The position numbers and the translations under genes were made by a program. A model generated the notes under the pieces. The model did not search any database. It was not told the origin of the DNA and saw only the letters and a program-made list of their open reading frames with translations. This document shows, piece by piece, positions 1-64,000 of a stretch of DNA of 64,000 bases (position 1 is its first letter; every line of letters starts with the position of its first letter). Source of the DNA: Candidatus Poribacteria bacterium (GTDB lineage: Bacteria > Poribacteria > WGA-4E > WGA-3G); the NCBI GenBank assembly GCA_026706025.1, contig JAPOZO010000056.1, forward strand, positions 186,001 through 250,000. Direction: 5' to 3'.

Positions 1-151
1 CGAGATCAACCGCCATCTCTTGTACGGCGAGGACATGCTGAAGCCGTTTCGCGCTCAATTTATCTGAAAGATACTGTTGAATTTCAATCGACTTCGGGTG
101 TGCCCGGAGTTCTGAAAGTGTGGTGTCTATTTGATCGTATACGTAGTCCAA
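1..151 (-). CDS. yqeK: YqeK-type HD-domain hydrolase, N-terminal fragment
   Basis: This is the first 50 codons of a gene running off the left edge. The translation has the N-terminal helix and the 'LSAKRLQHVLAVQEMAVDL' segment typical of the YqeK HD family (symmetrical diadenosine-tetraphosphate hydrolases; the 'RLxHVLxVxExAxxLA' pattern carries the first metal-ligand His). The frame opens immediately after an in-frame stop that is also the stop of the upstream gene, so the start must be the TTG at 149-151 or something further in. The TTG abuts the TAA of the preceding gene, and the run GAGAGAGAG just before it could serve as ribosome binding site. yqeK next to nadD is a common arrangement. 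The catalytic HD residues lie outside the window, so the assignment rests on the N-terminus and context. Confidence 0.7.
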   Translation of the reverse strand, partial: MDYVYDQIDTTLSELRAHPKSIEIQQYLSDKLSAKRLQHVLAVQEMAVDL

Positions 152-454
152 TTACTCTCTCTCATCGTCAATGTGAATCCCTAATTCGGCTAATTCAGCA
201 AGCAGTTCTCGTTCAGTCTCAGACAAAATCGTGTCCGGCAACGGGGTACGAATCGCGTATTCCTCATTAATCCATTTTGAGAGATCCGCGGCTTTGCACC
301 GTGCACTACAGAATGGGAAATTTTTGGGTAAAGGGGTCCCGACTTCCCATACAAAGTCGTAAGCTGTTCCGCACATACTGCATGTGTGTTCCACGTTTTT
401 AAGGTCCTTATATTCAAAAGAGTGCTTTTCACACAACGCGAAAGCATTGCACAA
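152..454 (-). CDS. yacG: YacG-like zinc-finger protein (DNA gyrase inhibitor family)
   Basis: The 100-residue protein contains the YacG/DUF329 signature: a CxxC knuckle ('CSMCG'), then after about 18 residues 'PFCSARCKAADLSKWINEEY'. The four cysteines would bind one zinc and the 'RCKxxDLxxW' helix is the most conserved part of the family. In E. coli YacG binds GyrB and inhibits gyrase; whether that holds here is inference. The open frame begins at a TTG at 454, giving about 25 residues before the first knuckle Cys, longer than the usual YacG N-terminus, so a downstream start is possible. The C-terminal 30 residues are acidic. It lies between a coiled-coil membrane protein and yqeK, with its stop touching the yqeK start codon, so the two are probably co-translated. 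Confidence 0.7.
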   Translation of the reverse strand: MCNAFALCEKHSFEYKDLKNVEHTCSMCGTAYDFVWEVGTPLPKNFPFCSARCKAADLSKWINEEYAIRTPLPDTILSETERELLAELAELGIHIDDERE

Positions 455-472
455 CCTGTTAAGAATGTTTCC

Positions 473-871
473 TCAGGAACTGACAATGTGGCGTTGCTTC
501 AGGGTTTCTATTTCTGCTTTGAGCGTCTCAATTTCTTCCCGTTGTAGATTGTCTCGGATACTGCGCCTGTGTGCCAATATGCCCGACACAGTTGCGCCTA
601 TCGCAAGAATCGCCAAAGGTAAACCGATGCAGGCAATGATGATGTTATTTTGTCTGTCAAAATTCTTTTCAATCCTGTCAAAACTCTTTTCAACCCTGTC
701 AAAACTCTTTTCAACCCTGTCAAAACCGTCAGTGACATTCTCTTTTAGATTCTTGAGGTCGGTTTTCATCACAAGGACATCTGCTTTGAGTGTGTCATCC
801 CCTTCCGATTGCGCATATAAAGGCAACGTGATTGCACAAAGAAGTAGCAAGCAAAGTAGAATCGTTTTCAT
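473..871 (-). CDS. small exported coiled-coil protein with one membrane helix
   Basis: 132 residues from the ATG at 871, chosen because a clean signal peptide follows it ('MKTILLCLLLLCAITLPLYAQ'). Then come an acidic stretch, a heptad block 'FDRVEKSFDRVEKSFDRIEKNFDRQ' encoded by 21-bp tandem repeats (about 655-730), one hydrophobic helix ('IIIACIGLPLAILAIGATVSGILA'), and a charged C-terminal coil ending in 'EEIETLKAEIETLKQRHIVSS'. No enzymatic motif is visible. The gene at 58942-59361 encodes a protein of the same plan (signal peptide, tandem coiled-coil repeats, one helix, 'EEIEVLKQQRIVNP' end), so this is a small paralogous family. Function unknown; a periplasmic-facing membrane spacer or oligomeric scaffold would fit. 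Confidence 0.7.
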   Translation of the reverse strand: MKTILLCLLLLCAITLPLYAQSEGDDTLKADVLVMKTDLKNLKENVTDGFDRVEKSFDRVEKSFDRIEKNFDRQNNIIIACIGLPLAILAIGATVSGILAHRRSIRDNLQREEIETLKAEIETLKQRHIVSS

Positions 872-917
872 GATGTAGATCCTTATTTTCTGATGAATTT
901 TAAACGGATATTTCCTG

Positions 918-1517
918 TTATTGATACAACCGATACCGCTGAATATAAGATTCGACTGTTTCTGGTACGAGATACCGGATTGAAAGCCCTTTCCAAATCC
1001 GTTCACGAATGGCGGTAGCAGATATATCCACACCCGTGATTGGAAAGGTCGTAACCCGCTTGCGAACCTCCAATGGCACCCGGTTTAGGTCGTAATTCGG
1101 GCGTGTCGTTGCAATCATAATACACCGTGCCAAAACCTTGTCAAAATCTCTCCAGACTTTATACTCAATGAGCGAATCTGCACCGATGATCCATGCGAGT
1201 TCGGTCGTCTCTCCGTAAAGTTTTTGTAGAGCCTTTAGCGTTTCAACGGTATATGACGGACCGGCGCGCTCCAGTTCTATCCGTGACACTTCAAAATGCG
1301 GATTCTCAACAATCGCTAAAAGTGCCATCTGATACCGGTGTTCGGGTTCAATAATATCGGTATCTGCGACCTTATGCGGGGGTCTCGCAGAAGGGATAAA
1401 TAAGATCTTATCGTAGCCCAATCCGACCCGGACCTGTTCAGCACTCAGCAGATGCGCGTAGTGAATCGGGTTGAATGTTCCGCCCATCACAGCAATTCTT
1501 TGGGTTGTCTTCAGCAT
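918..1517 (-). CDS. nadD: nicotinate-nucleotide adenylyltransferase
   Basis: NadD transfers AMP from ATP to nicotinate mononucleotide in NAD synthesis. The protein shows the nucleotidyltransferase signature 'GGTFNPIHYAHLL' near the N-terminus and the ATP-binding 'DISATAIRERI' near the C-terminus. Length about 199 residues fits the family. The frame extends upstream to an ATG at 1568, where AAGGAG lies only one base before the codon; the ATG at 1517 places the conserved 'RIAVMGGTFNP' strand at the usual distance from the start, so I prefer it. It is the first gene of a minus-strand run that continues through the coiled-coil protein and yacG to yqeK. Confidence 0.92.
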   Translation of the reverse strand: MLKTTQRIAVMGGTFNPIHYAHLLSAEQVRVGLGYDKILFIPSARPPHKVADTDIIEPEHRYQMALLAIVENPHFEVSRIELERAGPSYTVETLKALQKLYGETTELAWIIGADSLIEYKVWRDFDKVLARCIMIATTRPNYDLNRVPLEVRKRVTTFPITGVDISATAIRERIWKGLSIRYLVPETVESYIQRYRLYQ

Positions 1518-1624
1518 CAGAATGTCCAGCAGATATGAACTCAATAAGTCAATCTCACACTTCTCCATGCTCCTTAAAGTATACGGCTTTACACGAGAAA
1601 AGTCAATGGGAAAATCGGGACATG

Positions 1625-2392
1625 CTAACCGCCATGTACGCGAGCCTTGTAATCATCATAAGCCCGTTCAATCTGTTTTGCGGATTCTTCGGGACCGATG
1701 AAATGTGCACCGGTCAACACAACAGGCGGTTTCCCGCGTTCCGTCAGCAATTCAGCGACTCGACATTTAATCGCATTGACAATCGAGAGTGTGCCAATGC
1801 TGGACGTGGGTCCGACCGGATACGCCAGATTCGGGATGTCAACAACGGCATCGCCCGGCGGATTGCAGTTGTCGATCGTTAGGTCCGCGATTTCAAAAAG
1901 CCGTTTACCAGAGGCGTGCTTTGAGGTAGATGAACGACTGTGTGCGATGGAACTCACCGCTATGACAGGTAGATTCCGCGCCTTCGCTCCCATCGCTATT
2001 TCAATCGGAAGGATATTCGTGCCTGAATTGGAAAACACCATCATGGCGTCGTGAGGACCGAAGGTGAAGTTGCGTAAGATCACTTCCGCATATCCTGAGA
2101 TGTTTTCCAAAAAGAGTGCCTGTCGCTGACCGTTGCAACCGACGACTTGGTTGTGATACGTAACGGCTAATTCCACGATTGGGAAAAAACCCGGGAAGCT
2201 TCCGTAACGCGGGAACATCTCCTCGACTGCCATGCGCGAATGTCCCGATCCGAATAGGTAGACGAGACCGTCTTCTGCTATTGTTTCAGCACACATATCG
2301 GAGGCTTGTGCAATCGCGTCGGTTTGCGTCGCTTCAATCTGTTTCAAAATGTCTTGTGCAGTGTGTAAATAACTGAGATGGGAAGTACTCAT
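1625..2392 (-). CDS. SIS-domain sugar-phosphate-binding protein (UPF0309-like)
   Basis: A 255-residue SIS (sugar isomerase) domain protein. Visible features are 'YLFGSGHSRMAVEEMFPRYGSFPGF' near residue 45, a phosphosugar-binding loop 'MMVFSNSGTNILPIEIAMGAK' near residue 120, and a second Ser/Thr-rich loop 'ISSIAHS/SSTSKHASGKRL'-like segment around residues 145-165. The arrangement matches the UPF0309 group of stand-alone SIS proteins that bind phosphorylated amino sugars. No second SIS domain or glutaminase domain is attached, so it is not GlmS. It lies about 100 bp upstream of nadD on the same strand and is probably transcribed separately. Confidence 0.75.
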   Translation of the reverse strand: MSTSHLSYLHTAQDILKQIEATQTDAIAQASDMCAETIAEDGLVYLFGSGHSRMAVEEMFPRYGSFPGFFPIVELAVTYHNQVVGCNGQRQALFLENISGYAEVILRNFTFGPHDAMMVFSNSGTNILPIEIAMGAKARNLPVIAVSSIAHSRSSTSKHASGKRLFEIADLTIDNCNPPGDAVVDIPNLAYPVGPTSSIGTLSIVNAIKCRVAELLTERGKPPVVLTGAHFIGPEESAKQIERAYDDYKARVHGG

Positions 2393-2421
2393 AATATTGT
2401 TGTTTGCTGAACCTCAATCGT

Positions 2422-2934
2422 TTAATTTTTGAATTTATTAAAGTGTAATGCGTGTGTCCATATTGCTAAAATGCCGGCATCTATTCTATCACAATTCTGA
2501 CATATCCACAATGTTTTTCTGCAGGGCCTCAGGACGATTTGGTTTTCGGTTTTTTCGTCTACTTTTTTCAGTTGCTTGTGATGGGTTCTCTTATCATGGG
2601 CATCATAGCCATCAGAGAAATCACAGTTCAGAACGCAACAAGGGCAGGCGTGTGTCCATTTTGAGGATAAAGGTTTCCGTTGGCAGTGGCAAGAACGAGG
2701 GAGTGGGGCTTGCGCATTTGCCGATGCCGTCGCCGATGCTGTCACCTGCCAAGAACCCTCCGACTCACTACGGGACGCATCCTTCGTCGTATACGTGTTA
2801 AAAAGGTCTTCATCCGTACCAGCATACGTATAGGAATGATCCGGATTCGACTCAAACCACTTGTGTAACACCTCCGCCTCTGAAAACGATGCCAGTAGCA
2901 GTGTCAATAAAATAGAAACAAAACGGATTTTCAT
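2422..2934 (-). CDS. exported Cys-rich protein of unknown function
   Basis: 170 residues with a signal peptide ('MKIRFVSILLTLLLASFSEAE'). The mature part is rich in cysteines grouped as CxC, CPCC-x3-C and C-x5-C-x2-C. The blocks 'WTHACPCCVLNCD' and 'LWICQNCDRIDAG' resemble each other, suggesting two degenerate metal-binding or disulfide units. The start ATG at 2934 follows the stop of the upstream gene by three bases, so the two are almost certainly co-translated. I do not recognise the family; the Cys spacing could support zinc ribbons but the Sec-type export signal argues for disulfides or an exported metal binder. Confidence 0.6.
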   Translation of the reverse strand: MKIRFVSILLTLLLASFSEAEVLHKWFESNPDHSYTYAGTDEDLFNTYTTKDASRSESEGSWQVTASATASANAQAPLPRSCHCQRKPLSSKWTHACPCCVLNCDFSDGYDAHDKRTHHKQLKKVDEKTENQIVLRPCRKTLWICQNCDRIDAGILAIWTHALHFNKFKN

Positions 2935-2937
2935 CTG

Positions 2938-3939
2938 CTATTTCCCTCCCTGTCTATACGGAATAATGCTGTAATCTATGCCGAGTGCCTCTAACTCTGC
3001 GTCTGAGGTCTCGTTGAGGTTGATTTCCACCAGTGGCGCATTCGGAGGCCCCGAATGCTGACTCGTCGAGGTGAAGGTCTGATCTCCATCGGTATATGTG
3101 AACTTATAGCGGTGGTTCGACCGCTCGTAGAATATCCGCCCATCAAGAAGCTCTACAGCGTTCCAACCGGGCTTATCGAAACCTAACTCCATACGCCACG
3201 CATTTTCGTACCTTCTGCTGTCAGTGTGCCTGAGCTCTGTAACTTCAGGATAATCAAGGGCATTTTGAATCAACCAATCGATTCTGTTCGCACCTTCACC
3301 GAGTTCAGGGGCTGCCGCAAATTCGGCAAAACTCCCCGGCGGAGCCCTCTCAGGGTCTAATGGCGGGATGTCGGCATTTGCCTGATAAAACAGTTCAGCT
3401 TCAATAAAACGGGGCCAGACTTCATGGATCGGACGCTTCGGGTTATACTTCCCTTCGACTTCGCGATAAATTTGTCTCATTTTCTGGTCAACCTCACTAT
3501 ACTCGCCACTTGCCCAAACGTAAACGCCGATCCATTTCTCTGGGCATTTGAGGTGTTCGGGAACGCCATCAGCAAAAAACGGGTTAGAGGAGGTCTGTCC
3601 GCTCGGGTAAGCATGCACATAGCCAACGGGGCGGTGATAGACACCATTTGACCAATAGCCACCGCCGACGGTTTGCGTTTGAACGCTCTGCTGGGGCGGT
3701 GTTGCCTCACCAGAGACCTCGTGTATCTCATTTTCATGGGGTGTCGAGTGCCATTCATCGCCGTGCCAGTGTCCGCTCTCGGCAGACTCACCCGGCGGGG
3801 GCGGTTTCTCTAACGGTTCGACAGGTGTGTAAATCTTTATAGGTTCTTTCGGGGGTCGGGTCTGGAGATAGTAGACACTGACACCGGTAATCAGCACAAG
3901 AAACACTGTCAGCGGGATCCAGTATTTTCGTAAAAACAT
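2938..3939 (-). CDS. membrane-anchored protein with Pro/His-rich linker, unknown function
   Basis: 333 residues from the ATG at 3939, which has GGAG eleven bases upstream. Residues 1-30 form an N-terminal anchor ('WIPLTVFLVLITGVSVYYLQ'), followed by a Pro/Glu-rich stretch and a segment with repeated 'GHWHGDEWH' and 'GYWSNGVYHRP' motifs, common in exported Poribacteria-like proteins. The C-terminal 200 residues are soluble, contain 'KMRQIYREVEGKYNPKRP', and end with an acidic strand region. No enzymatic motif is evident. It sits between a small broken or recoded exported ORF and the Cys-rich gene at 2422, all reading leftwards from a likely promoter near 4290. Confidence 0.65.
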   Translation of the reverse strand: MFLRKYWIPLTVFLVLITGVSVYYLQTRPPKEPIKIYTPVEPLEKPPPPGESAESGHWHGDEWHSTPHENEIHEVSGEATPPQQSVQTQTVGGGYWSNGVYHRPVGYVHAYPSGQTSSNPFFADGVPEHLKCPEKWIGVYVWASGEYSEVDQKMRQIYREVEGKYNPKRPIHEVWPRFIEAELFYQANADIPPLDPERAPPGSFAEFAAAPELGEGANRIDWLIQNALDYPEVTELRHTDSRRYENAWRMELGFDKPGWNAVELLDGRIFYERSNHRYKFTYTDGDQTFTSTSQHSGPPNAPLVEINLNETSDAELEALGIDYSIIPYRQGGK

Positions 3940-3973
3940 GGTCTTACTCCTTTCGGTTGTTTCTAAGTCCGTG

Positions 3974-4162
3974 TTATCTCGTCCCCGCATTGGGACAGAT
4001 GGATTCACACGGCGGGAGGATCGGTTTGGGTTGACAGATTTCGGGACTTTGACGACACGGCATCTGCGTCGCGTTTTTCGCGCCCACAGCATAACCAAGC
4101 ATCGCCAAAAGAAAGAATAGAACGATGGACAACTATCTCCAGAGGTATTTGTATTTTCGCAT
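3974..4162 (-). pseudogene. small secreted Cys-rich ORF interrupted by an in-frame TAG
   Basis: Reading leftwards from an ATG at 4160-4162 with AAGGAG about ten bases upstream, the frame gives nine basic residues (MRKYKYLWR), a TAG at 4133-4135, then in the same frame a strongly hydrophobic stretch 'LSIVLFFLLAMLGYAVGA' and a mature part with five Cys ('MPCRQSPEICQPK', 'PPCESICPNAG'), ending at TAA 3974-3976. With the TAG read through, the whole is a textbook signal peptide plus a 35-residue Cys-rich peptide. Alternatives are a nonsense mutation or initiation at the TTG directly after the TAG (GGAG four bases before it). TAG is used as an ordinary stop elsewhere in the window (2938, 47264), so reassignment is unlikely. 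Confidence 0.45.
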
Positions 4163-4273
4163 CGGTGAAAACTCCTTAGAGAACCTTTTGCGTCTAACGA
4201 AGTCCTTAACTTTCCACTAAAAGGCGTGCATTGATACGTGTTACAGGTTGGTTTATAGCCCCTCTTACACTAT

Positions 4274-4301
4274 ATTATAGAAACGAAATCGGAAAAGTTA
4301 A
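4274..4301 (-). promoter_or_regulatory. candidate sigma-70 promoter for the 4162-2422 genes
   Basis: On the minus strand TTAACT (4296-4301) and TATAAT (4274-4279) are separated by 16 bases, about 110 bases upstream of the first leftward start codon. The stretch 4163-4523 between the divergent genes is AT-rich and otherwise shows nothing coding. Confidence 0.45.
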
Positions 4302-4520
4302 GGGTAAAAGTCATATTTTTTCCGAATTTTACGAAAAATATGTGCTGTGATCGTCCAATGAGCGGTTCTGGCGAATTAACGAACGATTGCCATCTTTATA
4401 CCGCTCTCATGTTTAATATGGGATGGAATTGCTCAAGTGTCAACTGTTTTATTTTTCGCCTTTTCGCATCTTGGCGAGTGCGGTTTTCTCTTTTTCTTGT
4501 GGATTTTAAAGTTAGAAGTC

Positions 4521-4529
4521 TGCTATAAT
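4521..4529 (+). promoter_or_regulatory. extended -10 promoter for the aldo/keto reductase operon
   Basis: TGCTATAAT is an extended -10 element about 80 bases upstream of the aldo/keto reductase start at 4610. No good -35 box lies at 16-18 bases, which is tolerated with an extended -10. An AAAAAAGGA ribosome binding site lies before the ATG. Confidence 0.4.
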
Positions 4530-4609
4530 TTTTATGTATTTTGCAGAGGATTCAATAAATTCCAAAGGGCATGACTCGTATGCCTCTCTAAAAAAGGACA
4601 CTGTTTTTA

Positions 4610-5560
4610 ATGAAACACATAAAGATTCCCGGAGTTAGCAAAGACATCTCACACCTGATTCTGGGCAGCATGATGTTCTCCCCTACCAGGTTTGACTATA
4701 GTACTGAAATGCTCGACGCATTTTTTGAAGCGGGTGGAAATGCCCTCGACACAGCACACGGTTATGGCGGTGGCGATAGCGAGATGCTCATCGGTCTCTG
4801 GATGCGGCAACGTGGGAACCGAGACGATGTTTTTCTTATTGATAAAGGTGGACACCCACAAGGTAGAGTGCCACGCCCGCGTCTCTCGCCTGAAGAACTC
4901 AAAGCTGATCTTGATGAAAGCATTACACGCCTCCGGACCGATTATATCGATCTTTACATGCTCCATCGGGATGATCCCGTAATTCCGGTGCGTACAATTA
5001 TTGATTATCTGAACGAAGAGATCGGGGCTGGACGCATCCGAGCCATTGCTGCCTCTAACTGGCAACCGGAGCGTATTACTGAAGCTAACACCTATGCCGA
5101 GGAAAATGGACTTGCGGGTTTCGTCTCCTGTAGCAACAATATCAGTCTCGCTGTGCCGATGGAACCGATGTGGGGTGGGTGCGTCTGCGTTGATGATGCC
5201 GCACGCGCATGGCATCAGGAGAGCCAATTTCCGTTGATGCCGTGGTCTTCGCAAGCGCGAGGTTTCTTTAGCGGTGCTTTTACACCAGAGAATCGGGATA
5301 ACGGAGATATGGTGCGCGTCTATTACAATGACGAAAACTTTGAAAGACTTACACGCGCAAAGAAATTAGGCGAAAAATACGGCTATTCCCCAATTCAAGT
5401 CTCCCTCGCATACTGCTTGAATATTTCTTTTCCAGTTTTCCCGATTGTTGGACCCGCGACTTTAGATGAAATGGACTCCTCACTCGGTGCAATGGGGCTT
5501 GAACTCTCTGATGCTGAAATGCAATGGCTCAACTTAGAAACGGATAGCGATCCCCTATGA
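4610..5560 (+). CDS. aldo/keto reductase
   Basis: A 316-residue cytosolic TIM-barrel NAD(P)H-dependent oxidoreductase. The tetrad pattern is readable: Asp and Tyr in 'ALDTAHGYGGGDSE', Lys in 'LIDKGGHP', and His in 'DLYMLHRDD', followed by 'RIRAIAASNW' and, near the C-terminus, 'VFPIVGPATLDEMDSSLGAM' that binds the cofactor phosphate region. Length is typical for the bacterial YdhF/IolS-like groups. The stop TGA overlaps the ATG of the next gene (ATGA at 5557-5560), which implies translational coupling with the unusual outer-membrane gene downstream. Substrate unknown. Confidence 0.88.
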   Translation: MKHIKIPGVSKDISHLILGSMMFSPTRFDYSTEMLDAFFEAGGNALDTAHGYGGGDSEMLIGLWMRQRGNRDDVFLIDKGGHPQGRVPRPRLSPEELKADLDESITRLRTDYIDLYMLHRDDPVIPVRTIIDYLNEEIGAGRIRAIAASNWQPERITEANTYAEENGLAGFVSCSNNISLAVPMEPMWGGCVCVDDAARAWHQESQFPLMPWSSQARGFFSGAFTPENRDNGDMVRVYYNDENFERLTRAKKLGEKYGYSPIQVSLAYCLNISFPVFPIVGPATLDEMDSSLGAMGLELSDAEMQWLNLETDSDPL

Positions 5561-6636
5561 TGATTCGAATTTTTTGTCTCCTACTCTGCCTTCAATTCAT
5601 CCTTTTCCCCTTCGGCTTTGCCCAAGAGAGTTGAGGTGCCTGAAGCAATCCCGCGATTCCACGTGGCGGGATCGGTGAAGTCAGTTTGGCTTCAGGAGAG
5701 ATGAAGAGATTCCAGGGCTCCTTCAGTATGATGCGGTGGTTTGACGCACAGGGCGGACACCTCGAAACAAAAGGGATTTCCGCAGATGGAAAAGTGATAG
5801 AGGTCCCGCTGCACCGACACCATGTTAAATTGAACATTTTTCGCGTTGACATCGGGTTGAAATATCGCCTCAATTCCGAGTGGATGCTGGAAACAAATAT
5901 ACCGTACGAGACCAAAATTCAAGAGGCAATCATTGAAGAAATTGACCCTGTCACGGAGGCACAACGAAAAGCAATTGCGCACAATCAGGACAATCATCAC
6001 CGCAATGAAACTTACACGGGACCTATGGACACGGACATCTTCTTAGGGTATCAGAGGCAAGGCGTGTTCGTGGATCACGATTTCCTTGTGGGGCGTATCG
6101 GAACGACGATTCCTCTTGGGAAAACTGAAGAGGATCCGTGGAAGTTAGGGGATGCAGGACTTAAGCATCTCCATATCCAGTTTGGGACTGGTACCTTTAA
6201 TCCGATCGCTGATCTGCATTACGGTTTGCCCCTCTATAAAGGTTTGCGAGCGAACGTCAGTCTCCGCGGAAAGTTACCCTTCTATGAAAATAGCAAGGCT
6301 TATCGTGGTTCCAGAGAGGTTACTTACACAGGGGGTCTGGATTATAGTTTCAGCGATTGGCTTTCGTTCCAAGCTGGCTATCTCGGCTTTTATCAGTCCT
6401 TCGCCTATTGGGCAGGCGAACAGGACATCAATTCCGGGCTCCGGTTCAGTATGGCATGTTTCGGAGCATCCGTTATAACGCCTTATAATGTGCCGTTGTC
6501 TCTGACGGTGATGTTGCCCTTACATCAGGAGACGCTTTATGACGACACGGCTGCTTTGCTTGATGATAGATACGAGGAGCGCGACGCTTTTGAATTCGGT
6601 CCTCTGGTGTCCTTGACAGTTCTATATGCGTTTTAG
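5557..6636 (+). CDS. exported outer-membrane barrel-like protein with two in-frame TGA codons (candidate UxxU selenoprotein)
   Basis: The ATG at 5557 overlaps the upstream stop and opens a clear signal peptide ('MMIRIFCLLLCLQFILFPFGFAQ'). In the same frame come Ser25, TGA (5632-5634), Gly, Ala, TGA (5641-5643), then 'SNPAIPRGGIGEVSLASGEM' and an uninterrupted frame to 6636. If both TGAs are read the product has 359 residues with U26-G-A-U29 right after the signal peptide. The rest has alternating short amphipathic strands ('NIFRVDIGLKYRLNSEWMLETNIPY', 'DYSFSDWLSFQAGYLGFY') like a beta-barrel. The genome encodes at least two other Sec proteins (selD, formate dehydrogenase), and a 7-bp hairpin sits just downstream. 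If TGA is not recoded, the fallback is initiation at TTG 5686, which would lack an export signal. Confidence 0.6.
5648..5672 (+). promoter_or_regulatory. candidate bacterial SECIS hairpin
   Basis: ATCCCGC (5648-5654) pairs perfectly with GCGGGAT (5666-5672) around an 11-base loop that begins with G. It starts four bases after the second in-frame TGA; its loop is about 20 bases after the first TGA. Bacterial SECIS elements are hairpins close downstream of the UGA with a G in the first two loop positions, so this fits in form. Not tested by a SECIS model. Confidence 0.45.
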
Positions 6637-6678
6637 AATATCGTTTTGCCTCGAAAAAAGGCGTATTCCTACAAGAAA

Positions 6679-8877
6679 ATGATAAAATTATTGAAACCTC
6701 ACAACACAGCACGAAGAATCAATTTTAGGGCATTGCTTTCGAGCAGATGTTTCATAGTCCTAATGGCACTCGCTTTTTTTCTGAGTTGTGGCGTGCCGAA
6801 TAATCCATATCCGAAATCTGAACAGGACGCGGAAATCTATTACAGCACGTTTAGTGAAGAACCGAAGCACTTCGATCCGGCAGTGTCCTACAGCTCAGAC
6901 GAATACAGGTTCATCCAGCAAATTTATGAACCGCCTTTACGGTATCATTACCTCAAAAGACCCTACGAATTGATCCCACTAACGGCAGCGGCGGTCCCAC
7001 AACCCCAATATTATGATGCTGATGGCAAGCCGCTATCGTCAGATGCTCCCGCAGCGTCCGTCGCGCGCGCTGTGTATGAAATTCGTATCCGTCCCGGTAT
7101 CATGTATCAGCCGCACGCCTGTTTTGCAAAAACTGAAAGGGACATATTGCGGTACCACGCCTTGAAAAAAGCAGACGTGAAGGGTTTTACCGAGATCAAA
7201 GATTTTCCGATGACAGGGACGCGTGAACTTATCGCAGCGGATTATGTCTACCAGATCAAACGGATGGCGGACCCGCGTCTCGCCTGCCCTATTCTTAGCA
7301 CGTTGAAAGATTATATCCTTGGAATGGACACGTATTCCGCCGCGCTTGCTAACGGACAGGAAGAGGCACCCTTTCTGGGCGTGGAGATTGTGGATCGGCA
7401 CACCTATCGAGTTATCCTAAAAGCGAAATATCCGCAGTTTGTCTATTGGTTGGCGATGCCTTTCTTTTCACCGATGCCTAAAGAGGCGATTGACTTTTAC
7501 AGCCAACCCGTTATGAAGGAGCGGAACATCACGATTGATAGGTTTCCTGTCGGAACAGGTGCCTATCGGATAGAAACGCTCCTTGCACACAAGGAGATCG
7601 TTCTCGTCAAGAATGAGAATTTTCGGGTTGAGCGTTACCCATCGGGTGGGGAACCCGGTGATAGGGATGCTGGACTTCTTGACGATGCGTGGGAAACCGT
7701 CCCGTTTATACCGAAAGTCGTCTACAAATTAGAAAAAGAATATATTCCGCGCTGGAATAAGTTCTTGCAAGGGTATTACGATAGTTCAGGCATCTCCTCA
7801 GATACATTTGACAGCGCGATTATGTTCGATGATACGGGGGATCCGAAGGAAAGTGAGGCATTGAAGGCGAAACATATTGTCCTACGTACGAGCGTAGAAC
7901 CGACGACTGTTTATCTCGCTTTTAATATGTTAGACGATATCGTCGGTGGGTACACCCCAGAGAAACAGAAACTTCGGCAGGCGATTTCGATCGCCTTGAA
8001 TTACGAAGAGTATATTGAAATTTTTCTCAATGGACGTGGTGTTGTGTCACACAGTCCACTGCCCCCTGGTATTTTCGGCTACGAAGCGGGTGAGACCGGT
8101 ATTAATCCATATATATACGACTGGGATGGAAGTGCCAACCGTCCGGTTCGCAAATCCATTGAAGCAGCACGCCAGCTTCTCGCAGAAGCTGGCTACCCGG
8201 GTGGACAGGATAGTAAGGGGAATCCGCTGATTGTCTCTTTTGACAACACGTGGAATTCGGCAGGTGCCACGTCTCGCTTAACGTGGATGCGGAATAAATT
8301 AGAGCAGCTCGGCATCACGATGGAGAGTCGCACCACCGATTACAACCGTTTTCGCGATAAAGTGAAAAAAGGAAACTTCCAAATCATCTTTTGGGGATGG
8401 CATGCGGACTATCCGGACGCAGAAAATTTCTTATTCCTGCTCTACGGTCCGAATAGTAAAGTCCTACGCGATGGCGAAAATGCTGCCAACTACGATAATC
8501 CAGAATACAACCGGCTCTTTGAAACGATGAAAAGCATGGAAAACTCGCCGGAACGATTGACCCGCATTCGCGAAATGAACCGTCTGTTACAACGAGACGC
8601 GCCTTGGGTCTTTGTTTATCACCCTGTTGTTTTCGGCCTGTCGCATCAGTGGTTGAAGAACAGTAAACCGAGTGCCTTGGGCGGTGGAAACTTCAAGTAT
8701 CTCCGCATTGATGCCAGTCAGCGGACAGAGAGCCGTCAAGCGTGGAATCAGCCTGTTGTTTGGCCCCTGTGGGTATGCCTCGGATTGCTGATTTTAGGCA
8801 CGATTCCAGCGGCCATCACAATTTGGAAACGAGAAAGACAAACAAAACAGGCCCATACTACTGACGAAGGCACATAA
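6679..8877 (+). CDS. peptide-type ABC transporter substrate-binding lipoprotein (SBP_bac_5)
   Basis: About 732 residues from the ATG at 6679 (a TTG at 6646 is also in frame). A hydrophobic segment ends in a lipobox 'FFLSCG'. The mature part follows the family 5 extracellular binding-protein plan: 'STFSEEPKHFDPAVSYSSDEYRFIQQIYEPPL' at the start of lobe I, 'FPVGTGAYRIETLLAHKEIVLVKNENF', 'LRQAISIALNYEEYIEIFLNGRG', and the C-terminal 'WHADYPDAENFLFLLYGPNS'. Unusually, a membrane helix ('VWPLWVCLGLLILGTIPAAITIW') and a basic tail follow residue ~700, so the protein may be anchored at both ends. It precedes an OppB-type permease by 80 bp. Ligand probably an oligopeptide or similar, unknown. Confidence 0.85.
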   Translation: MIKLLKPHNTARRINFRALLSSRCFIVLMALAFFLSCGVPNNPYPKSEQDAEIYYSTFSEEPKHFDPAVSYSSDEYRFIQQIYEPPLRYHYLKRPYELIPLTAAAVPQPQYYDADGKPLSSDAPAASVARAVYEIRIRPGIMYQPHACFAKTERDILRYHALKKADVKGFTEIKDFPMTGTRELIAADYVYQIKRMADPRLACPILSTLKDYILGMDTYSAALANGQEEAPFLGVEIVDRHTYRVILKAKYPQFVYWLAMPFFSPMPKEAIDFYSQPVMKERNITIDRFPVGTGAYRIETLLAHKEIVLVKNENFRVERYPSGGEPGDRDAGLLDDAWETVPFIPKVVYKLEKEYIPRWNKFLQGYYDSSGISSDTFDSAIMFDDTGDPKESEALKAKHIVLRTSVEPTTVYLAFNMLDDIVGGYTPEKQKLRQAISIALNYEEYIEIFLNGRGVVSHSPLPPGIFGYEAGETGINPYIYDWDGSANRPVRKSIEAARQLLAEAGYPGGQDSKGNPLIVSFDNTWNSAGATSRLTWMRNKLEQLGITMESRTTDYNRFRDKVKKGNFQIIFWGWHADYPDAENFLFLLYGPNSKVLRDGENAANYDNPEYNRLFETMKSMENSPERLTRIREMNRLLQRDAPWVFVYHPVVFGLSHQWLKNSKPSALGGGNFKYLRIDASQRTESRQAWNQPVVWPLWVCLGLLILGTIPAAITIWKRERQTKQAHTTDEGT

Positions 8878-8957
8878 AAGTAAAAATATCAGTTATGTTT
8901 GCTTGCCCGAACTGAAGTCGGCACGGTTTTGTAAAAAATCTATTGCTCTGGTGAAGA

Positions 8958-9938
8958 ATGCTCACTTATATTATACGGCGAACTCTTTATGCGATCCCGA
9001 TCTTAATAGGCGTAAACCTCATCGTCTTTTTCCTCTTTTTTGTCGTCAATTCACCCGACCAGATGGCACGGAAGATTCTCGGTGAAAAGAATATTACGCA
9101 GGAAGATGTTGAGAATTGGAAGAAACAGAACGGTTATCACTTGCCCCTCTTCTTCAATACTGAGGCATCCGGGGGCGGACACTTTACTGAGACGATCTTC
9201 TTTCAGAAATCAGCGAAACTTTTCCTCTTTGATTTCGGGAAATCTGATACGAACAACATTGATATAACATCACAGATCTCGCAGCGCATGTGGGCAAGTC
9301 TTGCTATTGCTTTACCGACGTTTCTGATCGGACTTCTCGTGAATATCACTGTGTCTATGATTGTGGCTTATTACCGGGCGACCTACGTCGATTTCTGGGG
9401 CACAATCCTTGCGGTGATGGTTATGTCTATTTCTCAACTTTTTTATATTATTGGTGGTCAGTGGTTGTTTGGCAAAATGTTGCGCCTCTCTCCGATTTCT
9501 GGTTATGATTCGGGTGTAGACATGCTGAAGTTTGTGATCCTCCCTGTGGTTATCGGTATCATTAGCGGTATCGGTGGTGGCATCCGCTTCTATCGTACGA
9601 TATTCCTTGAGGAGGTAAATCGGGATTATGTCCGGACAGCACGGGCAAAAGGTGTGAGTGAAGCCGGTGTTCTCTTTAAACACGCACTGAAAAATGCGAT
9701 GATTCCGATCTTAACGAATGTCGTGTTGGCAATTCCACTGTTGTTTATGGGAAGTTTGGTGATGGAGGCGTTTTTCGCGATTCCGGGGTTGGGAAGTTTT
9801 ACGATCGAGGCGATTCAAGCACAAGATTTCGCTATTGTGCGAAGTATGGTCTATCTTGCCTCTGTACTGTATATTGTCGGTCTGTTGCTAACCGACATCA
9901 GTTATACGTTGGTTGATCCGCGCATCCGATTCGGATAA
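8958..9938 (+). CDS. peptide-type ABC transporter permease (OppB/DppB family)
   Basis: 326 residues starting 'MLTYIIRRTLYAIPILIGVNLIVFFLFF', the standard first helix of OppB/DppB permeases. A periplasmic insert follows, then five more helices and the EAA loop that docks on the ATPase: 'EEVNRDYVRTARAKGVSEAGVLFKHALKNAMIPI'. The 'GSLVMEAFFAIPGLGSF' and 'DISYTLVDPRIRFG' endings are also family hallmarks. Together with the lipoprotein upstream it forms half of an importer; the usual OppC partner and OppD/F ATPases are not in this window. Confidence 0.9.
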   Translation: MLTYIIRRTLYAIPILIGVNLIVFFLFFVVNSPDQMARKILGEKNITQEDVENWKKQNGYHLPLFFNTEASGGGHFTETIFFQKSAKLFLFDFGKSDTNNIDITSQISQRMWASLAIALPTFLIGLLVNITVSMIVAYYRATYVDFWGTILAVMVMSISQLFYIIGGQWLFGKMLRLSPISGYDSGVDMLKFVILPVVIGIISGIGGGIRFYRTIFLEEVNRDYVRTARAKGVSEAGVLFKHALKNAMIPILTNVVLAIPLLFMGSLVMEAFFAIPGLGSFTIEAIQAQDFAIVRSMVYLASVLYIVGLLLTDISYTLVDPRIRFG

Positions 9939-9949
9939 GAAAGTGGTAA

Positions 9950-10387
9950 ATGATTTCACAAAATAGAAGTTATCAAGTTATGCAAGGCGTGATGAGCCTC
10001 CTATTGGGTTGCATCAGTATCGTCTTACTGGTAACCCTCCGGGGTTCAGGGTATCCGAGTGTGATTCTCTCAGCATTTCTGGTTGTGGGCATCACGCTAA
10101 TCTTATCAGGTGATTATCTCCTCAATCCTTTCAAACTACCGGTCACCCCGTTAAAACAGGAACTCGCAAGCGACATCGGTTTGATCGCTTACGGTGTACT
10201 GTATTTCAGCATCGCTATGTCAGAACTACTGCAACCGCGTTGGTTCACTGTCGGGTTGCCAATCTTTTTACAACCAATTTGGGTGCGGCGCGGGTTAGCA
10301 GGTGTCGGAATCGTCCTGATCGCTGCGGGCATTTACGGTATCTGTCACTTATACACGGCGCAATTATCCGACAACTCACCAGAATAG
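9950..10387 (+). CDS. small four-helix membrane protein, unknown function
   Basis: 145 residues that start twelve bases after the OppB-type permease. Four hydrophobic segments are evident: 'GVMSLLLGCISIVLLVTL', 'SVILSAFLVVGITLILSG', 'IGLIAYGVLYFSIAMSELL' and 'LAGVGIVLIAAGIYGICHLY'. It lacks the EAA motif and so is not a second ABC permease. Position suggests co-transcription with the transporter; function not recognised. Confidence 0.6.
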   Translation: MISQNRSYQVMQGVMSLLLGCISIVLLVTLRGSGYPSVILSAFLVVGITLILSGDYLLNPFKLPVTPLKQELASDIGLIAYGVLYFSIAMSELLQPRWFTVGLPIFLQPIWVRRGLAGVGIVLIAAGIYGICHLYTAQLSDNSPE

Positions 10388-10434
10388 CATAACGCTAAAA
10401 GAGTTTCATAGACAACCGCGTCTTTCAAGACCTA

Positions 10435-10740
10435 TCACTTCGCGATAATCACGGCATAGCGGAGCGGTGTCTCCCCGACGTTGCGGATCCCGTGTAAAAC
10501 TTGGCAATCGACATGGACGGCTTCGTTGTTGCTGACGCCGTGTGTCTCTTCACCAAATAAGACTTCACCTTCCCCAGAAAATACGTAGAAAATTTCTTGT
10601 CCGTCGTGTGTATGGGGTGGATGCGCGCGTTGCCCGGGTCCGACTTCGGAGATGTGGAGATGGAGTTGTTCCCTGTCTGCCCCCGCTTCAAAGATAAAAC
10701 GGTCAATGCCTTTGACATCAGCTCTGATTTCTTTTTCCAT
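10435..10740 (-). CDS. single-domain cupin protein
   Basis: A 101-residue beta-barrel cupin. Cupin motif 1 is seen as 'HPPHTHDGQEIFYVFSGEGEV' (metal-ligand His, His, Glu) and motif 2 as 'VHVDCQVLHGIRN' with the fourth ligand His. Such stand-alone cupins bind a divalent metal and a small ligand; the substrate cannot be inferred. It converges on the small membrane protein gene and has its own AT-rich upstream region. Confidence 0.8.
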   Translation of the reverse strand: MEKEIRADVKGIDRFIFEAGADREQLHLHISEVGPGQRAHPPHTHDGQEIFYVFSGEGEVLFGEETHGVSNNEAVHVDCQVLHGIRNVGETPLRYAVIIAK

Positions 10741-10838
10741 GAAGATTTCTCCTTTTGATATTGCTTACGAAACAGTATTTGATGTAAAAATTTGGAAGTT
10801 ATAGTAAAATCGGAAAATATGTTTACACTTTTCCCCTT

Positions 10839-10867
10839 CGTAGGGGCTGGGTCACCCAGCCCCTACG
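10839..10867. repeat. perfect 14-bp inverted repeat (GTAGGGGC family)
   Basis: Two 14-bp arms, the left one beginning CGTAGGGGCTGGGT, are exact reverse complements separated by one base. Related GTAGGGGC...GCCCCTAC palindromes occur at 46729-46746 (inside tlyA) and 47241-47267. The rest of 10741-11038 is AT-rich and carries the upstream region of the aquaporin gene but no gene. Confidence 0.75.
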
Positions 10868-11038
10868 AGTTACCGTGTGTGCAAATAATTATGAAATTTA
10901 CTATAATGTAGCATGTTCACCAAGAATTGTCAATTTGCAAATCAAATTACCAAAGGTGTGTCAATATTTTGTCAAAAGTTGGGATTAAAATAGTGATTAG
11001 GAATGGTTATCTGATAGTTCACATTCGAGGAAAGTTTT

Positions 11039-11686
11039 ATGAATACGAAGAGTTTAGTCGCTGAATTTGTGGGTACGTTTGCCCTGATTTTTATCGGTGC
11101 TGGCGCGCTGGCGATCACTCAAGCTAACTTATTAGGTGTTGCACTCGCTCACGGTTTAGTCATTGTAGTGTTTATCTATGCTTATGGGCACCTCTCCGGC
11201 ACGCATATCAATCCGGCTGTGACGCTTGGCTTACTGATAGCAGGCGAGATTGAATTCGTGGCAGCGATCGGATACTGGGTCGTGCAATTTCTTGGCGGAA
11301 TTCTCGGAGCAGTTCTGCTTAATGCCGTGCTACCGAATCCCGGCGATCTGGGTGTGACAATTTTGGCTGAAGGTGTTACGCCGCTGCAAGGACTTGTTAT
11401 CGAAATTGTACTCACCTTCTTCCTCGTCAACACAATTTTCAACACCGCTGTGAGTGGGAAAGCAGGCAATTTCGCGGGGTTCGCAATTGGACTGGCACTA
11501 ATTTTCTGTATCCTTATGGGGGGACCGTTGACGCGGGCTTCTCTCAATCCGGCACGGACTTTGGGACCTGCTATCGTCAGTGGAAATTATGCCGACATTT
11601 GGCTCTACTTCGTGGGACCGTGCGTCGGTGCAATCCTCGCTGCGCTCCTCTATATCGGTGTATTGAAAGACAAAGGCGAAGCGTAG
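11039..11686 (+). CDS. aquaporin / MIP-family channel
   Basis: A 215-residue six-helix inner-membrane channel with the two NPA boxes that line the pore: 'SGTHINPAVTLG' in the first half and 'ASLNPARTLGPAIVSG' in the second, the latter with the selectivity Arg directly after NPA. Length and the absence of a large C-loop insert fit water channels (AqpZ/AqpM types) more than glycerol facilitators, whose second box usually reads NPARD, but the split is not certain. It converges on the Hsp20 genes, with a bidirectional terminator between. Confidence 0.92.
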   Translation: MNTKSLVAEFVGTFALIFIGAGALAITQANLLGVALAHGLVIVVFIYAYGHLSGTHINPAVTLGLLIAGEIEFVAAIGYWVVQFLGGILGAVLLNAVLPNPGDLGVTILAEGVTPLQGLVIEIVLTFFLVNTIFNTAVSGKAGNFAGFAIGLALIFCILMGGPLTRASLNPARTLGPAIVSGNYADIWLYFVGPCVGAILAALLYIGVLKDKGEA

Positions 11687-11708
11687 CACACTTAATCATA
11701 GGAAAAAC

Positions 11709-11747
11709 GAAAAGGCCGGCACATTGACGCGCCAGCCTTTTTGTTGG
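11709..11747. terminator. bidirectional intrinsic terminator
   Basis: AAAGGCCGGC (11711-11720) pairs with GCCAGCCTTT (11731-11740) with one mismatch, followed by T-runs on both strands (TTTTT rightwards; TTTTCGTTTTT leftwards). It lies between the convergent aquaporin and hsp20 genes and can end both transcripts. Confidence 0.8.
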
Positions 11748-11763
11748 TTTTAAGGGGTGTGTC

Positions 11764-12195
11764 TTAAGATGTCGTTGTAATCGGAACTTCGGTCGGTTTC
11801 GCTGCTTCCGGTTTCGGAATAGAGAGCGTCAACACACCGTCACTGTATTCGGCTTTGATATCGTCTGTCGCCACTTCCGATGGAAGCGTAAATTTGCGTT
11901 GGAAACTTCCATAGCGGCGTTCAACGCGGCGATAGTTTTGCGTGTCATCTGCATTTTCCTGCCGCTTTTCGCCGCTGAGCGTCAAGAGATTATCTTTGAC
12001 AGAGACGTGGAGATCATCTTTTGCGACACCTGGCAATTCGGCGCGGACTTCAAATGTGTCGTCTGTTTCCGAAATATCAACCGAGGGTGCCCAGTGATAT
12101 GTACCTGCGTCGGTTCTTACGCGCGGAGGTGCAAAAAACGGGCTGTAAAATCTGAATGGGTTTCTTGCCGGGCTGTGTAAAGTCAAATAAGTCAT
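11764..12195 (-). CDS. hsp20: Hsp20-family small heat shock protein
   Basis: 143 residues: a short N-terminal arm, an alpha-crystallin domain from about residue 35 ('APSVDISETDDTFEVRAELPGVAKDDLHVSVKDNLLTLSGEK ... YGSFQRKFTLP ... DGVLTLSIPK') and a C-terminal extension 'KPTEVPITTTS'. Small Hsps are ATP-independent holdases that oligomerise. It starts with 'MTYLT' like the second Hsp20 112 bp upstream and has an AAAGGAG ribosome binding site; the pair is a tandem duplication, sharing most of the crystallin domain and the C-terminal tail. Confidence 0.92.
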   Translation of the reverse strand: MTYLTLHSPARNPFRFYSPFFAPPRVRTDAGTYHWAPSVDISETDDTFEVRAELPGVAKDDLHVSVKDNLLTLSGEKRQENADDTQNYRRVERRYGSFQRKFTLPSEVATDDIKAEYSDGVLTLSIPKPEAAKPTEVPITTTS

Positions 12196-12307
12196 TTTTT
12201 TCTCCTTTAGTAGTGTGAAGGCGTTATGCCTCGTATATTTTTGTTTATGTGCTATTGGACATGCCCCGTGTGCTATCTAACAGACGAGGCACGCCCGAGT
12301 CGTTAGG

Positions 12308-12760
12308 TTAGGAATTTACTGTAATCGGAACTTCAGTCGGTTTCGCGGCTTCCGCCTTCGGAATTCCGAGTGTCAAGATGCCGTCCTTGAATTCCGCTTT
12401 GATAGCATCGGTTTCGATGTGTCTTGGCAACGTGAAATTTCTCTGGAAGCTGCCGTACCGGCGTTCAACACGGTGGTAGTTTTTGCCGTCTGTCTCTGCT
12501 TCTTGATGTTTTTCGCCTTTGATCGTGAGCAGATTGTCGGTTACAGAGACGTTGACATCGTTTTCGGATACGCCGGGAAGTTCAGCGCGGATCTCAAATC
12601 CATTTTCCGTTTCAGAAATATCTACGGTAGGCATCCAAGCGGTGCTGTCCGTATCCGTTCCATCTTCGTGAGAGGCGAAGAGGTCGCTAAAAACCCGCTC
12701 CATCTGGTTGTGGAGGTTAAATAGGTTTCGCATCGGTCTGCGTGTTGTTAAGTAAGTCAT
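12308..12760 (-). CDS. hsp20: Hsp20-family small heat shock protein, second copy
   Basis: 150 residues from the ATG at 12760, with GAAGGAG upstream. The N-terminal arm is longer and more polar than in the neighbouring copy ('RNLFNLHNQMERVFSDLFAS', the classic Hsp20 N-terminus); the crystallin domain 'MPTVDISETENGFEIRAELPGVSENDVNVSVTDNLLTIKGEK' and the end 'KPTEVPITVNS' are near-identical. Having two diverged N-terminal arms on a shared core suggests hetero-oligomers or different client range. No CIRCE or ROSE-type element was recognised upstream. Confidence 0.93.
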   Translation of the reverse strand: MTYLTTRRPMRNLFNLHNQMERVFSDLFASHEDGTDTDSTAWMPTVDISETENGFEIRAELPGVSENDVNVSVTDNLLTIKGEKHQEAETDGKNYHRVERRYGSFQRNFTLPRHIETDAIKAEFKDGILTLGIPKAEAAKPTEVPITVNS

Positions 12761-12881
12761 TTTTTTTCTCCTTCTGAATTTTGTTTGTGTAAATGTTAGG
12801 TGCAAGTTCTATGCCAATCTTTTCAGGGGCAATCCGACGGTGTTACCGTTCTGTTTGTATATGAAGCAAATTCCGTGCCAA

Positions 12882-13050
12882 AGCAGCTTTTCAGCTGCTG
12901 GCTGTCCACAGCGAGTGGAGTTTCCTAATCGCTGTGGCGGTAGGTCTTGTGCTTACCACGTGGAAACCCCATCTATATAACACGATTCATAGAAGAAGTA
13001 GGGAGGCAGTGTAGATTTGCCAAATTGACATCACCCTTGCCACTGTGGCA
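12882..13050. repeat. cluster of short palindromes between udk and hsp20
   Basis: The 343-bp gap 12761-13103 contains no gene but three hairpins: AGCAGCT/AGCTGCT (12882-12899), CCACAGCGA/TCGCTGTGG (12906-12937) and TGCCAC-T-GTGGCA (13038-13050). None has a following T-run, so they look like repeat-derived palindromes rather than terminators. Confidence 0.55.
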
Positions 13051-13103
13051 CTGAGGGTATGTCAAAATGACTATGAAGGGGAAAGTACGTTTTCGACGCG
13101 CGT

Positions 13104-13757
13104 TTATGAAGAAGTTTTGTTTTCCTGAATTCGGGCGCGGATTCCGGCAACGAGTGTGTGCAACGCAATCGGATTTTCGTTTTGGAATGGAATAACGAGG
13201 TCTGCGTACTGTTTGCAAGGTTCGGTGTAGACAGGAAAATTTGGGAGGACATCGCGCCGGTACCAGTTGATCGCCCACTCCAGATCGCCACCGCGCTGTG
13301 CAACATCACGGAGCATCCGGCGCAAGACGCGCTCGTGTGCATCTACATCAAGGAATAGTTTGATGTCCATCAAATCACGCAAATCTTCACTCCAGAAGAT
13401 AAGATGTCCTTCTACAATGACAACATCGCTCGGGTGAACACTCGTCTGTTCGTCCCCGCGTTGGGCACCGCGGGTGCCCGGGGTCGGGACATCAATAGCG
13501 TCTCTGGCACGCAGTTTCTTGATGTCTGTAATGAGGGCATCCCATAGGACGGCATCCGGATGATTCGCGGTAATTACGCGTTCTCGCTCTGCCTCGGAGT
13601 ATTCCGACCAGTCCCGGAAATAGGAATCTTGGTTTAGCACAATAGGCGAGTATTCCGCGAGGGCTTCCGCCAAAGCTTTGGCAAATGTCGTTTTCCCAGA
13701 AGCGGAACCGCCCATAATTCCAACAGTGATAGGTGTGAAAGCCTCTTCTTTTTGCAT
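13104..13757 (-). CDS. udk: uridine kinase
   Basis: 217 residues with an N-terminal P-loop 'GIMGGSASGKTTFAKALA', then 'VLNQDSYFRDWSEY' (the catalytic DxY/F motif of uridine kinases), 'VIVEGHLIFW' (Walker B-like) and 'VDAHERVLRRMLRDVAQRG', the lid region. It phosphorylates uridine/cytidine to UMP/CMP in pyrimidine salvage. The insert 'PTPGTRGAQRGDEQTSVHPSD' replaces the usual 'PxYDFxxHxR' segment, so the substrate could differ slightly (a phosphoribulokinase/uridine kinase family member). Stands alone. Confidence 0.85.
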   Translation of the reverse strand: MQKEEAFTPITVGIMGGSASGKTTFAKALAEALAEYSPIVLNQDSYFRDWSEYSEAERERVITANHPDAVLWDALITDIKKLRARDAIDVPTPGTRGAQRGDEQTSVHPSDVVIVEGHLIFWSEDLRDLMDIKLFLDVDAHERVLRRMLRDVAQRGGDLEWAINWYRRDVLPNFPVYTEPCKQYADLVIPFQNENPIALHTLVAGIRARIQENKTSS

Positions 13758-13932
13758 AATTTCTCCGTCTACATTATATTGTGTATTGTGGGAATTCAGT
13801 TTTGTATGTTAGCATACTTCGGCTTGTCTGTCAAAACTATTTTGGATGCTTTCTTGTAAGAGCAACCTCCACGGTAACAACACTCGCTGATGGCTGCCAA
13901 CTGACTGCCGATAGATTCTACAAAAAAGAAAT

Positions 13933-13961
13933 TTGACTTGCAAAAAAAAATGTGTTATTAT
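13933..13961 (+). promoter_or_regulatory. sigma-70 promoter of the aroF leader transcript
   Basis: TTGACT (13933-13938) and TATTAT (13956-13961) are exactly 17 bases apart in an A/T-rich stretch. It is the best promoter in the 13758-14479 gap and would give a leader of about 500 nt before aroF. Confidence 0.6.
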
Positions 13962-14217
13962 ATAATTAAAGTTAGTGATAGCGGACACTACCGTTTTGTT
14001 ATGGGGTTTCCCTATTACAAAAACTAAACGTTTTTTTCTAAATAACGTCTTATTAATAAATAGCAGAGGCTGTTTTGAGACGTAGTGGATATGTTTTTCG
14101 TTGTCCAGATTCGAGGCACTTGATAATGCGAACGCTTGAACACAACACCATTGAAACACAAATAACCGGTGTAGGGATCGTTCGGAAGGACGTTCTTGAT
14201 GCTTGGGCCTTTTTTGC

Positions 14218-14289
14218 GCCGCTTGCAAGCAAAAACTTGCTATTGAAAAGACTTATGCGGCTTGCAAGCAGCAGTTTGCTGTTAAAAGG
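14218..14289 (+). repeat. two 33-bp imperfect tandem repeats in the aroF leader
   Basis: The copies at 14218-14250 and 14257-14289 have a 39-bp period. Each begins with a GC(C/G)GCTTGCAAGCA block containing the perfect palindrome GCTTGCAAGC, continues with a small AGCA(A)...TTGCT hairpin and ends in (G/T)AAAAG. The second copy leads straight into the leader peptide and supplies its AAAAGG ribosome binding site. In the leader frame both encode the similar peptides 'LASKNLLLK' and 'LASSSLLLK'. Confidence 0.6.
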
Positions 14290-14296
14290 CGTATTT

Positions 14297-14341
14297 GTGT
14301 TTTATCTGTACTTATATTTGTACGGCAACGATAGGTGGTGA
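14297..14341 (+). CDS. aroF leader peptide (Phe/Tyr/Trp attenuator peptide)
   Basis: A 14-codon ORF, GTG start with AAAAGG seven bases upstream, translated MFYLYLYLYGNDRW: one Phe, four alternating Tyr and one Trp, with the stop TGA at 14339-14341. This density of aromatic codons directly before an alternative hairpin pair and a DAHP synthase gene is the hallmark of an aromatic amino-acid attenuator. An in-frame ATG at 14255 would add 14 residues (MRLASSSLLLKGVF...) and is the alternative start. The peptide itself need have no function; ribosome speed over its Tyr codons would report charged tRNA-Tyr. Confidence 0.75.
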   Translation: MFYLYLYLYGNDRW

Positions 14342-14434
14342 AGGTTCGTAGGTAATGCCCCAATTGTATGACTAACCGATTCCAGTATCACCACCCAGCG
14401 TTGAAGATAAATTCGATGTTGGGTAATTTTTTTT
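14326..14434 (+). promoter_or_regulatory. transcription attenuator of aroF: antiterminator and terminator
   Basis: Antiterminator: CAACG (14326-14330) and GGTGGTGA (14334-14341) pair with TCACCACC (14388-14395) and CGTTG (14399-14403), separated by a 3x3 internal loop. Its 5' arm is the end of the leader peptide, including the Trp and stop codons. Terminator: ACCCAGCGTTGAA (14393-14405) pairs over all 13 positions (three G-U) with TTCGATGTTGGGT (14412-14424), followed by TTTTTTTT (14427-14434). The two structures share 14393-14403 and so exclude each other. A ribosome stalled on Tyr codons leaves the antiterminator free; one that reaches the stop codon covers its 5' arm and lets the terminator form. 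Confidence 0.82.
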
Positions 14435-14479
14435 AACCGTATTTGATTTGGGACAGATAGCGTAATTTGTTGGAGGTAG

Positions 14480-15505
14480 TTGAAAAGAATGGTAATCGTT
14501 ACTAAGACCGATGCGACACAATCAGATATCGATGCTGTTGTTAAACGGATCGAAAGTGTCGGGTTGAAAGCGCAAATCTCAACTGGCGAACGGCACACGG
14601 TCATCGGTGTTATAGGAGATAAAACATTGCTTGGTGATATTCCGATAGAATCCATGTCCGGTGTTGAACGGACGATGCCGATTACAGCACCGTTCAAGTT
14701 GGCGAGCCGCGAATTTCGGGATGAACCCACAGTGATTGCAGTCAACGGCACAAAGATTGGCAGCAAGCAGGTCCCTGTTATCGCCGGTCCGTGTGCAGTA
14801 GAGAGTACAGAACAGATCGTGACCATCGCTCGGCTCGTTGAAAAAGCAGGTGCGAGTTTCATCAGGGGCGGTGCCTTTAAACCGAGAACGGGACCTTATA
14901 GTTTCCAAGGCTACGGTGAAAGCGCGCTCAAGATGCTACAAGAAGCAAAAGACGAAACTGGACTCGGTATTGTCACCGAAGTCATGACACCACACGAAGT
15001 CGAACTCGTCGGCGAATACACAGACATGTTCCAGCTCGGGACCCGGAACATGACCAATTTTTATCTCTTGCGCGAAGTCGGACAGGCGCAGAAACCGGTG
15101 ATCCTCAAGCGTGGGATGTCCTCAACAATCGAAGAGTGGCTGCTCGCTGCTGAATATATTCTCGCAGAAGGCAACCCGGATGTTATTCTATGTGAGCGCG
15201 GCATTCGTACATTTGAACCCCATACGCGTAACACGCTTGATCTGAATGCGGTTCCTGTTATTCACGAATTAAGCCATCTGCCAATTGTCGTTGATCCAAG
15301 CCACGGCACCGGTATTCGGAGTTTGGTGTGTGATATGACGAAGGCATCTGTGGCTGCAGGTGCCGATGGACTGTTACTTGAAGTACATCATGACCCTGAT
15401 CATTCAATGACAGGAGATGGCGCACAATCGTTGTTCCCAGATCAATTTGAGACACTCATGCGAGAGCTGAAACCGATTGCTATCGCTGTCGGACGTGAAA
15501 TGTAA
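14480..15505 (+). CDS. aroF: 3-deoxy-7-phosphoheptulonate (DAHP) synthase, type I beta
   Basis: 341 residues. It condenses PEP and erythrose-4-phosphate in the first step of aromatic synthesis. Residues 1-70 form the ferredoxin-like regulatory domain ('MVIVTKTDATQSDIDAVVKRIESVGL'), which in the Thermotoga-type enzymes mediates Tyr/Phe feedback; the barrel follows with 'VIAGPCAVES', 'IRGGAFKPRTGPYSFQGYG', 'LKRGMSSTIEEWL', 'LCERGIRTFE' and 'VVDPSHGTG'. The start is the TTG at 14480 four bases after GGAGG, or the ATG at 14489. It is controlled by the attenuator just upstream, so Tyr would act at both transcription and enzyme level. leuA follows after a repeat element. Confidence 0.95.
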   Translation: MKRMVIVTKTDATQSDIDAVVKRIESVGLKAQISTGERHTVIGVIGDKTLLGDIPIESMSGVERTMPITAPFKLASREFRDEPTVIAVNGTKIGSKQVPVIAGPCAVESTEQIVTIARLVEKAGASFIRGGAFKPRTGPYSFQGYGESALKMLQEAKDETGLGIVTEVMTPHEVELVGEYTDMFQLGTRNMTNFYLLREVGQAQKPVILKRGMSSTIEEWLLAAEYILAEGNPDVILCERGIRTFEPHTRNTLDLNAVPVIHELSHLPIVVDPSHGTGIRSLVCDMTKASVAAGADGLLLEVHHDPDHSMTGDGAQSLFPDQFETLMRELKPIAIAVGREM

Positions 15506-15512
15506 AGAATAG

Positions 15513-15641
15513 TCGTCAGTTTTCAGTACTCAGTTTTCAGGTGATCACTTGTGGCAGTCCAGTTGACTGTAGCTGCCACACAAACCCTCTTAACTGTTCT
15601 CACTGCGAAGCATGACAACTGATAACTGACGACTCTAAACT
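15513..15641. repeat. MITE-like element of the TCAGTT repeat family
   Basis: A 130-bp element with terminal inverted repeats (GTCGTCAGTTTTCAGT at the left, ACTGATAACTGACGAC at the right), an inner TGTGGCAG...CTGCCACA palindrome and the recurring 'CTCTTAACTG' and 'CTCACTGCGAAGCATGA' words. It fills the aroF-leuA gap. Relatives fill the gaps at 36213, 46000, 49343, 50778, 51772, 52390, 53612 and 55434. Confidence 0.75.
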
Positions 15642-15654
15642 GGAGGAAAGAGCC

Positions 15655-17208
15655 TTGGACGATTTTGAAACCAACCAGCAGAAAGTCTATATTTTTGATA
15701 CAACGCTCCGTGATGCCGAGCAGACTCCCGGTGCTGCTCTTGGTATCCAGGAAAAACTCGAAATTGCCAAGCATCTCGCCAAATTAAATGTTGATGTCAT
15801 TGAAGCTGGATTCCCAATTTCGTCACCGGGTGACTTTGAAGCTGTCAAACGGATAGCCAACGAGGTTGAAGGACCGGAAATTTGCGCCCTCTCTCGCGTT
15901 GTAGAGAAAGACATTACGGCTGCATGGAAAGCGATTGAGGACGCGCCGCGCGCCCGTATCCATACCTTTGTCGGTACATCGCCGATTCACATGGGACGCA
16001 TCACACGGACAACCCCCGAAGATACACTCCGGATGGCAACGGATGCTGTTGCCTATGCTAAGCGTCTCTGTGAAGGACACTCGGATGCGAATGTAGAATT
16101 TTCACCGATGGACGCAGGGCGGACAGAGTTAGCGTTTCTTTATGAAGTCGTTGAAGCGACTATCGCTGCAGGTGCAACGGTCGTCAATATCCCAGAAACC
16201 GTCGGGTGGACAGTCCCAACGGAATTTGGCGACCTGATTAAAGGCATCATGGAAAATGTCCCGAACGTTGACGATGCCATTATTAGTGTTCATTGTCATA
16301 ACGATCTCGGATTGGCAGTAGCCAACAGTCTTATCGCGATTGAGCAAGGCGCGCGTCAGGTAGAATGCACAATCAACGGGCTCGGAGAACGCGCCGGGAA
16401 CACCTCACTTGAAGAGGTCGTTATGGCAATCCGAACGCGGCGAGACTATTTCAAAGAATATTATACCGAGATTAACGCCAAAGAGATTGTCCCGATTAGT
16501 CGGCGTGTGAGCCGAACGATGGGTATTTCCGTGCAACCGAACAAAGCGATTGTCGGCGCGAACGCCTTCGCACACAGTTCGGGTATCCATCAGGACGGGA
16601 TCATCAAATCACGCGTAACGTTTGAGATCATTGACCCGAAAGAGATCGGTTGGAAAGAGAGTCAACTCATCCTCAGCCCGCGTTCCGGACGCAACGCACT
16701 CAGACACCGACTCAGCGAACTCGGCTATGAAGTGGATGCTGAACAGTTAGACAAAGTCTATGAAAGATTCCTGAGGGTCGCTGATAAGAAGAAAGCGGTG
16801 CAGGATGCCGACCTTGAAGCGATCATGAGCGATGAGATTCGCGCAATCCCTGCTGTCTTTGAACTTGATTATATTCAAGTCGTCAGTGGAACGAAAATTT
16901 CGCCGACAACGACAGTCGGGATTCGGACGGAAGACGGTGTGGTTGAAAAAGCCTCAACTGGAGACGGCCCCGTTGATGCGGCGTTTAAGGCGATTGGTCA
17001 GGTTGTTGACATCCAACTGAACCTCATCGACTACCAGATCCGTTCCGTAACCGAAGGCGAAGACGCTATCGGTGAAGTCTCGTTGAAGGTACAAGACAAC
17101 GGACACATCATCACAGGACACGGTGCCAGCACAGACATCATTGAGGCAAGTGCCCGGGCATATATTCACGCTGTTAATAAGTTAATCCAGATCCGCTCTG
17201 AAGGATAA
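15655..17208 (+). CDS. leuA: 2-isopropylmalate synthase
   Basis: 517 residues. It condenses acetyl-CoA with 2-oxoisovalerate, the first committed step of leucine synthesis. The TIM barrel carries 'IFDTTLRDAEQTPGAALG' (metal Asp and catalytic Arg), 'HCHNDLGLAVANSL' (metal His pair) and 'NGLGERAGNTSLEEV'; a linker follows and then the C-terminal LeuA dimer domain (from about residue 380; 'ELDYIQVVSGTKISPTTTVGI') that binds leucine for feedback. The TTG start at 15655 is preceded by GGAGGAAAGAGCC. No leucine-rich leader peptide is visible upstream; the gap to aroF is a repeat element. Confidence 0.96.
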   Translation: MDDFETNQQKVYIFDTTLRDAEQTPGAALGIQEKLEIAKHLAKLNVDVIEAGFPISSPGDFEAVKRIANEVEGPEICALSRVVEKDITAAWKAIEDAPRARIHTFVGTSPIHMGRITRTTPEDTLRMATDAVAYAKRLCEGHSDANVEFSPMDAGRTELAFLYEVVEATIAAGATVVNIPETVGWTVPTEFGDLIKGIMENVPNVDDAIISVHCHNDLGLAVANSLIAIEQGARQVECTINGLGERAGNTSLEEVVMAIRTRRDYFKEYYTEINAKEIVPISRRVSRTMGISVQPNKAIVGANAFAHSSGIHQDGIIKSRVTFEIIDPKEIGWKESQLILSPRSGRNALRHRLSELGYEVDAEQLDKVYERFLRVADKKKAVQDADLEAIMSDEIRAIPAVFELDYIQVVSGTKISPTTTVGIRTEDGVVEKASTGDGPVDAAFKAIGQVVDIQLNLIDYQIRSVTEGEDAIGEVSLKVQDNGHIITGHGASTDIIEASARAYIHAVNKLIQIRSEG

Positions 17209-17235
17209 GAAGTTAGGATTTACACAAATGCCTTT

Positions 17236-17262
17236 GCTGGCGAGGTTTATAACCTCGCCAGC
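17236..17262. repeat. perfect 12-bp inverted repeat (CGCTGGCG family)
   Basis: GCTGGCGAGGTT and AACCTCGCCAGC flank a TAT loop. Related palindromes occur at 24205-24240 and 25320-25350 in the BMP gene spacers. No T-run follows, so it is listed as a repeat, though it could protect or end the leuA transcript. Confidence 0.6.
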
Positions 17263-17350
17263 GGCGCGTTATGAAGAGATTGCTTGAAAATGGGATAAAT
17301 TTTTTCAACGACAATCTATCTTGACACGAGTTGTGTGAGGGGAAAATTCA

Positions 17351-17791
17351 ATGTTGAGAACATCGTTCGTATACATATTAGTCATCGTGTCTTTCATTTC
17401 CATAGGATGTGGAACGATAGGTGTATCTAAACGAGATACAAGCGATCCAAATGTTGCCTTATCTTTTTCAGAGGTATTAAACGATCCTGAAATGTATATA
17501 GATAAGGTATTAACCTTTGAGGCAGTTGTAAAGCACACACGTTATGGAAGTAATGTAGAGTTATACACCAACAATAAACTTAGACTGTTCTCCATTACCA
17601 CGCATGGTGCTGGTCTTCATAGCATGGATGAAAATGGCGAGGAAGTAGAAATTTTACCGAATGAGAAATATAGATTCAAATGTAGGATTTACGAGATTAA
17701 AATTGATCAGCACAGTATATGGGATATTCAAGCGGAATTTATTGTTTCGGATGAAAAGAAGATATTGCATCAACCAGAACTTGTAAATTAA
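17351..17791 (+). CDS. small lipoprotein, unknown function
   Basis: 146 residues with a signal sequence ending in the lipobox 'FISIGC'. The mature part has a beta-rich middle ('MYIDKVLTFEAVVKHTRYGSNVELYTNNKLRLFSI') that resembles OB-fold tRNA_anti-like periplasmic proteins, but I would not assign the family firmly. Codon use is more AT-rich than in leuA, hinting at a different history. A strong terminator follows. Confidence 0.65.
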   Translation: MLRTSFVYILVIVSFISIGCGTIGVSKRDTSDPNVALSFSEVLNDPEMYIDKVLTFEAVVKHTRYGSNVELYTNNKLRLFSITTHGAGLHSMDENGEEVEILPNEKYRFKCRIYEIKIDQHSIWDIQAEFIVSDEKKILHQPELVN

Positions 17792-17830
17792 ACAGTTAAA
17801 TCTTTTCAATAGTGAAATAGTGACAGATCA

Positions 17831-17864
17831 AGCCCTGTTGGACAATCCGACAGGGCTTTTTGTT
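17831..17864 (+). terminator. intrinsic terminator
   Basis: AGCCCTGTTGGA (17831-17842) pairs with TCCGACAGGGCT (17846-17857), one G-U, around CAA, followed by a T-rich tail. It ends the lipoprotein transcript before the convergent pepA. Confidence 0.88.
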
Positions 17865-17882
17865 GTAGTATAGCAAAGAAAT

Positions 17883-19370
17883 CTACCAGTCTTCAACCAA
17901 TTGCACCAACAACCGCACGCCGTAGCCTGACGCACCTTCAGGGATATACGTAGAGCCTTTCATACCCCAAGCAGTGCCAGCGATGTCGAGGTGCACCCAC
18001 GGATAGTCTTCTGCGAACTTCTTGAGAAACGCGCCTCCGGCAATCGTGCCAGCCGTGCCGTCGCCGATGTTCTGCACATCCGCGACCTTGCTTTTAACGC
18101 CTTCATCGTAATCGTCCCAGAGCGGTAGTTCCCAGACCCGTTCGTGCGTTTTTTCAGCTGCGGACTTTACTTTCCCCATGAGTTCTGGATCTGTCCCCAA
18201 TGCCCCCGCTGCGATATGTCCTAAAGTACCAATCACGGCACCCGTGAGTGTGGCTAAGTCAACAACACCTTTTGGGTTATACTGTGCCGTCCATCCAAGC
18301 GCATCCGCTAACACGAGTCGTCCCTCAGCATCGGTGTTAAGAATCTCAATCGTTTTACCGCCATAAGAGGTAACGACATCACCGGGCTTAATCGCCGTTC
18401 CACTCGGCATATTTTCGGTCGCGGCAACGATACCAATGACACGCACATTCGGTTTGAGTTGACCGATGACTTGCATCGCGCCGATTACAGCAGCAGCACC
18501 CGACATATCATGTTTCATCTCATGCATGCCGCTGCCGCCTTTGAGCGAGATACCACCTGTGTCAAATGTAATCCCTTTTCCGACAAGCACGACGGTATCT
18601 TGCCCTTCACCGTCAGGCGTATATTCCAGAATGATAAAGCGTGGTTCTTCGGCACTTCCTTGGGCGACAGCGAGGAGTGTTCGGAAACCTTTTTCCTCTA
18701 AGGTGGCTTTGTCAAAAATTTCACAACCGAGTCCTGTTGCCTCTGCTACCGCTTCTGCTTTGTCGGCAAGTTGCGTTGGCGTGAGATAATTTGCAGGTTG
18801 ATTGCTCAAATCACGGGCGAGCAGTGTGCCGTTAGCAATTACTTCTCCGCGCTGAGCTGCTGCTTCTACTGTTGTCTGATTGTGATCACTTTCAGTTAAG
18901 AACGTGATGGATTCAAATTTTTTCTTTTCGTCTTCATCATCGTTTCCGGTTTTGTGTTCATCAAACTGATAGAGGGCAAGGAGAGAGGCTTCCGCTGCGG
19001 CTTGTATCATTTCAGGGGTGGCTTCGTTTGGAATCGGAACAGCGGCGTTTCTTAAGCCCATATCCCGAATCGTCCGAACGGCGTGACCGGCTGTCTGACG
19101 GACTTTTTCGACAGTGAGGTCGTGATACTCACCCAAACCGACCAGTAGCACGCGAGGCGCGGTTATCACACCGTTTGTATAGAGCCAACTCGTGGTTTTC
19201 AACTTGCCTGTGAAATCGCCGAGGTTCATTCGTTCGCGAATGCGTCCACCGAGTGCCTGATCTATAGTTTGGAGCGGAGCACTATAGAAATCTGGATTCT
19301 CCAGCACACCGATGGCAATCACATCGCTCTGTTCTTGGGCAAATCCACCTGTTTTGACAGTGATGTTCAT
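17883..19370 (-). CDS. pepA: cytosolic leucyl aminopeptidase (M17)
   Basis: 495 residues. It releases N-terminal residues from peptides with two zinc or manganese ions. The N-terminal macro-like domain (to about 170) is followed by the catalytic domain with 'VLVGKGITFDTGGISLKG' (Lys and Asp ligands), 'MKHDMSGAAAVIGA', the M17 signature 'ILNTDAEGRLVLADAL' (Asp, Glu, catalytic Arg) and 'VDLATLTGA'. An acidic insert ('NDDEDEKKK') lies near residue 145. Cytosolic: no signal peptide. Confidence 0.96.
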   Translation of the reverse strand: MNITVKTGGFAQEQSDVIAIGVLENPDFYSAPLQTIDQALGGRIRERMNLGDFTGKLKTTSWLYTNGVITAPRVLLVGLGEYHDLTVEKVRQTAGHAVRTIRDMGLRNAAVPIPNEATPEMIQAAAEASLLALYQFDEHKTGNDDEDEKKKFESITFLTESDHNQTTVEAAAQRGEVIANGTLLARDLSNQPANYLTPTQLADKAEAVAEATGLGCEIFDKATLEEKGFRTLLAVAQGSAEEPRFIILEYTPDGEGQDTVVLVGKGITFDTGGISLKGGSGMHEMKHDMSGAAAVIGAMQVIGQLKPNVRVIGIVAATENMPSGTAIKPGDVVTSYGGKTIEILNTDAEGRLVLADALGWTAQYNPKGVVDLATLTGAVIGTLGHIAAGALGTDPELMGKVKSAAEKTHERVWELPLWDDYDEGVKSKVADVQNIGDGTAGTIAGGAFLKKFAEDYPWVHLDIAGTAWGMKGSTYIPEGASGYGVRLLVQLVEDW

Positions 19371-19414
19371 ATGTTCTCCTTTTTATTTTTAAATTTTGTG
19401 TAAGCCGTACAATA

Positions 19415-19720
19415 TTAAGTTTTCCGCATACCTGTTAAAACAACTAACGGCTCTTTGCTTGTGACAGTAATCGAATGGTAGGTATTCGCAGGAACATCAA
19501 CCCTATCACCACTTTCTATAGACCCGTGTTCGTCGGCGACCTTCACATCTGCCGTGCCAGATAACACACAGACAACTTCATCTTGGGTATGGATATAATC
19601 AAGATAGGCACCGCCAGGACGACCCGACCACTCGTAGGCATTGAAGCCTTCGGTTTCTAATTGTTGCTTTAAAGCATCAACATCTACATGCTGTTCAGAC
19701 CAACGTGATTTCCAATTCAT
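19415..19720 (-). CDS. cupin-fold protein
   Basis: 101 residues. The cupin half-barrel 'DYIHTQDEVVCVLSGTADVKVADEHGSIESGDRVDVPANTYHSITV' retains one His of motif 1, the Glu and the motif 2 His, but lacks the HxH pair, so metal binding may be weak or altered. The N-terminal 'WSEQHVDVDALKQQLETEGFNAYEWSGRPG' is shared with small cupins of unknown role. It lies 45 bp upstream of pepA on the same strand. Confidence 0.72.
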   Translation of the reverse strand: MNWKSRWSEQHVDVDALKQQLETEGFNAYEWSGRPGGAYLDYIHTQDEVVCVLSGTADVKVADEHGSIESGDRVDVPANTYHSITVTSKEPLVVLTGMRKT

Positions 19721-19824
19721 GAAGCATCTCCTTGGTTGGTTTATTGGTGAGAGATTTCTGTGGATATTATACCGTTTCTGAAATTATATCCTGCACTCAC
19801 GCCTCATATTAAAATGAACCACCC

Positions 19825-20223
19825 TCACTCAATTTCTACGATCTGAATATTATTTCCGCAAGTATCATCGAAAACAGCAAAAATTGTTGTTCCTATCTCA
19901 GTAGGTTCTACACTGAATTCGACGCCAAGGTTGATTAATCGCTCATATTCTTCCTGAACGTTTTCCACACTGAATTGGGTATATGGAAGCCCTGCATTAA
20001 ATAAAGCTTTTTGATACGTTCCGGCGGGTTTAAAATGGTTATCAGATAATGGTTCTAATAAAAGTTCAGGCCCGTCTTGTTCTTCTTTTGCTACTACCGT
20101 AAGCCATCTGTCACCATTTTCTAAGGGAATGTCCCTCTTCTTGACAAATCCCAATTTTTCAGTATAAAACTTTAGCGCACTTTCCTGATCTTTAACGAAA
20201 ATGGCGGTTACTCTAATTTTCAT
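19825..20223 (-). CDS. VOC (glyoxalase/bleomycin resistance) family protein
   Basis: 132 residues with the paired beta-alpha-beta-beta-beta modules of the vicinal-oxygen-chelate fold: 'VTAIFVKDQESALKFYTEKLGF' at the start and 'TIFAVFDDTCGNNIQIVEIE' at the end. The 'KAGTYQKALFNAGLPYTQFSVENVQEEYERL' type linker is that of single-chain glyoxalase-like proteins with unknown substrate. The 20224-20356 gap upstream holds no gene. Confidence 0.85.
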   Translation of the reverse strand: MKIRVTAIFVKDQESALKFYTEKLGFVKKRDIPLENGDRWLTVVAKEEQDGPELLLEPLSDNHFKPAGTYQKALFNAGLPYTQFSVENVQEEYERLINLGVEFSVEPTEIGTTIFAVFDDTCGNNIQIVEIE

Positions 20224-20356
20224 AATGTTATTTACCTCGAATTCGCCCGATGAAGCGAACTTTTTTTACAATTTCACTTAAACTTGCTTAAATGAAGATT
20301 TTAGAATTTAATTCGGTACTGTCCTAAACGGCTCTTACGCGACAACTGAAAACCCA

Positions 20357-23056
20357 CTAAAGTGGCTCCAACCGCACCGGACACACTTTTAATTCAGCCG
20401 TGTGCGTAATCGGATCATAACCAGAACCTGTCAATAGGTTAACTGGAACATCTGCAAAACTGAAACTGGCAAAGACGGTGCCACGCGGCGAACGGTTCGT
20501 CGATTTGACTTTGATGTTGATACTGCCGCGCGCACTACTCATTTTACACCATTCGCCATCCGTTAATTCCCACTTCTCAAGGTCTGCTGGATTGACTTCA
20601 AGCGATTCTTCCGACAAGAGGTAATCAATCCCTTGTGCCCTACCCGTCTGTGTTCGTGTGTGATAGGACTGCAAGCGTCTCCCTGTTGTGAGCCATACCG
20701 GGAAGTCTTCACTAATTGTCTCAGCCGGGTCTCGGTAATGGACGTTTGAAAAAATACCACGACCGTTGATGAACGATTCTTCATGTAGCCGTGGCGTACC
20801 CGGATGTTCCTTGTGCGGCACGGGCCATTGGTATTCACTCTTGTCAATGCGTTCCCAATCTAATCCTGCGTAAATCGGTGAAACCCGACAGAGTTCATTG
20901 AAAATCGGCTTCGGTGCGTTAAAATCAAACCCTTCAAACCCAAGACGTTGGGCAATCTGACAAATAATCCACCAATCCGGTTTCGCCTCACCCGGTGGCG
21001 GGACTGCAGCGCGCATCCGTTGGACCCGGCGTTCCGTATTTGTGCAGACCCCATCTGTTTCACCCCATGCGGTCGCGGGTAGCACCACATCGGCAAGTTC
21101 GGCGGTTTCGGTGAGGAAAATATCAATAACCACGAGATGATCCAACGAACGGAGCGCGTGCTCACAATGTTCTCGATCCGGATCGGAGAGCAATGTGTTT
21201 TCGCCATCAATGAGCATCGCATGGATGCTGTCACCACAAAGTTCTAAGGCGGTCACTTTAGTGATACCCTTCTCTAAATCAATGGCTCTGCCATATTCTG
21301 CTTTGAACTTCGCCTGATACTCTGGATCCGTAACGGCTTGGAAGCCGGGGTAGTTGTTTGGCAGTGCGCCGCTGTCGCCCGCACCTTGAATGTTGTTTTG
21401 CCCGCGCATCGGGTTGATACCCGTTCCCTCGCGCCCGACATTCCCGGTCATCAAGGCGAGATTGCAGAGGCTCTGAACATTCTCAACGCCACAGATATGT
21501 TCTGTGATCCCAAGCGTGTAGTAGATGGCTCCCTTATTCGCGCCACCGTACCACATCGCTGCTGTCTCAATATCCTTTGCGGGTACACCCGTAATCGTTT
21601 CTGCCCATTCCGGTGTCCACTGGCTGATATGCTCAAAGAATTCGTCAAACCCAGTCGTGCGATTTTCGATAAAATCTTCGTCAATCAAGCCTTCGCGGGC
21701 GATCACGTGTGCCATCCCAAGGAGTAGTGCTGTGTCGGAACCGACGCGGAGCGGTAGGTAGAGATGCGACAACTCCGCCAACCCGATGCGTCTCGGATCC
21801 GCGACGATGAGTTTCGCACCACGGGCGATTGCCTTCTTAAGCCCCGTTGCTGCAACAGGGTGACATTCTGTCATATTTGTGCCGATGCAGAAGATGACCT
21901 CCGGCTTCTGCATATCAACGAGCGGATTAGACATCGCGCCACGTCCGATTGTCGCTGCCAGACCGGCAACGGTCGGCGCGTGTCAGGCACGGCTGCAGTT
22001 GTCGATGTAGTTGCTCCCGAACCCGACACGGATAAACTTCTGCATCAGATACGCAGCTTCACTCGGTGCGCGCCCAGAAGCGATGCCGTAGATACTGTGT
22101 CTACCGTGTTCAGCATTGGCTTGTTGGAAACCTTCAGCGGCTTTGTCAAGCGCGTCTTCCCATGTAGCTTCGTGGAGCTCGCCGTCGTCTCCACGGATGA
22201 GTGGGGTTTTCAACCGGTCCGAGTGCTGCACAAAGTCGTAAGCAAACTGACCTTTAACACAGAGCGCGCCTTGGTTCGCAGGCCCATCCATGGCGGGATG
22301 AATACCAACAATTTTCTCATTTTTTGTGAGTATATCAACGGAACAACCGACCCCACAATACGGGCAGATAGTGCGGGTTTTGTCAGGGATGGTGTCCGCG
22401 ACTTCATCCGCTGCGCGAAGTGCTTTCTTGTCGGCGAGTGCACCGGTCGGGCAGGTCTGGATACACTGCCCGCAAAAAGTGCAAGCGGAATCCTTTAAGA
22501 GACCATCAAATTCAGTCGTAATCTGTGTATGGAAGCCGCGGTTCATGACGTTAATAGCGTGGTCACCCTCTTGTTCAGCACAGACGCGGACGCACCGATA
22601 ACACGAGATACAAAGTTCATAATCTCTGAGGATAAACGGGTTATCATCTTCGGTTTTATTACTGCCGGATTTCGCACCTGTCATACGGGTGCCGTTTATT
22701 GCGTACTTATCGCGGAGGTCCGCGAGTTCACCAGCAGCATAACCGCGCAATGGGGACACATCAACTTCGCGATTCTCGCTAACAACCATCTCCAGCAGCG
22801 TCTTCCGGTACGCCTCTATTGTATCAGTGGCTGTCCGCACTACCATTCCGGGTGTAGCTTGCGTCGTACAAGATGCCACAGGGTTTCGCGCACCTTCTAA
22901 CTCGACGATGCAAAGGCGACAACCACCGAAAGGCTCAAGCCTCGGATCATAGCAGAGCGTTGGAATCTCTTTTTCATGGCGTTGCGCAACCTCAAGAATC
23001 GTTTCATCCTCGGAGAAGGTAACTTCAACACCATCAATTTCTATTTTATCTTTCAT
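20357..23056 (-). CDS. fdhA: selenocysteine formate dehydrogenase, catalytic subunit with NuoG-like N-terminus
   Basis: One 899-residue protein split by an in-frame TGA at 21983-21985 (codon 358). Around it the sequence 'NCSRA-U-HAPTVAGLAATIGRGAMSN' matches the E. coli FdhF active site, where Sec ligates molybdenum and His follows. Before it: a [2Fe-2S] domain (Cys35, 46, 49, 63), two [4Fe-4S] clusters (Cys149/152/155/159 and 192/195/198/202) and the molybdopterin-domain cluster (Cys231/234/238/266). After it come the bis-MGD domains ending in the MopB dinucleotide-binding barrel. This is the cytosolic FdhA/NuoG-like architecture, transferring formate electrons onward. Start 23056 has GAGG nine bases upstream. 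It follows the third BMP gene by 50 bp. Confidence 0.93.
21953..21971 (-). promoter_or_regulatory. bacterial SECIS hairpin of fdhA
   Basis: Read on the minus strand, CGTTGCC pairs with GGCAGCG (one G-U) around a GGTCT loop, eleven bases after the Sec codon. The GGUCU loop is the same as in the E. coli fdhF SECIS, where SelB binds. Confidence 0.75.
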
Positions 23057-23106
23057 CGCTATAAACCTCAATGTGTCGCGACCCGAGATCGCTCCTACCA
23101 AACGGG

Positions 23107-24177
23107 TTATTCCGCCGCACTAAAATTGATTTGTGGCACCGCTAATGTACCGGCAAGAATTTGCTGTCTCGCTGCCTCAACCTTTTGTTGTACCTCTTCA
23201 GGCACCTGAGATTTCAGCTCTGGGTTATAGGTCAAAGCGATTGCACCGTCGGTTGTCATTGTAAAGACATAGAGTTTAGATTCAAATGTCCCTGCCTTGA
23301 CAGCCGTTGCGAGTTGTATATAGGCTTTCGGTGTAATCACGGCATTAGCAAGCACTGCCCGAGGAGAGACAGCACTTTGATCGCGGTTGGCACCGAAGGA
23401 ATAGGCGGTTTTGCCAGCGTCCTGCGCCATGATAACTGCTTCGAACACACCGAGTCCAGCCTCATTCGCGTTGTGAAAAATGAAGTCAACGCCTTCCTGA
23501 ATCTGTGTGGTAGCGATATCTCTTGCCTTAGCAATGCTCTCCCAGTCGCCAACATAAGCCCGTTGCAGGACAGCATTAGGGTTGACACTTTTCACACCGC
23601 CTTCAAACGCCATAAACACGCTACTACCAGACGGAAGTTCCTGGCCACCAACCATCCCGATCTTATCGGTTTGGGTCATCAGACCGGCTATCATCCCCAA
23701 CAGATAGGTGGCTTGTTCAAGCCGAAAGACAATCGGGGAGACATTCTCACGAATAGCTCCACTTGCGCCCGCAGACGTAATGAAGATGATTTCAGGATAA
23801 TCTTGCGCGACGGCTATCGCTGCCTCCTGATACTCGTAGCCGTGCCCGAAAATGAGGCGGTAGCCATCCATAGCATAGGCACGAAAGTCTGTTTCCCAGA
23901 CATCAGGCGTTAAACTCTCGACGTAGTCTATTTCGGCACCGAGTTCGGCTTCGATCGCTGTTAAGCCATCGTGCGCCAAGGCGTTCCAACCTTGATCCTT
24001 AATGGAACCCGGTAGGAGCATACCAACTTTGAATGTTCCGGGTTCTGGCGTGTAGATAATTTTGCTGCTATCCTGAACTCTCTCGCAACCGCTTATAGAC
24101 CCGATGACGAAGAGACATACGATTAGGACTGAACGTCCAAGTTTATCTAACAAATTCCGATAAATTCGTTGTTTCAC
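23107..24177 (-). CDS. BMP/PnrA-family substrate-binding lipoprotein, copy 3
   Basis: 356 residues with a lipobox ('IGSISGC'), so membrane-anchored, unlike its two neighbours. The BMP core reads 'FKVGMLLPGSIKDQGWNALAHDGLTAIEAELGAEIDYVES', 'GYRLIFGHGYEYQEAAIAVAQDYPEIIFITSAG', 'KIGMVGGQELPSGSSVFMAFEGGVKSVNPNA' and 'VDFIFHNANEAGLGVFEAVIMAQD'. The family (PnrA, BmpA, Med) binds purine nucleosides or related ligands for an ABC importer; the matching ATPase and permeases lie at 29203-36213. Third of three tandem copies reading leftwards. Confidence 0.9.
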   Translation of the reverse strand: MKQRIYRNLLDKLGRSVLIVCLFVIGSISGCERVQDSSKIIYTPEPGTFKVGMLLPGSIKDQGWNALAHDGLTAIEAELGAEIDYVESLTPDVWETDFRAYAMDGYRLIFGHGYEYQEAAIAVAQDYPEIIFITSAGASGAIRENVSPIVFRLEQATYLLGMIAGLMTQTDKIGMVGGQELPSGSSVFMAFEGGVKSVNPNAVLQRAYVGDWESIAKARDIATTQIQEGVDFIFHNANEAGLGVFEAVIMAQDAGKTAYSFGANRDQSAVSPRAVLANAVITPKAYIQLATAVKAGTFESKLYVFTMTTDGAIALTYNPELKSQVPEEVQQKVEAARQQILAGTLAVPQINFSAAE

Positions 24178-24263
24178 CTGAATGCTTCCTTATTATTCGT
24201 TACCGCTGGCGAGGTTTGAAATTGGGCAAGGACACCAGCGGTACACAAACTGACGGTTGACGG

Positions 24264-25301
24264 CTATTGTGTAAGATAGGTTTGCTCCACCTTTAATTTC
24301 CCTGAGAGAATTTTGGCTTTTGCATCCTCAACGGCTTTTTGTGTTGTCTCTGGCACCTTATCCTTCAATGCCGGATTGTAGAGAAAAGTAAGTGCTTCAT
24401 CTTCTGCCATTGTGAAGCGATAGGGTTGCGGTTCAAAGGTGCCTTCCATCACAACCTTGGCGAGGTTCACAAAGACCTTGGGGGTAACAATCGCACTCGC
24501 GACTATAGTTGTAGGGGACAACTCGCTCTGGTCTCGATATACCCCGAAAGTGTAGACCGTCTTTCCATCGGATTGTGCCTCCATTGCAGCTTGAAAAACG
24601 CCGAGTCCCGCGACATCTGCAACCGGAAAGAGAAAGTCGCTGTTTTCATTAATGTGTGCCCGGGCGAGTTCCCTCCCTTTCCCGATGTCCGACCAATTAC
24701 CGACATACGCCCGACGCACCACGACATCAGGGTTAACGCTTTTCGCACCCTCTTCAAACGCACTAAACATACTATTGATAGCTGAGATGTTTTGTCCACC
24801 AACAATACCGATTTTGTTTGTCTTTGTCATTGAGCCGGCTATAACCCCTAACAAGTAAACGGGCTCCTCAATCGCGAAAACTATCGGAGATATGTTATCG
24901 GTAACGGTGTTCCCAGTGGAGGTAATAAAAACCGTTTCGGGGAAGTCTGGCGCAACTTGTTTCGCAGATTCCTGATATCCGAAGCCGTGTCCCCAAATCA
25001 GTTGGTACCCATCCAGTGCGTAATCGCGAAAGTGTGCTTCCTGATCCGTAGGAGTTCGACTCTCAACGTGGCTAACTTTCGCCCCTAACTCCTTTTCAAT
25101 CGCTTTGAGACCATCGTAAGCGAAAGCATTCCATCCGCCATCGGTGATGGAAGCGGGCAGAAGTAAAGCAACCTTAAATTTTTCATGTCCCTTCGCGTAG
25201 GCGTATGTATTTCCAATGAGCATAAGTCCGATTGCGAAAAGCCACAAGTATATAGCATAGGTTGCAGAGCTATGCCCTGATTTACAAGCGGTATATTTCA
25301 T
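24264..25301 (-). CDS. BMP/PnrA-family substrate-binding protein, copy 2
   Basis: 345 residues. The N-terminal region is a signal peptide ('AIYLWLFAIGLMLIGNTYAYAKG') without a lipobox Cys, so the mature protein is likely soluble in the periplasm. Core motifs: 'FKVALLLPASITDGGWNAFAYDGLKAIEKELGAKVSHVES', 'YQLIWGHGFGYQESAKQVAPDFPETVFITSTG', 'SDFLFPVADVAGLGVFQAAMEAQ'. It differs from its neighbours at the ligand loop (DFLFPVADVAGLG against DFIFHNANEAGLG and DFIFPNADAAGLG), which suggests a different ligand range. Spacers on each side carry CGCTGGCG palindromes. Confidence 0.9.
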   Translation of the reverse strand: MKYTACKSGHSSATYAIYLWLFAIGLMLIGNTYAYAKGHEKFKVALLLPASITDGGWNAFAYDGLKAIEKELGAKVSHVESRTPTDQEAHFRDYALDGYQLIWGHGFGYQESAKQVAPDFPETVFITSTGNTVTDNISPIVFAIEEPVYLLGVIAGSMTKTNKIGIVGGQNISAINSMFSAFEEGAKSVNPDVVVRRAYVGNWSDIGKGRELARAHINENSDFLFPVADVAGLGVFQAAMEAQSDGKTVYTFGVYRDQSELSPTTIVASAIVTPKVFVNLAKVVMEGTFEPQPYRFTMAEDEALTFLYNPALKDKVPETTQKAVEDAKAKILSGKLKVEQTYLTQ

Positions 25302-25370
25302 ATAAATCCTTCTCTGTATCCGCTGGCGCGCTCAGCAAACGCGCCAGCGACGCACGGTTGCGGAGATAGG

Positions 25371-26411
25371 TTAATCTTTGTCGTCTTCCTTTTCAGTGAA
25401 ATCAATTTGTGGTACCTTCAACTCACCCGCAAGGATCTTGGCTTTTGCATCTTCAACGGCTTTTTGGACATTTTCTGGAACCTTATCCTTCAAGGCGGGG
25501 CTGTAGGTAAGGGTGATTGCTTCGTCTGTCAACATATTGAAAGTATAAACCTGTGGCTTAAACTTGCCGTCCTTGATGAGTTTGGCAATCTGTACAAAAG
25601 CGTTCGGCGTAATCACGGCATTCGCAATCACGGTCGGAGAAATATCACTCTTGTCGCGATTCGCCCCGAAGGTATACACCATCCTTTCCTCTTTTTCGGC
25701 GGTTTCAGATTTATTAAAAATCTCAGCCGCCTCATAGGCACCGAGTCCAGCAGCATCAGCATTCGGGAAGATAAAATCAACACCCTCATTAATCTGTGCC
25801 AGGGCGAGTTCCTTACCTTTGCCGATGTCCTCCCAATTTCCGACGTATACCCAAGAGACTTCAGCATCAGGATTCACACTTTTCGCACCGCCTTCAAACG
25901 CCATAAACGTGCTATTCACAGACGGTATATTCTGTCCACCCATCACACCGAGTTTATTGGTTTTCGTCATCATGCCTGCGATCATCCCTAAAAGATAGGC
26001 AGGCTCTTCAACGCGGAAGTTCGCTGGTGAGATATTATCCGTGATCGTGCCACCGGAAGATGTTATGAAAATCGTCTCAGGAAAGTCGGCTGCCACCGCT
26101 TTCGCTGGGTCTTGGAACTCATAGCCGTGTCCAAACACCAAGTCGTAACCGTCAAGTGCGTAGGAACGGAATTGTTCTTCCTGATCCGCCGGGGTTCGGG
26201 TCTCAGCGTGGCTGGTTTCCGCACCGAGTTGTTCTTCAATTTCTTTAAGCCCTTCATACGCCAAAGCATTCCAACCCGCGTCACTGATAGAACCGGGTAG
26301 GAGCATCGCAACCTTGAATTTCTCGTGCCCTTTCGCGTTGAGATCTATATTCCCAACAAGTATGAATCCGATTGCGAAAAGACATAAGACAGTCCAACAA
26401 AAGTTTTTCAT
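25371..26411 (-). CDS. BMP/PnrA-family substrate-binding protein, copy 1
   Basis: 346 residues, the promoter-proximal copy. Signal peptide 'TVLCLFAIGFILVGNIDLNAKG', no lipobox. Core motifs as in the family: 'FKVAMLLPGSISDAGWNALAYEGLKEIEEQLGAETSHAET', 'LVFGHGYEFQDPAKAVAADFPETIFITSSG', 'KLGVMGGQNIPSVNSTFMAFEGGAKSVNPDAE', 'VDFIFPNADAAGLGAYEAAE'. A short insert ('NKSETAEKEER') sits after the ligand loop. The triplication suggests one transporter served by several receptors. Confidence 0.92.
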   Translation of the reverse strand: MKNFCWTVLCLFAIGFILVGNIDLNAKGHEKFKVAMLLPGSISDAGWNALAYEGLKEIEEQLGAETSHAETRTPADQEEQFRSYALDGYDLVFGHGYEFQDPAKAVAADFPETIFITSSGGTITDNISPANFRVEEPAYLLGMIAGMMTKTNKLGVMGGQNIPSVNSTFMAFEGGAKSVNPDAEVSWVYVGNWEDIGKGKELALAQINEGVDFIFPNADAAGLGAYEAAEIFNKSETAEKEERMVYTFGANRDKSDISPTVIANAVITPNAFVQIAKLIKDGKFKPQVYTFNMLTDEAITLTYSPALKDKVPENVQKAVEDAKAKILAGELKVPQIDFTEKEDDKD

Positions 26412-26452
26412 GTGTGTACTTTTCCTCCATTACATTGTAAAATATGGGGATA

Positions 26453-26482
26453 TTATAGCATGTTTGCCTTGTAAATGTAAAG
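26453..26482 (-). promoter_or_regulatory. sigma-70 promoter of the BMP gene run
   Basis: On the minus strand TTTACA is followed after 18 bases by TATAAT preceded by TGC (extended -10), about 40 bases upstream of the first BMP start codon. Coordinates within a base or two. Confidence 0.6.
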
Positions 26483-26506
26483 CGGGAATTTCATCTTATA
26501 TTTATA

Positions 26507-26535
26507 TTGACTGCTAAGCAATGATGTGATATACT
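26507..26535 (+). promoter_or_regulatory. sigma-70 promoter of the AAA ATPase/nuclease gene
   Basis: TTGACT (26507-26512) and TATACT (26530-26535) with a 17-base spacer, 115 bases upstream of the ATG at 26651 and divergent from the BMP promoter. Confidence 0.6.
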
Positions 26536-26599
26536 TAATCGAGAGTCAATACCCTATCACGTCGCGCAATCAAACCACAATTTAACAGCGGGGAAAAGG

Positions 26600-26645
26600 G
26601 TACGTCAACTACCCAAGCCTGAAGACTTGGGTTTCCAACCCGAAA
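26600..26645 (+). mobile_element. solitary IS200/IS605-like terminal hairpin
   Basis: The word 'GTACGTCAACTACCCAAG' leads into a hairpin ACCCAAG/CTTGGGT (26611-26632) and then 'TTTCCAACCC'. This layout, with a short imperfect palindrome next to 'GTCAACTACCC', resembles ends of IS200/IS605 elements and their non-autonomous derivatives. No transposase or TnpB lies nearby, so it would be a relic or a solo end between the promoter and the AAA gene start. Confidence 0.4.
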
Positions 26646-26650
26646 ATTAG

Positions 26651-28291
26651 ATGAAACGTTTTGGAACCGAAGGGCGCTTGTATCCTGAAGATAACTACAT
26701 CGTCCCACGCACAAAAGCGACTGCCGATTTCATAGACCGTATCAAGCAGGGGAAATATATCGTCCTTTTTGCGCCGCGCCAGACCGGCAAAACGACCTTC
26801 TTCCGATTAGCACTTGACGCACTTACAACTGAGGATTTAACATATTTCCCAATTCAACTGAACTTTGAGGAGTCCGAAGACGATAGCCCCGCTGATTTTT
26901 ACCGGGGACTCTCCGAAGATATTCGTGAAGAAATAGAAAAGGTTTTTCAGCAGCGTGGACAGGTCCCTTCTGAGGCACTTATAGAATTTTTGGAAAAGAC
27001 CGAGATAACAGATCATAGAGCGATGAGAAGGTTCTTTGCCCAACTGGCGCGCCTCCTTGATTCGTCCTATACCATTAAGCAGAAAGTTGTGCTGCTCATT
27101 GATGAGTTTGATGCGATCCCGCGCGCCGCTGTTAAAGGTTTTTTGCGGTCACTACGCCATATTTATCTCTCCGATAGAACGCGGTGTCCCCACAGTGTCG
27201 GCATTGTTGGTGTCAAGAACATCATTCAACTCAACTACGACAGATCCATCTCGCCGTTCAATATTCAGGATGAGTTCCATCTACCCAACTTTACACTTGA
27301 ACAAGTCAAAGAACTGCTTGGACAATATACTGCGGAGGTCGGTCAAGGGTTCGCTCCTGAAGTTGTGGTATCCATTCACAAGCAGACTGCTGGTCAACCT
27401 GTGCTTGTCAATCGGTTGGCACAGATTCTTACCGAAGAGATGGATATCCCGAAAGCTGAGACGATTGCGATGGAACATTTTACGGTAGCACATACACGAC
27501 TCCTCCGTGGACGGAATACCAACATTGAACATCTGACGACTAATATCCGCAGGAATCCACGCTTTGAAAGCGTTCTCATGCGGATTATGGCGCGTGAAGA
27601 AGGCGTAGACTTCAATCTCGACGATGATATTATCAGTGAACTCGCTACCTATGGTGTTATTAAAGAGGGCACTGATGGTATGTGTGAGATTCTCAATCCG
27701 CTTTATCTTTACCGGATTATGAGGGCGTTCAAGCCACTCGTAAACGGGTTAGAGCAAGAATACTTCCCAGAAGATACCGACGAAGCACTTCATGAGTATC
27801 TCACATCTACCGGGCAGATTCAGATGGAGGCGTTACTGGATAACTTCCGAGATTTCATAGCACGGGCAGGTTTCAGAATTTTGCAGGTGCCCGATACGCC
27901 GCAAGAATCGGTAGGACGACACCTCTTACTTGCCTATCTTGACGAGTTTGTTAGGCGTATCGGTGGTGTCATGCACATAGAGGTGCAAACTGGTCGTGGG
28001 AGAATGGACATCCTCATCACGCACAATCAGCGAAAATACATCGTCGAAACAAAGATTTGGCGGGGCGAGATCCGCTATCAAGCAGGCAAGCAGCAGCTCG
28101 CCGCGTATCTCACATCGGAAGGCGCAACGGAAGGCTATTACGTTGTCTTTGATCATCGCCAAAAACCCGAACCTCGCGTGGAGACTGAGATGCTCGAAGG
28201 GTTGACAATCCAGAGCTACGTCATACCTGTGGTGCAAGAACGCCCTTCAGCTGTTCACCCTGCTTCTGAAACTCACGAATCAGAAAATTGA
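26651..28291 (+). CDS. AAA-like ATPase fused to a PD-(D/E)XK nuclease domain
   Basis: 546 residues. Residues 1-350 are a STAND/AAA_35-type ATPase: 'RLYPEDNYIVPRTKATADFIDRIKQGKYIVLFAPRQTGKTTFF' with Walker A (GxxxTGKT variant 'APRQTGKTT'), Walker B 'VVLLIDEFDAI', and a winged-helix part ('TAGQPVLVNRLAQILTEE'). The last 160 residues contain 'GRGRMDILITHNQRKYIVETKIWRGE', a PD-(D/E)XK nuclease core with Asp, Glu-Thr-Lys and a following beta strand. Proteins of this plan are widespread accessory genes, often multicopy, of uncertain role (mobile-element or defence association is inference). It stands between divergent transporter genes. Confidence 0.8.
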   Translation: MKRFGTEGRLYPEDNYIVPRTKATADFIDRIKQGKYIVLFAPRQTGKTTFFRLALDALTTEDLTYFPIQLNFEESEDDSPADFYRGLSEDIREEIEKVFQQRGQVPSEALIEFLEKTEITDHRAMRRFFAQLARLLDSSYTIKQKVVLLIDEFDAIPRAAVKGFLRSLRHIYLSDRTRCPHSVGIVGVKNIIQLNYDRSISPFNIQDEFHLPNFTLEQVKELLGQYTAEVGQGFAPEVVVSIHKQTAGQPVLVNRLAQILTEEMDIPKAETIAMEHFTVAHTRLLRGRNTNIEHLTTNIRRNPRFESVLMRIMAREEGVDFNLDDDIISELATYGVIKEGTDGMCEILNPLYLYRIMRAFKPLVNGLEQEYFPEDTDEALHEYLTSTGQIQMEALLDNFRDFIARAGFRILQVPDTPQESVGRHLLLAYLDEFVRRIGGVMHIEVQTGRGRMDILITHNQRKYIVETKIWRGEIRYQAGKQQLAAYLTSEGATEGYYVVFDHRQKPEPRVETEMLEGLTIQSYVIPVVQERPSAVHPASETHESEN

Positions 28292-28347
28292 TCCGTTAAA
28301 AATTGTATCTGTGTTGAGGTTTCTAATCTCAACGTAAACGAGGAATT

Positions 28348-29202
28348 ATGAAAAACAATTTTGAAGTTAAGGTAAATGCCAAAACGCATCTGGTTGTTGA
28401 AAGCAACACAGGCAGATGTTTGGGCGGAGTGGGAGCGAACTTTTACCGTCCGTTTGTCTTTCCGTTCTATACACCGGTAGGACATACCGTCGTTCAGGAG
28501 TTTGCCTTTGATCACCCGTTCCACAACGGTATTTTCGTCGGACAAGGACCGGTTCAAGTCGGCGACAGGGAAGCAGGTTTTTGGGCATCGCCGCCCCGCC
28601 GTTCTTGGACGGACAAAGTCTTTGAGCGATTGGGACGGATGGACACACAGAAGGATATTGACATCACACCACATGCCGATGGTGTCCAATTCGTTCAGAA
28701 TGTTGTCTGGCGTGATGAAAACGAAGAACCGTTAATTGACGAAATTCGTACCGTCAATCTTCATGCACTTGCGGATGCTACTATCTGCGATATGACGAGT
28801 GAGAAGATCGCCACTTACGGTGCTGCGACGTATCCACAGACGAAGTTCGGGAGCATCGGTATCCGCGTTGAACCGAGACTTTTGCCTGTCATGGGGGGTA
28901 TTGTGTTGGGGGACAACGGACGCAGCGGAGAGGTTGATGTCGTCCACGAAGGCGAATCGGATTTCGTTGCTTACCAGAATGTGTTGGCAGGGCATGGCGC
29001 GTTCGGTGTCTTTATGAGCATCCTTAATGAAGGCATTCGCGGACCGTGGTTCATTCGCGATTACGGGATGGCACTCTATAACCCGACTTGGACAGGCTCC
29101 GTATCAACACCTGAAGGCGAGAGTTGGACAGTTTCGCTTCGCGTTATCGCTTACGATGGAGAATTGACACCCGCGAGCGCGGAAAAGTGGTGCCTGCTGT
29201 AG
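28348..29202 (+). CDS. DUF6807 (PmoA-like) family protein
   Basis: 284 residues, beta-rich. The family motif with paired His appears as 'FAFDHPFHNGIFVGQGPVQVGDREAGFW', followed by 'VQFVQNVVWRDENEEPLIDEIRTVNLHA' and the C-terminal 'IRGPWFIRDYGMALYNPTW'. DUF6807 proteins are common in saccharolytic Planctomycetes and Poribacteria-like genomes; the PmoA label in databases is misleading. The GAGGAATT before ATG is a good ribosome binding site. Its stop TAG is immediately followed by the ATG of the ABC ATPase gene, so they are translationally coupled and the protein may process the imported compound. Confidence 0.75.
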   Translation: MKNNFEVKVNAKTHLVVESNTGRCLGGVGANFYRPFVFPFYTPVGHTVVQEFAFDHPFHNGIFVGQGPVQVGDREAGFWASPPRRSWTDKVFERLGRMDTQKDIDITPHADGVQFVQNVVWRDENEEPLIDEIRTVNLHALADATICDMTSEKIATYGAATYPQTKFGSIGIRVEPRLLPVMGGIVLGDNGRSGEVDVVHEGESDFVAYQNVLAGHGAFGVFMSILNEGIRGPWFIRDYGMALYNPTWTGSVSTPEGESWTVSLRVIAYDGELTPASAEKWCLL

Positions 29203-30816
29203 ATGGAAAAAGAAAATATCCTTGAACTTCGGAATGTTACGAAAACCTTCGGTGATTTGGTCGCCGTTGATAGCGTTGATTTTGCGCTTCAAGCGGGTGA
29301 AATTCACGCGATTTTAGGGGAAAATGGTGCCGGAAAGTCCACACTGATGAATCTTATCTACGGACTTTACCAGCCATCGGCGGGACGTATCTATGTTACA
29401 GACCGTGAAGGCTGGCGACGTAGGTTACGGGCAAAATCGCCACGTGATGCGATTGTTAACGGTGTCGGCATGGTGCATCAACATTTTATGTTGATCGAAA
29501 ATCTCTCTGTCGCTGAGAACATCGCATTGAGTCTTGGGCAAGTGTATCCGAACACCACACGGAACGCATTTAAAACCGGCGATCATAAGAAATGGTTAGG
29601 CAAGTTCCTTTTCAAGAAAGAGGAGGCTGCCCAAATCACACAAGCACTCTCGGAGCAATTCGGTCTCGCGGTTGATCCCACTGCGCTGGTACGAACCCTT
29701 TCGGTCGGTTTAAAACAACGCGTGGAAATCCTAAAAGCATTGGCAGTTGATGCTCGGATTCTCATCCTTGATGAACCGACAGCTGTTCTAAGTCCGCAAG
29801 AAGTAGAAGGTTTCTTCACAATTCTCCGCAAACTCCAAGCCGATGGCAGAGCGATTATCTTCATTAGCCACAAAATGAAAGAAGTTTTAAACATCAGCGA
29901 TAGAATTACCGTTTTACGGCGCGGCAAAAAAGTCTATCTCGGTCCGACGGGTGAACTAACTGCACGGGAACTCGCACGGGAGATGATCGGCGAAGAAATC
30001 AACGAAGTTGAACGCTCAGAAAACGCCCCTTTCAAAAACGACGCATCAGACAGTGTGCTACAACTCTCACATCTGACCGTACTCGGCAGTCGTAACGAAA
30101 TCGCGGTGTCAGATGTCTCTATGACAACCCATCGCGGTGAAATCGTCGGTATCGCTGGCGTTGATGGCAACGGACAGCGCGAACTCGCCGAAGCAATTAT
30201 GGGATTACGGCACAGCGAATCAGGGACAATAAGCATCTTAGACACCGATCCGAAAGGGACAAAGGCAGTACGACGGCGCGGGGTCGGTTATATCCCCGAA
30301 GATCGGCAAACGACTGGCGTTATCGCGTCGTTCTCAGTTACAGAAAACCTTTTGTTGAATGTAACGCATTTGGAAAACACCGCACAGTGGAATGTCCTCA
30401 ATGAAAAAAGAAAACGGAACACTACAGAACAACTTATCGCGGATTATGACATCCGTCCGCCTATCGGTGGCATTCCTGCCGCCACACTCTCTGGGGGCAA
30501 CCAACAAAAAATTGTCCTCGCCCGGGAAATCTCGCTGCAACCCGATCTACTTATTGCTGTTAATCCGACACGCGGTTTAGATGTCAACGCCGCTCGCTAT
30601 GTCCATGAAAATTTGTTGGCACAACGCGAGGCAAAAAAATCTGTCCTGTTAATTTCAACAGAGTTAGACGAGGTCTTGTTGTTGAGTGATCGACTCTACG
30701 TCATGTCAAGGGGTAAACTGATCGAAGCGACGGCGCAGCGCAACGATATTGAAGCACTCGGATTGTTAATGACGGGGCAAACCCATAAAGATTTTGGTGA
30801 TAGCCTGAAAACATGA
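29203..30816 (+). CDS. nucleoside/simple-sugar-type ABC transporter ATPase (two ABC domains)
   Basis: 537 residues with two fused nucleotide-binding domains, as in NupO/YufO and RbsA. Domain 1: Walker A 'ILGENGAGKSTLMN', 'LSVGLKQRVEILKAL', Walker B 'ILILDEPTAVLSPQE'. Domain 2 is degenerate as usual: 'GIAGVDGNGQRELAEAI', 'LSGGNQQKIVLAREI', 'DLLIAVNPTRGLDV' (Glu of Walker B replaced by Asn). This ABC type powers BMP-dependent nucleoside uptake. The ATG abuts the preceding stop, and the stop overlaps the permease start (ATGATG). Confidence 0.94.
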   Translation: MEKENILELRNVTKTFGDLVAVDSVDFALQAGEIHAILGENGAGKSTLMNLIYGLYQPSAGRIYVTDREGWRRRLRAKSPRDAIVNGVGMVHQHFMLIENLSVAENIALSLGQVYPNTTRNAFKTGDHKKWLGKFLFKKEEAAQITQALSEQFGLAVDPTALVRTLSVGLKQRVEILKALAVDARILILDEPTAVLSPQEVEGFFTILRKLQADGRAIIFISHKMKEVLNISDRITVLRRGKKVYLGPTGELTARELAREMIGEEINEVERSENAPFKNDASDSVLQLSHLTVLGSRNEIAVSDVSMTTHRGEIVGIAGVDGNGQRELAEAIMGLRHSESGTISILDTDPKGTKAVRRRGVGYIPEDRQTTGVIASFSVTENLLLNVTHLENTAQWNVLNEKRKRNTTEQLIADYDIRPPIGGIPAATLSGGNQQKIVLAREISLQPDLLIAVNPTRGLDVNAARYVHENLLAQREAKKSVLLISTELDEVLLLSDRLYVMSRGKLIEATAQRNDIEALGLLMTGQTHKDFGDSLKT

Positions 30817-31886
30817 TGCTAAAAGTAGCCAACATATTTAAAAGAATCAACGTTCACTGGGTGGTGACACCGGTTCTAATTCTCGCGAGTGCGTTTGTTA
30901 CAAACGCCATTATCATGCTGCTCTGCAACTACAACCCGTTAGAGGCTTATCAAGCAGCCGTGGGTGGCGCATTTGGGAATAGCCGGAAATTCGGAGAAAC
31001 CTTGGTGAAAAGCACGCCGTTTCTGATGACAGGGCTCTCAGTTGCGATGGCGTTTCGGTGTGGGATTTGGAATATCGGTGCCGAAGGACAGTTCCTGATG
31101 GGCGCGTTAGTAGCGACGTGGTTTGGAACGAAACTCGCGCCACTTTTCCCTGAAACGCCTTGGATTGCTGTGCCGATATGCCTCGGTATTGCGACGCTCG
31201 CAGGCGGGATATGGGGACTTATCCCCGCAGTGCTCAAGGTGACACGCGGGGTCAACGAAGTTATCAGTACGATCATGTTGAACTACGTCGCGCTCCATCT
31301 GGTGGGTATGATGATAGATGGCGGTCCGTTGCAAGAAGCCGCACAACGCGGGCCGCAGAGCGATCGGATCGCCGAGTGGGTATTTCTACCGCGACTTTTC
31401 CCACCGCATCGGGTCCATCTCGGCATCGTTATCGCTGTCGTATTGGCGATTATCCTGACGTTTATCCTCTTTCGGACAGCGTTTGGCTACCAACTCCGCG
31501 CAGTCGGCGAAGGCTCGGCTGCAGCGGAAGCGGCGGGGATTTCGATTATGCATAACACCCTCCGCGTCTTTTTTATTAGTGGTGCGCTCGCCGGACTCGG
31601 CGGCGCGATTGAACTCACCGCACTGACCCGCCGACTTTTTCTCAATTTCTCACCCGGATACGGGTACACAGCAATTGCAGTTGCACTACTGGCGAAGTTG
31701 AATCCGTTGGTGACGGTTGCTGCTGCCTTGCTGTTTGGCGCGCTATCGACCGGTTCATACAGTATGCAGCGAACGGTCGGCATCTCTGACAAAGTGACAT
31801 TTGTCATGCAAGCGACAATTCTCCTTTTTGTTATCGGTTATAGTTCTGTGCAGTTGTTCCGAAAACGTGAGTCTTCGCGTTCTTAA
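30813..31886 (+). CDS. nucleoside-type ABC transporter permease (first)
   Basis: 357 residues, BPD_transp_2 (branched-chain/ribose type) permease like NupP/YufP. Conserved pieces: 'TPFLMTGLSVAMAFRCGIWNIGAEGQFLMGALVATW', 'GLIPAVLKVTRGVNEVISTIMLNYVALHLVG' and 'QLRAVGEGSAAAEAAGISI ... FFISGALAGLGGAIELT'. About nine membrane helices. Overlaps the ATPase gene by four bases. Its partner permease is at 35290, beyond an inserted 2.7-kb gene. Confidence 0.93.
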   Translation: MMLKVANIFKRINVHWVVTPVLILASAFVTNAIIMLLCNYNPLEAYQAAVGGAFGNSRKFGETLVKSTPFLMTGLSVAMAFRCGIWNIGAEGQFLMGALVATWFGTKLAPLFPETPWIAVPICLGIATLAGGIWGLIPAVLKVTRGVNEVISTIMLNYVALHLVGMMIDGGPLQEAAQRGPQSDRIAEWVFLPRLFPPHRVHLGIVIAVVLAIILTFILFRTAFGYQLRAVGEGSAAAEAAGISIMHNTLRVFFISGALAGLGGAIELTALTRRLFLNFSPGYGYTAIAVALLAKLNPLVTVAAALLFGALSTGSYSMQRTVGISDKVTFVMQATILLFVIGYSSVQLFRKRESSRS

Positions 31887-32169
31887 GGATATATTCAACC
31901 TATATATTTGATCTGGAAGTTGAACGGAGACCTCCTAAAAATCGCACACAGCACGGGATTTTCTTTGCTTTTCCCTAAAAATATTGTATGATATTAGTCA
32001 GATATAGACTTATAATTTAATATTAAAATAATAAGTAAAATTAACTAATTGTAATCTAAGTTGCGGGTTGTAAGTTTGAGCGAAACTCAACATCAGAACT
32101 AACTTACCCTTCAATTCAGAAGCATGAACACAAATGCCTACACCCTTCATAAAAAAGGAGAACGAATTC

Positions 32170-34875
32170 ATGAAAACAATGTTATATCTCACACTTACAC
32201 TCCTCATTTTTGCTACGCTTGTGTTTATGCCAAGTAGTTTTGCGCAAGAAACCCCACCCGAGTATATAGTGCGGCAGATCTACTTTCACCCAAGCGACCT
32301 TGGACCCTTACAGGATATAGACGCAACATTAGACGAGTGGGTAGAACACGTACAACAGTTTTATGCCGATGAGATGGAACGTCACGGGTTCGGCAGAAAA
32401 ACTTTTCAACTTGAAACGGATGCACAGGGAAATCCAGTCAGGCACTACGTTAAAGGGAAGTTTACCAATGAACATTACAGAAGTAACCCGATTGAGAAAG
32501 CGAACAAAGAAATTAGTGAACAGTTTGATAGGTCGGAACATCTCATATATCTTAATTTTATAAAATTTGACCATAATCAGAATTTTAGCCAAGTCGGTGG
32601 TAATGCCTCTAGTAGTCCATTTAATGGAACTGCAAACATTACACTCGTAGACTTTGACGACAATGCCCCCAAGAACCTCTATACTCGAGCATGGACGACA
32701 ATTGCCCACGAACTTGGACACGCCTTTGGTTTACAGCACGATTTCCGAGATGATCGTTACATTATGTCTTATGGCGATTCTCCTGTCAAAAACCAATTGG
32801 CGTACTGCGCTGCTGAGTTTTTGGATGCGCATCGATACTTTAATACTACCCGTGACCCTTTTTCCCAAGTGTCAACAATACGGATGCTTGATCCTGCTTT
32901 CGTATCTTCACCGAATACTATCCGTCTCCAATTTGAGATAAGTTCTTCCGCAAAACTTCATCAAGCCCAGCTGCTTACGAATTCACTTTCTTGGCCAGGA
33001 AATCCATATTTTGACGAAATCACAGTGTCTGATTGTAAATCTGTAAACGGAAACAACCTCACAATTGAATTTGTCACAACTGAATTAGCACCCACAACTG
33101 AATATGTTGCCCTTCACGTTATTGATGCGCATGGCAACTTTACTATAAGCGAAAGATTTCCGATTGATATAACCGCCTTGCTCCCAGAATCCAAATCTAT
33201 ATTAATACCCGATGCAAATTTAGCAGCGGCGATCAGGGAAACCCTTGACTTAGCACCTGGAACTCCTATCACAGAATTGGATATGTTAGGCTTAGGTAGA
33301 CTCGTTCCATATAATAATATATCGAGAAAGTATACTTACGGTTCTTCCGGTCGTCTACCTGAAAAGCAAATAAAAGACCTTACGGGTCTTGAATATGCAA
33401 CCAACCTCGAATATTTAAATCTTCCCTACAATGCTATTGATGATCTTACGCCAATCACAGAACTTACGAAACTTCGTAGCATAGATCTTTCCAATAATCG
33501 GATTCAGGATATTGGGTCCGTTAAAAAATTAACACACTTGGCATATCTTAGCCTTCGTGGGAATCAAATTAGCGATATAACGCCTTTAGCCGGATTAACG
33601 CAACTGACACTCCTGTCTATTGGGAACAATCCACTGAGTCACACTTCTCTCAACACACACATCCCCGCCCTGCAGGCGAAAGGAATTAGAATCAGCTATG
33701 ATCTGAACCTTGGCAAAATTATCGGTCCCTGGCTCTGGATGATCGCGCCAACCGAACCTCGGCAAGGGGGCAAACGCTCCATCAATGTAGATTCACTCGC
33801 TGCTGCGAGTGCGGGTGCTGTGACAGAGGCGGAAGTCGCGACGAACGGTGCCAAAGAAGGCGATACCGTCGGTGATTATGTCTGGAAACTGGGAAAGATT
33901 GCACCGCGCGGTGGAGATAATATCAATGACCTCCTGAATACTATCGGGATGGCAAAAGGTGATATAAACGATCATTCCTCTTACGCGCTGATCACGCTTG
34001 AATCCGCCACGGCTCAGTCCGGTGTGCTGATGAAGGTCGGAAGTAGTGACGCTATCAAGGTCTGGCTCAACGGGGAAGTGGTGCATAATCACCCTATTGA
34101 TCGGAGTGCGTCTGATTTCAAGGACGATTTCACAGTTGATTTGGAAAAAGGTGATAATCTCTTACTCGTGAAGGTCAGTGAGCGCGCTAGGGCTTGGAGT
34201 ATGTTTGTCGGTATCAGAGCAGATGTTAATCCTGTTTATAAACGCCCACTCGATGCCGTCGTATCTGCAGATGTCAACGGCGATGGCATCGTCAATGTCC
34301 AAGACCTCGTTTTGGTATCGTCAAGTCTTGGACAGACGGGTCAAAGTAGCGCAGATGTCAACGGCGACGGTGTCGTCAATATCCAAGACCTCGTCATGGT
34401 CGCTGGTGCTTTAGGACACGGAACGGCTGCCTCACCGACCCTACATCCATCGGATCTTGAAGGGCTTACCGCCGCGGAGGTACAAGATCTGCTAACACAA
34501 GCACGCCAGATGGCACTCACAGATCCTGCCTATCTGCGCGGCGTTGCGATGCTGGAGCAGCTGCTGGCACTCTTACTGCCAAAGGAGACGGCTTTGTTAC
34601 CAAACTACCCGAACCCCTTCAACCCTGAGACGTGGATCCCGTATCAGTTAGCGAAACCCGCGGCGGTGACATTGCACATCTATGCTGTGGATGGGAGATT
34701 GGTGCGGGCATTGGCGTTGGGGCATCAACCTGTTGGAACGTATCAGTCCCGGAGCCGTGCCGCGTATTGGAATGGACGGAATGCCCTCGGTGAGTCTGTC
34801 GCCAGCGGAATTTATTTCTACACGCTAACAGCCGGAGATTTCACAGCAACACGAAAAATGTTGATATGGAAGTAA
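32170..34875 (+). CDS. secreted metzincin-type protein with LRR, dockerin-like repeats and C-terminal sorting tail
   Basis: 901 residues from ATG 32170 (AAGGAG upstream). Order: signal peptide ('MLYLTLTLLIFATLVFMPSSFAQ'); catalytic domain with 'WTTIAHELGHAFGLQHDFRDDRYIM' (HExxHxxGxxH zinc site and Met-turn-like Met) near residue 180; a leucine-rich repeat block of about four units ('LEYLNLPYNAIDDLTPITEL', 'LRSIDLSNNRIQDIGSV', 'LAYLSLRGNQISDITPL') around residues 415-500; a module with 'VWLNGEVVHNHP'; two EF-hand-like dockerin repeats ('ADVNGDGIVNVQDLVLV', 'ADVNGDGVVNIQDLVMV'); and 'NYPNPFNPETWIPYQ...GIYFYTL', a FlgD-like/Por-type secretion tail. Codon use is more AT-rich than the flanking permeases, and it splits them, pointing to insertion. 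Confidence 0.88.
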   Translation: MKTMLYLTLTLLIFATLVFMPSSFAQETPPEYIVRQIYFHPSDLGPLQDIDATLDEWVEHVQQFYADEMERHGFGRKTFQLETDAQGNPVRHYVKGKFTNEHYRSNPIEKANKEISEQFDRSEHLIYLNFIKFDHNQNFSQVGGNASSSPFNGTANITLVDFDDNAPKNLYTRAWTTIAHELGHAFGLQHDFRDDRYIMSYGDSPVKNQLAYCAAEFLDAHRYFNTTRDPFSQVSTIRMLDPAFVSSPNTIRLQFEISSSAKLHQAQLLTNSLSWPGNPYFDEITVSDCKSVNGNNLTIEFVTTELAPTTEYVALHVIDAHGNFTISERFPIDITALLPESKSILIPDANLAAAIRETLDLAPGTPITELDMLGLGRLVPYNNISRKYTYGSSGRLPEKQIKDLTGLEYATNLEYLNLPYNAIDDLTPITELTKLRSIDLSNNRIQDIGSVKKLTHLAYLSLRGNQISDITPLAGLTQLTLLSIGNNPLSHTSLNTHIPALQAKGIRISYDLNLGKIIGPWLWMIAPTEPRQGGKRSINVDSLAAASAGAVTEAEVATNGAKEGDTVGDYVWKLGKIAPRGGDNINDLLNTIGMAKGDINDHSSYALITLESATAQSGVLMKVGSSDAIKVWLNGEVVHNHPIDRSASDFKDDFTVDLEKGDNLLLVKVSERARAWSMFVGIRADVNPVYKRPLDAVVSADVNGDGIVNVQDLVLVSSSLGQTGQSSADVNGDGVVNIQDLVMVAGALGHGTAASPTLHPSDLEGLTAAEVQDLLTQARQMALTDPAYLRGVAMLEQLLALLLPKETALLPNYPNPFNPETWIPYQLAKPAAVTLHIYAVDGRLVRALALGHQPVGTYQSRSRAAYWNGRNALGESVASGIYFYTLTAGDFTATRKMLIWK

Positions 34876-35289
34876 TTTTTTGATACCATTATTAGAGACC
34901 AAAAACGTAAAAGGACTTACGGAAATTTAACACGCGATGGTAGATTTTTTTAGTTTTATAGTAGAACCTATAATTAATTGGGCACTCTCAAACAGTCTGA
35001 ATGCCTATGACAGGCATTCAGACTGGCACAAACTAACAGTTTTGCGGCGTACTTGAAGAAACACCCAAGCAAAAACCCCAGATGCGACGTGCATCATGCT
35101 ACAAAGATGTCCACCTATAGGACTTACGCATTTCCCCTAAATCCCCTTTATCAGGGGGACTTTAATACGTAATTATTTCGATACCGTAACAACCTAAGAA
35201 AAAACCGTTTTTCGACAACGGAGAAAAACGAGCAAAAACCCAATAGATAAAAATAAGAAAAACGAGCGGAAACCCAATAGTTAAAAATT
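34876..35289. repeat. repeat-rich spacer: 14-bp palindrome and GACTTACGCA element end
   Basis: No gene. It holds a perfect hairpin CAGTCTGAATGCCT/AGGCATTCAGACTG (34993-35006 and 35012-35025), related to the GGATTCAGTCT palindrome at 47205, and at 35121 the word GACTTACGCATTTCC that starts the small element at 57819. AGGACTTACG also occurs at 34912. Short tandem copies of 'AAAACGAGC(A/G)(A/G)AAACCCAATAG' precede the permease start. Confidence 0.6.
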
Positions 35290-36213
35290 ATGTTTGAAGA
35301 GATTCTTTCGGCGACGATACGCGGAGCGACACCGCTCCTGCTGGCAGCTTTAGGTGAGGTCATCTCCCAACGTGCAGGTGTATTGAACATCGGCATCGAA
35401 GGGATGATGCTCATCGGCGCGTTTTTTGGGATGGTCGGCTCCTTCTACACAGCGGAATTCGTGATGTTCGCGCCGTGGTTCGGGCTGCTGATGGCAGGAC
35501 TCAGTGGACTTATCGCTGCCGCGCTCTTTGCGTTATGTGCCATCAGACTCCGTGGTGACCAAGTGATCATCGGCACTGCGATGACGCTTTTGGCACTGGG
35601 GTTGACTGAAGTCATCTATCAACGACTCTTCGGGGCAACAGGGATTGCAAAAGGCGTGCCAGCGTTCCAGCAGATCAACATCCCGATGCTCTCCAAAATC
35701 CCTGTCTTAGGGCATGCCTTGTTTTCACACAATATCCTCGTTTTCATTGCGTTTCTGCTGGTGCCGTGTGTCTATTTTTTCCTCTACCATACGCAACTCG
35801 GACTCAGGATACGCGCGTGTGGTGAGCATCCGAAGGCGATTGCCACCGTCGGTGCTAATGTGCGCCGCTTGAGAACGCTTTGTCTACTCTTCGCGGGTGC
35901 GATGGCAGGCATCGCTGGCGGCTATCTCTCCCTCGCCGATGTCCCTTATTTTACACCGGGGATGACAGTCGGGCGCGGATTCATCGCTCTGGCGATCGTT
36001 ATTTTTGGGAAATGGCATCCGGTGAAGGCGTGTGGTGCTGCGTTGCTCTTCGGACTCGGTTCCGCACTTGATGCGCGGTTCCAAGCCCTGGGCTGGGATA
36101 TTCCGTATCAGTTGTGGTTGATGTTGCCTTATGTACTGTGCTTAGCGGTACTGGCAGGGTTTGTCGGACGTGCTGAGGCACCCCTCGCCTTGGGAAAACC
36201 GTACCGGGAATAG
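35290..36213 (+). CDS. nucleoside-type ABC transporter permease (second)
   Basis: 307 residues, the NupQ/YufQ-like partner of the permease at 30813. Hallmarks: 'ATIRGATPLLLAALGEVISQRAGVLNIGIEGMMLIGAFFGMV', 'RLRGDQVIIGTAMTLLALGLTEVIYQRLFG', 'LGLRIRACGEHPKAIATVGANVRRLRTLCLLFAGAMAGIAGGYLSL' and 'GMTVGRGFIALAIVIFGKW'. In most genomes the two permease genes are adjacent; here 3.4 kb separate them. Confidence 0.93.
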   Translation: MFEEILSATIRGATPLLLAALGEVISQRAGVLNIGIEGMMLIGAFFGMVGSFYTAEFVMFAPWFGLLMAGLSGLIAAALFALCAIRLRGDQVIIGTAMTLLALGLTEVIYQRLFGATGIAKGVPAFQQINIPMLSKIPVLGHALFSHNILVFIAFLLVPCVYFFLYHTQLGLRIRACGEHPKAIATVGANVRRLRTLCLLFAGAMAGIAGGYLSLADVPYFTPGMTVGRGFIALAIVIFGKWHPVKACGAALLFGLGSALDARFQALGWDIPYQLWLMLPYVLCLAVLAGFVGRAEAPLALGKPYRE

Positions 36214-36312
36214 TTGTCAGTTGTCAGTGATAAGTTGATGGAATACCACAGCAAACCTCTTTAACTGATAACCGATAACTGAAAGATTTTTTGAAAAAAA
36301 TCGTACTGACAA
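36213..36312. repeat. TCAGTT-family repeat element
   Basis: A 100-bp element 'AGTTGTCAGTTGTCAGTGATAAG ... CCTCTTTAACTGATAACCGATAACTGAAAG ... AATCGTACTGACAACC' that fills the gap between the convergent permease and tamA genes; the two ends are inverted copies (GTTGTCAGT / ACTGACAAC). Confidence 0.7.
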
Positions 36313-36315
36313 CCA

Positions 36316-39300
36316 TTAAAAAGTACTGCCGAGGCGGACATGTGCCCTTCTTGTATCGGGTGAACTCGGAACGGGGACCAGTGGAAAAGCATAGTCAAGC
36401 CCGAATGTGAACGCCCCAAAATCCAAATGGAGTCCAGCACCGACAGCGGACGGCAAACGCGTTAAACTACGCTCAATATCTGCCAGTGAATTCCAGACGT
36501 TGCCAGCATCGAAAAAGAAGGCACCGCGGACCACCGAATAGATTGGGAACCGTAATTCCGTATTAAAAATGAATTGGACATCACCACGGTAGATCCCTGT
36601 GATACCTTCGGGACCGAGGGAACGCTCGGCGTAACCTCTAACCGTCGTGCTGCCGCCTGCCCAAAACCGCTCAAAAGAGATAAGTTCCGCGCGGCGGTTT
36701 GAACGCAAGCCTGTAGTAACACCGCATCGAACCGCGGTCGCTAACACAAAACTGCCGATGAGTTTTTGGTAATAGCGAGTATCTGTCGTCGTTTTAATAA
36801 AACTGGTTTCGCCTTGCAAGAGTCCACCCGCGTATTCAAGTGTCATCTCGTTGAACATGCCGCCTATCGGATTCAGATAGCGCACACGACCGTCGTAAGT
36901 CCAAGAGAAGCGTAGACTACTCACGATTGTGCTGAATGGGTTCTGTTCTTCAGGTAAACGGAGCTCTATCGGTGCCCCTTGCCCCATGGGTGGCACCGGT
37001 TGGTTCAAATCTCTGTAACTGTATCGCAAATCCAAATGATGCGATGCGCCTAATTTCCGACTGAGGATGAAACTCCCTTGGAGGGCGCGAACATTGTCAT
37101 CTATCTCTAACTTCTTAGCAGATAACCGTAAGGTGCCGCGTGTCCTGCCAATCAACCACGGTTCGGTGAGCCTCGCATCCACAAGGTAACCTAATTCATC
37201 ACGCCACCCTAATCTACTGAGGAAGTACCCGCGGATGTTCCGTTTAAAAAGGAAGTTGCTATCCGTGAGCTCCAGCGTCCCGTACCAACCTTCTGCGAAA
37301 CTATAGCCACCGCCATAACTATAGGTTCTCGGTTGCTGCTTATCGACTGTTACTAAAACGTCATAGGTTCTCGGAATAGCGTGAGGGTTCTCTCCGTCAG
37401 TGGTCTTTAGGCCATCGTTGCCTTCTATTTTTGGGGTTTGTGGTTCTGCGTGAACCCTGCGGAAAATCCCTAACCCGGAGAGGTTTTGCAAGGCACGGCT
37501 CAATCTTTCAGATGTCCAAAGCTCCGCCTTAAGGTGGGCTACTTCCCGTTTGAGAACGTGTTGTTTCACGATGTCCGTATCGCCTTGAAAATAGAATTTA
37601 CCGAATGTTACTTGTTCACCCTCTGTCTCGACAGCAAGATTGAGGATACCGTGTTCAAAGACCTCAAGATGTGTCGGTTCCTGGTTGAGTGTATAGCGTG
37701 GATTGCCCTCAATATCTTGGATGCTCCAGCGGTTACCGACCTTTGTCGCTATGAAAAGTCCCGCGAGTGTCAGATTGTGCCTTTTAAATTCATCTCGGAT
37801 TTCCAAAGGGAGGTTCCCTTCCAAAAGAGATTCCGAAAAATTACCTTCTACTTCAAAAACAGGCGTTTCTGAGATGTAGGTGTCATCAACCTGGACGTTA
37901 ATGTATCCGCGTTCACGATAAGCATTGCGAACTGCATCTTGGTAGACAGTTCTTTCAAACACAGCATTCGGTTGTGGCAACCGAAATTCGCTTTCCAAAT
38001 CTTTCAGAAGCATAGCAGTATCTATTGCGCGATTACCGCTGATCGTACAGCGGTGAATCACCTCTTTTCGGTTTTCAACAACAGAGACGTGTATTGTGAC
38101 TTCGCCAATGTTTCCACTGTTTAAAGGGTGTTTTTTAGGTGTTGCTGTGATGACTGCGTTAGGATAACCCGCTCTCTCGTATAAAATATCAAGTCGATGT
38201 TCATCTGTCTCAAGGTCTTCTTCATAGAAAAAGCGTTTCTGTTCTCGCCGCGAGAGGAACCTGGCAACAAGATTCGAGAGTCGCAGACTGCCCAGAAGTC
38301 CGACTGTCGGTTTTACTGTCATTTCTCGGAGTAAATCCGCGTCCGGAAAGGCGCGGTTCCCAGAAAAAGATACACGCGTAACCTTATAACGGTTCCCAGG
38401 ATTAATCGTAAGTTGAACGCTGAAGGCATCCGAAGCTTTCTCCTGCACAGTCGTCCCATGATAACCTTCGTCTTTGAAATACGCTTTTATCCGTCCTTCC
38501 CACAGAGAGGGTGCCCCCGGACTTATCACCTCGGCTATATCTTTTCTGAAGGTATCTTGTTCGGATAAAGAGAGTTCACCCGTCCCCAAAACAAAATTAA
38601 GCTCGACCTGCTTACCTTCATTGATGTCAAACTGCAACAGCCCTGTTTCAGGTGTAAAGGTCGGCACGATGGTGGCAGTCGGATAGTTGTTTTTACGGTA
38701 GAGTGCTTCCATTGCTGCCACATCACTGTCAACATTAACTTTGTTATAAACCGGATAGCGTATGCTGAAGCCACACGCACGTTTGAGGCGGTTGGTTGAG
38801 ATAGCGAAATTCCCCTGAATTTGCAACCTTTTGATCGTTGACGACGCACCTGGGGTTATCTGATAGGTTAATACGCCATTTTCGGTAAGGACATCGGCAA
38901 CCGTAACTTGTGCGTCAAAATAGCCATGGTCTCTGCAAATCCGTTTGATATAGATAATATCTGCTTTGGCAATCGCAGGGATATACCTCCCGCCCGGCTT
39001 CGATTTTACCGCATTTTCAATGGCAGACCTGAATGGGTTCGGTGGAATACCGGCAATGACAACGGCTTTAATGAGATCAAAAGATGTGAGTTGATAGGTT
39101 AACGCAACGCCATTGTGGTGCTCTTGTGCGTAAATCTGAATTTGGGAATATTGCTGTGTCGCGTAAAGTCTCTTAATACTCTGTTGAATCGCGTACGGAG
39201 ACAATTTGTCCCCAACACGTACCGAGGTCTGCTTGCTGAGCGTGTCGTATTGTTCTGTCGTTTCGGCTACAACTTCTGCATCAATGTAGTACGCAATTTT

Positions 39301-39471
39301 GTCTATGCGCGTCGTCCCAAACGCCTGGCGCAGCGCAAACTTTTCCGCCCTTATATCATCTGACGTTTCCGTGGGTGCGTTCGCCCCTACAGATTGCGGA
39401 AAAAAACAGCAGAACATCAAGATAAGACAAATCACACTATTTATGAATGTGTTATAATTTGCAGCGCCCAT
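36316..39471 (-). CDS. tamA: TamA/BamA-type Omp85 outer-membrane protein
   Basis: 1051 residues. Signal peptide ('VICLILMFCCFFPQSVGANA'), a long series of POTRA domains (residues about 50-690; repeats such as 'GNFAISTNRLKRACGFSIRYPVYNKVNVDSDVAAMEALYRKNNYPTA', 'GNRAFPDADLLREMTVKP', 'GNRAIDTAMLLKDLESEF') and a C-terminal Omp85 barrel with 'AGGSTTVRGYAERSLGPEG' (the VRGY loop motif) and 'RGAFFFDAGNVWNS'. It inserts or exports outer-membrane and surface proteins. The start overlaps the tamB stop by one base (TAATG), so it is coupled to tamB; more than three POTRA repeats make it longer than E. coli TamA. Confidence 0.88.
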   Translation of the reverse strand: MGAANYNTFINSVICLILMFCCFFPQSVGANAPTETSDDIRAEKFALRQAFGTTRIDKIAYYIDAEVVAETTEQYDTLSKQTSVRVGDKLSPYAIQQSIKRLYATQQYSQIQIYAQEHHNGVALTYQLTSFDLIKAVVIAGIPPNPFRSAIENAVKSKPGGRYIPAIAKADIIYIKRICRDHGYFDAQVTVADVLTENGVLTYQITPGASSTIKRLQIQGNFAISTNRLKRACGFSIRYPVYNKVNVDSDVAAMEALYRKNNYPTATIVPTFTPETGLLQFDINEGKQVELNFVLGTGELSLSEQDTFRKDIAEVISPGAPSLWEGRIKAYFKDEGYHGTTVQEKASDAFSVQLTINPGNRYKVTRVSFSGNRAFPDADLLREMTVKPTVGLLGSLRLSNLVARFLSRREQKRFFYEEDLETDEHRLDILYERAGYPNAVITATPKKHPLNSGNIGEVTIHVSVVENRKEVIHRCTISGNRAIDTAMLLKDLESEFRLPQPNAVFERTVYQDAVRNAYRERGYINVQVDDTYISETPVFEVEGNFSESLLEGNLPLEIRDEFKRHNLTLAGLFIATKVGNRWSIQDIEGNPRYTLNQEPTHLEVFEHGILNLAVETEGEQVTFGKFYFQGDTDIVKQHVLKREVAHLKAELWTSERLSRALQNLSGLGIFRRVHAEPQTPKIEGNDGLKTTDGENPHAIPRTYDVLVTVDKQQPRTYSYGGGYSFAEGWYGTLELTDSNFLFKRNIRGYFLSRLGWRDELGYLVDARLTEPWLIGRTRGTLRLSAKKLEIDDNVRALQGSFILSRKLGASHHLDLRYSYRDLNQPVPPMGQGAPIELRLPEEQNPFSTIVSSLRFSWTYDGRVRYLNPIGGMFNEMTLEYAGGLLQGETSFIKTTTDTRYYQKLIGSFVLATAVRCGVTTGLRSNRRAELISFERFWAGGSTTVRGYAERSLGPEGITGIYRGDVQFIFNTELRFPIYSVVRGAFFFDAGNVWNSLADIERSLTRLPSAVGAGLHLDFGAFTFGLDYAFPLVPVPSSPDTRRAHVRLGSTF

Positions 39472-42400
39472 TAAAAACGCCCCTTTATCTCAAAACCGAC
39501 CCCGTATTCGCCTTTTTCGTTGTTCTCAATTTTAATGGACATGTTTTTTCTCAGTTGATATTCTGCGCTGACAGACCGCGCGTCTTCATCATGCGGACGG
39601 TGAAAATTAAACGTGAAGCCCCAGAAGGCACGCGAAAATGCAGCGTTGCGTATCAGAAACGTCATAATCTCCTCATGTGAGAGGTTTTCAGGCGCGTTCG
39701 GTGCGCTCAGCACAAACGCTGGGTTCGTTAAGGTGCCAGTCAGACTCGCGGTAATCTCAAGGTCAACGGTGCTTTGATCCCTCGGCAGGACACCGCGAAT
39801 ACGATCCGGTGTTCGGAGAGAGATGTTGAGTTCTGGATCAAATTCGCTCGTACTTCCGTTCGTAATTCTTGAGCCTTCAATAAATTCAAAGGTCTGTGGA
39901 ACAAGTCCAATTTTACCACTCAGCACCGAAACAGTTCCATTGAAAACCGGCTTTTGAATCCGACCGATGAGTTTACCGCCGGAACTCGAAATTTCAATGT
40001 CTGTCGGGCCCGTGATAGATGAGCGCACATCAAAGTTATCAGGGATATCAATATCAACATCCAAATATAAATCGCGAAGAATCGGATAATCCAATATAAC
40101 ATCGACTTCGCTTACGGAAGCCCCCGCGAACCAATCGACAACTGCCTCCCAGTTTTGTTCATAATACCCCTGACTTATATTCAGATTGCCTGTTAAAGAC
40201 GGATCATCAAATCCACCGCGTAGGTGTAATTGCGTCGGATTAGAGCCGAGTTGAATTTGATACTTTCCGGGTTGTTCAAAAAGCGCGGATGAGATGCTGG
40301 TCTGCAAATCCATCGTCGGTGGGTTTTCCCATACACGTCCATCGGGCGGTGCCTTGACGCTGCCGGTCATCGAGAAAGGACCATCGTTCAACACACCCTC
40401 AAGCTGCTCAACAGTCGCGCCTTGCTCTGATAACGCAATTCTACTTGTTGTCTCTTTAACATGAATGCCGGCTTCGGGAAGTTCAAACCCTATACCGTCG
40501 AAACGCACAGCGCCTTCGACTTGTGGCGTTTCCATCGTCCCATTGAGTACGACATAGACTTGACTCGTCCCTGCAGGAGATTCCAGACCCGGTACTAAGT
40601 AGCGTAGAATGTCAAGATCATTGACTGTAATATCCAAGATACCGTCCATCTCTGTTTGTAGGAGTTCGTGCCAAACTGCTTCTGGAGACCGTTGCAGTGC
40701 CACTAAAAACGGCGTTATCTCAAGGTGATAAGGCATCGTCCACGAAAAAGTAAGGAGATTTCCACCGAACGTCGCTTCAACATACCGTTTTTTCGAGATT
40801 TCCCACTTCCCGTTCTGGTACCGAATTCTCCAGCGCAGGTCAATAGGTATGTCATGCAGGTAGAGTTCCGCGGGTTCAGACTGGTGTCGTCGCAAAGTTA
40901 TCTTCGGATTTTCACTGGTACCGCTTATCTGTAGGCTTCCCGACAGCGCACCTACAATCCGATAGGGCGCGGGCCAAAGGTCAGTTACCGCCGAGACATC
41001 GAAATTTTTGAGGCGTAGGGCTGTGTTAAATTCTCCATTTACCGACCATTGACTTCCGGCATCAATACTGAGCGTCGTTTTTGCGTCTTCAACTGTGTAT
41101 ACGTTGCCGACAACATCTTCTAACTTCTCATCTTCAGCCGTAAACGTCTGCGTGACCGGAAAGGTGTACTGATTTTCAAGGGTAAACGCTTTAGGTAAAG
41201 TTATTGTTCCCGCCTTCAGCATGACCTGAATGGAACTCGGATTTTGGAAGTTATAGGGTTGATCCAGTGCCTTAAAGGCGAAACGGACACTGTTAATGGA
41301 TAGTTTGGCGTTTGCGACTGCCACAATATCTGCGAGTGAAGGGACCTTTTGGATTTGTGGAAATGCGGTATTTTCTCCTTTTGTCAGAAAACTACTGAAA
41401 GGAATTGTTAATTCATTGAGCGTCGTACTCAGATGCCCCTCAACTTCTTCCAACACTTCTGGCGGCAGGGCATGCTGAACCGTTGAGCCGAGTGGGAATA
41501 ATTCAAATTTCAATCCTATTAGCGTGAAGTCTTTAGGTGTTAATCCGTCCAATGCCAATTGCGCCTGTTGAAGCGTACAGGAACCTGCCCCTAAATCGAA
41601 TCTGAGTTCTGTAAGGTCAATCGTATCTTCGCGAGCACTAAACTTCATCTTCATGTTCCGAATCGGTTCATGGAAATTCTTCAGTTGGAGTTGCACCGCC
41701 TCAAGCGATGCGCTCCCCGTTATGTAAGGATCGCTGCTTATACCTTGTAGTGCTAAATCTATGTCAACCGTGCCATCTGCCTCTGAAAAGAGTAGATCAA
41801 TGCCGGGGAAAAATTCAAGCGGTAGTTCACTACCCCGAAAATGTACATCAATCGGTTCATCCGGAAACCGATCCGATATGTCTATCCCTGTGAATCCTAA
41901 ATTGAACGGAATCACACCGGTAATAGTTGACGTACCCGCACGGTTCTTTATCTCAATTCCTGCGAGTGTTATCCGTTCATCACGGTACTCGACTTTTCCG
42001 TTCCATTCCATCTCATTGATGTCGCCGTTCCATTCCGCTGTAATCTCCGGTGCCTCAAAAGTGCCTGTAATATTAACGTTTGCTGTTGTCACCATTTCAG
42101 GCGACTTCAGCGCTAAAGGGAGACGCACGACAAGGTCCCCTCGTTCGGATTGGAATTGGAGCGGTGCTGTGTTGCTACAGTTAATACCATAGCCCTGAAA
42201 ATTCAACGCACTCACTTCACCGGTTATTGAGATTGTCGGAAGCACCCCACGCAGTGGCTGTGTCGAGTGACTTCCGAGGTTTGGGCGCAGGTGCCCTTTA
42301 CTGCTGAGGTTCGCATATCCAGAAACGGTGCCGCGGAAGGGTGGAACTTCTCCTGACAACACGGTTGCAAAGTCAGCAATCCCCAGGTCAGATACTGACA

Positions 42401-45400
42401 CATCAATCGCAACCTCTGCGTCTTGCGTTGAGAACGAGGCATCTCCTTGGAGCGTGTAGCTGCCATCGCCGATCCGTCCATCTGCCGCTATTGATCGGAC
42501 ATTTAGGGCATCCGAATTAAGAGTAGCAGTCGCATGCAGGCTTTCCAGTGTGATCGGGGCTACGTTAGCCATGAGGCGAATCGGTTGCTGGGGTGCCGTT
42601 TGCGCGTTTACGGCGATAACAGTTTCAGCAAGGGTGCCTGTGATGTCTATTGAAACCCCTAACGCACCGCCTGTGAGATCCTCACCCTTAATGCCATTTT
42701 CGGAAGCCTTCGCTATTAAGTCGCTAAACGTCGTGAGTGCTAAATCCGGAGCGTTGACGCTGAGGTTTAGCCGCGACTTGTTAACCTCTTCTGGGTGAAC
42801 GTTTATCTCGCCGCTTATATCTACAGCGTTACCCAAAAGTTTCAAAGCAGTCTTTTCAAGGCGCATTAAGTTGTCTCGGTATGCGATCGCACCGCCAGCA
42901 TCACTGATGCGAATATCACCCACTTCTGTTTTTAAATCCAATGTCGGGATTGTCCAGTCCAAAACGACTATCGGATGTTTGCTGGTGCCAGTGACTGTTG
43001 AGGTATAACGACCGCTCCCAACTTTGAGCATAGCAGACGGAAGCCCTAACGCTGCGCCAAAAGGTGCCAGCGCGAACCCGTCAGATTTCGCTTCAAAATC
43101 TATCACCTCGCCCTTTGCGTTATAGGTCCCTGTCAGTTCCATAAAAGGTGATTCGTCTTCTAACGTCCTTAGAGAAAGTGCATCAATCGTCCATTTGTCA
43201 TCTTTGAGGGACAATTGAATGTGCCCGGCATTTGTAAATGGGGTCTTGTGTCCCGTTGAATTTTCATAGTAAAGTTGGCTGGTGTCAATTGTAATGTCAA
43301 CATCGTAAGGGTAAATCCGCTGTTTTTGACTATCAACTTGCGCCTTATCAAAAGTATCTATAGATCGATTGATGTTCAAGGAAGAATCGCTTTCAGCAAG
43401 GCGGTTTTCTTGCTGATGGAAACCGATGGTTGATGGCTGACGGCTATTTTCCTCATCCGTTGGCGCAAGCGCTGCGACTGTTCCTTTGATTTCGGCGCGT
43501 CCATTAGCAGTCCCTGTGACCGCTTCAAGAGCGGGATGCAAGATGCGCAGAATCGGTGTAACCTCAAGTGCTTCGCTCTCCATTATGAATTTGTAAGGGT
43601 TGTCGGTAGCCATACTAACATAACCCTGAATCTGACCGTTAAACCCACTTCCCGTGAAATCAAAACGATCCGGTTCACCCGTAACATTTTTCAGTTCTAC
43701 GAGTGTGCCGTGCAGGGAAGCATCACCCAGTGGGTGATGAGTCTCACGCCCGTTGTCTAAGAAGGTTATGTCCGAGAAATCCAGTTTAACCTGAAAGTCA
43801 GTATTTTTCGGTTTTTTGAGCGTGCCGACGACCCGAACATCAAACTGCCCGCCAAAAGGGAAATCGGAGATGTTTGCTGCGCTTGCAAGTGCTTGGAAAC
43901 TCACAGGGGCATCGCTTTCAAGCAACAGATCGTAATCAGCATTCGAGGCTACTGAAACATTGAGCGTAACCTTCTGACCACGGGTGGTTATCTCACAGTT
44001 GGGAAGATCGATGTTGTAATCCTCAATCCGTAACGGCAGCGTTAGCGGATCCAAATGGATACCCCACGCCACGCCCTTGGTGACACTGAAATCGGCACTG
44101 CCATCAAGATTAATCAGCGTTCCGTATAGTTTGAGTTCACCTCTCGCTTCGCCGTCTACCGGATAGTCTGCTCCTAACAATACTCTCCGATAGTGTTGGG
44201 CATAAACGGGGGCTGCGACGATGCTAAATTCCGCCGGGAAATTACCTTCAACATCTACAACACCCCTAATTGTGGCCCGGCTCTCATACGCTGTCACGCG
44301 GTCGTTTATCGTGTTTTTAGTGAGCAGACCGTTTTCAATGAATACCTGTCCCTCTTGATAATCAAGGTTACCTACCAGAATGCCGAGCGGGATGTCATTG
44401 AAACTCGCGTTCGGGATTTTCATAGAACCTGCCAAGGTGCCATCCAACGACAACTTCGCTGTGTATTCTCCAGTTCCACCGAGATCCGCACTGTTGACAA
44501 TTTTCATCAAATCGTCAAAGTTAATACCTGACATCCGGAGGTCTAAAGCCTCTTGATCCGCTAATGGGAAGGGACCCGTGATGTTAATCTCGGTTTCATC
44601 AAGGTTGCCATCGACTTTCAATTCACCCGCATCAATCAGGCAACGCAGTGTTGAATCCGCAAGTGTTATCGTATTGAGGACCGTCTCTGTTATTTCTATT
44701 TTGCTATTGAGATGGAGCGTTGAAGGGTCTGTGCTACTTCCGTTGAACGTGGCGTTTCCTGAGAGGTGTCCGGTGCTATCTACAAGGAATTCGGGGAGCT
44801 GAACAAACATCGACAGCAGCGGTATGAGTTTGATATCTGTTGCTTTCCCCTGTCCTGTATAGTTAAACGCGGATGTTGTCAGTTGTCGCAGCTGCGCAAT
44901 AACATCACCTTCCGGTCGGCTTTGGAGTCCGATATTTCCGCTACCGGTCAAGGTGCCGTCAGCGATCTGTGCGTTGAAAGTTTTTAGCGTGAATGTAGGG
45001 ATCGGGTGTAAATTGAAATCGGCATCAATTTTTAGGTCTGTCAGGGCAATTTGTCTACCGTTTTCCGATTGGGTCATAGAAAATGTCGGTGTTTCCACAG
45101 AGAGGGCAGTCGCGAAGGCTAAATCGCGGTTTCCGCTTGCCGTTATCCTACCTTTTACGATTCCTTCAAGTTCGGTGTCTTCGTCGAAAAATTGCGCTAC
45201 ATCTGCAACATCTAATTGCAGTAAATCCAGTACTATATCCCAAGGGGCTACCGTTTCTCCGTACGGAAAATGACCTGTAACTTCCAAGCTTGAATTGCCA
45301 AATTCTAATCGGAGGCGATCCAATTCGCTAAGCGTGGCTAAAATCTGAAAATCCACTTCAAACGTATCAATCAGTGTCTCAGAACCGTTGAACTTAAGAC

Positions 45401-45986
45401 TGCCAGCATCAATTCTTAAATAACCTTTGTGATTCCACGTGTCGAGGGGACCCTCTGCGTCAATAGAGACACCTGTAATCTCTATATGAATATCGCGTTG
45501 CGTATCAATGTAATCAATTATACCGTTATTACATTCAATATGTTCGATTGCTAAAGCGAATTTCGGAGGGCCTTGTGTTGTAGTTTCCCTGAAAATATGT
45601 TCCAAATTAACACTGCCATCGGCGTTAGACTTCGCGCTAAGTCGTGGTTTGGTCACAGTAAGTTGTGTCACCTCAAATTCGCGTGTTAACAGCCCCAGTA
45701 GATTATATTTCAGGACAACTTTTTCTGTAGAGATTACCGGCGTATCTGGTGTATCGTGCTTGGAAATTGTAATACCGTTGATCGTAATATTGCCCAAGAT
45801 ACTGCCTTTTATGTCGCCAACACTTGCCTTATAATCGTCTGTTAGCCGATATTCAAGTTCGATCGCGAGCCGTTTTTCTGCCCAATTCAGAAAAGCATCT
45901 GAACGGATAAAGAAAAAACCCCCGCAGAGGACAAGGATGATGAATATTCCGAGGAAAATAGCGATTTTCTGGATTCTTTTCTGCAT
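39471..45986 (-). CDS. tamB: TamB/AsmA-like inter-membrane protein (DUF490)
   Basis: 2171 residues. One N-terminal helix ('IAIFLGIFIILVLCGGFFFI') anchors it in the inner membrane; the rest is a very long beta-rich rod of TamB/AsmA-type repeats ending in the DUF490 domain ('GKIGLVPQTFEFIEGSRITNGSTSEFDPELNISLRTPDR ... LSHEEIMTFLIR'). TamB-like proteins bridge the periplasm and move lipids or assist barrel assembly. The order tamB-tamA with overlapping codons fits a working pair. Oddity: residues about 840-865 ('SRQPSTIGFHQQENRLAES') are encoded by a copy of the intergenic repeat family (43395-43465). Confidence 0.9.
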   Translation of the reverse strand: MQKRIQKIAIFLGIFIILVLCGGFFFIRSDAFLNWAEKRLAIELEYRLTDDYKASVGDIKGSILGNITINGITISKHDTPDTPVISTEKVVLKYNLLGLLTREFEVTQLTVTKPRLSAKSNADGSVNLEHIFRETTTQGPPKFALAIEHIECNNGIIDYIDTQRDIHIEITGVSIDAEGPLDTWNHKGYLRIDAGSLKFNGSETLIDTFEVDFQILATLSELDRLRLEFGNSSLEVTGHFPYGETVAPWDIVLDLLQLDVADVAQFFDEDTELEGIVKGRITASGNRDLAFATALSVETPTFSMTQSENGRQIALTDLKIDADFNLHPIPTFTLKTFNAQIADGTLTGSGNIGLQSRPEGDVIAQLRQLTTSAFNYTGQGKATDIKLIPLLSMFVQLPEFLVDSTGHLSGNATFNGSSTDPSTLHLNSKIEITETVLNTITLADSTLRCLIDAGELKVDGNLDETEINITGPFPLADQEALDLRMSGINFDDLMKIVNSADLGGTGEYTAKLSLDGTLAGSMKIPNASFNDIPLGILVGNLDYQEGQVFIENGLLTKNTINDRVTAYESRATIRGVVDVEGNFPAEFSIVAAPVYAQHYRRVLLGADYPVDGEARGELKLYGTLINLDGSADFSVTKGVAWGIHLDPLTLPLRIEDYNIDLPNCEITTRGQKVTLNVSVASNADYDLLLESDAPVSFQALASAANISDFPFGGQFDVRVVGTLKKPKNTDFQVKLDFSDITFLDNGRETHHPLGDASLHGTLVELKNVTGEPDRFDFTGSGFNGQIQGYVSMATDNPYKFIMESEALEVTPILRILHPALEAVTGTANGRAEIKGTVAALAPTDEENSRQPSTIGFHQQENRLAESDSSLNINRSIDTFDKAQVDSQKQRIYPYDVDITIDTSQLYYENSTGHKTPFTNAGHIQLSLKDDKWTIDALSLRTLEDESPFMELTGTYNAKGEVIDFEAKSDGFALAPFGAALGLPSAMLKVGSGRYTSTVTGTSKHPIVVLDWTIPTLDLKTEVGDIRISDAGGAIAYRDNLMRLEKTALKLLGNAVDISGEINVHPEEVNKSRLNLSVNAPDLALTTFSDLIAKASENGIKGEDLTGGALGVSIDITGTLAETVIAVNAQTAPQQPIRLMANVAPITLESLHATATLNSDALNVRSIAADGRIGDGSYTLQGDASFSTQDAEVAIDVSVSDLGIADFATVLSGEVPPFRGTVSGYANLSSKGHLRPNLGSHSTQPLRGVLPTISITGEVSALNFQGYGINCSNTAPLQFQSERGDLVVRLPLALKSPEMVTTANVNITGTFEAPEITAEWNGDINEMEWNGKVEYRDERITLAGIEIKNRAGTSTITGVIPFNLGFTGIDISDRFPDEPIDVHFRGSELPLEFFPGIDLLFSEADGTVDIDLALQGISSDPYITGSASLEAVQLQLKNFHEPIRNMKMKFSAREDTIDLTELRFDLGAGSCTLQQAQLALDGLTPKDFTLIGLKFELFPLGSTVQHALPPEVLEEVEGHLSTTLNELTIPFSSFLTKGENTAFPQIQKVPSLADIVAVANAKLSINSVRFAFKALDQPYNFQNPSSIQVMLKAGTITLPKAFTLENQYTFPVTQTFTAEDEKLEDVVGNVYTVEDAKTTLSIDAGSQWSVNGEFNTALRLKNFDVSAVTDLWPAPYRIVGALSGSLQISGTSENPKITLRRHQSEPAELYLHDIPIDLRWRIRYQNGKWEISKKRYVEATFGGNLLTFSWTMPYHLEITPFLVALQRSPEAVWHELLQTEMDGILDITVNDLDILRYLVPGLESPAGTSQVYVVLNGTMETPQVEGAVRFDGIGFELPEAGIHVKETTSRIALSEQGATVEQLEGVLNDGPFSMTGSVKAPPDGRVWENPPTMDLQTSISSALFEQPGKYQIQLGSNPTQLHLRGGFDDPSLTGNLNISQGYYEQNWEAVVDWFAGASVSEVDVILDYPILRDLYLDVDIDIPDNFDVRSSITGPTDIEISSSGGKLIGRIQKPVFNGTVSVLSGKIGLVPQTFEFIEGSRITNGSTSEFDPELNISLRTPDRIRGVLPRDQSTVDLEITASLTGTLTNPAFVLSAPNAPENLSHEEIMTFLIRNAAFSRAFWGFTFNFHRPHDEDARSVSAEYQLRKNMSIKIENNEKGEYGVGFEIKGRF
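43395..43465. repeat. intergenic repeat copy inside the tamB frame
   Basis: TTCTTGCTGATGGAAACCGATGG...GACGGCTATT (about 43410-43452) matches, allowing a few changes, the intergenic repeat at 46010-46075 (its reverse complement reads TTCTTGCTGACGGAAAC...). The copy keeps the frame open and adds a polar segment to TamB. Confidence 0.6.
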
Positions 45987-45999
45987 CTTCGTTTTCCTA

Positions 46000-46195
46000 T
46001 CTGGCTATCGGCCGGAATAGCCATCAGTTTCCGTCAGCAAGAATAGCCATCGGTTTCCGTCAGCCGTCAGCAATCAGCAAAGAGGGATTAGATTCACTCA
46101 ACAATTTTCGGTAATCCCAACGGCTCTTAACTGACTGCTGAGAGGTTTTTTCATGCCTTGCAGTGAGAGAAAAACCGCCCTGACGGCTGATAGCA
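46000..46195. repeat. TCAGTT/GCTGACGG repeat block between tamB and tlyA
   Basis: The whole spacer is repeat: two copies of 'AATAGCCATC(A/G)GTTTCCGTCAGC', then 'CAGCCGTCAGCAATCAGCAAAGAGGG', a middle part, and 'CTCTTAACTGACTGCTGAGAGG' to 'CTGACGGCTGATAGC'. It reads as two fused elements in opposite orientation. Confidence 0.7.
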
Positions 46196-47164
46196 TTAAA
46201 AAAATTCGTGTGCCGCCGCGACTACCTCAGCAGTCGTTTGCTGGGGGTGAACGTCCTTTCTGACCGCACTCGCTTGCGTGTCAAGTCCAATCGTGAGCCA
46301 AAGCAAGTACTCAATATTTCCGATGTCTTTGTGGATCGGTGAATACGTCAACCCTCTCACCGCAGCCCCGAGTTTCTCCGTGACAAAAACACTGAGATTG
46401 TCTATTGTCTGGATGTGCACCTGTTTATCAGGGACAATTCCACCCTTTTTCACATGGGCTTTTCCGGCTTCAAACTGCGGCTTAAGCAGGGCAATAATAT
46501 CATAAGGATGGTTATCAGTTGTCAGTTCGGTTTTTCTGCGAAAAACCTTTCGGTTTCCAGTTAAAAGGTGATCGTTTTGACAAGGTCTCCCTCTTAACTG
46601 ACGACTGACGACTGACGACTGACGACTATTCCCCTGCATCAGAATCTTGATGACACTCGGTAGCACCGTCCTCAGAGAAATAAAAGAGACATCAATCACA
46701 GCGATAGTGATAAAATCATCGCTATCGTGTAGGGGCGAGCCCCTACTTAAAAGTGTTGGGGTTAAATGCCGGATGTTCGTTTTCTCGATTGACTGAACCT
46801 GTGGATGCGTCCGAAGTTTCCACGCGAGCTGCCCGTAACCGACATCAACGGCATAGACGAATTTCGCACCGTGTTGGAGGAGACAGTCTGTGAATCCGCC
46901 CGTTGATGCACCGACATCGAGCGCGACTCGGTCTTGTACATCCACATCAAAGATAGATAACGCCTTCTCCAACTTGAACCCGCCGCGACTCACATATCTT
47001 TGCGGTGCCTGAACAACAACCTTCGCATCCGCTGGAACACGCTGCCCGGGCTTAATTCTGGTGTCTCCGTTAACGGTTACAGCACCGGCGAGGATAAGCC
47101 GTTTCGCTTGCTCCCGGCTCTCCGCCAAGCCTTGCTCTACCAAAAAAATATCTATCCGTTGCAT
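46196..47164 (-). CDS. tlyA: TlyA-family 2'-O-ribose rRNA methyltransferase / hemolysin-type, with in-frame repeat insertions
   Basis: 322 residues. N-terminal S4 RNA-binding domain ('RIDIFLVEQGLAESREQAKRLILAGAVTVNGD'), then an FtsJ-like methyltransferase domain with 'ALDVGASTGGFTDCLLQHGAKFVYAVDVGYGQLAWKLR' (SAM-binding motif I), 'IAVIDVSFISLRTVLPSVIKIL', and 'IIALLKPQFEAGKAHVKKGGIVPD' (catalytic Lys motif). It methylates 16S/23S rRNA in characterised members. Between 'IKIL' and 'IIALLKPQFE' about 42 extra residues ('SRQSSVVSRQL...FRRKTELTTDNH') are encoded by a copy of the intergenic repeat; a second small insertion near residue 142 is encoded by a GTAGGGGC palindrome. Downstream of dxs, as in many genomes. 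Confidence 0.9.
   Translation of the reverse strand: MQRIDIFLVEQGLAESREQAKRLILAGAVTVNGDTRIKPGQRVPADAKVVVQAPQRYVSRGGFKLEKALSIFDVDVQDRVALDVGASTGGFTDCLLQHGAKFVYAVDVGYGQLAWKLRTHPQVQSIEKTNIRHLTPTLLSRGSPLHDSDDFITIAVIDVSFISLRTVLPSVIKILMQGNSRQSSVVSRQLRGRPCQNDHLLTGNRKVFRRKTELTTDNHPYDIIALLKPQFEAGKAHVKKGGIVPDKQVHIQTIDNLSVFVTEKLGAAVRGLTYSPIHKDIGNIEYLLWLTIGLDTQASAVRKDVHPQQTTAEVVAAAHEFF
46511..46637. repeat. intergenic repeat copy inside the tlyA frame
   Basis: The stretch has every part of the family: GGTTATCAGTTGTCAGTT, the TTTTTCTGCGAAAAACC hairpin, CAGTTAAAAGG, CTCTTAACTGACGACTGACGACTGACGAC. It is translated in tlyA without a stop. Confidence 0.8.
46729..46746. repeat. GTAGGGGC palindrome inside the tlyA frame
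   Basis: GTAGGGGC-GA-GCCCCTAC; same core as 10839-10867. In tlyA it encodes the odd segment 'LSRGSPLHDSD' in a loop between strands. Confidence 0.6.
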
Positions 47165-47177
47165 TTTTTTTGTCCGT

Positions 47178-47267
47178 AGGGGTTGGGAATGTAATACAAG
47201 GAATGGATTCAGTCTATTCCCAGACTGAATCCCCCAACCCGTAGGGACGAGGCGACCTCGCCCCTAT
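47178..47267. repeat. nested palindromes between dxs and tlyA
   Basis: GGATTCAGTCT/AGACTGAATCC (47205-47232) sits inside GGGTTGGG/CCCAACCC (47180-47240), followed by GTAGGGACGAGG/CCTCGCCCCTA (47241-47266) with one mismatch, which overlaps the dxs stop codon. Structure is that of a composite REP-like element. Confidence 0.65.
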
Positions 47268-49120
47268 ACTGTCATTTTCTCTGCGGCGCGAACAACAGCG
47301 TCAGCATCACACTGGTATAGCGCGTGAAGGTGCTTGACATCACCATGCTCAATAAATTCGTCGGGGATACCGAGGTTTGTAACTTGCACGTTTGAGATCC
47401 CCGCTGCGGCGAGTGCCTCCAAGACGGCACTGCCGAAACCGCCCATTATTACACCGTCCTCAATCGTAATTACCTTGCCGATGCGTTCCGCAAGCGGCAG
47501 AATCGTTGCAGTATCTAACGGTTTCACGAATCTCGCGTTGACAACGGTCACTGAAATTCCGGTTCGGTCCTCCAACGTTTGCGCGGCTTCAAGGGCAGGG
47601 TAAACCCGGTTACCAATAGCGATGACAAGCACATCGTCACCTTCTCTGACGACCTCACTTTCACCGATAGGCAAGATTTGTGGTTCCGCTGCGATCTTTA
47701 CACCGACCCCTGTGCCTCGCGGGTAGCGGAAGGCAATCGGACCGTCTTCATAGGCAAGCGCGGTCTTCACCATAGATTGCAACTCATTCTCATCTTTCGG
47801 TGCCATCACAACCATGTTCGGAATAGAACGCAGATATGCGAAATCGAAAACACCGTGATGTGTCGGACCGTCCGCGCCGACAAGTCCACTCCTATCGAGT
47901 GCGAAGATGACTGGAAGGTTTTGGATACAGACATCGTGTAAGACCTGATCATAACTCCGCTGGAGGAAAGTAGAATAGATAGCAGCAACAGGACGCATCC
48001 CTTGTGCTGCGAGTCCACTTGCGAATGTAACCGCGCACTGCTCTGCGAGTCCGATATCAAAACACCGGCTCGGAAACGCGTTCGCAAACTTATCAAGTCC
48101 CGTCCCACCCGGCATCGCTGCCGTCACGCCGACGACCCGTGGGTCGCGTTTCGCTAATTCAATCAGCGTTCGGCTGAACACTTCCGTGTAGGAGGGGACC
48201 GTCGGTTTCGGTTTAAGCGTCTTCCCTGTCTTCAGGTTGAAGGGGCCGCTGACACTATAGAAGCCGACTGGATCCTCTTCTGCTGGCGCGTAGCCGCGTC
48301 CCTTTTCGGTTACGATGTGGAGCAGGATAGGACCGAATAACCTACGGATACCTGTCAACACCGGGATGAGAGCCTCCAAATCGTTTCCATCAAGCGGACC
48401 GAAGTAACGGAACCCGAATTCCTCGAATAGCGTCCCCGGTTTCAATGAAGCCTCAATTTTACGGGCAATCTGCTTGGCATCTGCCGGAATTAAGTTCAAC
48501 ATCTCTTTGACACCAGAGCGGAGGAAGTTATATTGTGGTGAACTCGTGAGTTTGTGAAAGTGTTTTGAGAACGCACCGACCGTCGCGGAGATAGACATGT
48601 TGTTATCATTGAGGATAACAAGCATATCGTTCCTGAAGTCACCGGCGGCGTTCAACGCTTCAAACGCCATACCGCCCGTTAAACCACCATCCCCGATGAT
48701 AGCGACGACCTTGTAAGTCTCATTAATCAGATCTCGCGCAGTCGCGATGCCTAACGCCGCAGCGATAGAGGTACTCGAATGCCCGGCACCAAAAACGTCA
48801 TATTCACTCTCGGCTCTGCTAAGAAATCCGCTGATGCCATCAGTCTGTCTGAGCGTTGGAAATGATTCTCTTCTGCCAGTCAGTAATTTATGCGGATACG
48901 CCTGATGTCCGATATCCCAAATCACTTTATCGCGTGGTGTGTCAAATACCTTATGCAATGCTATCGCTAACTCAATCGTACCGAAATTGGGTGCGAAATG
49001 CCCCGGATGCTCGGATAAAACGGTTAGTAGATAGGCGCGCATCTCCTCAGCCAGCACTTCAAGCTCGCTAATCTCCAGTTTTTTCAGGTCAGCGGGTCCA
49101 TTAATTTTTTCTAAGAACAT
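47264..49120 (-). CDS. dxs: 1-deoxy-D-xylulose-5-phosphate synthase
   Basis: 618 residues. A thiamine-diphosphate enzyme that joins pyruvate and glyceraldehyde-3-phosphate at the start of the MEP isoprenoid pathway. Seen: 'VIWDIGHQAYPHKLLTGRR', 'GAGHSSTSIAAALG', ThDP/Mg site 'IIGDGGLTGGMAFEALNAAGDFRNDMLVILNDNNMSIS', 'DIGLAEQCAVTFASGLA' (catalytic Glu) and 'DRSGLVGADGPTHHGVFD'. Full length. It lies 18 bp downstream of xseB and upstream of tlyA, a widely conserved order (xseA-xseB-dxs-tlyA). Confidence 0.97.
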   Translation of the reverse strand: MFLEKINGPADLKKLEISELEVLAEEMRAYLLTVLSEHPGHFAPNFGTIELAIALHKVFDTPRDKVIWDIGHQAYPHKLLTGRRESFPTLRQTDGISGFLSRAESEYDVFGAGHSSTSIAAALGIATARDLINETYKVVAIIGDGGLTGGMAFEALNAAGDFRNDMLVILNDNNMSISATVGAFSKHFHKLTSSPQYNFLRSGVKEMLNLIPADAKQIARKIEASLKPGTLFEEFGFRYFGPLDGNDLEALIPVLTGIRRLFGPILLHIVTEKGRGYAPAEEDPVGFYSVSGPFNLKTGKTLKPKPTVPSYTEVFSRTLIELAKRDPRVVGVTAAMPGGTGLDKFANAFPSRCFDIGLAEQCAVTFASGLAAQGMRPVAAIYSTFLQRSYDQVLHDVCIQNLPVIFALDRSGLVGADGPTHHGVFDFAYLRSIPNMVVMAPKDENELQSMVKTALAYEDGPIAFRYPRGTGVGVKIAAEPQILPIGESEVVREGDDVLVIAIGNRVYPALEAAQTLEDRTGISVTVVNARFVKPLDTATILPLAERIGKVITIEDGVIMGGFGSAVLEALAAAGISNVQVTNLGIPDEFIEHGDVKHLHALYQCDADAVVRAAEKMTV

Positions 49121-49138
49121 GGTTTTTAATCCTATTGT

Positions 49139-49327
49139 TTATGTATTATCTGTTTCGAGGACGTTTTCTATGCGCTGTTCTGCGTTTTCGAGCATCTCGC
49201 GACACGATGAAACTAAACCGACACCTTCCTCAAAGAGTTTGAGAGAATCCTCAAGTGGCAGTTCGTTGCCCGCCTCAAGTTTATCAACGATCTCGGTCAG
49301 TTTTGCGAGTTTTTCTTCAAAGGTCAT
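49139..49327 (-). CDS. xseB: exodeoxyribonuclease VII small subunit
   Basis: 62 residues with the XseB helical hairpin: 'TFEEKLAKLTEIVDKLEAGNELPLEDSLKLFEEGVGLVSSCREMLENAEQRIENVLE'. It binds and regulates XseA. Normally xseA and xseB overlap; here a 200-bp repeat block separates them. Confidence 0.93.
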   Translation of the reverse strand: MTFEEKLAKLTEIVDKLEAGNELPLEDSLKLFEEGVGLVSSCREMLENAEQRIENVLETDNT

Positions 49328-49342
49328 ATTTTATCTCCATTA

Positions 49343-49500
49343 GAAAATAGTTGTCGGTTATCAGTTGTCAGTTTCCGTCGGCAGTCGGTCTCTCTCAGCA
49401 GTCAGAGGTCAGAAGTTTCGCATACCATTTTTGAAAAACCGGTTCGTAGTAGCGCAATTTATTGCGCTTTGGACATTCGGATCCTTCATTGCGCTTCTAA
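49343..49500. repeat. TCAGTT-family repeat between xseA and xseB
   Basis: 'AGTTGTCGGTTATCAGTTGTCAGTTTCCGTCGGCAGTCGG ... CAGCAGTCAGAGGTCAG' followed by non-repeat filler to 49536. It breaks the usual coupling of the two exonuclease VII genes. Confidence 0.65.
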
Positions 49501-49536
49501 ATCTCTGAAATGCCCATTTATTCTTCAGATTAAGTA

Positions 49537-50775
49537 TTACTTTTGATGATCTTCATCCAGAAATTCTTCAACCCGACAAGCGAGATGTCCGTCCGCCAGT
49601 TGCACCTCGATTCTATCGCCAACAGATACCTGTTCAGCTGTTGTTAGCACCTCACCATCTGTTTTTCGGCTGATACTATACCCACGTTTCAACGTCGCTA
49701 ACGGACTCAACGCGTCAAGCCGTTGGGCAAGTGTGTGAAGTCTGTTTTCGCTATCGGTGAGGTTACGTTTCGCTGCGTTACGACACGCTGCGTCAAAGGT
49801 GTCTACTGTTTGGTAAAGTTGGTAGATAGCATCCTTACGCTGTGTCGGTGCAAGCCGTGTCTCAAGTGCTTCGATCCGCGTTTCATGGCTATTCAATTGG
49901 CTCTGAATTGTTGTACGCAGCCACGCATCAAAACCGTCTAATTGTGCCAAAAGTTCATCCTGATCCGGGACGATATGTTCAATCGCTGCCGACGGGGTCG
50001 GTGCCCGGTGGTCTGCTACCATGTCCGAGATCGTGTAATCCGTCTCGTGTCCGACTGCCGACACAACCGGAATCGTGGAAGCGAAAATCGCACGCGCAAC
50101 ACGTTCTTCGTTAAATGACCAAAGATCCTCAATCGAACCGCCACCGCGACCGACAATTAGCACATCAATATCGTCTCGCTGATTCATCACCTCAATCGCG
50201 CGAGCAATGCCCTCTGGTGCACCGTCACCTTGGACAAGGGACGGATGTAGTAGCACTTCGGCTACCGGATACCGTTTACGAAGCTGCCCACAGATATCTT
50301 GGAACGCTGCGCCTGTTGCCGACGTAATCACACCGATTTTCTGCGGGAATTTTGGTAACGTCTTTTTGTGGATGTCATCGAACAATCCCTCGTCTGCAAG
50401 TCGCTGTTTCAATTCCTCAAATGCTCTCTGCAGCGCACCAATCCCGACAGGTTCCACGTTTTGACCGATAATCTGATATTGTCCTCTGGTAGCATATAGT
50501 CCCAGCTGCCCTTGCACAATCACCTCCTCACCATCCTGCGGTAAAAATTTGAGACGAGAAGCATTGTTCCGAAAAAGAGCAACCGAGATTTGGCTGTTCG
50601 CGTCCTTGAGCGTGAAGTAGACATGCCCCGCGCCAGAACGACTGTAATTCGACACCTGCCCCTGCACCCACACATTTCTGAAGGGTGGATGTTGCTCTAT
50701 CAACCTTTTCAAGAGGGTTGTTATGTCGCTGACACTATGGACAGTTCGTGTTGGCATCGAAAATTCTAATTGCAT
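49537..50775 (-). CDS. xseA: exodeoxyribonuclease VII large subunit
   Basis: 412 residues. N-terminal OB-fold 'VWVQGQVSNYSRSGAGHVYFTLKDANSQISVALFRNNA', then the catalytic domain with 'IGVITSATGAAFQDICGQLRKRYP', 'VDVLIVGRGGGSIEDLWSFNEERVARAIF' and 'SAVGHETDYTISDMVADHRAPTPSAAIE', then a coiled-coil and 'LKRGYSI'. It degrades single-stranded DNA from both ends as a complex with XseB. The start is either 50775 or the Met six residues later (MPTRTVHS). Confidence 0.96.
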   Translation of the reverse strand: MQLEFSMPTRTVHSVSDITTLLKRLIEQHPPFRNVWVQGQVSNYSRSGAGHVYFTLKDANSQISVALFRNNASRLKFLPQDGEEVIVQGQLGLYATRGQYQIIGQNVEPVGIGALQRAFEELKQRLADEGLFDDIHKKTLPKFPQKIGVITSATGAAFQDICGQLRKRYPVAEVLLHPSLVQGDGAPEGIARAIEVMNQRDDIDVLIVGRGGGSIEDLWSFNEERVARAIFASTIPVVSAVGHETDYTISDMVADHRAPTPSAAIEHIVPDQDELLAQLDGFDAWLRTTIQSQLNSHETRIEALETRLAPTQRKDAIYQLYQTVDTFDAACRNAAKRNLTDSENRLHTLAQRLDALSPLATLKRGYSISRKTDGEVLTTAEQVSVGDRIEVQLADGHLACRVEEFLDEDHQK

Positions 50776-50777
50776 AA

Positions 50778-50993
50778 TTGGTTATCAGTTGTCAGTACGA
50801 TTTTCTCTCACTGCGAGGCATGAAAAATCTTTCAGTTGTCAGTTATCAGTTATCAGAGGAAATAGTTTTCGGTTTTCAGTTAACAGTTTTCAGTTAAGAG
50901 TCCCCTTGTGGCAGCCCGGTTTGCTGTATCCGCCACAGAAACCTCTTTAACTCTCACTGCGAGGCAAACTGACAACTGACAACTGACAACTAA
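50778..50993. repeat. double TCAGTT-family repeat block
   Basis: Two elements back to back: one with 'GTTATCAGTTGTCAGTACGATTTTCTCTCACTGCGAGGCATG', the second with 'TTTTCAGTTAAGAG', the GTGGCAG...CCGCCAC inner palindrome, 'CTCTTTAACTCTCACTGCGAGGC' and 'ACTGACAACTGACAACTGACAAC'. Both ends carry inverted GTTGTCAGT words. Confidence 0.75.
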
Positions 50994-51770
50994 CTAATAC
51001 TGCTCTTGCAGCGGCACAATACTCACTGCCAGCCCCGTTTTATCGTCTAATTCTATCTCAGCACCGCAGAGTTTGACATTGCCTTTAGCGACAGTGAAGC
51101 GCGCTGGCATCATCGTCAGAAACCGTTCAAGCACAAGATCCGTTCGTACGCCGATAACCGAATCATAGGGGCCCGTCATCCCAACATCTGTAATATAAGC
51201 CGTGCCTTGTGGGAGGACACGCGCATCTGCTGTCGGAACATGCGTATGTGTCCCAATCACCGCGCCAACTCTACCGTCAGCGTGCCAACCCATTGCGATT
51301 TTCTCAGAGGTCGCTTCAGCGTGAAAGTCGAGAAGGATATTGGGTGTCACGGCTTTTATCTCAGGCAAAATTGTATCAAGGGCGTGAAATGGGTTGGTAT
51401 ATGGGTTCATGAAAAGTTGTCCAGCGAGGTTGATGACACCAAGTTGGGTCTGCCCGTCATCAGAAGAGACGATGGTCACACCGCGCCCGGTCACCTCGGT
51501 TGGATAGTTCGCCGGACGTATCAGCTGCGGTGTTGTATCTATAAAGTTGAAAATATCTTTATTATCCCAGACGTGGTTTCCAGTCGTAATTGCGGAGACA
51601 CCTGATGCCAAGAGTTGATCAACAATCTCAAATGTCAACCCTTTCCCACCCGCCGCGTTCTCTCCGTTAGCGACAATAAAATCATACCTGTCGCGATGCG
51701 CTTCCAGAAACTTCGTTGTTGCTGCTCTGCCCGGATTGCCGACTATATCTCCGATAAACAGTATCTTCAT
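50994..51770 (-). CDS. ymdB: YmdB-type metallophosphoesterase (TIGR00282)
   Basis: 258 residues with all metal-binding motifs: 'FIGDIVGNPGRAA', 'IVANGENAAGGKGL', 'ITTGNHVWDNKDI', 'LLDFHAEATSEK' and 'VIGTHTHVPTAD'. The Bacillus protein hydrolyses 2',3'-cyclic nucleotides and affects biofilm and motility decisions; the role here is inferred from the family only. Repeat blocks flank it on both sides, so it probably moved little but its operon links are broken up. Confidence 0.92.
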   Translation of the reverse strand: MKILFIGDIVGNPGRAATTKFLEAHRDRYDFIVANGENAAGGKGLTFEIVDQLLASGVSAITTGNHVWDNKDIFNFIDTTPQLIRPANYPTEVTGRGVTIVSSDDGQTQLGVINLAGQLFMNPYTNPFHALDTILPEIKAVTPNILLDFHAEATSEKIAMGWHADGRVGAVIGTHTHVPTADARVLPQGTAYITDVGMTGPYDSVIGVRTDLVLERFLTMMPARFTVAKGNVKLCGAEIELDDKTGLAVSIVPLQEQY

Positions 51771-51771
51771 C

Positions 51772-51867
51772 TTTAATGGCTATCGGCTGTCGGCTTTCAG
51801 CCATCAGTAAAGAGGGCTTTGATGAACCAGAGGCCCTCGCTGACTGCTGACTGCTGACTGCTGACTG
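51772..51867. repeat. CTGACTGCTGA repeat element
   Basis: 'ATGGCTATCGGCTGTCGGCTTTCAGCCATCAGTAAAGAGGGC ... CTCGCTGACTGCTGACTGCTGACTGCTGACTGC': tandem CTGACTG units at one end, GGCTGTCGG units at the other. Variant of the same family as 46000-46195. Confidence 0.7.
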
Positions 51868-52389
51868 CTACTCTCCTTCTAATTCAGCAAGCGTAAAAAC
51901 GGACGCGAATGTGCATCCAAGTGCATGAATCTTTGCTGCGCCGCCTGCCTGCCGATCAATGGCGGCTACGACATGTTCCACTCTATACCCCGCTGCACGA
52001 ATCTGCTCAATTGATGTGCAAACCTGCCCCGCAGTTGTAATCACATCTTCTATCACGACAAGTCTGCTACCCGCTTTGACCCCACCCTCTATAAGATTAC
52101 AGGTGCCATAAGTTTTTGCTTCCTTACGGACGTAAAAGCAAGGGATTCCCGTTTTTAATGAGAGCGCGGTTGCAAGCGGGATACCACCTAATTCCAAACC
52201 TGCCAACCCGTCACAACCCGACGGGAGCCGTTTCGCCATCTCTTCAGCAATCGCGGTGAGCAGTGTGGGGTTGCTCTCAAATCGGTATTTATCCCAATAG
52301 AAATTACTGATACTTCCTGAACGGAGTTTGAATTCACCTGTGAGATACGAAGCCTCACGGATCTGTTTTGCAAGTGCTGTTTTTGTCAT
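51868..52389 (-). CDS. pyrE: orotate phosphoribosyltransferase
   Basis: 173 residues. It attaches PRPP to orotate in pyrimidine synthesis. The PRPP motif is 'RLVVIEDVITTAGQVCTSIE', preceded by 'GLAGLELGGIPLATALSLKTGIPCFYVRKEAKTYG', both diagnostic for PyrE. At 173 residues it is at the short end of the family. The alternative OMP-decarboxylase fusion is absent. Cytosolic. Confidence 0.94.
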   Translation of the reverse strand: MTKTALAKQIREASYLTGEFKLRSGSISNFYWDKYRFESNPTLLTAIAEEMAKRLPSGCDGLAGLELGGIPLATALSLKTGIPCFYVRKEAKTYGTCNLIEGGVKAGSRLVVIEDVITTAGQVCTSIEQIRAAGYRVEHVVAAIDRQAGGAAKIHALGCTFASVFTLAELEGE

Positions 52390-52562
52390 TATTAGTTGTC
52401 AGTTGTCAGTACGATTTTTCTGCGAAAAATCTTTCAGTTGTCAGTAGTTATCAGTTGTCGGTTATCAGTTTTCAGTTAAGAGAATTCTTGTGGCAGTTGA
52501 GGTTACTGTTCAAGCAACAGCAAATCTCTTTAACTGACTGCTGATAGCTGACAGCCGACAGC
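52390..52562. repeat. TCAGTT-family repeat between selD and pyrE
   Basis: Contains 'AGTTGTCAGTTGTCAGTACGA', the GATTTTTC-TGC-GAAAAATC hairpin, 'GTTATCAGTTTTCAGTTAAGAG', the GTGGCAG word and 'CTCTTTAACTGACTGCTGATAGCTGACAGCCGACAGCC'. The most complete copy, joining the TCAGTT and GCTGACGG types in one element. Confidence 0.75.
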
Positions 52563-52564
52563 CA

Positions 52565-53608
52565 TTAAAACACCTCAATATGCGCGGTTTCTCCTGCTAC
52601 CACTTCTCCAATAACAGCGGCTTCAGGGCAATCCGCTGCACGGAGCTCCGCTACCGCTGCATCAGCGTTCTCGGCGGAAAGTGAGAACAGCAACCCACCA
52701 GACGTTTCCGCCTCCATCAGAATGTGACGCATCGCTTCGCTATCTGTGTGGAACGTAACTTTGTCGGCAAGGAACGTCATATTCGCAAGATAGGCTTGCG
52801 TATAGGTATCCTGCGCGACGAGTGCCGGGGCATCTTCAAAGTGAGGTACCGCAGCACTATCTATCTTCAGACAGGCACCATTGCCCGCCGCCATCTCCGA
52901 AGCGTGTCCTAACAACCCGTAACCCGTGACATCCGTACAAGCACTCGCACCATACTTCAGCATGACTGCGGAAGCAGAGGCATTAAGCCGAGTCATTGAT
53001 TCAACAAGTTGTGGTAGCACCGCATCGCTGATCTTATCAAACTTCAAGCCTGTGGTGAGGATACCGATACCGAGGTTTTTGGTCAAAATGAGGACATCCC
53101 CTGGGCGTGCCCCGTAATTTTTGACGAATTTCTCCGGATGCACGATCCCCGTTACAGAAAGTCCATACATGAGTTCCGGCGCGTCTACGGTGTGTCCGCC
53201 GACAAGTGCAGCCCCCGCTTCAATCGCTTTTTCAGTGCCACCCCTGACAATATCACCGAGGATTGATAAATCCAAGTCCGCCTTGGGCCAGCAGGTGATA
53301 TTCAACGCCGTTTTCGGGACACCGCCCATACTGTAGACATCGCTCAGTGAGTTCGTCGCGGCGATCGCACCGAATGTATACGGGTCGTCAACGATAGGTG
53401 TGAAATAGTCAACCGTGTTGACGAGGGCAAGGTCATCAGAAATACGGTAAATTCCGGCATCGTCCGAGGTCTCGGTACCGACAAGGAGGTTCGGGTCGGT
53501 GGATTTCGGGATGTTATCTAAAATGTGCGCCAGCTCCCCTGGAGCGAGTTTTGATGCTCACCCGGCGCATTTCACAGTCGCAGTTAAACGGATCTTCTGT
53601 TGTGTCAT
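52565..53608 (-). CDS. selD: selenide, water dikinase, itself a selenoprotein
   Basis: 347 residues read from ATG 53606-53608 with one in-frame TGA (53558-53560) as codon 17: 'KCAG-U-ASKLAPGEL'. E. coli SelD has Cys17 and Lys20 at the same positions; here Sec17 and Lys20. The rest matches: 'LVGTETSDDAGIYRISDDLALVNTVDYFTPIVDDPYTFG', 'IAATNSLSDVYSMGG', 'AALVGGHTVDAPELMYGLSVTG', 'GLLGHASEMA'. SelD makes selenophosphate from selenide and ATP for Sec-tRNA synthesis. Without reading TGA the product would start at 53329 and lack the catalytic N-terminus. selA, selB and tRNA-Sec are not in the window. Confidence 0.95.
53530..53548 (-). promoter_or_regulatory. candidate SECIS hairpin of selD
   Basis: On the minus strand GCTCC-AGG-GGAGC (53533-53545) lies with its loop 17 bases after the Sec TGA; the loop has G in position two. 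Outer pairs extend the stem with a mismatch. Confidence 0.6.
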
Positions 53609-53611
53609 AAT

Positions 53612-53702
53612 AGGGTTGTCAGTTTTCGGTTTGCCTCGCAGTGAGAGTTGCCAGTTAAGAGGTTTCCGGTAACAATTTACGCTCACTTGGAATACGTCAG
53701 TT
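53612..53702. repeat. TCAGTT-family repeat, short copy
   Basis: 'GTTGTCAGTTTTCGGTTTGCCTCGCAGTGAGAG' and 'CCAGTTAAGAGG' are family words; the right end (TCAGTTGTTACTG) is degenerate. Confidence 0.55.
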
Positions 53703-53703
53703 G

Positions 53704-54603
53704 TTACTGTAAATCCTCCAGAACAGATTTTACGTACGCCACGCTCCGTCCATCTTGATGGAACTGGTCGCCGTCGCGGATACCCTCGATCGCCAGATAG
53801 CCATCGTAGCCAGCATCAAGTGCCGCCGCGATTGCGAAGCGATAGTCGATTTCACCATCGGGCAGTGGGACTTGGACATAGATAGCCGTTTCCAGCTCTG
53901 GAATATGCACCCGATAGAGGCTCTTGCAATGCCAATAGTTGACATGTGGTGCAACCGCTGCGATTGCGGCTTCACACGTCTCCTCTGGAATGTCGTAAGT
54001 CCAATAGACATTACCCAAATCCGGATTTATGCCGACATTCGGCGCGTCAATTAATGCTAACAACCGTAGCGTTGACGCACTGTTGTCCGCTATTGAATTT
54101 TGATGGATTTCTATGGAAATCTCGACACCGAGGTCCGCGGCGATAACGGCGACTTCACTCACAGCTTTCGCAGTCCGTTCGTAATCTTCATCATTCGCTT
54201 GACGGCTTGAGCCCTGTGAGACGGATTCGCCACGATACGTCCCTTTGCCACCCGGATCGTCGGGCGGTGTAGTGACTGTGGAATTAACAATGCCCGCACC
54301 CATTTTCGCCGCGAAGTGGACGGCATCTATCATCCGTTGTTTGTTGGCTGCAGCGACTTGTGGGTCCCTCGCAGCACCACCACCGCCGCGAATTGCGACG
54401 CATGGCATACCTGTATCTTCAAGTTCTGCGCGAAGTGTTTTGACTTCAGCGTCAGGGAGGTTCAGCCCCGGAAGTTCAATCCCGTCGAACCCAATCTTTT
54501 TGGCGTGTTCTAAAAACCGCCGTCTATCTGTTGCATCGGTGGGTAGCGCGCCACCGTTGTAAGGGTATGATGTACATCGTCTAAAAGCGTAGGCAATCTT
54601 CAT
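53704..54603 (-). CDS. sugar phosphate isomerase/epimerase-like TIM barrel (AP_endonuc_2)
   Basis: 299 residues. Metal-binding barrel with 'GFDGIELPGLNLPDAEVKTLRAELEDTGM', 'VEISIEIHQNSIADNSASTLRLL', 'VGINPDLGNVYWTYD' and 'GYDGYLAIEGIRDGDQF' (Glu, Asp, His, Glu ligands). The family includes xylose-isomerase-like epimerases and inositol dehydratases; the substrate is not deducible. Its start overlaps the stop of the HD gene by four bases. Confidence 0.85.
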   Translation of the reverse strand: MKIAYAFRRCTSYPYNGGALPTDATDRRRFLEHAKKIGFDGIELPGLNLPDAEVKTLRAELEDTGMPCVAIRGGGGAARDPQVAAANKQRMIDAVHFAAKMGAGIVNSTVTTPPDDPGGKGTYRGESVSQGSSRQANDEDYERTAKAVSEVAVIAADLGVEISIEIHQNSIADNSASTLRLLALIDAPNVGINPDLGNVYWTYDIPEETCEAAIAAVAPHVNYWHCKSLYRVHIPELETAIYVQVPLPDGEIDYRFAIAAALDAGYDGYLAIEGIRDGDQFHQDGRSVAYVKSVLEDLQ

Positions 54604-55316
54604 GGCATCCTTCCTTCAAATAGATAGGCTACAGCCTGCTGGAACTGTTGAAAGAGTTGAGCGTTTACAACGTCTATTGCTGCAGGCTTCTTCCAAGCGT
54701 CATTACAATCGGATGGTTCCTGCTGAGGTGCGGTGTCTTTGGCATCGGGTATAGCACGCACACCGTTAGCAGGCGTAGTTAGTTTAGCACGTCCTACCCT
54801 TTTTTGTAAAGCGACATCTCGGTCTGCGATCGCACCGAGAACGCTCCGATAATACCACGCTTGATCTTCGACACCGCCGTGAAACCGATCCCAGACAGCA
54901 TCGCCGATGAGATCGTGTTCTGAAATGATAGTCCGTAGATTGTGAAGCTTATCAGCGCACGTCACAGTACAGACTTCGGGGCTGGCACTTCTTAACGCCT
55001 CAATCCGTTCCGTTTTACGGGCGCGCCACCGCAATGCCTTGTCCTCTGAACAACCGTCAACGATATTTGCGATAGCATCCCCAAAACGTTCCCGAATAAA
55101 TTCCAACGTCAGATCGGTGTCCTCGACGGTATCGTGCAAGATACCTGCGATGATTACTGCCTCAGTGCATCCCGCTTCCATTAAGATGAGTCCGACGGCA
55201 TAAGGATGTGTAATGTAAGGCGTATCGGTGCCTTTCCGATATTGCCCTTGGTGGGCTTCGGCGGCGATCTCTATCGCTTCTTCGATCTGATTTTTCCCAG
55301 TACCGTTTTGCGTCAT
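54600..55316 (-). CDS. RSH-type HD-domain hydrolase (Mesh1/SpoT-like)
   Basis: 238 residues. N-terminal 'AIEIAAEAHQGQYRKGTDTPYITHPYAVGLILMEAG' and 'AVIIAGILHDTVEDTDLTLEFIRERFG' are the HD-4 core shared by SpoT and the small alarmone hydrolases: 'THP' His, 'HD' pair and 'EDT'. 'VTCADKLHNLRTI' supplies the later Asp. No synthetase, TGS or ACT domain follows, so it would be a stand-alone (p)ppGpp hydrolase or a related nucleotide phosphohydrolase. The C-terminal 60 residues are not family-like. Coupled to the TIM-barrel gene. Confidence 0.85.
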   Translation of the reverse strand: MTQNGTGKNQIEEAIEIAAEAHQGQYRKGTDTPYITHPYAVGLILMEAGCTEAVIIAGILHDTVEDTDLTLEFIRERFGDAIANIVDGCSEDKALRWRARKTERIEALRSASPEVCTVTCADKLHNLRTIISEHDLIGDAVWDRFHGGVEDQAWYYRSVLGAIADRDVALQKRVGRAKLTTPANGVRAIPDAKDTAPQQEPSDCNDAWKKPAAIDVVNAQLFQQFQQAVAYLFEGRMP

Positions 55317-55433
55317 ACTTCTATTGAAAAAGATAGGTCCTACAAACCAAACCTTGGTAGAAAATTGGAGATTTAAATATTGTTAAATGATACACTATTT
55401 CAAGTGTAACCGTCAAGGTATTTTTGGAATAGT

Positions 55434-55566
55434 ACTCAGTTGTCAGTACTCAGTACCCAGTCATACTCTTATGGCAGCTACGAGAAAAGTATCCACCAAA
55501 AATTGTCTCTTAACTGACAACTGAAAGATTTTTCGCAGAAAAATCGTACTGACAACTGACAACTAC
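55434..55566. repeat. TCAGTT-family repeat between the HD and mlrC genes
   Basis: 'AGTACTCAGTTGTCAGTACTCAG ... CTTATGGCAGC ... GTCTCTTAACTGACAACTGAAAGATTTTTCGCAGAAAAATCGTACTGACAACTGACAAC'. The AGATTTTTC-GCA-GAAAAATC hairpin is the mirror of that in 52390-52562. The rest of 55317-55582 is AT-rich and must hold the divergent promoters. Confidence 0.7.
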
Positions 55567-55582
55567 TTACAAGGACAACACC

Positions 55583-57046
55583 ATGACAACAATCGCTATC
55601 GGCGGCATCATGCACGAATCCAATACATTTAGTGAGACGCCCACCGACTTCGCCGCGTTTTCGCAAACCTTTGCTCGGAACCTGGTCAATCTCTGGGGCG
55701 AATCCCATCACGAAATAGGTGGGTTCATCCAAGGTGCAACAGAATACAACTACACGGCTTACCCGACGCTCATGACTTCGGCAACACCCGCAGGGCGCGT
55801 AACAGATGACGCTTTCGACCGATTCACCGAGATGTTAATCCAGCACCTCAAAGCCGCACCCAAACATGAAGGACTCCTCCTCGCACTCCACGGCGCGATG
55901 GTCGTCGAGAGTTACCCCGATGGCGATGGTGAAGTCTTGCGCCGACTCCGAGATGCCTTTGGTCGAGATTTTCCGATCGTCGTTACGCTCGATCAACACG
56001 CCAACGTTTCCGAACAGATGGTCGCTGAATCGACTGTCCTCGTGATTTACAAGACAACGCCGCACATCGATCAACGCCAACGCGGGCTACAAGCAGCAGA
56101 ACTCATGATGCGGATCCTCAGGGATGACGTTACGCCGACGCAAGCACTCGCCAAACCACCGATGCTCCTGAATATCCTCTATCATAACACCAGCGTGCCA
56201 CCGATGGAGCCTATACTCACAGCAGCGAAGCAACTCGAAACGCGTCCTGATGTCCTCGCGGCAAACGTCGCATTGGGGTATCCGTATGCCGATGTCTATG
56301 AAGCCGGGCCCGCCTTTGTCGTCGTCACGGACGATAACCCACAACTCGCACAGACGGAAGCTGATCGGTTATCCGATATGTTGTGGAACGTCCACGAACA
56401 ACTCACACTCGATCTCCCCGATGCTGCACAAGCAGTCACGCAAGCCATCCAGTCTGAACAGCATCCTGTTATTCTGGTCGAGATGGGGGACAACATCGGC
56501 GGCGGCTCACCCGGGGATAGCACTTTCGTTTTGGCGGAGTTGCAACGACAAGGGGCATCGGGGTTCGTCGTCGTGCTTTACGATCCAGAGGGTGTGCAAA
56601 GTTGTATTCAGGCGGGTGTCGGGGCTGATGTCGTTTTAGATGTCGGCGGGAAAGCGGATAATTTGCACGGTGATCCTGTCGCAATTCAGGGCAAGGTACG
56701 TCTGATCCATGACGGTAGCTATGAGGAGACGCAACCGCGGCACGGCGGGCAGCGATACCACAATCAGGGGTTAACGACTGTCGTTGCTGTCGGTGATTCT
56801 CTAATCGTGCTGACAAGCAGACGGCAAACCCCGTTTAGTCTCCAGCAGTTGTTAAGTCTCGGTATTGATCCGACTGTGATGCGGATGATCGTCGTCAAAG
56901 CCGCGGTCGCCTACCGCGCCGCCTACGAACCGATTGCGGGGCAGATTATTGAAGTCGATACACCCGGATTGACTGCGGTGAACCCGTTGCATTTTGAATA
57001 TCACAACGTCCGCCGCCCCTTGTTTCCTCTGGATTCTGAACTGTGA
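55583..57046 (+). CDS. M81-family metallopeptidase (MlrC / microcystinase C-like)
   Basis: 487 residues. N-terminal half (DUF1485): 'IAIGGIMHESNTFSETPTDFAAF' (zinc His), 'LLLALHGAMVVESYPDGDGEVLRRLR' and 'PIVVTLDQHANVSEQMVAESTVLVIYKTTPHID' (Asp and His ligands). C-terminal half: 'VEMGDNIGGGSPGDSTFVLAEL' and 'VVKAAVAYRAAYEPIAGQIIEVDTPGLTAVNP'. The named member degrades linearised microcystin, but most bacterial homologues have other unknown amide substrates. Cytosolic; stands alone on the plus strand. Confidence 0.92.
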   Translation: MTTIAIGGIMHESNTFSETPTDFAAFSQTFARNLVNLWGESHHEIGGFIQGATEYNYTAYPTLMTSATPAGRVTDDAFDRFTEMLIQHLKAAPKHEGLLLALHGAMVVESYPDGDGEVLRRLRDAFGRDFPIVVTLDQHANVSEQMVAESTVLVIYKTTPHIDQRQRGLQAAELMMRILRDDVTPTQALAKPPMLLNILYHNTSVPPMEPILTAAKQLETRPDVLAANVALGYPYADVYEAGPAFVVVTDDNPQLAQTEADRLSDMLWNVHEQLTLDLPDAAQAVTQAIQSEQHPVILVEMGDNIGGGSPGDSTFVLAELQRQGASGFVVVLYDPEGVQSCIQAGVGADVVLDVGGKADNLHGDPVAIQGKVRLIHDGSYEETQPRHGGQRYHNQGLTTVVAVGDSLIVLTSRRQTPFSLQQLLSLGIDPTVMRMIVVKAAVAYRAAYEPIAGQIIEVDTPGLTAVNPLHFEYHNVRRPLFPLDSEL

Positions 57047-57114
57047 TTTGCAAGATTAGAGAGGCTATAAACTTGAAATACTGCTTTTATGTGCTGATGA
57101 CTGACGGCTGACGG

Positions 57115-57633
57115 CTATTGCGCTTCTATTATCTCGTCCCACAGGACCTGCTGCACGTCCCCAGAACTGTACATCCTTAAAACAACCGGTTCCGGTCCAC
57201 CTAAGATAACCGAATCGCCTCTATCGTGATTAACATTGATAAAACTATTATGCGTATTAAATGCCGATACCGCCGCTGACGCACCTCGTTCGTTTTCAAC
57301 CTTCAGCATCGCTCTCGGACTTTTGATTGCGACAGCCGCACCATCTTCCCTTGTCCCAATTGATATCGTACTGGCACCGTTATCAATAGCGATGTCCCCA
57401 TTATTGACACCGTTTATTTTCCGCACATCGATAGCGATTGTCGGGTTTAAAGGATCATCACCGACATGTATAACTTCAAGCACTCTCAATCTCTTGACCG
57501 TCAATGTATCGAGTTCTTTTGGTACATCCTGTGCCCCAATATCTCGACTCAGGCTCCCGACAAAAAATATAGCGAAACCCAAGAAAAGCCCTAAGCATAC
57601 ATACTTTAATTTAGCAGTCAATTGGATTTTCAT
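57115..57633 (-). CDS. exported repeat-type beta protein, unknown function
   Basis: 172 residues with an N-terminal signal/anchor ('YVCLGLFLGFAIFFVGSLSRDIGAQ'). The mature part is a series of short beta repeats: 'LDTLTVKRLRVLEV', 'TIAIDVRKINGVNNGDIAIDNGASTISIGTREDGAAVAIKS', 'MLKVENERGASAAVSAFNT'. It resembles surface-exposed repeats on tail-fibre-like proteins. A degenerate GCTGACGGCTATT repeat end touches its stop codon. Confidence 0.6.
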   Translation of the reverse strand: MKIQLTAKLKYVCLGLFLGFAIFFVGSLSRDIGAQDVPKELDTLTVKRLRVLEVIHVGDDPLNPTIAIDVRKINGVNNGDIAIDNGASTISIGTREDGAAVAIKSPRAMLKVENERGASAAVSAFNTHNSFINVNHDRGDSVILGGPEPVVLRMYSSGDVQQVLWDEIIEAQ

Positions 57634-57818
57634 AAGAATCTCCTTTTTGTAGTAAAATCCGAAAATAAGTGGACACTTGTCGCATAAACTTTTAGTTTGT
57701 GTTTCCTTATAGCAAATGGATTAAAGGATCCGCTTAAAAACACGGAACATATCTCGTGTTTGTTAAAGACACAATTTTGGGGTGGAAAACGTGCATTCTG
57801 CAAGAAATAAAATAAATT

Positions 57819-57942
57819 AAGACTTACGCATTTCCTCTTAAAGTCCTCCTGATAAGGGGGATTTAGGGAGTTAAATACAACCCAATAGCGATTTTTCGGC
57901 AAAATAGGTTTCCGATTTTCTGTTCAATTTGCGTAAGTTCTA
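57819..57942. mobile_element. small MITE-like element with ACTTACGCA terminal repeats
   Basis: AAGACTTACGCA at the left and TGCGTAAGTTCT at the right are imperfect inverted repeats bounding 124 bp. Inside are 'CCTCCTGATAAGGGGGATTTAGGG' and 'CGATTTTTCGGC'. The left end and the GATAAGGGGGATT motif recur at 35121-35165, so it is a repeated element; ACTTACGCA-type ends suggest a transposase family encoded elsewhere. The rest of 57634-58192 carries no convincing gene. Confidence 0.6.
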
Positions 57943-58192
57943 TAAATTTGGGTTTTTTACGGATGGTCCAGCGCGCGTCTGGTTCAGAGCACAATAAGAA
58001 CCGTGTTCACCCACACCTCTTAACCTCAGTACAGCGAAAGGATTTACAAGGTTACGGACGCTGCTTTTGTCTAAATCATGGATTATCGCGGGGGATACGG
58101 ATTTCGCGGATCACGTGGATTGTAGTAGATTTTTGCATTCGGGCCGTCTCAACTCCAGTGGACGACATCTGTATGGAAACGCATCTGTCCAC

Positions 58193-58483
58193 TCCTCAGA
58201 TCGTCAGCCTTTGGATGTTGGGTTTCGTTATGCCTATCTATTCGGATGCGGCATTGAAGGCAGAGATGCATCACGTAAATTGTAGTTTTTTTAATTTTCA
58301 CCACTCCACCCAACCTACGATGTGAACATGATTTATGGGATTCAATGATCTACAGGATTGTGGACGGCGTTTTCGTCTGAATGCAGATTGCATTTGGGAG
58401 TTTTTGCTTGGGTGTTTCTGCGGATTTCTTCAAGTACGCCGCAAATCGCGGATTATCGCGGATGGCACGGATTTCGCGGATTA
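58193..58483. repeat. long direct repeat, left copy
   Basis: 'TCCTCAGATCGTCAGC ... GGGTTTCGTTATG ... ATCTATTCGGATGCGGCAT ... CCAACCTACGATGTGAAC ... GATTGTGGACGGCGTTTTCG ... CGCAAATCGCGGAT ... GGATTTCGCGGATT'. The same order of words occurs at 59452-59703. Extra copies of 'GATTATCGCGG' and 'GGATTTCGCGGAT' lie at 58079-58112. Confidence 0.75.
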
Positions 58484-58509
58484 AGGGGTATATTTGTATC
58501 CAGATGGTC

Positions 58510-58929
58510 TCAGTTCCAGCGGGATGGCACCAGGCAGTTTTTCTCTGTAGATGGAATGCTTTTCACCGGCTTACGATTCAACGCAACAAGACAAGCATGC
58601 AACATATTTTCAACTTCCTGCCGCGTATCCTCACGCAACGGACCCGAAAGTGCCGCACGATAAAGGTTCACCGCTCGACTCGCATCCCCTGCCTTTTCAT
58701 AACACGATGCCGCACTAATCCGATGCAGTGCTCCCTCCAATTCACGACCCAAGGCATCAAGCATCGGGGCGATATACTCTTCATAAGTGGCAGCGAATAG
58801 CCAAAGCGGTTGCGCCGTTTCCGTCATACCAACTTCCCAAAATGCCTGCGCTTTTGAGAGAATCTCCGACTTTCGGCGCATCGTCTCTTTGAGTGTTTTC
58901 GTGTAAGGTTTAGTTTTTGCGGTAAGCAT
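58510..58929 (-). CDS. small helical TPR-like protein
   Basis: 139 residues, all-helical, with a TPR-like unit 'ALHRISAASCYEKAGDASRAVNLYRAALSGP' and flanking helices. The last 20 residues ('KSIPSTEKNCLVPSRWN') run into repeat-like sequence, so the C-terminus may have been altered by the neighbouring repeat. It follows the coiled-coil gene by twelve bases and would be co-transcribed; a helper of the membrane protein is possible but is inference. Confidence 0.6.
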   Translation of the reverse strand: MLTAKTKPYTKTLKETMRRKSEILSKAQAFWEVGMTETAQPLWLFAATYEEYIAPMLDALGRELEGALHRISAASCYEKAGDASRAVNLYRAALSGPLREDTRQEVENMLHACLVALNRKPVKSIPSTEKNCLVPSRWN

Positions 58930-58941
58930 GTGCGCATTATC

Positions 58942-59361
58942 TCAAGGATTTACAATACGCTGTTGTTTCAACACCTCTATTTCCTCTCTGAGCACTTGAA
59001 GCTCTCGTTCTTGTGCCCGATCCTTCTTGCTACGCCATATCATAATGATTTGTGGGATACCTATAACAGCACCGATGAGAACCATTATCCAAGTCATCTG
59101 CTTGTCAAGCCCTTCAAATTTGCCTCGCACCCATGAGACCTCCTCTCTTGTAGACGCGATCTCCTTTGAAAGTTCATCTTTTACGGACACGATCTCTTTT
59201 GAAAGTTCATCTTTTACGGACGTGATTTCGGCTTTTATCGGCGCGTTCGCCTCATGGATGATCAGACGGATCTTATCAAGGTCTTGATCTGTTAACGCAG
59301 CGTGGGACGGCAACGCGATTGCATACAAACATGCAGAGAAACACAGAATAGTTTTTAACAT
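58942..59361 (-). CDS. small exported coiled-coil protein with one membrane helix, second paralogue
   Basis: 139 residues of the same plan as 473-871: signal peptide ('MLKTILCFSACLYAIALPSHAA'), an 11-residue tandem repeat (SVKDELSKEIV, encoded by 33-bp repeats at about 59165-59230), one helix ('MTWIMVLIGAVIGIPQIIMIW') and a charged coil ending 'EEIEVLKQQRIVNP'. The two copies use different coiled-coil periods (7 and 11). It and the TPR-like gene lie between two long direct repeats. Confidence 0.7.
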   Translation of the reverse strand: MLKTILCFSACLYAIALPSHAALTDQDLDKIRLIIHEANAPIKAEITSVKDELSKEIVSVKDELSKEIASTREEVSWVRGKFEGLDKQMTWIMVLIGAVIGIPQIIMIWRSKKDRAQERELQVLREEIEVLKQQRIVNP

Positions 59362-59451
59362 GACTTTACTCCTTTTGGCAATAGTAAATCACATTTGTTC
59401 TCAGTTGTCAAATAAAAGTTGCGCGTGTGCTAACGCCTCCAGCGCGTAGTA

Positions 59452-59703
59452 TCCTCAGATCATCAGCGTTTGGTTGTTGGGTTTCGTTATGACTATCTAT
59501 TCGGATGCGGCATCGAAGCCAGAAATTCATCGCATACATTGTAAGGTTTTTGATTTTCACCGCTCAACCCAACCTACGATGTGAACCATGATTTATGGGA
59601 TTCAAGTGATTTACAGGATTGTGGACGGCGTTTTCGTCTGAATGCAGATCGCATTTGGGCGAGTACGCCGCAAATCGCGGATGGCACGGATTTCGCGGAT
59701 TTT
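59452..59703. repeat. long direct repeat, right copy
   Basis: Partner of 58193-58483, about 80-85 percent alike by eye, shorter because the 'GAGTTTTTGCTTGGGTGTTTC' stretch is missing. Together they frame the 58510-59361 gene pair as a 1-kb cassette. Confidence 0.75.
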
Positions 59704-59733
59704 AAGAGTTCTCTCATTTTGAAACTCTTCAAC

Positions 59734-62700
59734 CTACCATAAAACCGCATCAATCTCACCCATAACCGCAAGTGTCTCCGCAACAGCCACCAAAATCGCA
59801 CGATACCGCCGCACATCCGCACGCCCCAATTCCTCACCCTTCCGATCCCGCAACCACTTCTCACACACCTGATACGCACCAATCTCATACTCCCACACCG
59901 CAGTGGGGACATCCGTGAAATACTGGGTCGGATTGATCCAAACCCGTTCATCCAAATAGCGCGCTTTTTCGACTACGCCATCACCTTCACCTTCAAACCG
60001 ATGCACCGCCGAAACCCTTCTTCCTGTAGGAGCGACTTGTAGTCGCGATCCATCTTTCAAGAGATGTGAGTCAATCAAACGCTGCCCCAACGTTGCGAGT
60101 GTACGGAATTGCGCAATATCCTCTGGTAATGGGATGCGCGGAAAATCGTATTTCAGGAACTCATAATACCGTTCGCGATAGGTCGGACTATACAAGATTG
60201 CATAGATATAGGCGAGAATCTCCTCCGGTGATACGCCTTCAGGAAGGTTAAACGGTGCAGTCTGTGGGAGTCCCAACGTCTCCGAGAGCGCGGCGAGAAA
60301 GTCGGGTTTGAAATTGAGCGACCGTTCTGTTGAGAGTCCCAATTCTTCAGGATTCGGATACAAGTATAGCGGAAACACGTGCGCAGTGGGCTCACCTCTG
60401 TTTGAAATATAACTTTTTTCGCTGATTTGATTAGCTACCAAAGCATGTTGCCATATAGGACTCTTGATACCACGATGAACACAAAGGGCAAGATTTTCCT
60501 TCCGCATGTGACGCATAATTTCAGGGCGCGGTCGTCCATGAAATCCAGATGACTGACCTGTGTAATATGTCCACCGTGTGTCAAGTGGTCGATAATGGAT
60601 AGACTGGACGTGCTGCTCAACATCAGGATGATTACGGATATCTGCTTGGGCGCGATGAATTTTCCAATCTTGGCTATCCTTTGGCAATTGATATTTCCTG
60701 CGCGCGTCATCTACAGAAAGTGAAACAAAGTCGGTTACAATCTCGCGTAGTTTTTCCGCTGTCCAGTGCAGTGTTAATTTATCCCGTCCGGTAACAATTC
60801 CAACCGAGTCTGTCTTAAAGATGTCGGTAATTATCCATCCTGCCTCATACTCTGATCTTTTTTCGATTGCCTGTGGAACAAAAAGATAGTAGGGAGATGT
60901 CGGTTGGAGTTCGCTCCACTCAGTGGTTTGGACATCAGTTTTCGACAGGACTTTGTATTTTTCCCCTCGGAGTCCCCACATATCGGCGTAATAGATTTTT
61001 GCTGGTGAAGAGTTATCGCGTTTTTTGACACATAACAGAATAGACACACCTTGCGAGATGTCAAAGATATTTTCGTCGTTTTCCGCTTCAGGAACAACCT
61101 CCGTTACTCTGCTGCTACCGTGTAGATTGAGCAGATAGATAGCGTTAAAACTATTAAGCAAACTTTGCCGCATGCCACGAAAAGTAGGTCCGTCAAGGAA
61201 ACTATTATTGACAATATAACCGATAACACCTTCACCATTTTTATCAATCCGCCACTGTGCCCACCGAATAAATTTCACGTAATCTGATTGCAGCACTTTT
61301 GAGTTTTTATCACCAAGTGGTTGTCCATCTACCTGTCTGTAATCTTCAATGAGTTCACCAATGAAAGTTAACTTTCCACCCTCGCGGCTTGGATTTGAAG
61401 AATCTTGTGGGTAAGGCGGATTGCCAAGGATAGCGAGCAGTGGTTCGTCCCGTTTCACCGAAAGCGCGGCGTTTGCCTCATCCGAGATAAACCCAGCAAA
61501 CGGTATAGAAGGCTGCATCTCGTCGGGTTGCTCCAAAGTATTCGTGAGATAGATACCGAGCCGTTCATTGGCGCGCCAGCCTTGTGCTTGTAGGAACAGG
61601 CTCAACTTCAGGTGTGCGATCGTATACGGCGCGACGAGCAGTTCAAACCCAAAAATCCGTCTGACCAGTTGGGCGTTAACATACTGCGTCCACTCCCCCG
61701 TGCCATAGGTCGCCGCTACATATTCTCGGACATGATCTAACACTGACAACAAAAAACCACCCGTTCCAGTCGCAGGATCAAGAATGAGCGTGTTGTCATC
61801 GGCGAGACCGTCCGATCTGTTCAGCTCTGTTTTCAGGAGACTATCCACAGACCGAACGATATAGGAGATAACCTGTGGTGGTGTATAGTAGACCCCGCGA
61901 TCGACGCGTCGCTGCGGATCGTATTCCGCGAGGAAGGTCTCATAGAAATGGATCACCGGATCTTCGAGATGGTTTCTCGCAGCAAACGCCGTGCGGAGCA
62001 TCTCTGTCGGGACGTTTCGGAGAAGTGCTGCGATATCGTCCAGAATATAAGTAACGTTCGTCTCCAATGTCGGGGATGCCACGTGATGAAAGAGTTGGAC
62101 GAGAAACGGATTTGAGCGCGGAAGTGCATCGGTAGCAGTGTGTCGTGAGAAGTGGGTCGCATTCGGCAGTGTGCAGCGTGCGGCGAACAACCCGTAAGCG
62201 AGGGTTTGGGCGTACATATCCGCAAAATCGGCAGGTGTCAGCGTAGAGATGAGCAGTTCCTTGAACGCCGAGAACATCCCGTAAATCTCGCTGTTTTCAT
62301 CAGTGAGCGTCGTCGCAATCTGTGTCTGGAGTTCGCGTGTCCGTCTGGCGAGGTATCTCGCGAGTACCTCTGGCGAGGTGATTTCGACCTGTCCAGCGTC
62401 CAGAAACCGCTCCAGTAGTCGCTTTAAATTTTCAGGCGAATCCTCAATATTTGCTGTTGCGCGTAACACCCCATCCGCATACAACCGAAAATCGACGAAA
62501 TTGGTGAGGATAAAGTTATCGAGGTTTTCGATGAAGCGCGCGTTCTGTGCTGCCGCGTGTCCTGTGAGCGCGTCCAAATCTCTACCGTAGGCTTCCGCTT
62601 CAATATAACCGACAGGCAGCAACCCATCCATTGCAATAAAATCCGGTCTCCCAATCTGCTCCAGTTGTCGCGGTTCTTGTGTGAGCGTGACGGTGCTTCT

Positions 62701-62838
62701 GCCAAAATAGTCAACGAACACTTCTTCAAGAAAGGTTTGGAAGTACGGGTATAGGGAGAGTTCTGGGGTTGCCTCGGTGCTGGTTTGCGTGCGGTGGATG
62801 TTTTGTAGATAACGGGCGCAGTGTGTTTGGAAATTCAT
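59734..62838 (-). CDS. type ISP-like DNA adenine methylase with degenerate N-terminal nuclease motif
   Basis: 1034 residues from ATG 62838. N-terminal PD-(D/E)XK-like part: 'IGRPDFIAMDGLLPVGYIEAEAYGRDLDALTGH'; where homologues have E-x-K this has E-A-E (codon 62593-62595). Then a helical region, the gamma-class N6-adenine methylase with SAM motif I 'LDPATGTGGFLLSVLDHV' and catalytic motif IV 'LLAILGNPPYPQDSS', and a C-terminal target-recognition region. The helicase domain of full type ISP enzymes is missing, so the protein resembles a single-chain IIG enzyme. No separate specificity or restriction gene adjoins. Orphan or solitary modification is likely. Confidence 0.85.
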   Translation of the reverse strand: MNFQTHCARYLQNIHRTQTSTEATPELSLYPYFQTFLEEVFVDYFGRSTVTLTQEPRQLEQIGRPDFIAMDGLLPVGYIEAEAYGRDLDALTGHAAAQNARFIENLDNFILTNFVDFRLYADGVLRATANIEDSPENLKRLLERFLDAGQVEITSPEVLARYLARRTRELQTQIATTLTDENSEIYGMFSAFKELLISTLTPADFADMYAQTLAYGLFAARCTLPNATHFSRHTATDALPRSNPFLVQLFHHVASPTLETNVTYILDDIAALLRNVPTEMLRTAFAARNHLEDPVIHFYETFLAEYDPQRRVDRGVYYTPPQVISYIVRSVDSLLKTELNRSDGLADDNTLILDPATGTGGFLLSVLDHVREYVAATYGTGEWTQYVNAQLVRRIFGFELLVAPYTIAHLKLSLFLQAQGWRANERLGIYLTNTLEQPDEMQPSIPFAGFISDEANAALSVKRDEPLLAILGNPPYPQDSSNPSREGGKLTFIGELIEDYRQVDGQPLGDKNSKVLQSDYVKFIRWAQWRIDKNGEGVIGYIVNNSFLDGPTFRGMRQSLLNSFNAIYLLNLHGSSRVTEVVPEAENDENIFDISQGVSILLCVKKRDNSSPAKIYYADMWGLRGEKYKVLSKTDVQTTEWSELQPTSPYYLFVPQAIEKRSEYEAGWIITDIFKTDSVGIVTGRDKLTLHWTAEKLREIVTDFVSLSVDDARRKYQLPKDSQDWKIHRAQADIRNHPDVEQHVQSIHYRPLDTRWTYYTGQSSGFHGRPRPEIMRHMRKENLALCVHRGIKSPIWQHALVANQISEKSYISNRGEPTAHVFPLYLYPNPEELGLSTERSLNFKPDFLAALSETLGLPQTAPFNLPEGVSPEEILAYIYAILYSPTYRERYYEFLKYDFPRIPLPEDIAQFRTLATLGQRLIDSHLLKDGSRLQVAPTGRRVSAVHRFEGEGDGVVEKARYLDERVWINPTQYFTDVPTAVWEYEIGAYQVCEKWLRDRKGEELGRADVRRYRAILVAVAETLAVMGEIDAVLW

Positions 62839-62843
62839 ACTTA

Positions 62844-63689
62844 CTATAACCAATATGGAAATCCAGCAGATTCCTGAGACGCAAGGGGTCGGAGCAATTC
62901 AAATTTTCCATTCATTGATTTACGGGTTAAGACGATAATCCCACCGTAGGCGAATGTGCCTTTTGTAACATGATGGTACTCAAATAGCAAAACGTCCTCA
63001 ATACCGTCATCGTTAAAGTCAGCCCGCACCATCTCCTTTAGCATTTGCCCCATACCGAACCCCTCAACATTCAAAACATTTTGACTTTTTTCGGTAACGA
63101 CAAGTTCTTGATTATCAATCTTTTGCTGGTATGTCGTCTCTAAATCTCTGTCGGCATCCCAACTCGATTTAGATGCCAGATTTTCACAAAACATCTCGAA
63201 AGGGAGCAATTCTAAGTTGACGACCCCCACTTTGGCATCTGAGATAAAACTTTTTTTCGGCGCACTCGCCTTCTCAAGCGCGTTGAGCAATCCACAGGGA
63301 TGCTTGAAAAAAAATGACATCTTGACATCAAAATTACTACTCGGGTAGTAGTCACGCTGAAGTGCTGAATCATATTCTCTACAGGTTCGCACATGAACCT
63401 TATCGTCCCTCGTTTTCGTGAGCGTTACGCCATCAATATGATCATTCTCACCCAGACGGATAGGCAGGTCCCAAAGGGAGTCAATCTCATCTTTAGCGAT
63501 AGATTCCACTATCGTGCCATCCGCAAACCGTATACTTTCAATAAGTTGAAAAGTAACCTTGGACACCTGCGGCGTTTTATTCGGTTTCTGCTGATCTGCT
63601 GCCAAAGACTGCTGAACATGGACATTTTGAGAGCATAAGATAAGTGCCAGTAAACAGATAATGCTGCCAAGAAACTTGAAAGCTGTCAT
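62844..63689 (-). CDS. exported protein with FG-GAP/VCBS-like end
   Basis: 281 residues with a signal peptide ('FLGSIICLLALILCSQNVHVQQSLAA'). The middle is unrecognised. The C-terminal 'MVRADFNDDGIEDVLLFEYHHV' is like the calcium-binding loop of VCBS/FG-GAP repeats (DxNxDGxxD). The stop lies five bases before the methylase start, so the two are probably one transcript, although their roles do not obviously match. Confidence 0.65.
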   Translation of the reverse strand: MTAFKFLGSIICLLALILCSQNVHVQQSLAADQQKPNKTPQVSKVTFQLIESIRFADGTIVESIAKDEIDSLWDLPIRLGENDHIDGVTLTKTRDDKVHVRTCREYDSALQRDYYPSSNFDVKMSFFFKHPCGLLNALEKASAPKKSFISDAKVGVVNLELLPFEMFCENLASKSSWDADRDLETTYQQKIDNQELVVTEKSQNVLNVEGFGMGQMLKEMVRADFNDDGIEDVLLFEYHHVTKGTFAYGGIIVLTRKSMNGKFELLRPLASQESAGFPYWL

Positions 63690-64000
63690 TAAAATCTCCT
63701 TTCTAAGGGTTGGTCATTTTGGAAGTCTCACACAACTGCATTATATCCTAATTGACCTCTCAGATGCAAGACTTTTTGCAACCTGCAACCCAGGAATATT
63801 TAGTTTTAGATAAATTATTGGATTTTCTCTTTCAGGTTTCCCAGTGCGGTTCCATGAAGTTTAATTATTTGAATCGGTAATCCTGATTTTCCCCAGGCCC
63901 GGTAGGTGTGGTTTGGAACCGCCCCATGGGTGTCAATTTAGAGATTTTTCGTGCCATTCTCGTCCTATTAAGTCTGAACTGTGATTTCTGTGATGTTTCT
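63690..64000. other. AT-rich spacer with a GCGGTTCC inverted repeat
   Basis: No gene is visible. GCGGTTCC (63846-63853) and GGAACCGC (63915-63922) form an inverted repeat around 'CAGGCCCGGTAGGTGTGGTTT'. It may be another small element; nothing else stands out. Confidence 0.4.

Follow-up and report, generated by a model that had tools for sequence, protein, structure and literature searches.

A putative family of outer-membrane barrel selenoproteins with paired selenocysteines in Poribacteria

We describe a gene family, carried by the majority of the genomes sampled from the Poribacteria, a major lineage of sponge symbionts, whose products are very likely selenoproteins and, on the strength of a predicted model, very likely outer-membrane beta-barrels carrying two selenocysteine (Sec) residues as Sec-x-x-Sec at the mature N terminus. 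The function that we favor, on balance, is that of a channel for soft metals; this is inferred from gene context, and there are as yet no data on selenium incorporation, metal binding or transport.

Results

A gene with two in-frame TGA codons behind a signal peptide

The family was recognized through one gene in a 64,000-nucleotide stretch of DNA (the window, by which we mean the whole stretch analyzed) from a genome of Candidatus Poribacteria. Its close matches in named genomes were all in poribacterial metagenome-assembled genomes. The gene is complete (5557 to 6636, forward strand), ends in TAG and encodes 359 amino acids when TGA is read as Sec. Its start ATG overlaps the stop codon of the upstream aldo/keto reductase gene (4610 to 5560, forward strand; TATGATGA), and translation from 5557 gives MMIRIFCLLLCLQFILFPFGFAQES-TGA-Gly-Ala-TGA-SNPAIP, followed by 330 open codons up to the TAG. 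The first TGA (site 1, 5632 to 5634, forward strand) corresponds to Sec26 and the second (site 2, 5641 to 5643, forward strand) to Sec29. They follow a Sec-type signal peptide (5557 to 5622, forward strand), with cleavage predicted from sequence near FGFA/QES; in relatives this peptide varies in sequence and retains its hydrophobicity. The original prediction, made without database searches, had described the frame, the overlapping ATG, the signal peptide, the TGA-Gly-Ala-TGA motif and the 330 codons, all of which we confirmed. A 316-amino-acid open reading frame (ORF) that begins with TTG at 5686 is merely the read-through tail of the same frame.

Both TGA sites are conserved, and cysteine is the only substitute

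Homologues were present in 66 of 98 genomes in a search of relatives, and in 66 of the 84 genomes of the phylum once the search center was moved. A profile search covering the window's genome together with related poribacterial genomes yielded 115 full-length matches (counted from the results table), every one with one or two in-frame TGA codons and none without a TGA. Site 2 was TGA in 100 of 100 distinct sequences, as scored with a pattern that would also have accepted TGT or TGC there; site 1 was TGA in 74 of these and Cys (TGT/TGC) in the other 26. No homologue had TAA or TAG at either site, which argues against genuine stops, and no sample yielded one with Cys at site 2. The Gly, Ala, Ser, Asn and Pro codons that flank the TGAs occur as several synonyms across the 100 sequences, and the 30 closest orthologues retain both TGAs though their signal peptides diverge. 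On a maximum-likelihood tree, Cys at site 1 is placed twice: the CPAU sequences (U, Sec) form a single clade, and one CSAU gene is nested inside UGAU genes. These two placements show an exchange of Sec and Cys, as expected for a selenoprotein. The original prediction had held that Cys at both positions in relatives would be decisive, and this was met at site 1 only; it had also held that homologues starting at the position of 5686, or lacking Cys and Sec, would refute it, whereas all 115 full-length matches, from 66 genomes, retain the second TGA.

A search of about 300 non-poribacterial genomes returned no homologue, and a plasmid search returned no match. In a second sample, one phylum had UPAU at the equivalent place. 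This is a small phylum, represented by 7 genomes, two of which have the gene, reading FAQ-UPAU-SNP; SelA was seen in one of the two, whereas completeness of the other is only 82%.

The machinery for Sec insertion is present. The window's genome encodes SelA, a tRNA-Sec (78 bits against a cut-off of 47) and SelB adjoining the tRNA-Sec. As originally predicted, the window itself carries two other selenoprotein genes, both with a Sec TGA and both identified by motif: the formate dehydrogenase alpha subunit (Sec codon 21983 to 21985, reverse strand) and SelD, the selenophosphate synthase (Sec codon 53558 to 53560, reverse strand). The genome thus fulfills the criterion of SelA, SelB, SelC (tRNA-Sec) and SelD together, the last by motif, and the poribacterial family fulfills that of a conserved UGA with Cys as its sole substitute. 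TGA terminates 6 of the 35 long ORFs in the window, plus the gene next door, so it has not been reassigned. Given the conservation of the TGAs, the replacement of Sec by Cys at site 1, the UPAU genes of the second phylum, SelA, SelB and tRNA-Sec in the genome, SelD in the window and a covarying SECIS-like hairpin (below), we consider it very likely that these genes form a selenoprotein family, as the original prediction had proposed for the window gene.

The family also appears to be new. The 119 prokaryotic selenoprotein families listed in an inventory of 2026 include other outer-membrane barrels and other UxxU proteins, none of which matches it; a barrel with Sec is in itself precedented. 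We found no paper that mentions "selenoprotein" together with "Poribacteria" in the literature searched, which left out preprints and most subscription journals.

Several individual copies deserve mention. The window's genome contains a second selenoprotein barrel gene, of the CPAU type (G000:C95:68644-69690; L042, L116). One orthologue (G029, L128:5001-6080) has a third in-frame TGA in place of a conserved Trp, which is likely an error or a sign of decay. Fragmented, decaying copies of the selenoprotein gene lie at G068:C20, G045:C1:1198170-1198804 and G038:C2:632519-633145.

Two hairpins follow the UGA codons

Two conserved hairpins lie downstream of the UGAs. The first, H1 (5654 to 5674, forward strand; 7 bp, 21 nucleotides [nt]), is the one that the original prediction had placed right behind the TGAs. 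It exists, with 85 to 86% of cells paired and covariation in alignment columns 30 to 36; an alternative pairing of columns 18 to 23 also covaries, leaving its exact register uncertain. The second, H2 (5676 to 5694, forward strand), has an 8-bp stem closed by an A-U pair on a GUU triloop (5684 to 5686). At H2, 98.7% of cells are paired, both sides change in 4 of seven counted pairs, and slid controls drop to 15 to 56%. Its loop, A-GUU-U or G-GUU-C, fits the N1-G[G/U]N-N2 pattern published for bacterial SECIS elements (PMC13188914). At this place, 96 of 100 family members have six or more stem pairs capped by a G-first triloop; H2 cannot be recognized in L055, and three others have it in imperfect form. 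The second phylum differs in stem sequence but shares the stem length of 8 bp, the GUU loop and the location of the hairpin.

H2 fails the canonical criterion for bacterial SECIS spacing. Its loop starts at +41 from the second UGA and +50 from the first, outside the standard 16 to 37 nt from UGA to apical loop. As a yardstick we used the SECIS-like hairpin of formate dehydrogenase in the window, which likewise has 8 bp and a G-first triloop (GUC) and is located at +20, versus +41 for H2. (Short hairpins of canonical form follow the Sec TGAs of both formate dehydrogenase alpha and SelD, at +18 to +20.) In the window, H1 measures exactly 21 nt, and we infer that folding it out would leave 20 and 29 nt between the UGAs and the H2 loop, within the standard range. 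H1 was itself considered as the SECIS, and its distance fits, but part of the CPAU clade is without the conserved loop G, and it was for this reason ranked below H2. Covariation of the hairpin is thus shown, and its function inferred: in the absence of decoding data, H2 is the likely SECIS of the barrel gene, and the proposal that H1 serves as a spacer between the UGAs and the SECIS could as easily prove wrong as right. With this gene it can be tested whether a single SECIS serves two UGAs close to each other across a folded spacer.

The product is predicted to be a 12-stranded outer-membrane barrel

The window protein matched no Pfam or NCBIfam family at cut-off, and searches of PDB sequences and Rfam gave no confident family. 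Weak hits to many outer-membrane barrel models are seen among family members; PF13557 was matched by 13 of 34 members (best E value, 3.3e-5), the window protein not among them, and one far member reached 16.5 bits, below the cut-off of 22. An AlphaFold model of the window protein (pLDDT 73, pTM 0.72) is a barrel of 12 strands, as counted from its DSSP line, which span residues 52 to 358 (5710 to 6633, forward strand). Among solved structures, its fold is nearest to those of 4rl8, a COG4313 channel (Z 24.6, rmsd 2.6 Å over 248 residues), and FapF. The signal peptide, a C-terminal Phe in 93 of 100 members and the 12-stranded model all support the exported outer-membrane barrel of the original prediction, an assignment that is predicted rather than shown and that we regard as very likely.

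The Sec pair falls at mature positions ~4 and ~7, in the segment before strand 1; model confidence is below 50 for residues 13 to 31. Seven His residues (68, 86, 88, 147, 148, 204 and 206) are invariant in the 100 sequences, and in 92 of 100 members the sequence that follows the motif is free of Cys.

Other poribacterial barrels were encountered along the way. A set of weak barrel relatives with the motif HAPIGVMGDH was rejected: only the mid-barrel is common to both (hhalign, 94.5%), and they are without CxxC or UxxU. Several poribacterial genomes also encode a distant family of His/Met-rich barrels that share the motif SRPDSHAPIGVMGDHGH (L109-L115, e.g., G005:C1:3942836), with several copies in G006; the one member tested had no Pfam or NCBIfam match.

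Sister genes lie in metal-related neighborhoods

The window copy belongs to clade A, in which the gene order is aldo/keto reductase, barrel, solute-binding protein, and not to a metal operon. The aldo/keto reductase is the upstream neighbor in 45 of 47 clade A genes. The family 5 extracellular (peptide-binding) solute-binding protein (6646 to 8877, forward strand) is the downstream neighbor within the genus; that it is a functional part of the barrel system is unlikely.

Other members have more telling neighbors. Where complete genomes carry the CPAU paralogue, it is flanked by a Cys-rich secreted protein on one side and a YHS-domain protein on the other, followed by two outer-membrane efflux proteins (OEP), a CusB-like adaptor with heavy-metal-binding domains (HMBD) and a CusA/CzcA-family pump. 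In other genomes, including the window's, YtkA-like and FMN-binding proteins follow the CPAU gene. In a further family (f3), genes for an M56 peptidase and a BlaI-type repressor border the barrel gene, and one genome additionally has a YHS-TlpA protein there. Directly upstream of the barrel gene in the second phylum is a gene that fuses an HMA-like GMDCEAC domain to thioredoxin. Selenium-metabolism genes were not found as neighbors in any clade examined. The metal-efflux context of the sister genes is thus shown, and soft metals are suggested by three contexts independent of one another, though none is decisive for the window copy. The metal role raised in the original prediction accordingly has support from gene context only, not from experiment; with no metal-binding data, we lean toward a metal-linked function for the family.

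In related genomes the CPAU gene heads a CusCBA operon (L209-L212). The Cys-rich secreted protein, of ~146 amino acids and ending near RGPP, lies upstream of nearly all CPAU genes (L209:2214-2654, with homologues in L116 and L174-L206) and has no Pfam or NCBIfam match.

Discussion

Relation to known systems

The closest structural parallel is with COG4313/PF13557 channels (Pput2725, 4rl8), which, like the window protein as modeled, are 12-stranded barrels with an N-terminal segment before strand 1. Identity is only about 10%, the Sec pair and the seven invariant His are not features of those channels, and the function in which the channels are implicated, unlike the metal role proposed here, is the uptake of hydrophobic molecules. 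PcoB/CopB (7pge), an outer-membrane barrel of copper homeostasis, is a further fold match (Z 13.0). The N-terminal domain of PcoB is required for copper resistance (PMC12509749); in PcoB homologues this domain is rich in His and Met and has no Sec, whereas the N terminus of the window protein is not His/Met-rich, and a Pfam search gave no match between the window protein and the PcoB/CopB sequence family. CusCBA exports Cu(I)/Ag(I), and the barrel of the CPAU paralogue within such an operon is an additional component, not the OEP/CusC channel.

The original prediction had called a barrel with UxxU very unusual, which holds in part. Barrels with Sec are known, namely the FCYXU TonB receptor (NF049945) and the MtrB/PioB-type GSU2204 (NF041027), each with one Sec, from different barrel families and with no model match to ours. 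Sec pairs spaced as UxxU occur in the metal-related NF041115 (putative mercuric reductase/metal-binding), whose NCBIfam model does not match the window protein, and in Prx-like UxxC/UxxU proteins and FmdB, which belong to other protein families. The combination, Sec-x-x-Sec at the mature N terminus of a barrel, is absent from the 2026 catalogue.

Standard methods would tend to miss this family, as its SECIS spacing is atypical and no fully Cys homologue was found; deep-Sep, by its own statement, may not identify selenoproteins without Cys homologues. Poribacterial annotations that truncate genes at these TGAs would drop the signal peptide.

A soft-metal channel and its alternatives

The explanation that we find best overall, more probable than its negation by a modest margin, is a soft-metal outer-membrane channel with Sec-x-x-Sec as gate or ligand. 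In this model, H2 would recruit SelB and Sec-tRNA, and H1 would fold out 21 nt, shortening the UGA-to-loop distances of 41 and 50 nt to 20 and 29, so that Sec26-Gly-Ala-Sec29 is made at the mature N terminus of the 12-stranded channel. The short N-terminal segment would then most likely enter the barrel at its periplasmic mouth, by analogy with COG4313 channels; in 4rl8, the residues preceding strand 1 fold into and plug the barrel lumen (PMC4493636). This would bring the Sec pair close to the invariant barrel histidines. The pair may serve as a binding site for a soft metal ion, either Cu(I) or Ag(I) and possibly Hg(II), and gate or select its passage across the outer membrane in copper or heavy-metal homeostasis. 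Metal binding and the direction of transport are inferred. The luminal place of the N terminus rests on analogy with 4rl8, because model confidence is low there, and a luminal Sec gate remains a tentative proposal that we would not yet bet on. The same reserve applies to the bolder reading, in which a Sec-x-x-Sec plug and the invariant His together hold Cu(I)/Ag(I) and open or close the pore, and both UGAs, nine bases apart, are decoded by a single SECIS located behind a spacer hairpin; we judge it rather more apt to fail than to hold. If the metal role is correct, it would extend the use of selenium in metal handling to the outer membrane.

The strongest alternative, a possible one, is that Sec-x-x-Sec acts at the outer membrane as the diselenide redox centre of a reductase, isomerase or peroxidase, with metals incidental. 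In its favor, UxxU/CxxU spacing resembles CxxC motifs, f3 and the second phylum have thioredoxin/TlpA neighbors, and catalogued selenoproteins with such motifs are mostly redox proteins. However, the protein is a barrel with no thioredoxin fold, 92 of 100 members offer no other Cys, sister genes sit inside a metal RND efflux operon, and the invariant His suit metal ligands. A second alternative is a role in capturing or carrying selenium compounds at the outer membrane, in which the protein's own Sec residues take part. The family is widespread in several Sec-using genera, and COG4313-like channels are implicated in small-molecule uptake; this reading is nevertheless unlikely, given the lack of a selenium-metabolism neighbor in any clade and the coupling of the CPAU clade to copper/silver efflux.

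Readings in which TGA is not decoded as Sec fare worse. Were the TGAs real stops, the gene would encode a short leader peptide followed by reinitiation, or would be decaying; a TTG ORF does begin at 5686, and a few degraded copies exist elsewhere (G068, G045 and G038). Against this, codons between and after the TGAs drift synonymously, Cys is the sole replacement, with neither TAA nor TAG at the sites, and the frame is intact in 115 genes and in two phyla, making this very unlikely. Genome-wide reassignment of TGA, or sequencing error, which the original prediction had listed as a possible refutation, is all but excluded: no supporting evidence was found, TGA terminates other genes in and beside this locus as counted above, and identical TGAs recur in independent assemblies.

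Finally, two similar short coiled-coil ORFs lie at both ends of the window, at 475 (reverse strand; C-terminal sequence ETLKQRHIVSS) and 58944 (reverse strand; C-terminal sequence EVLKQQRIVNP), and relatives of these are also found near the barrel gene in other genomes.
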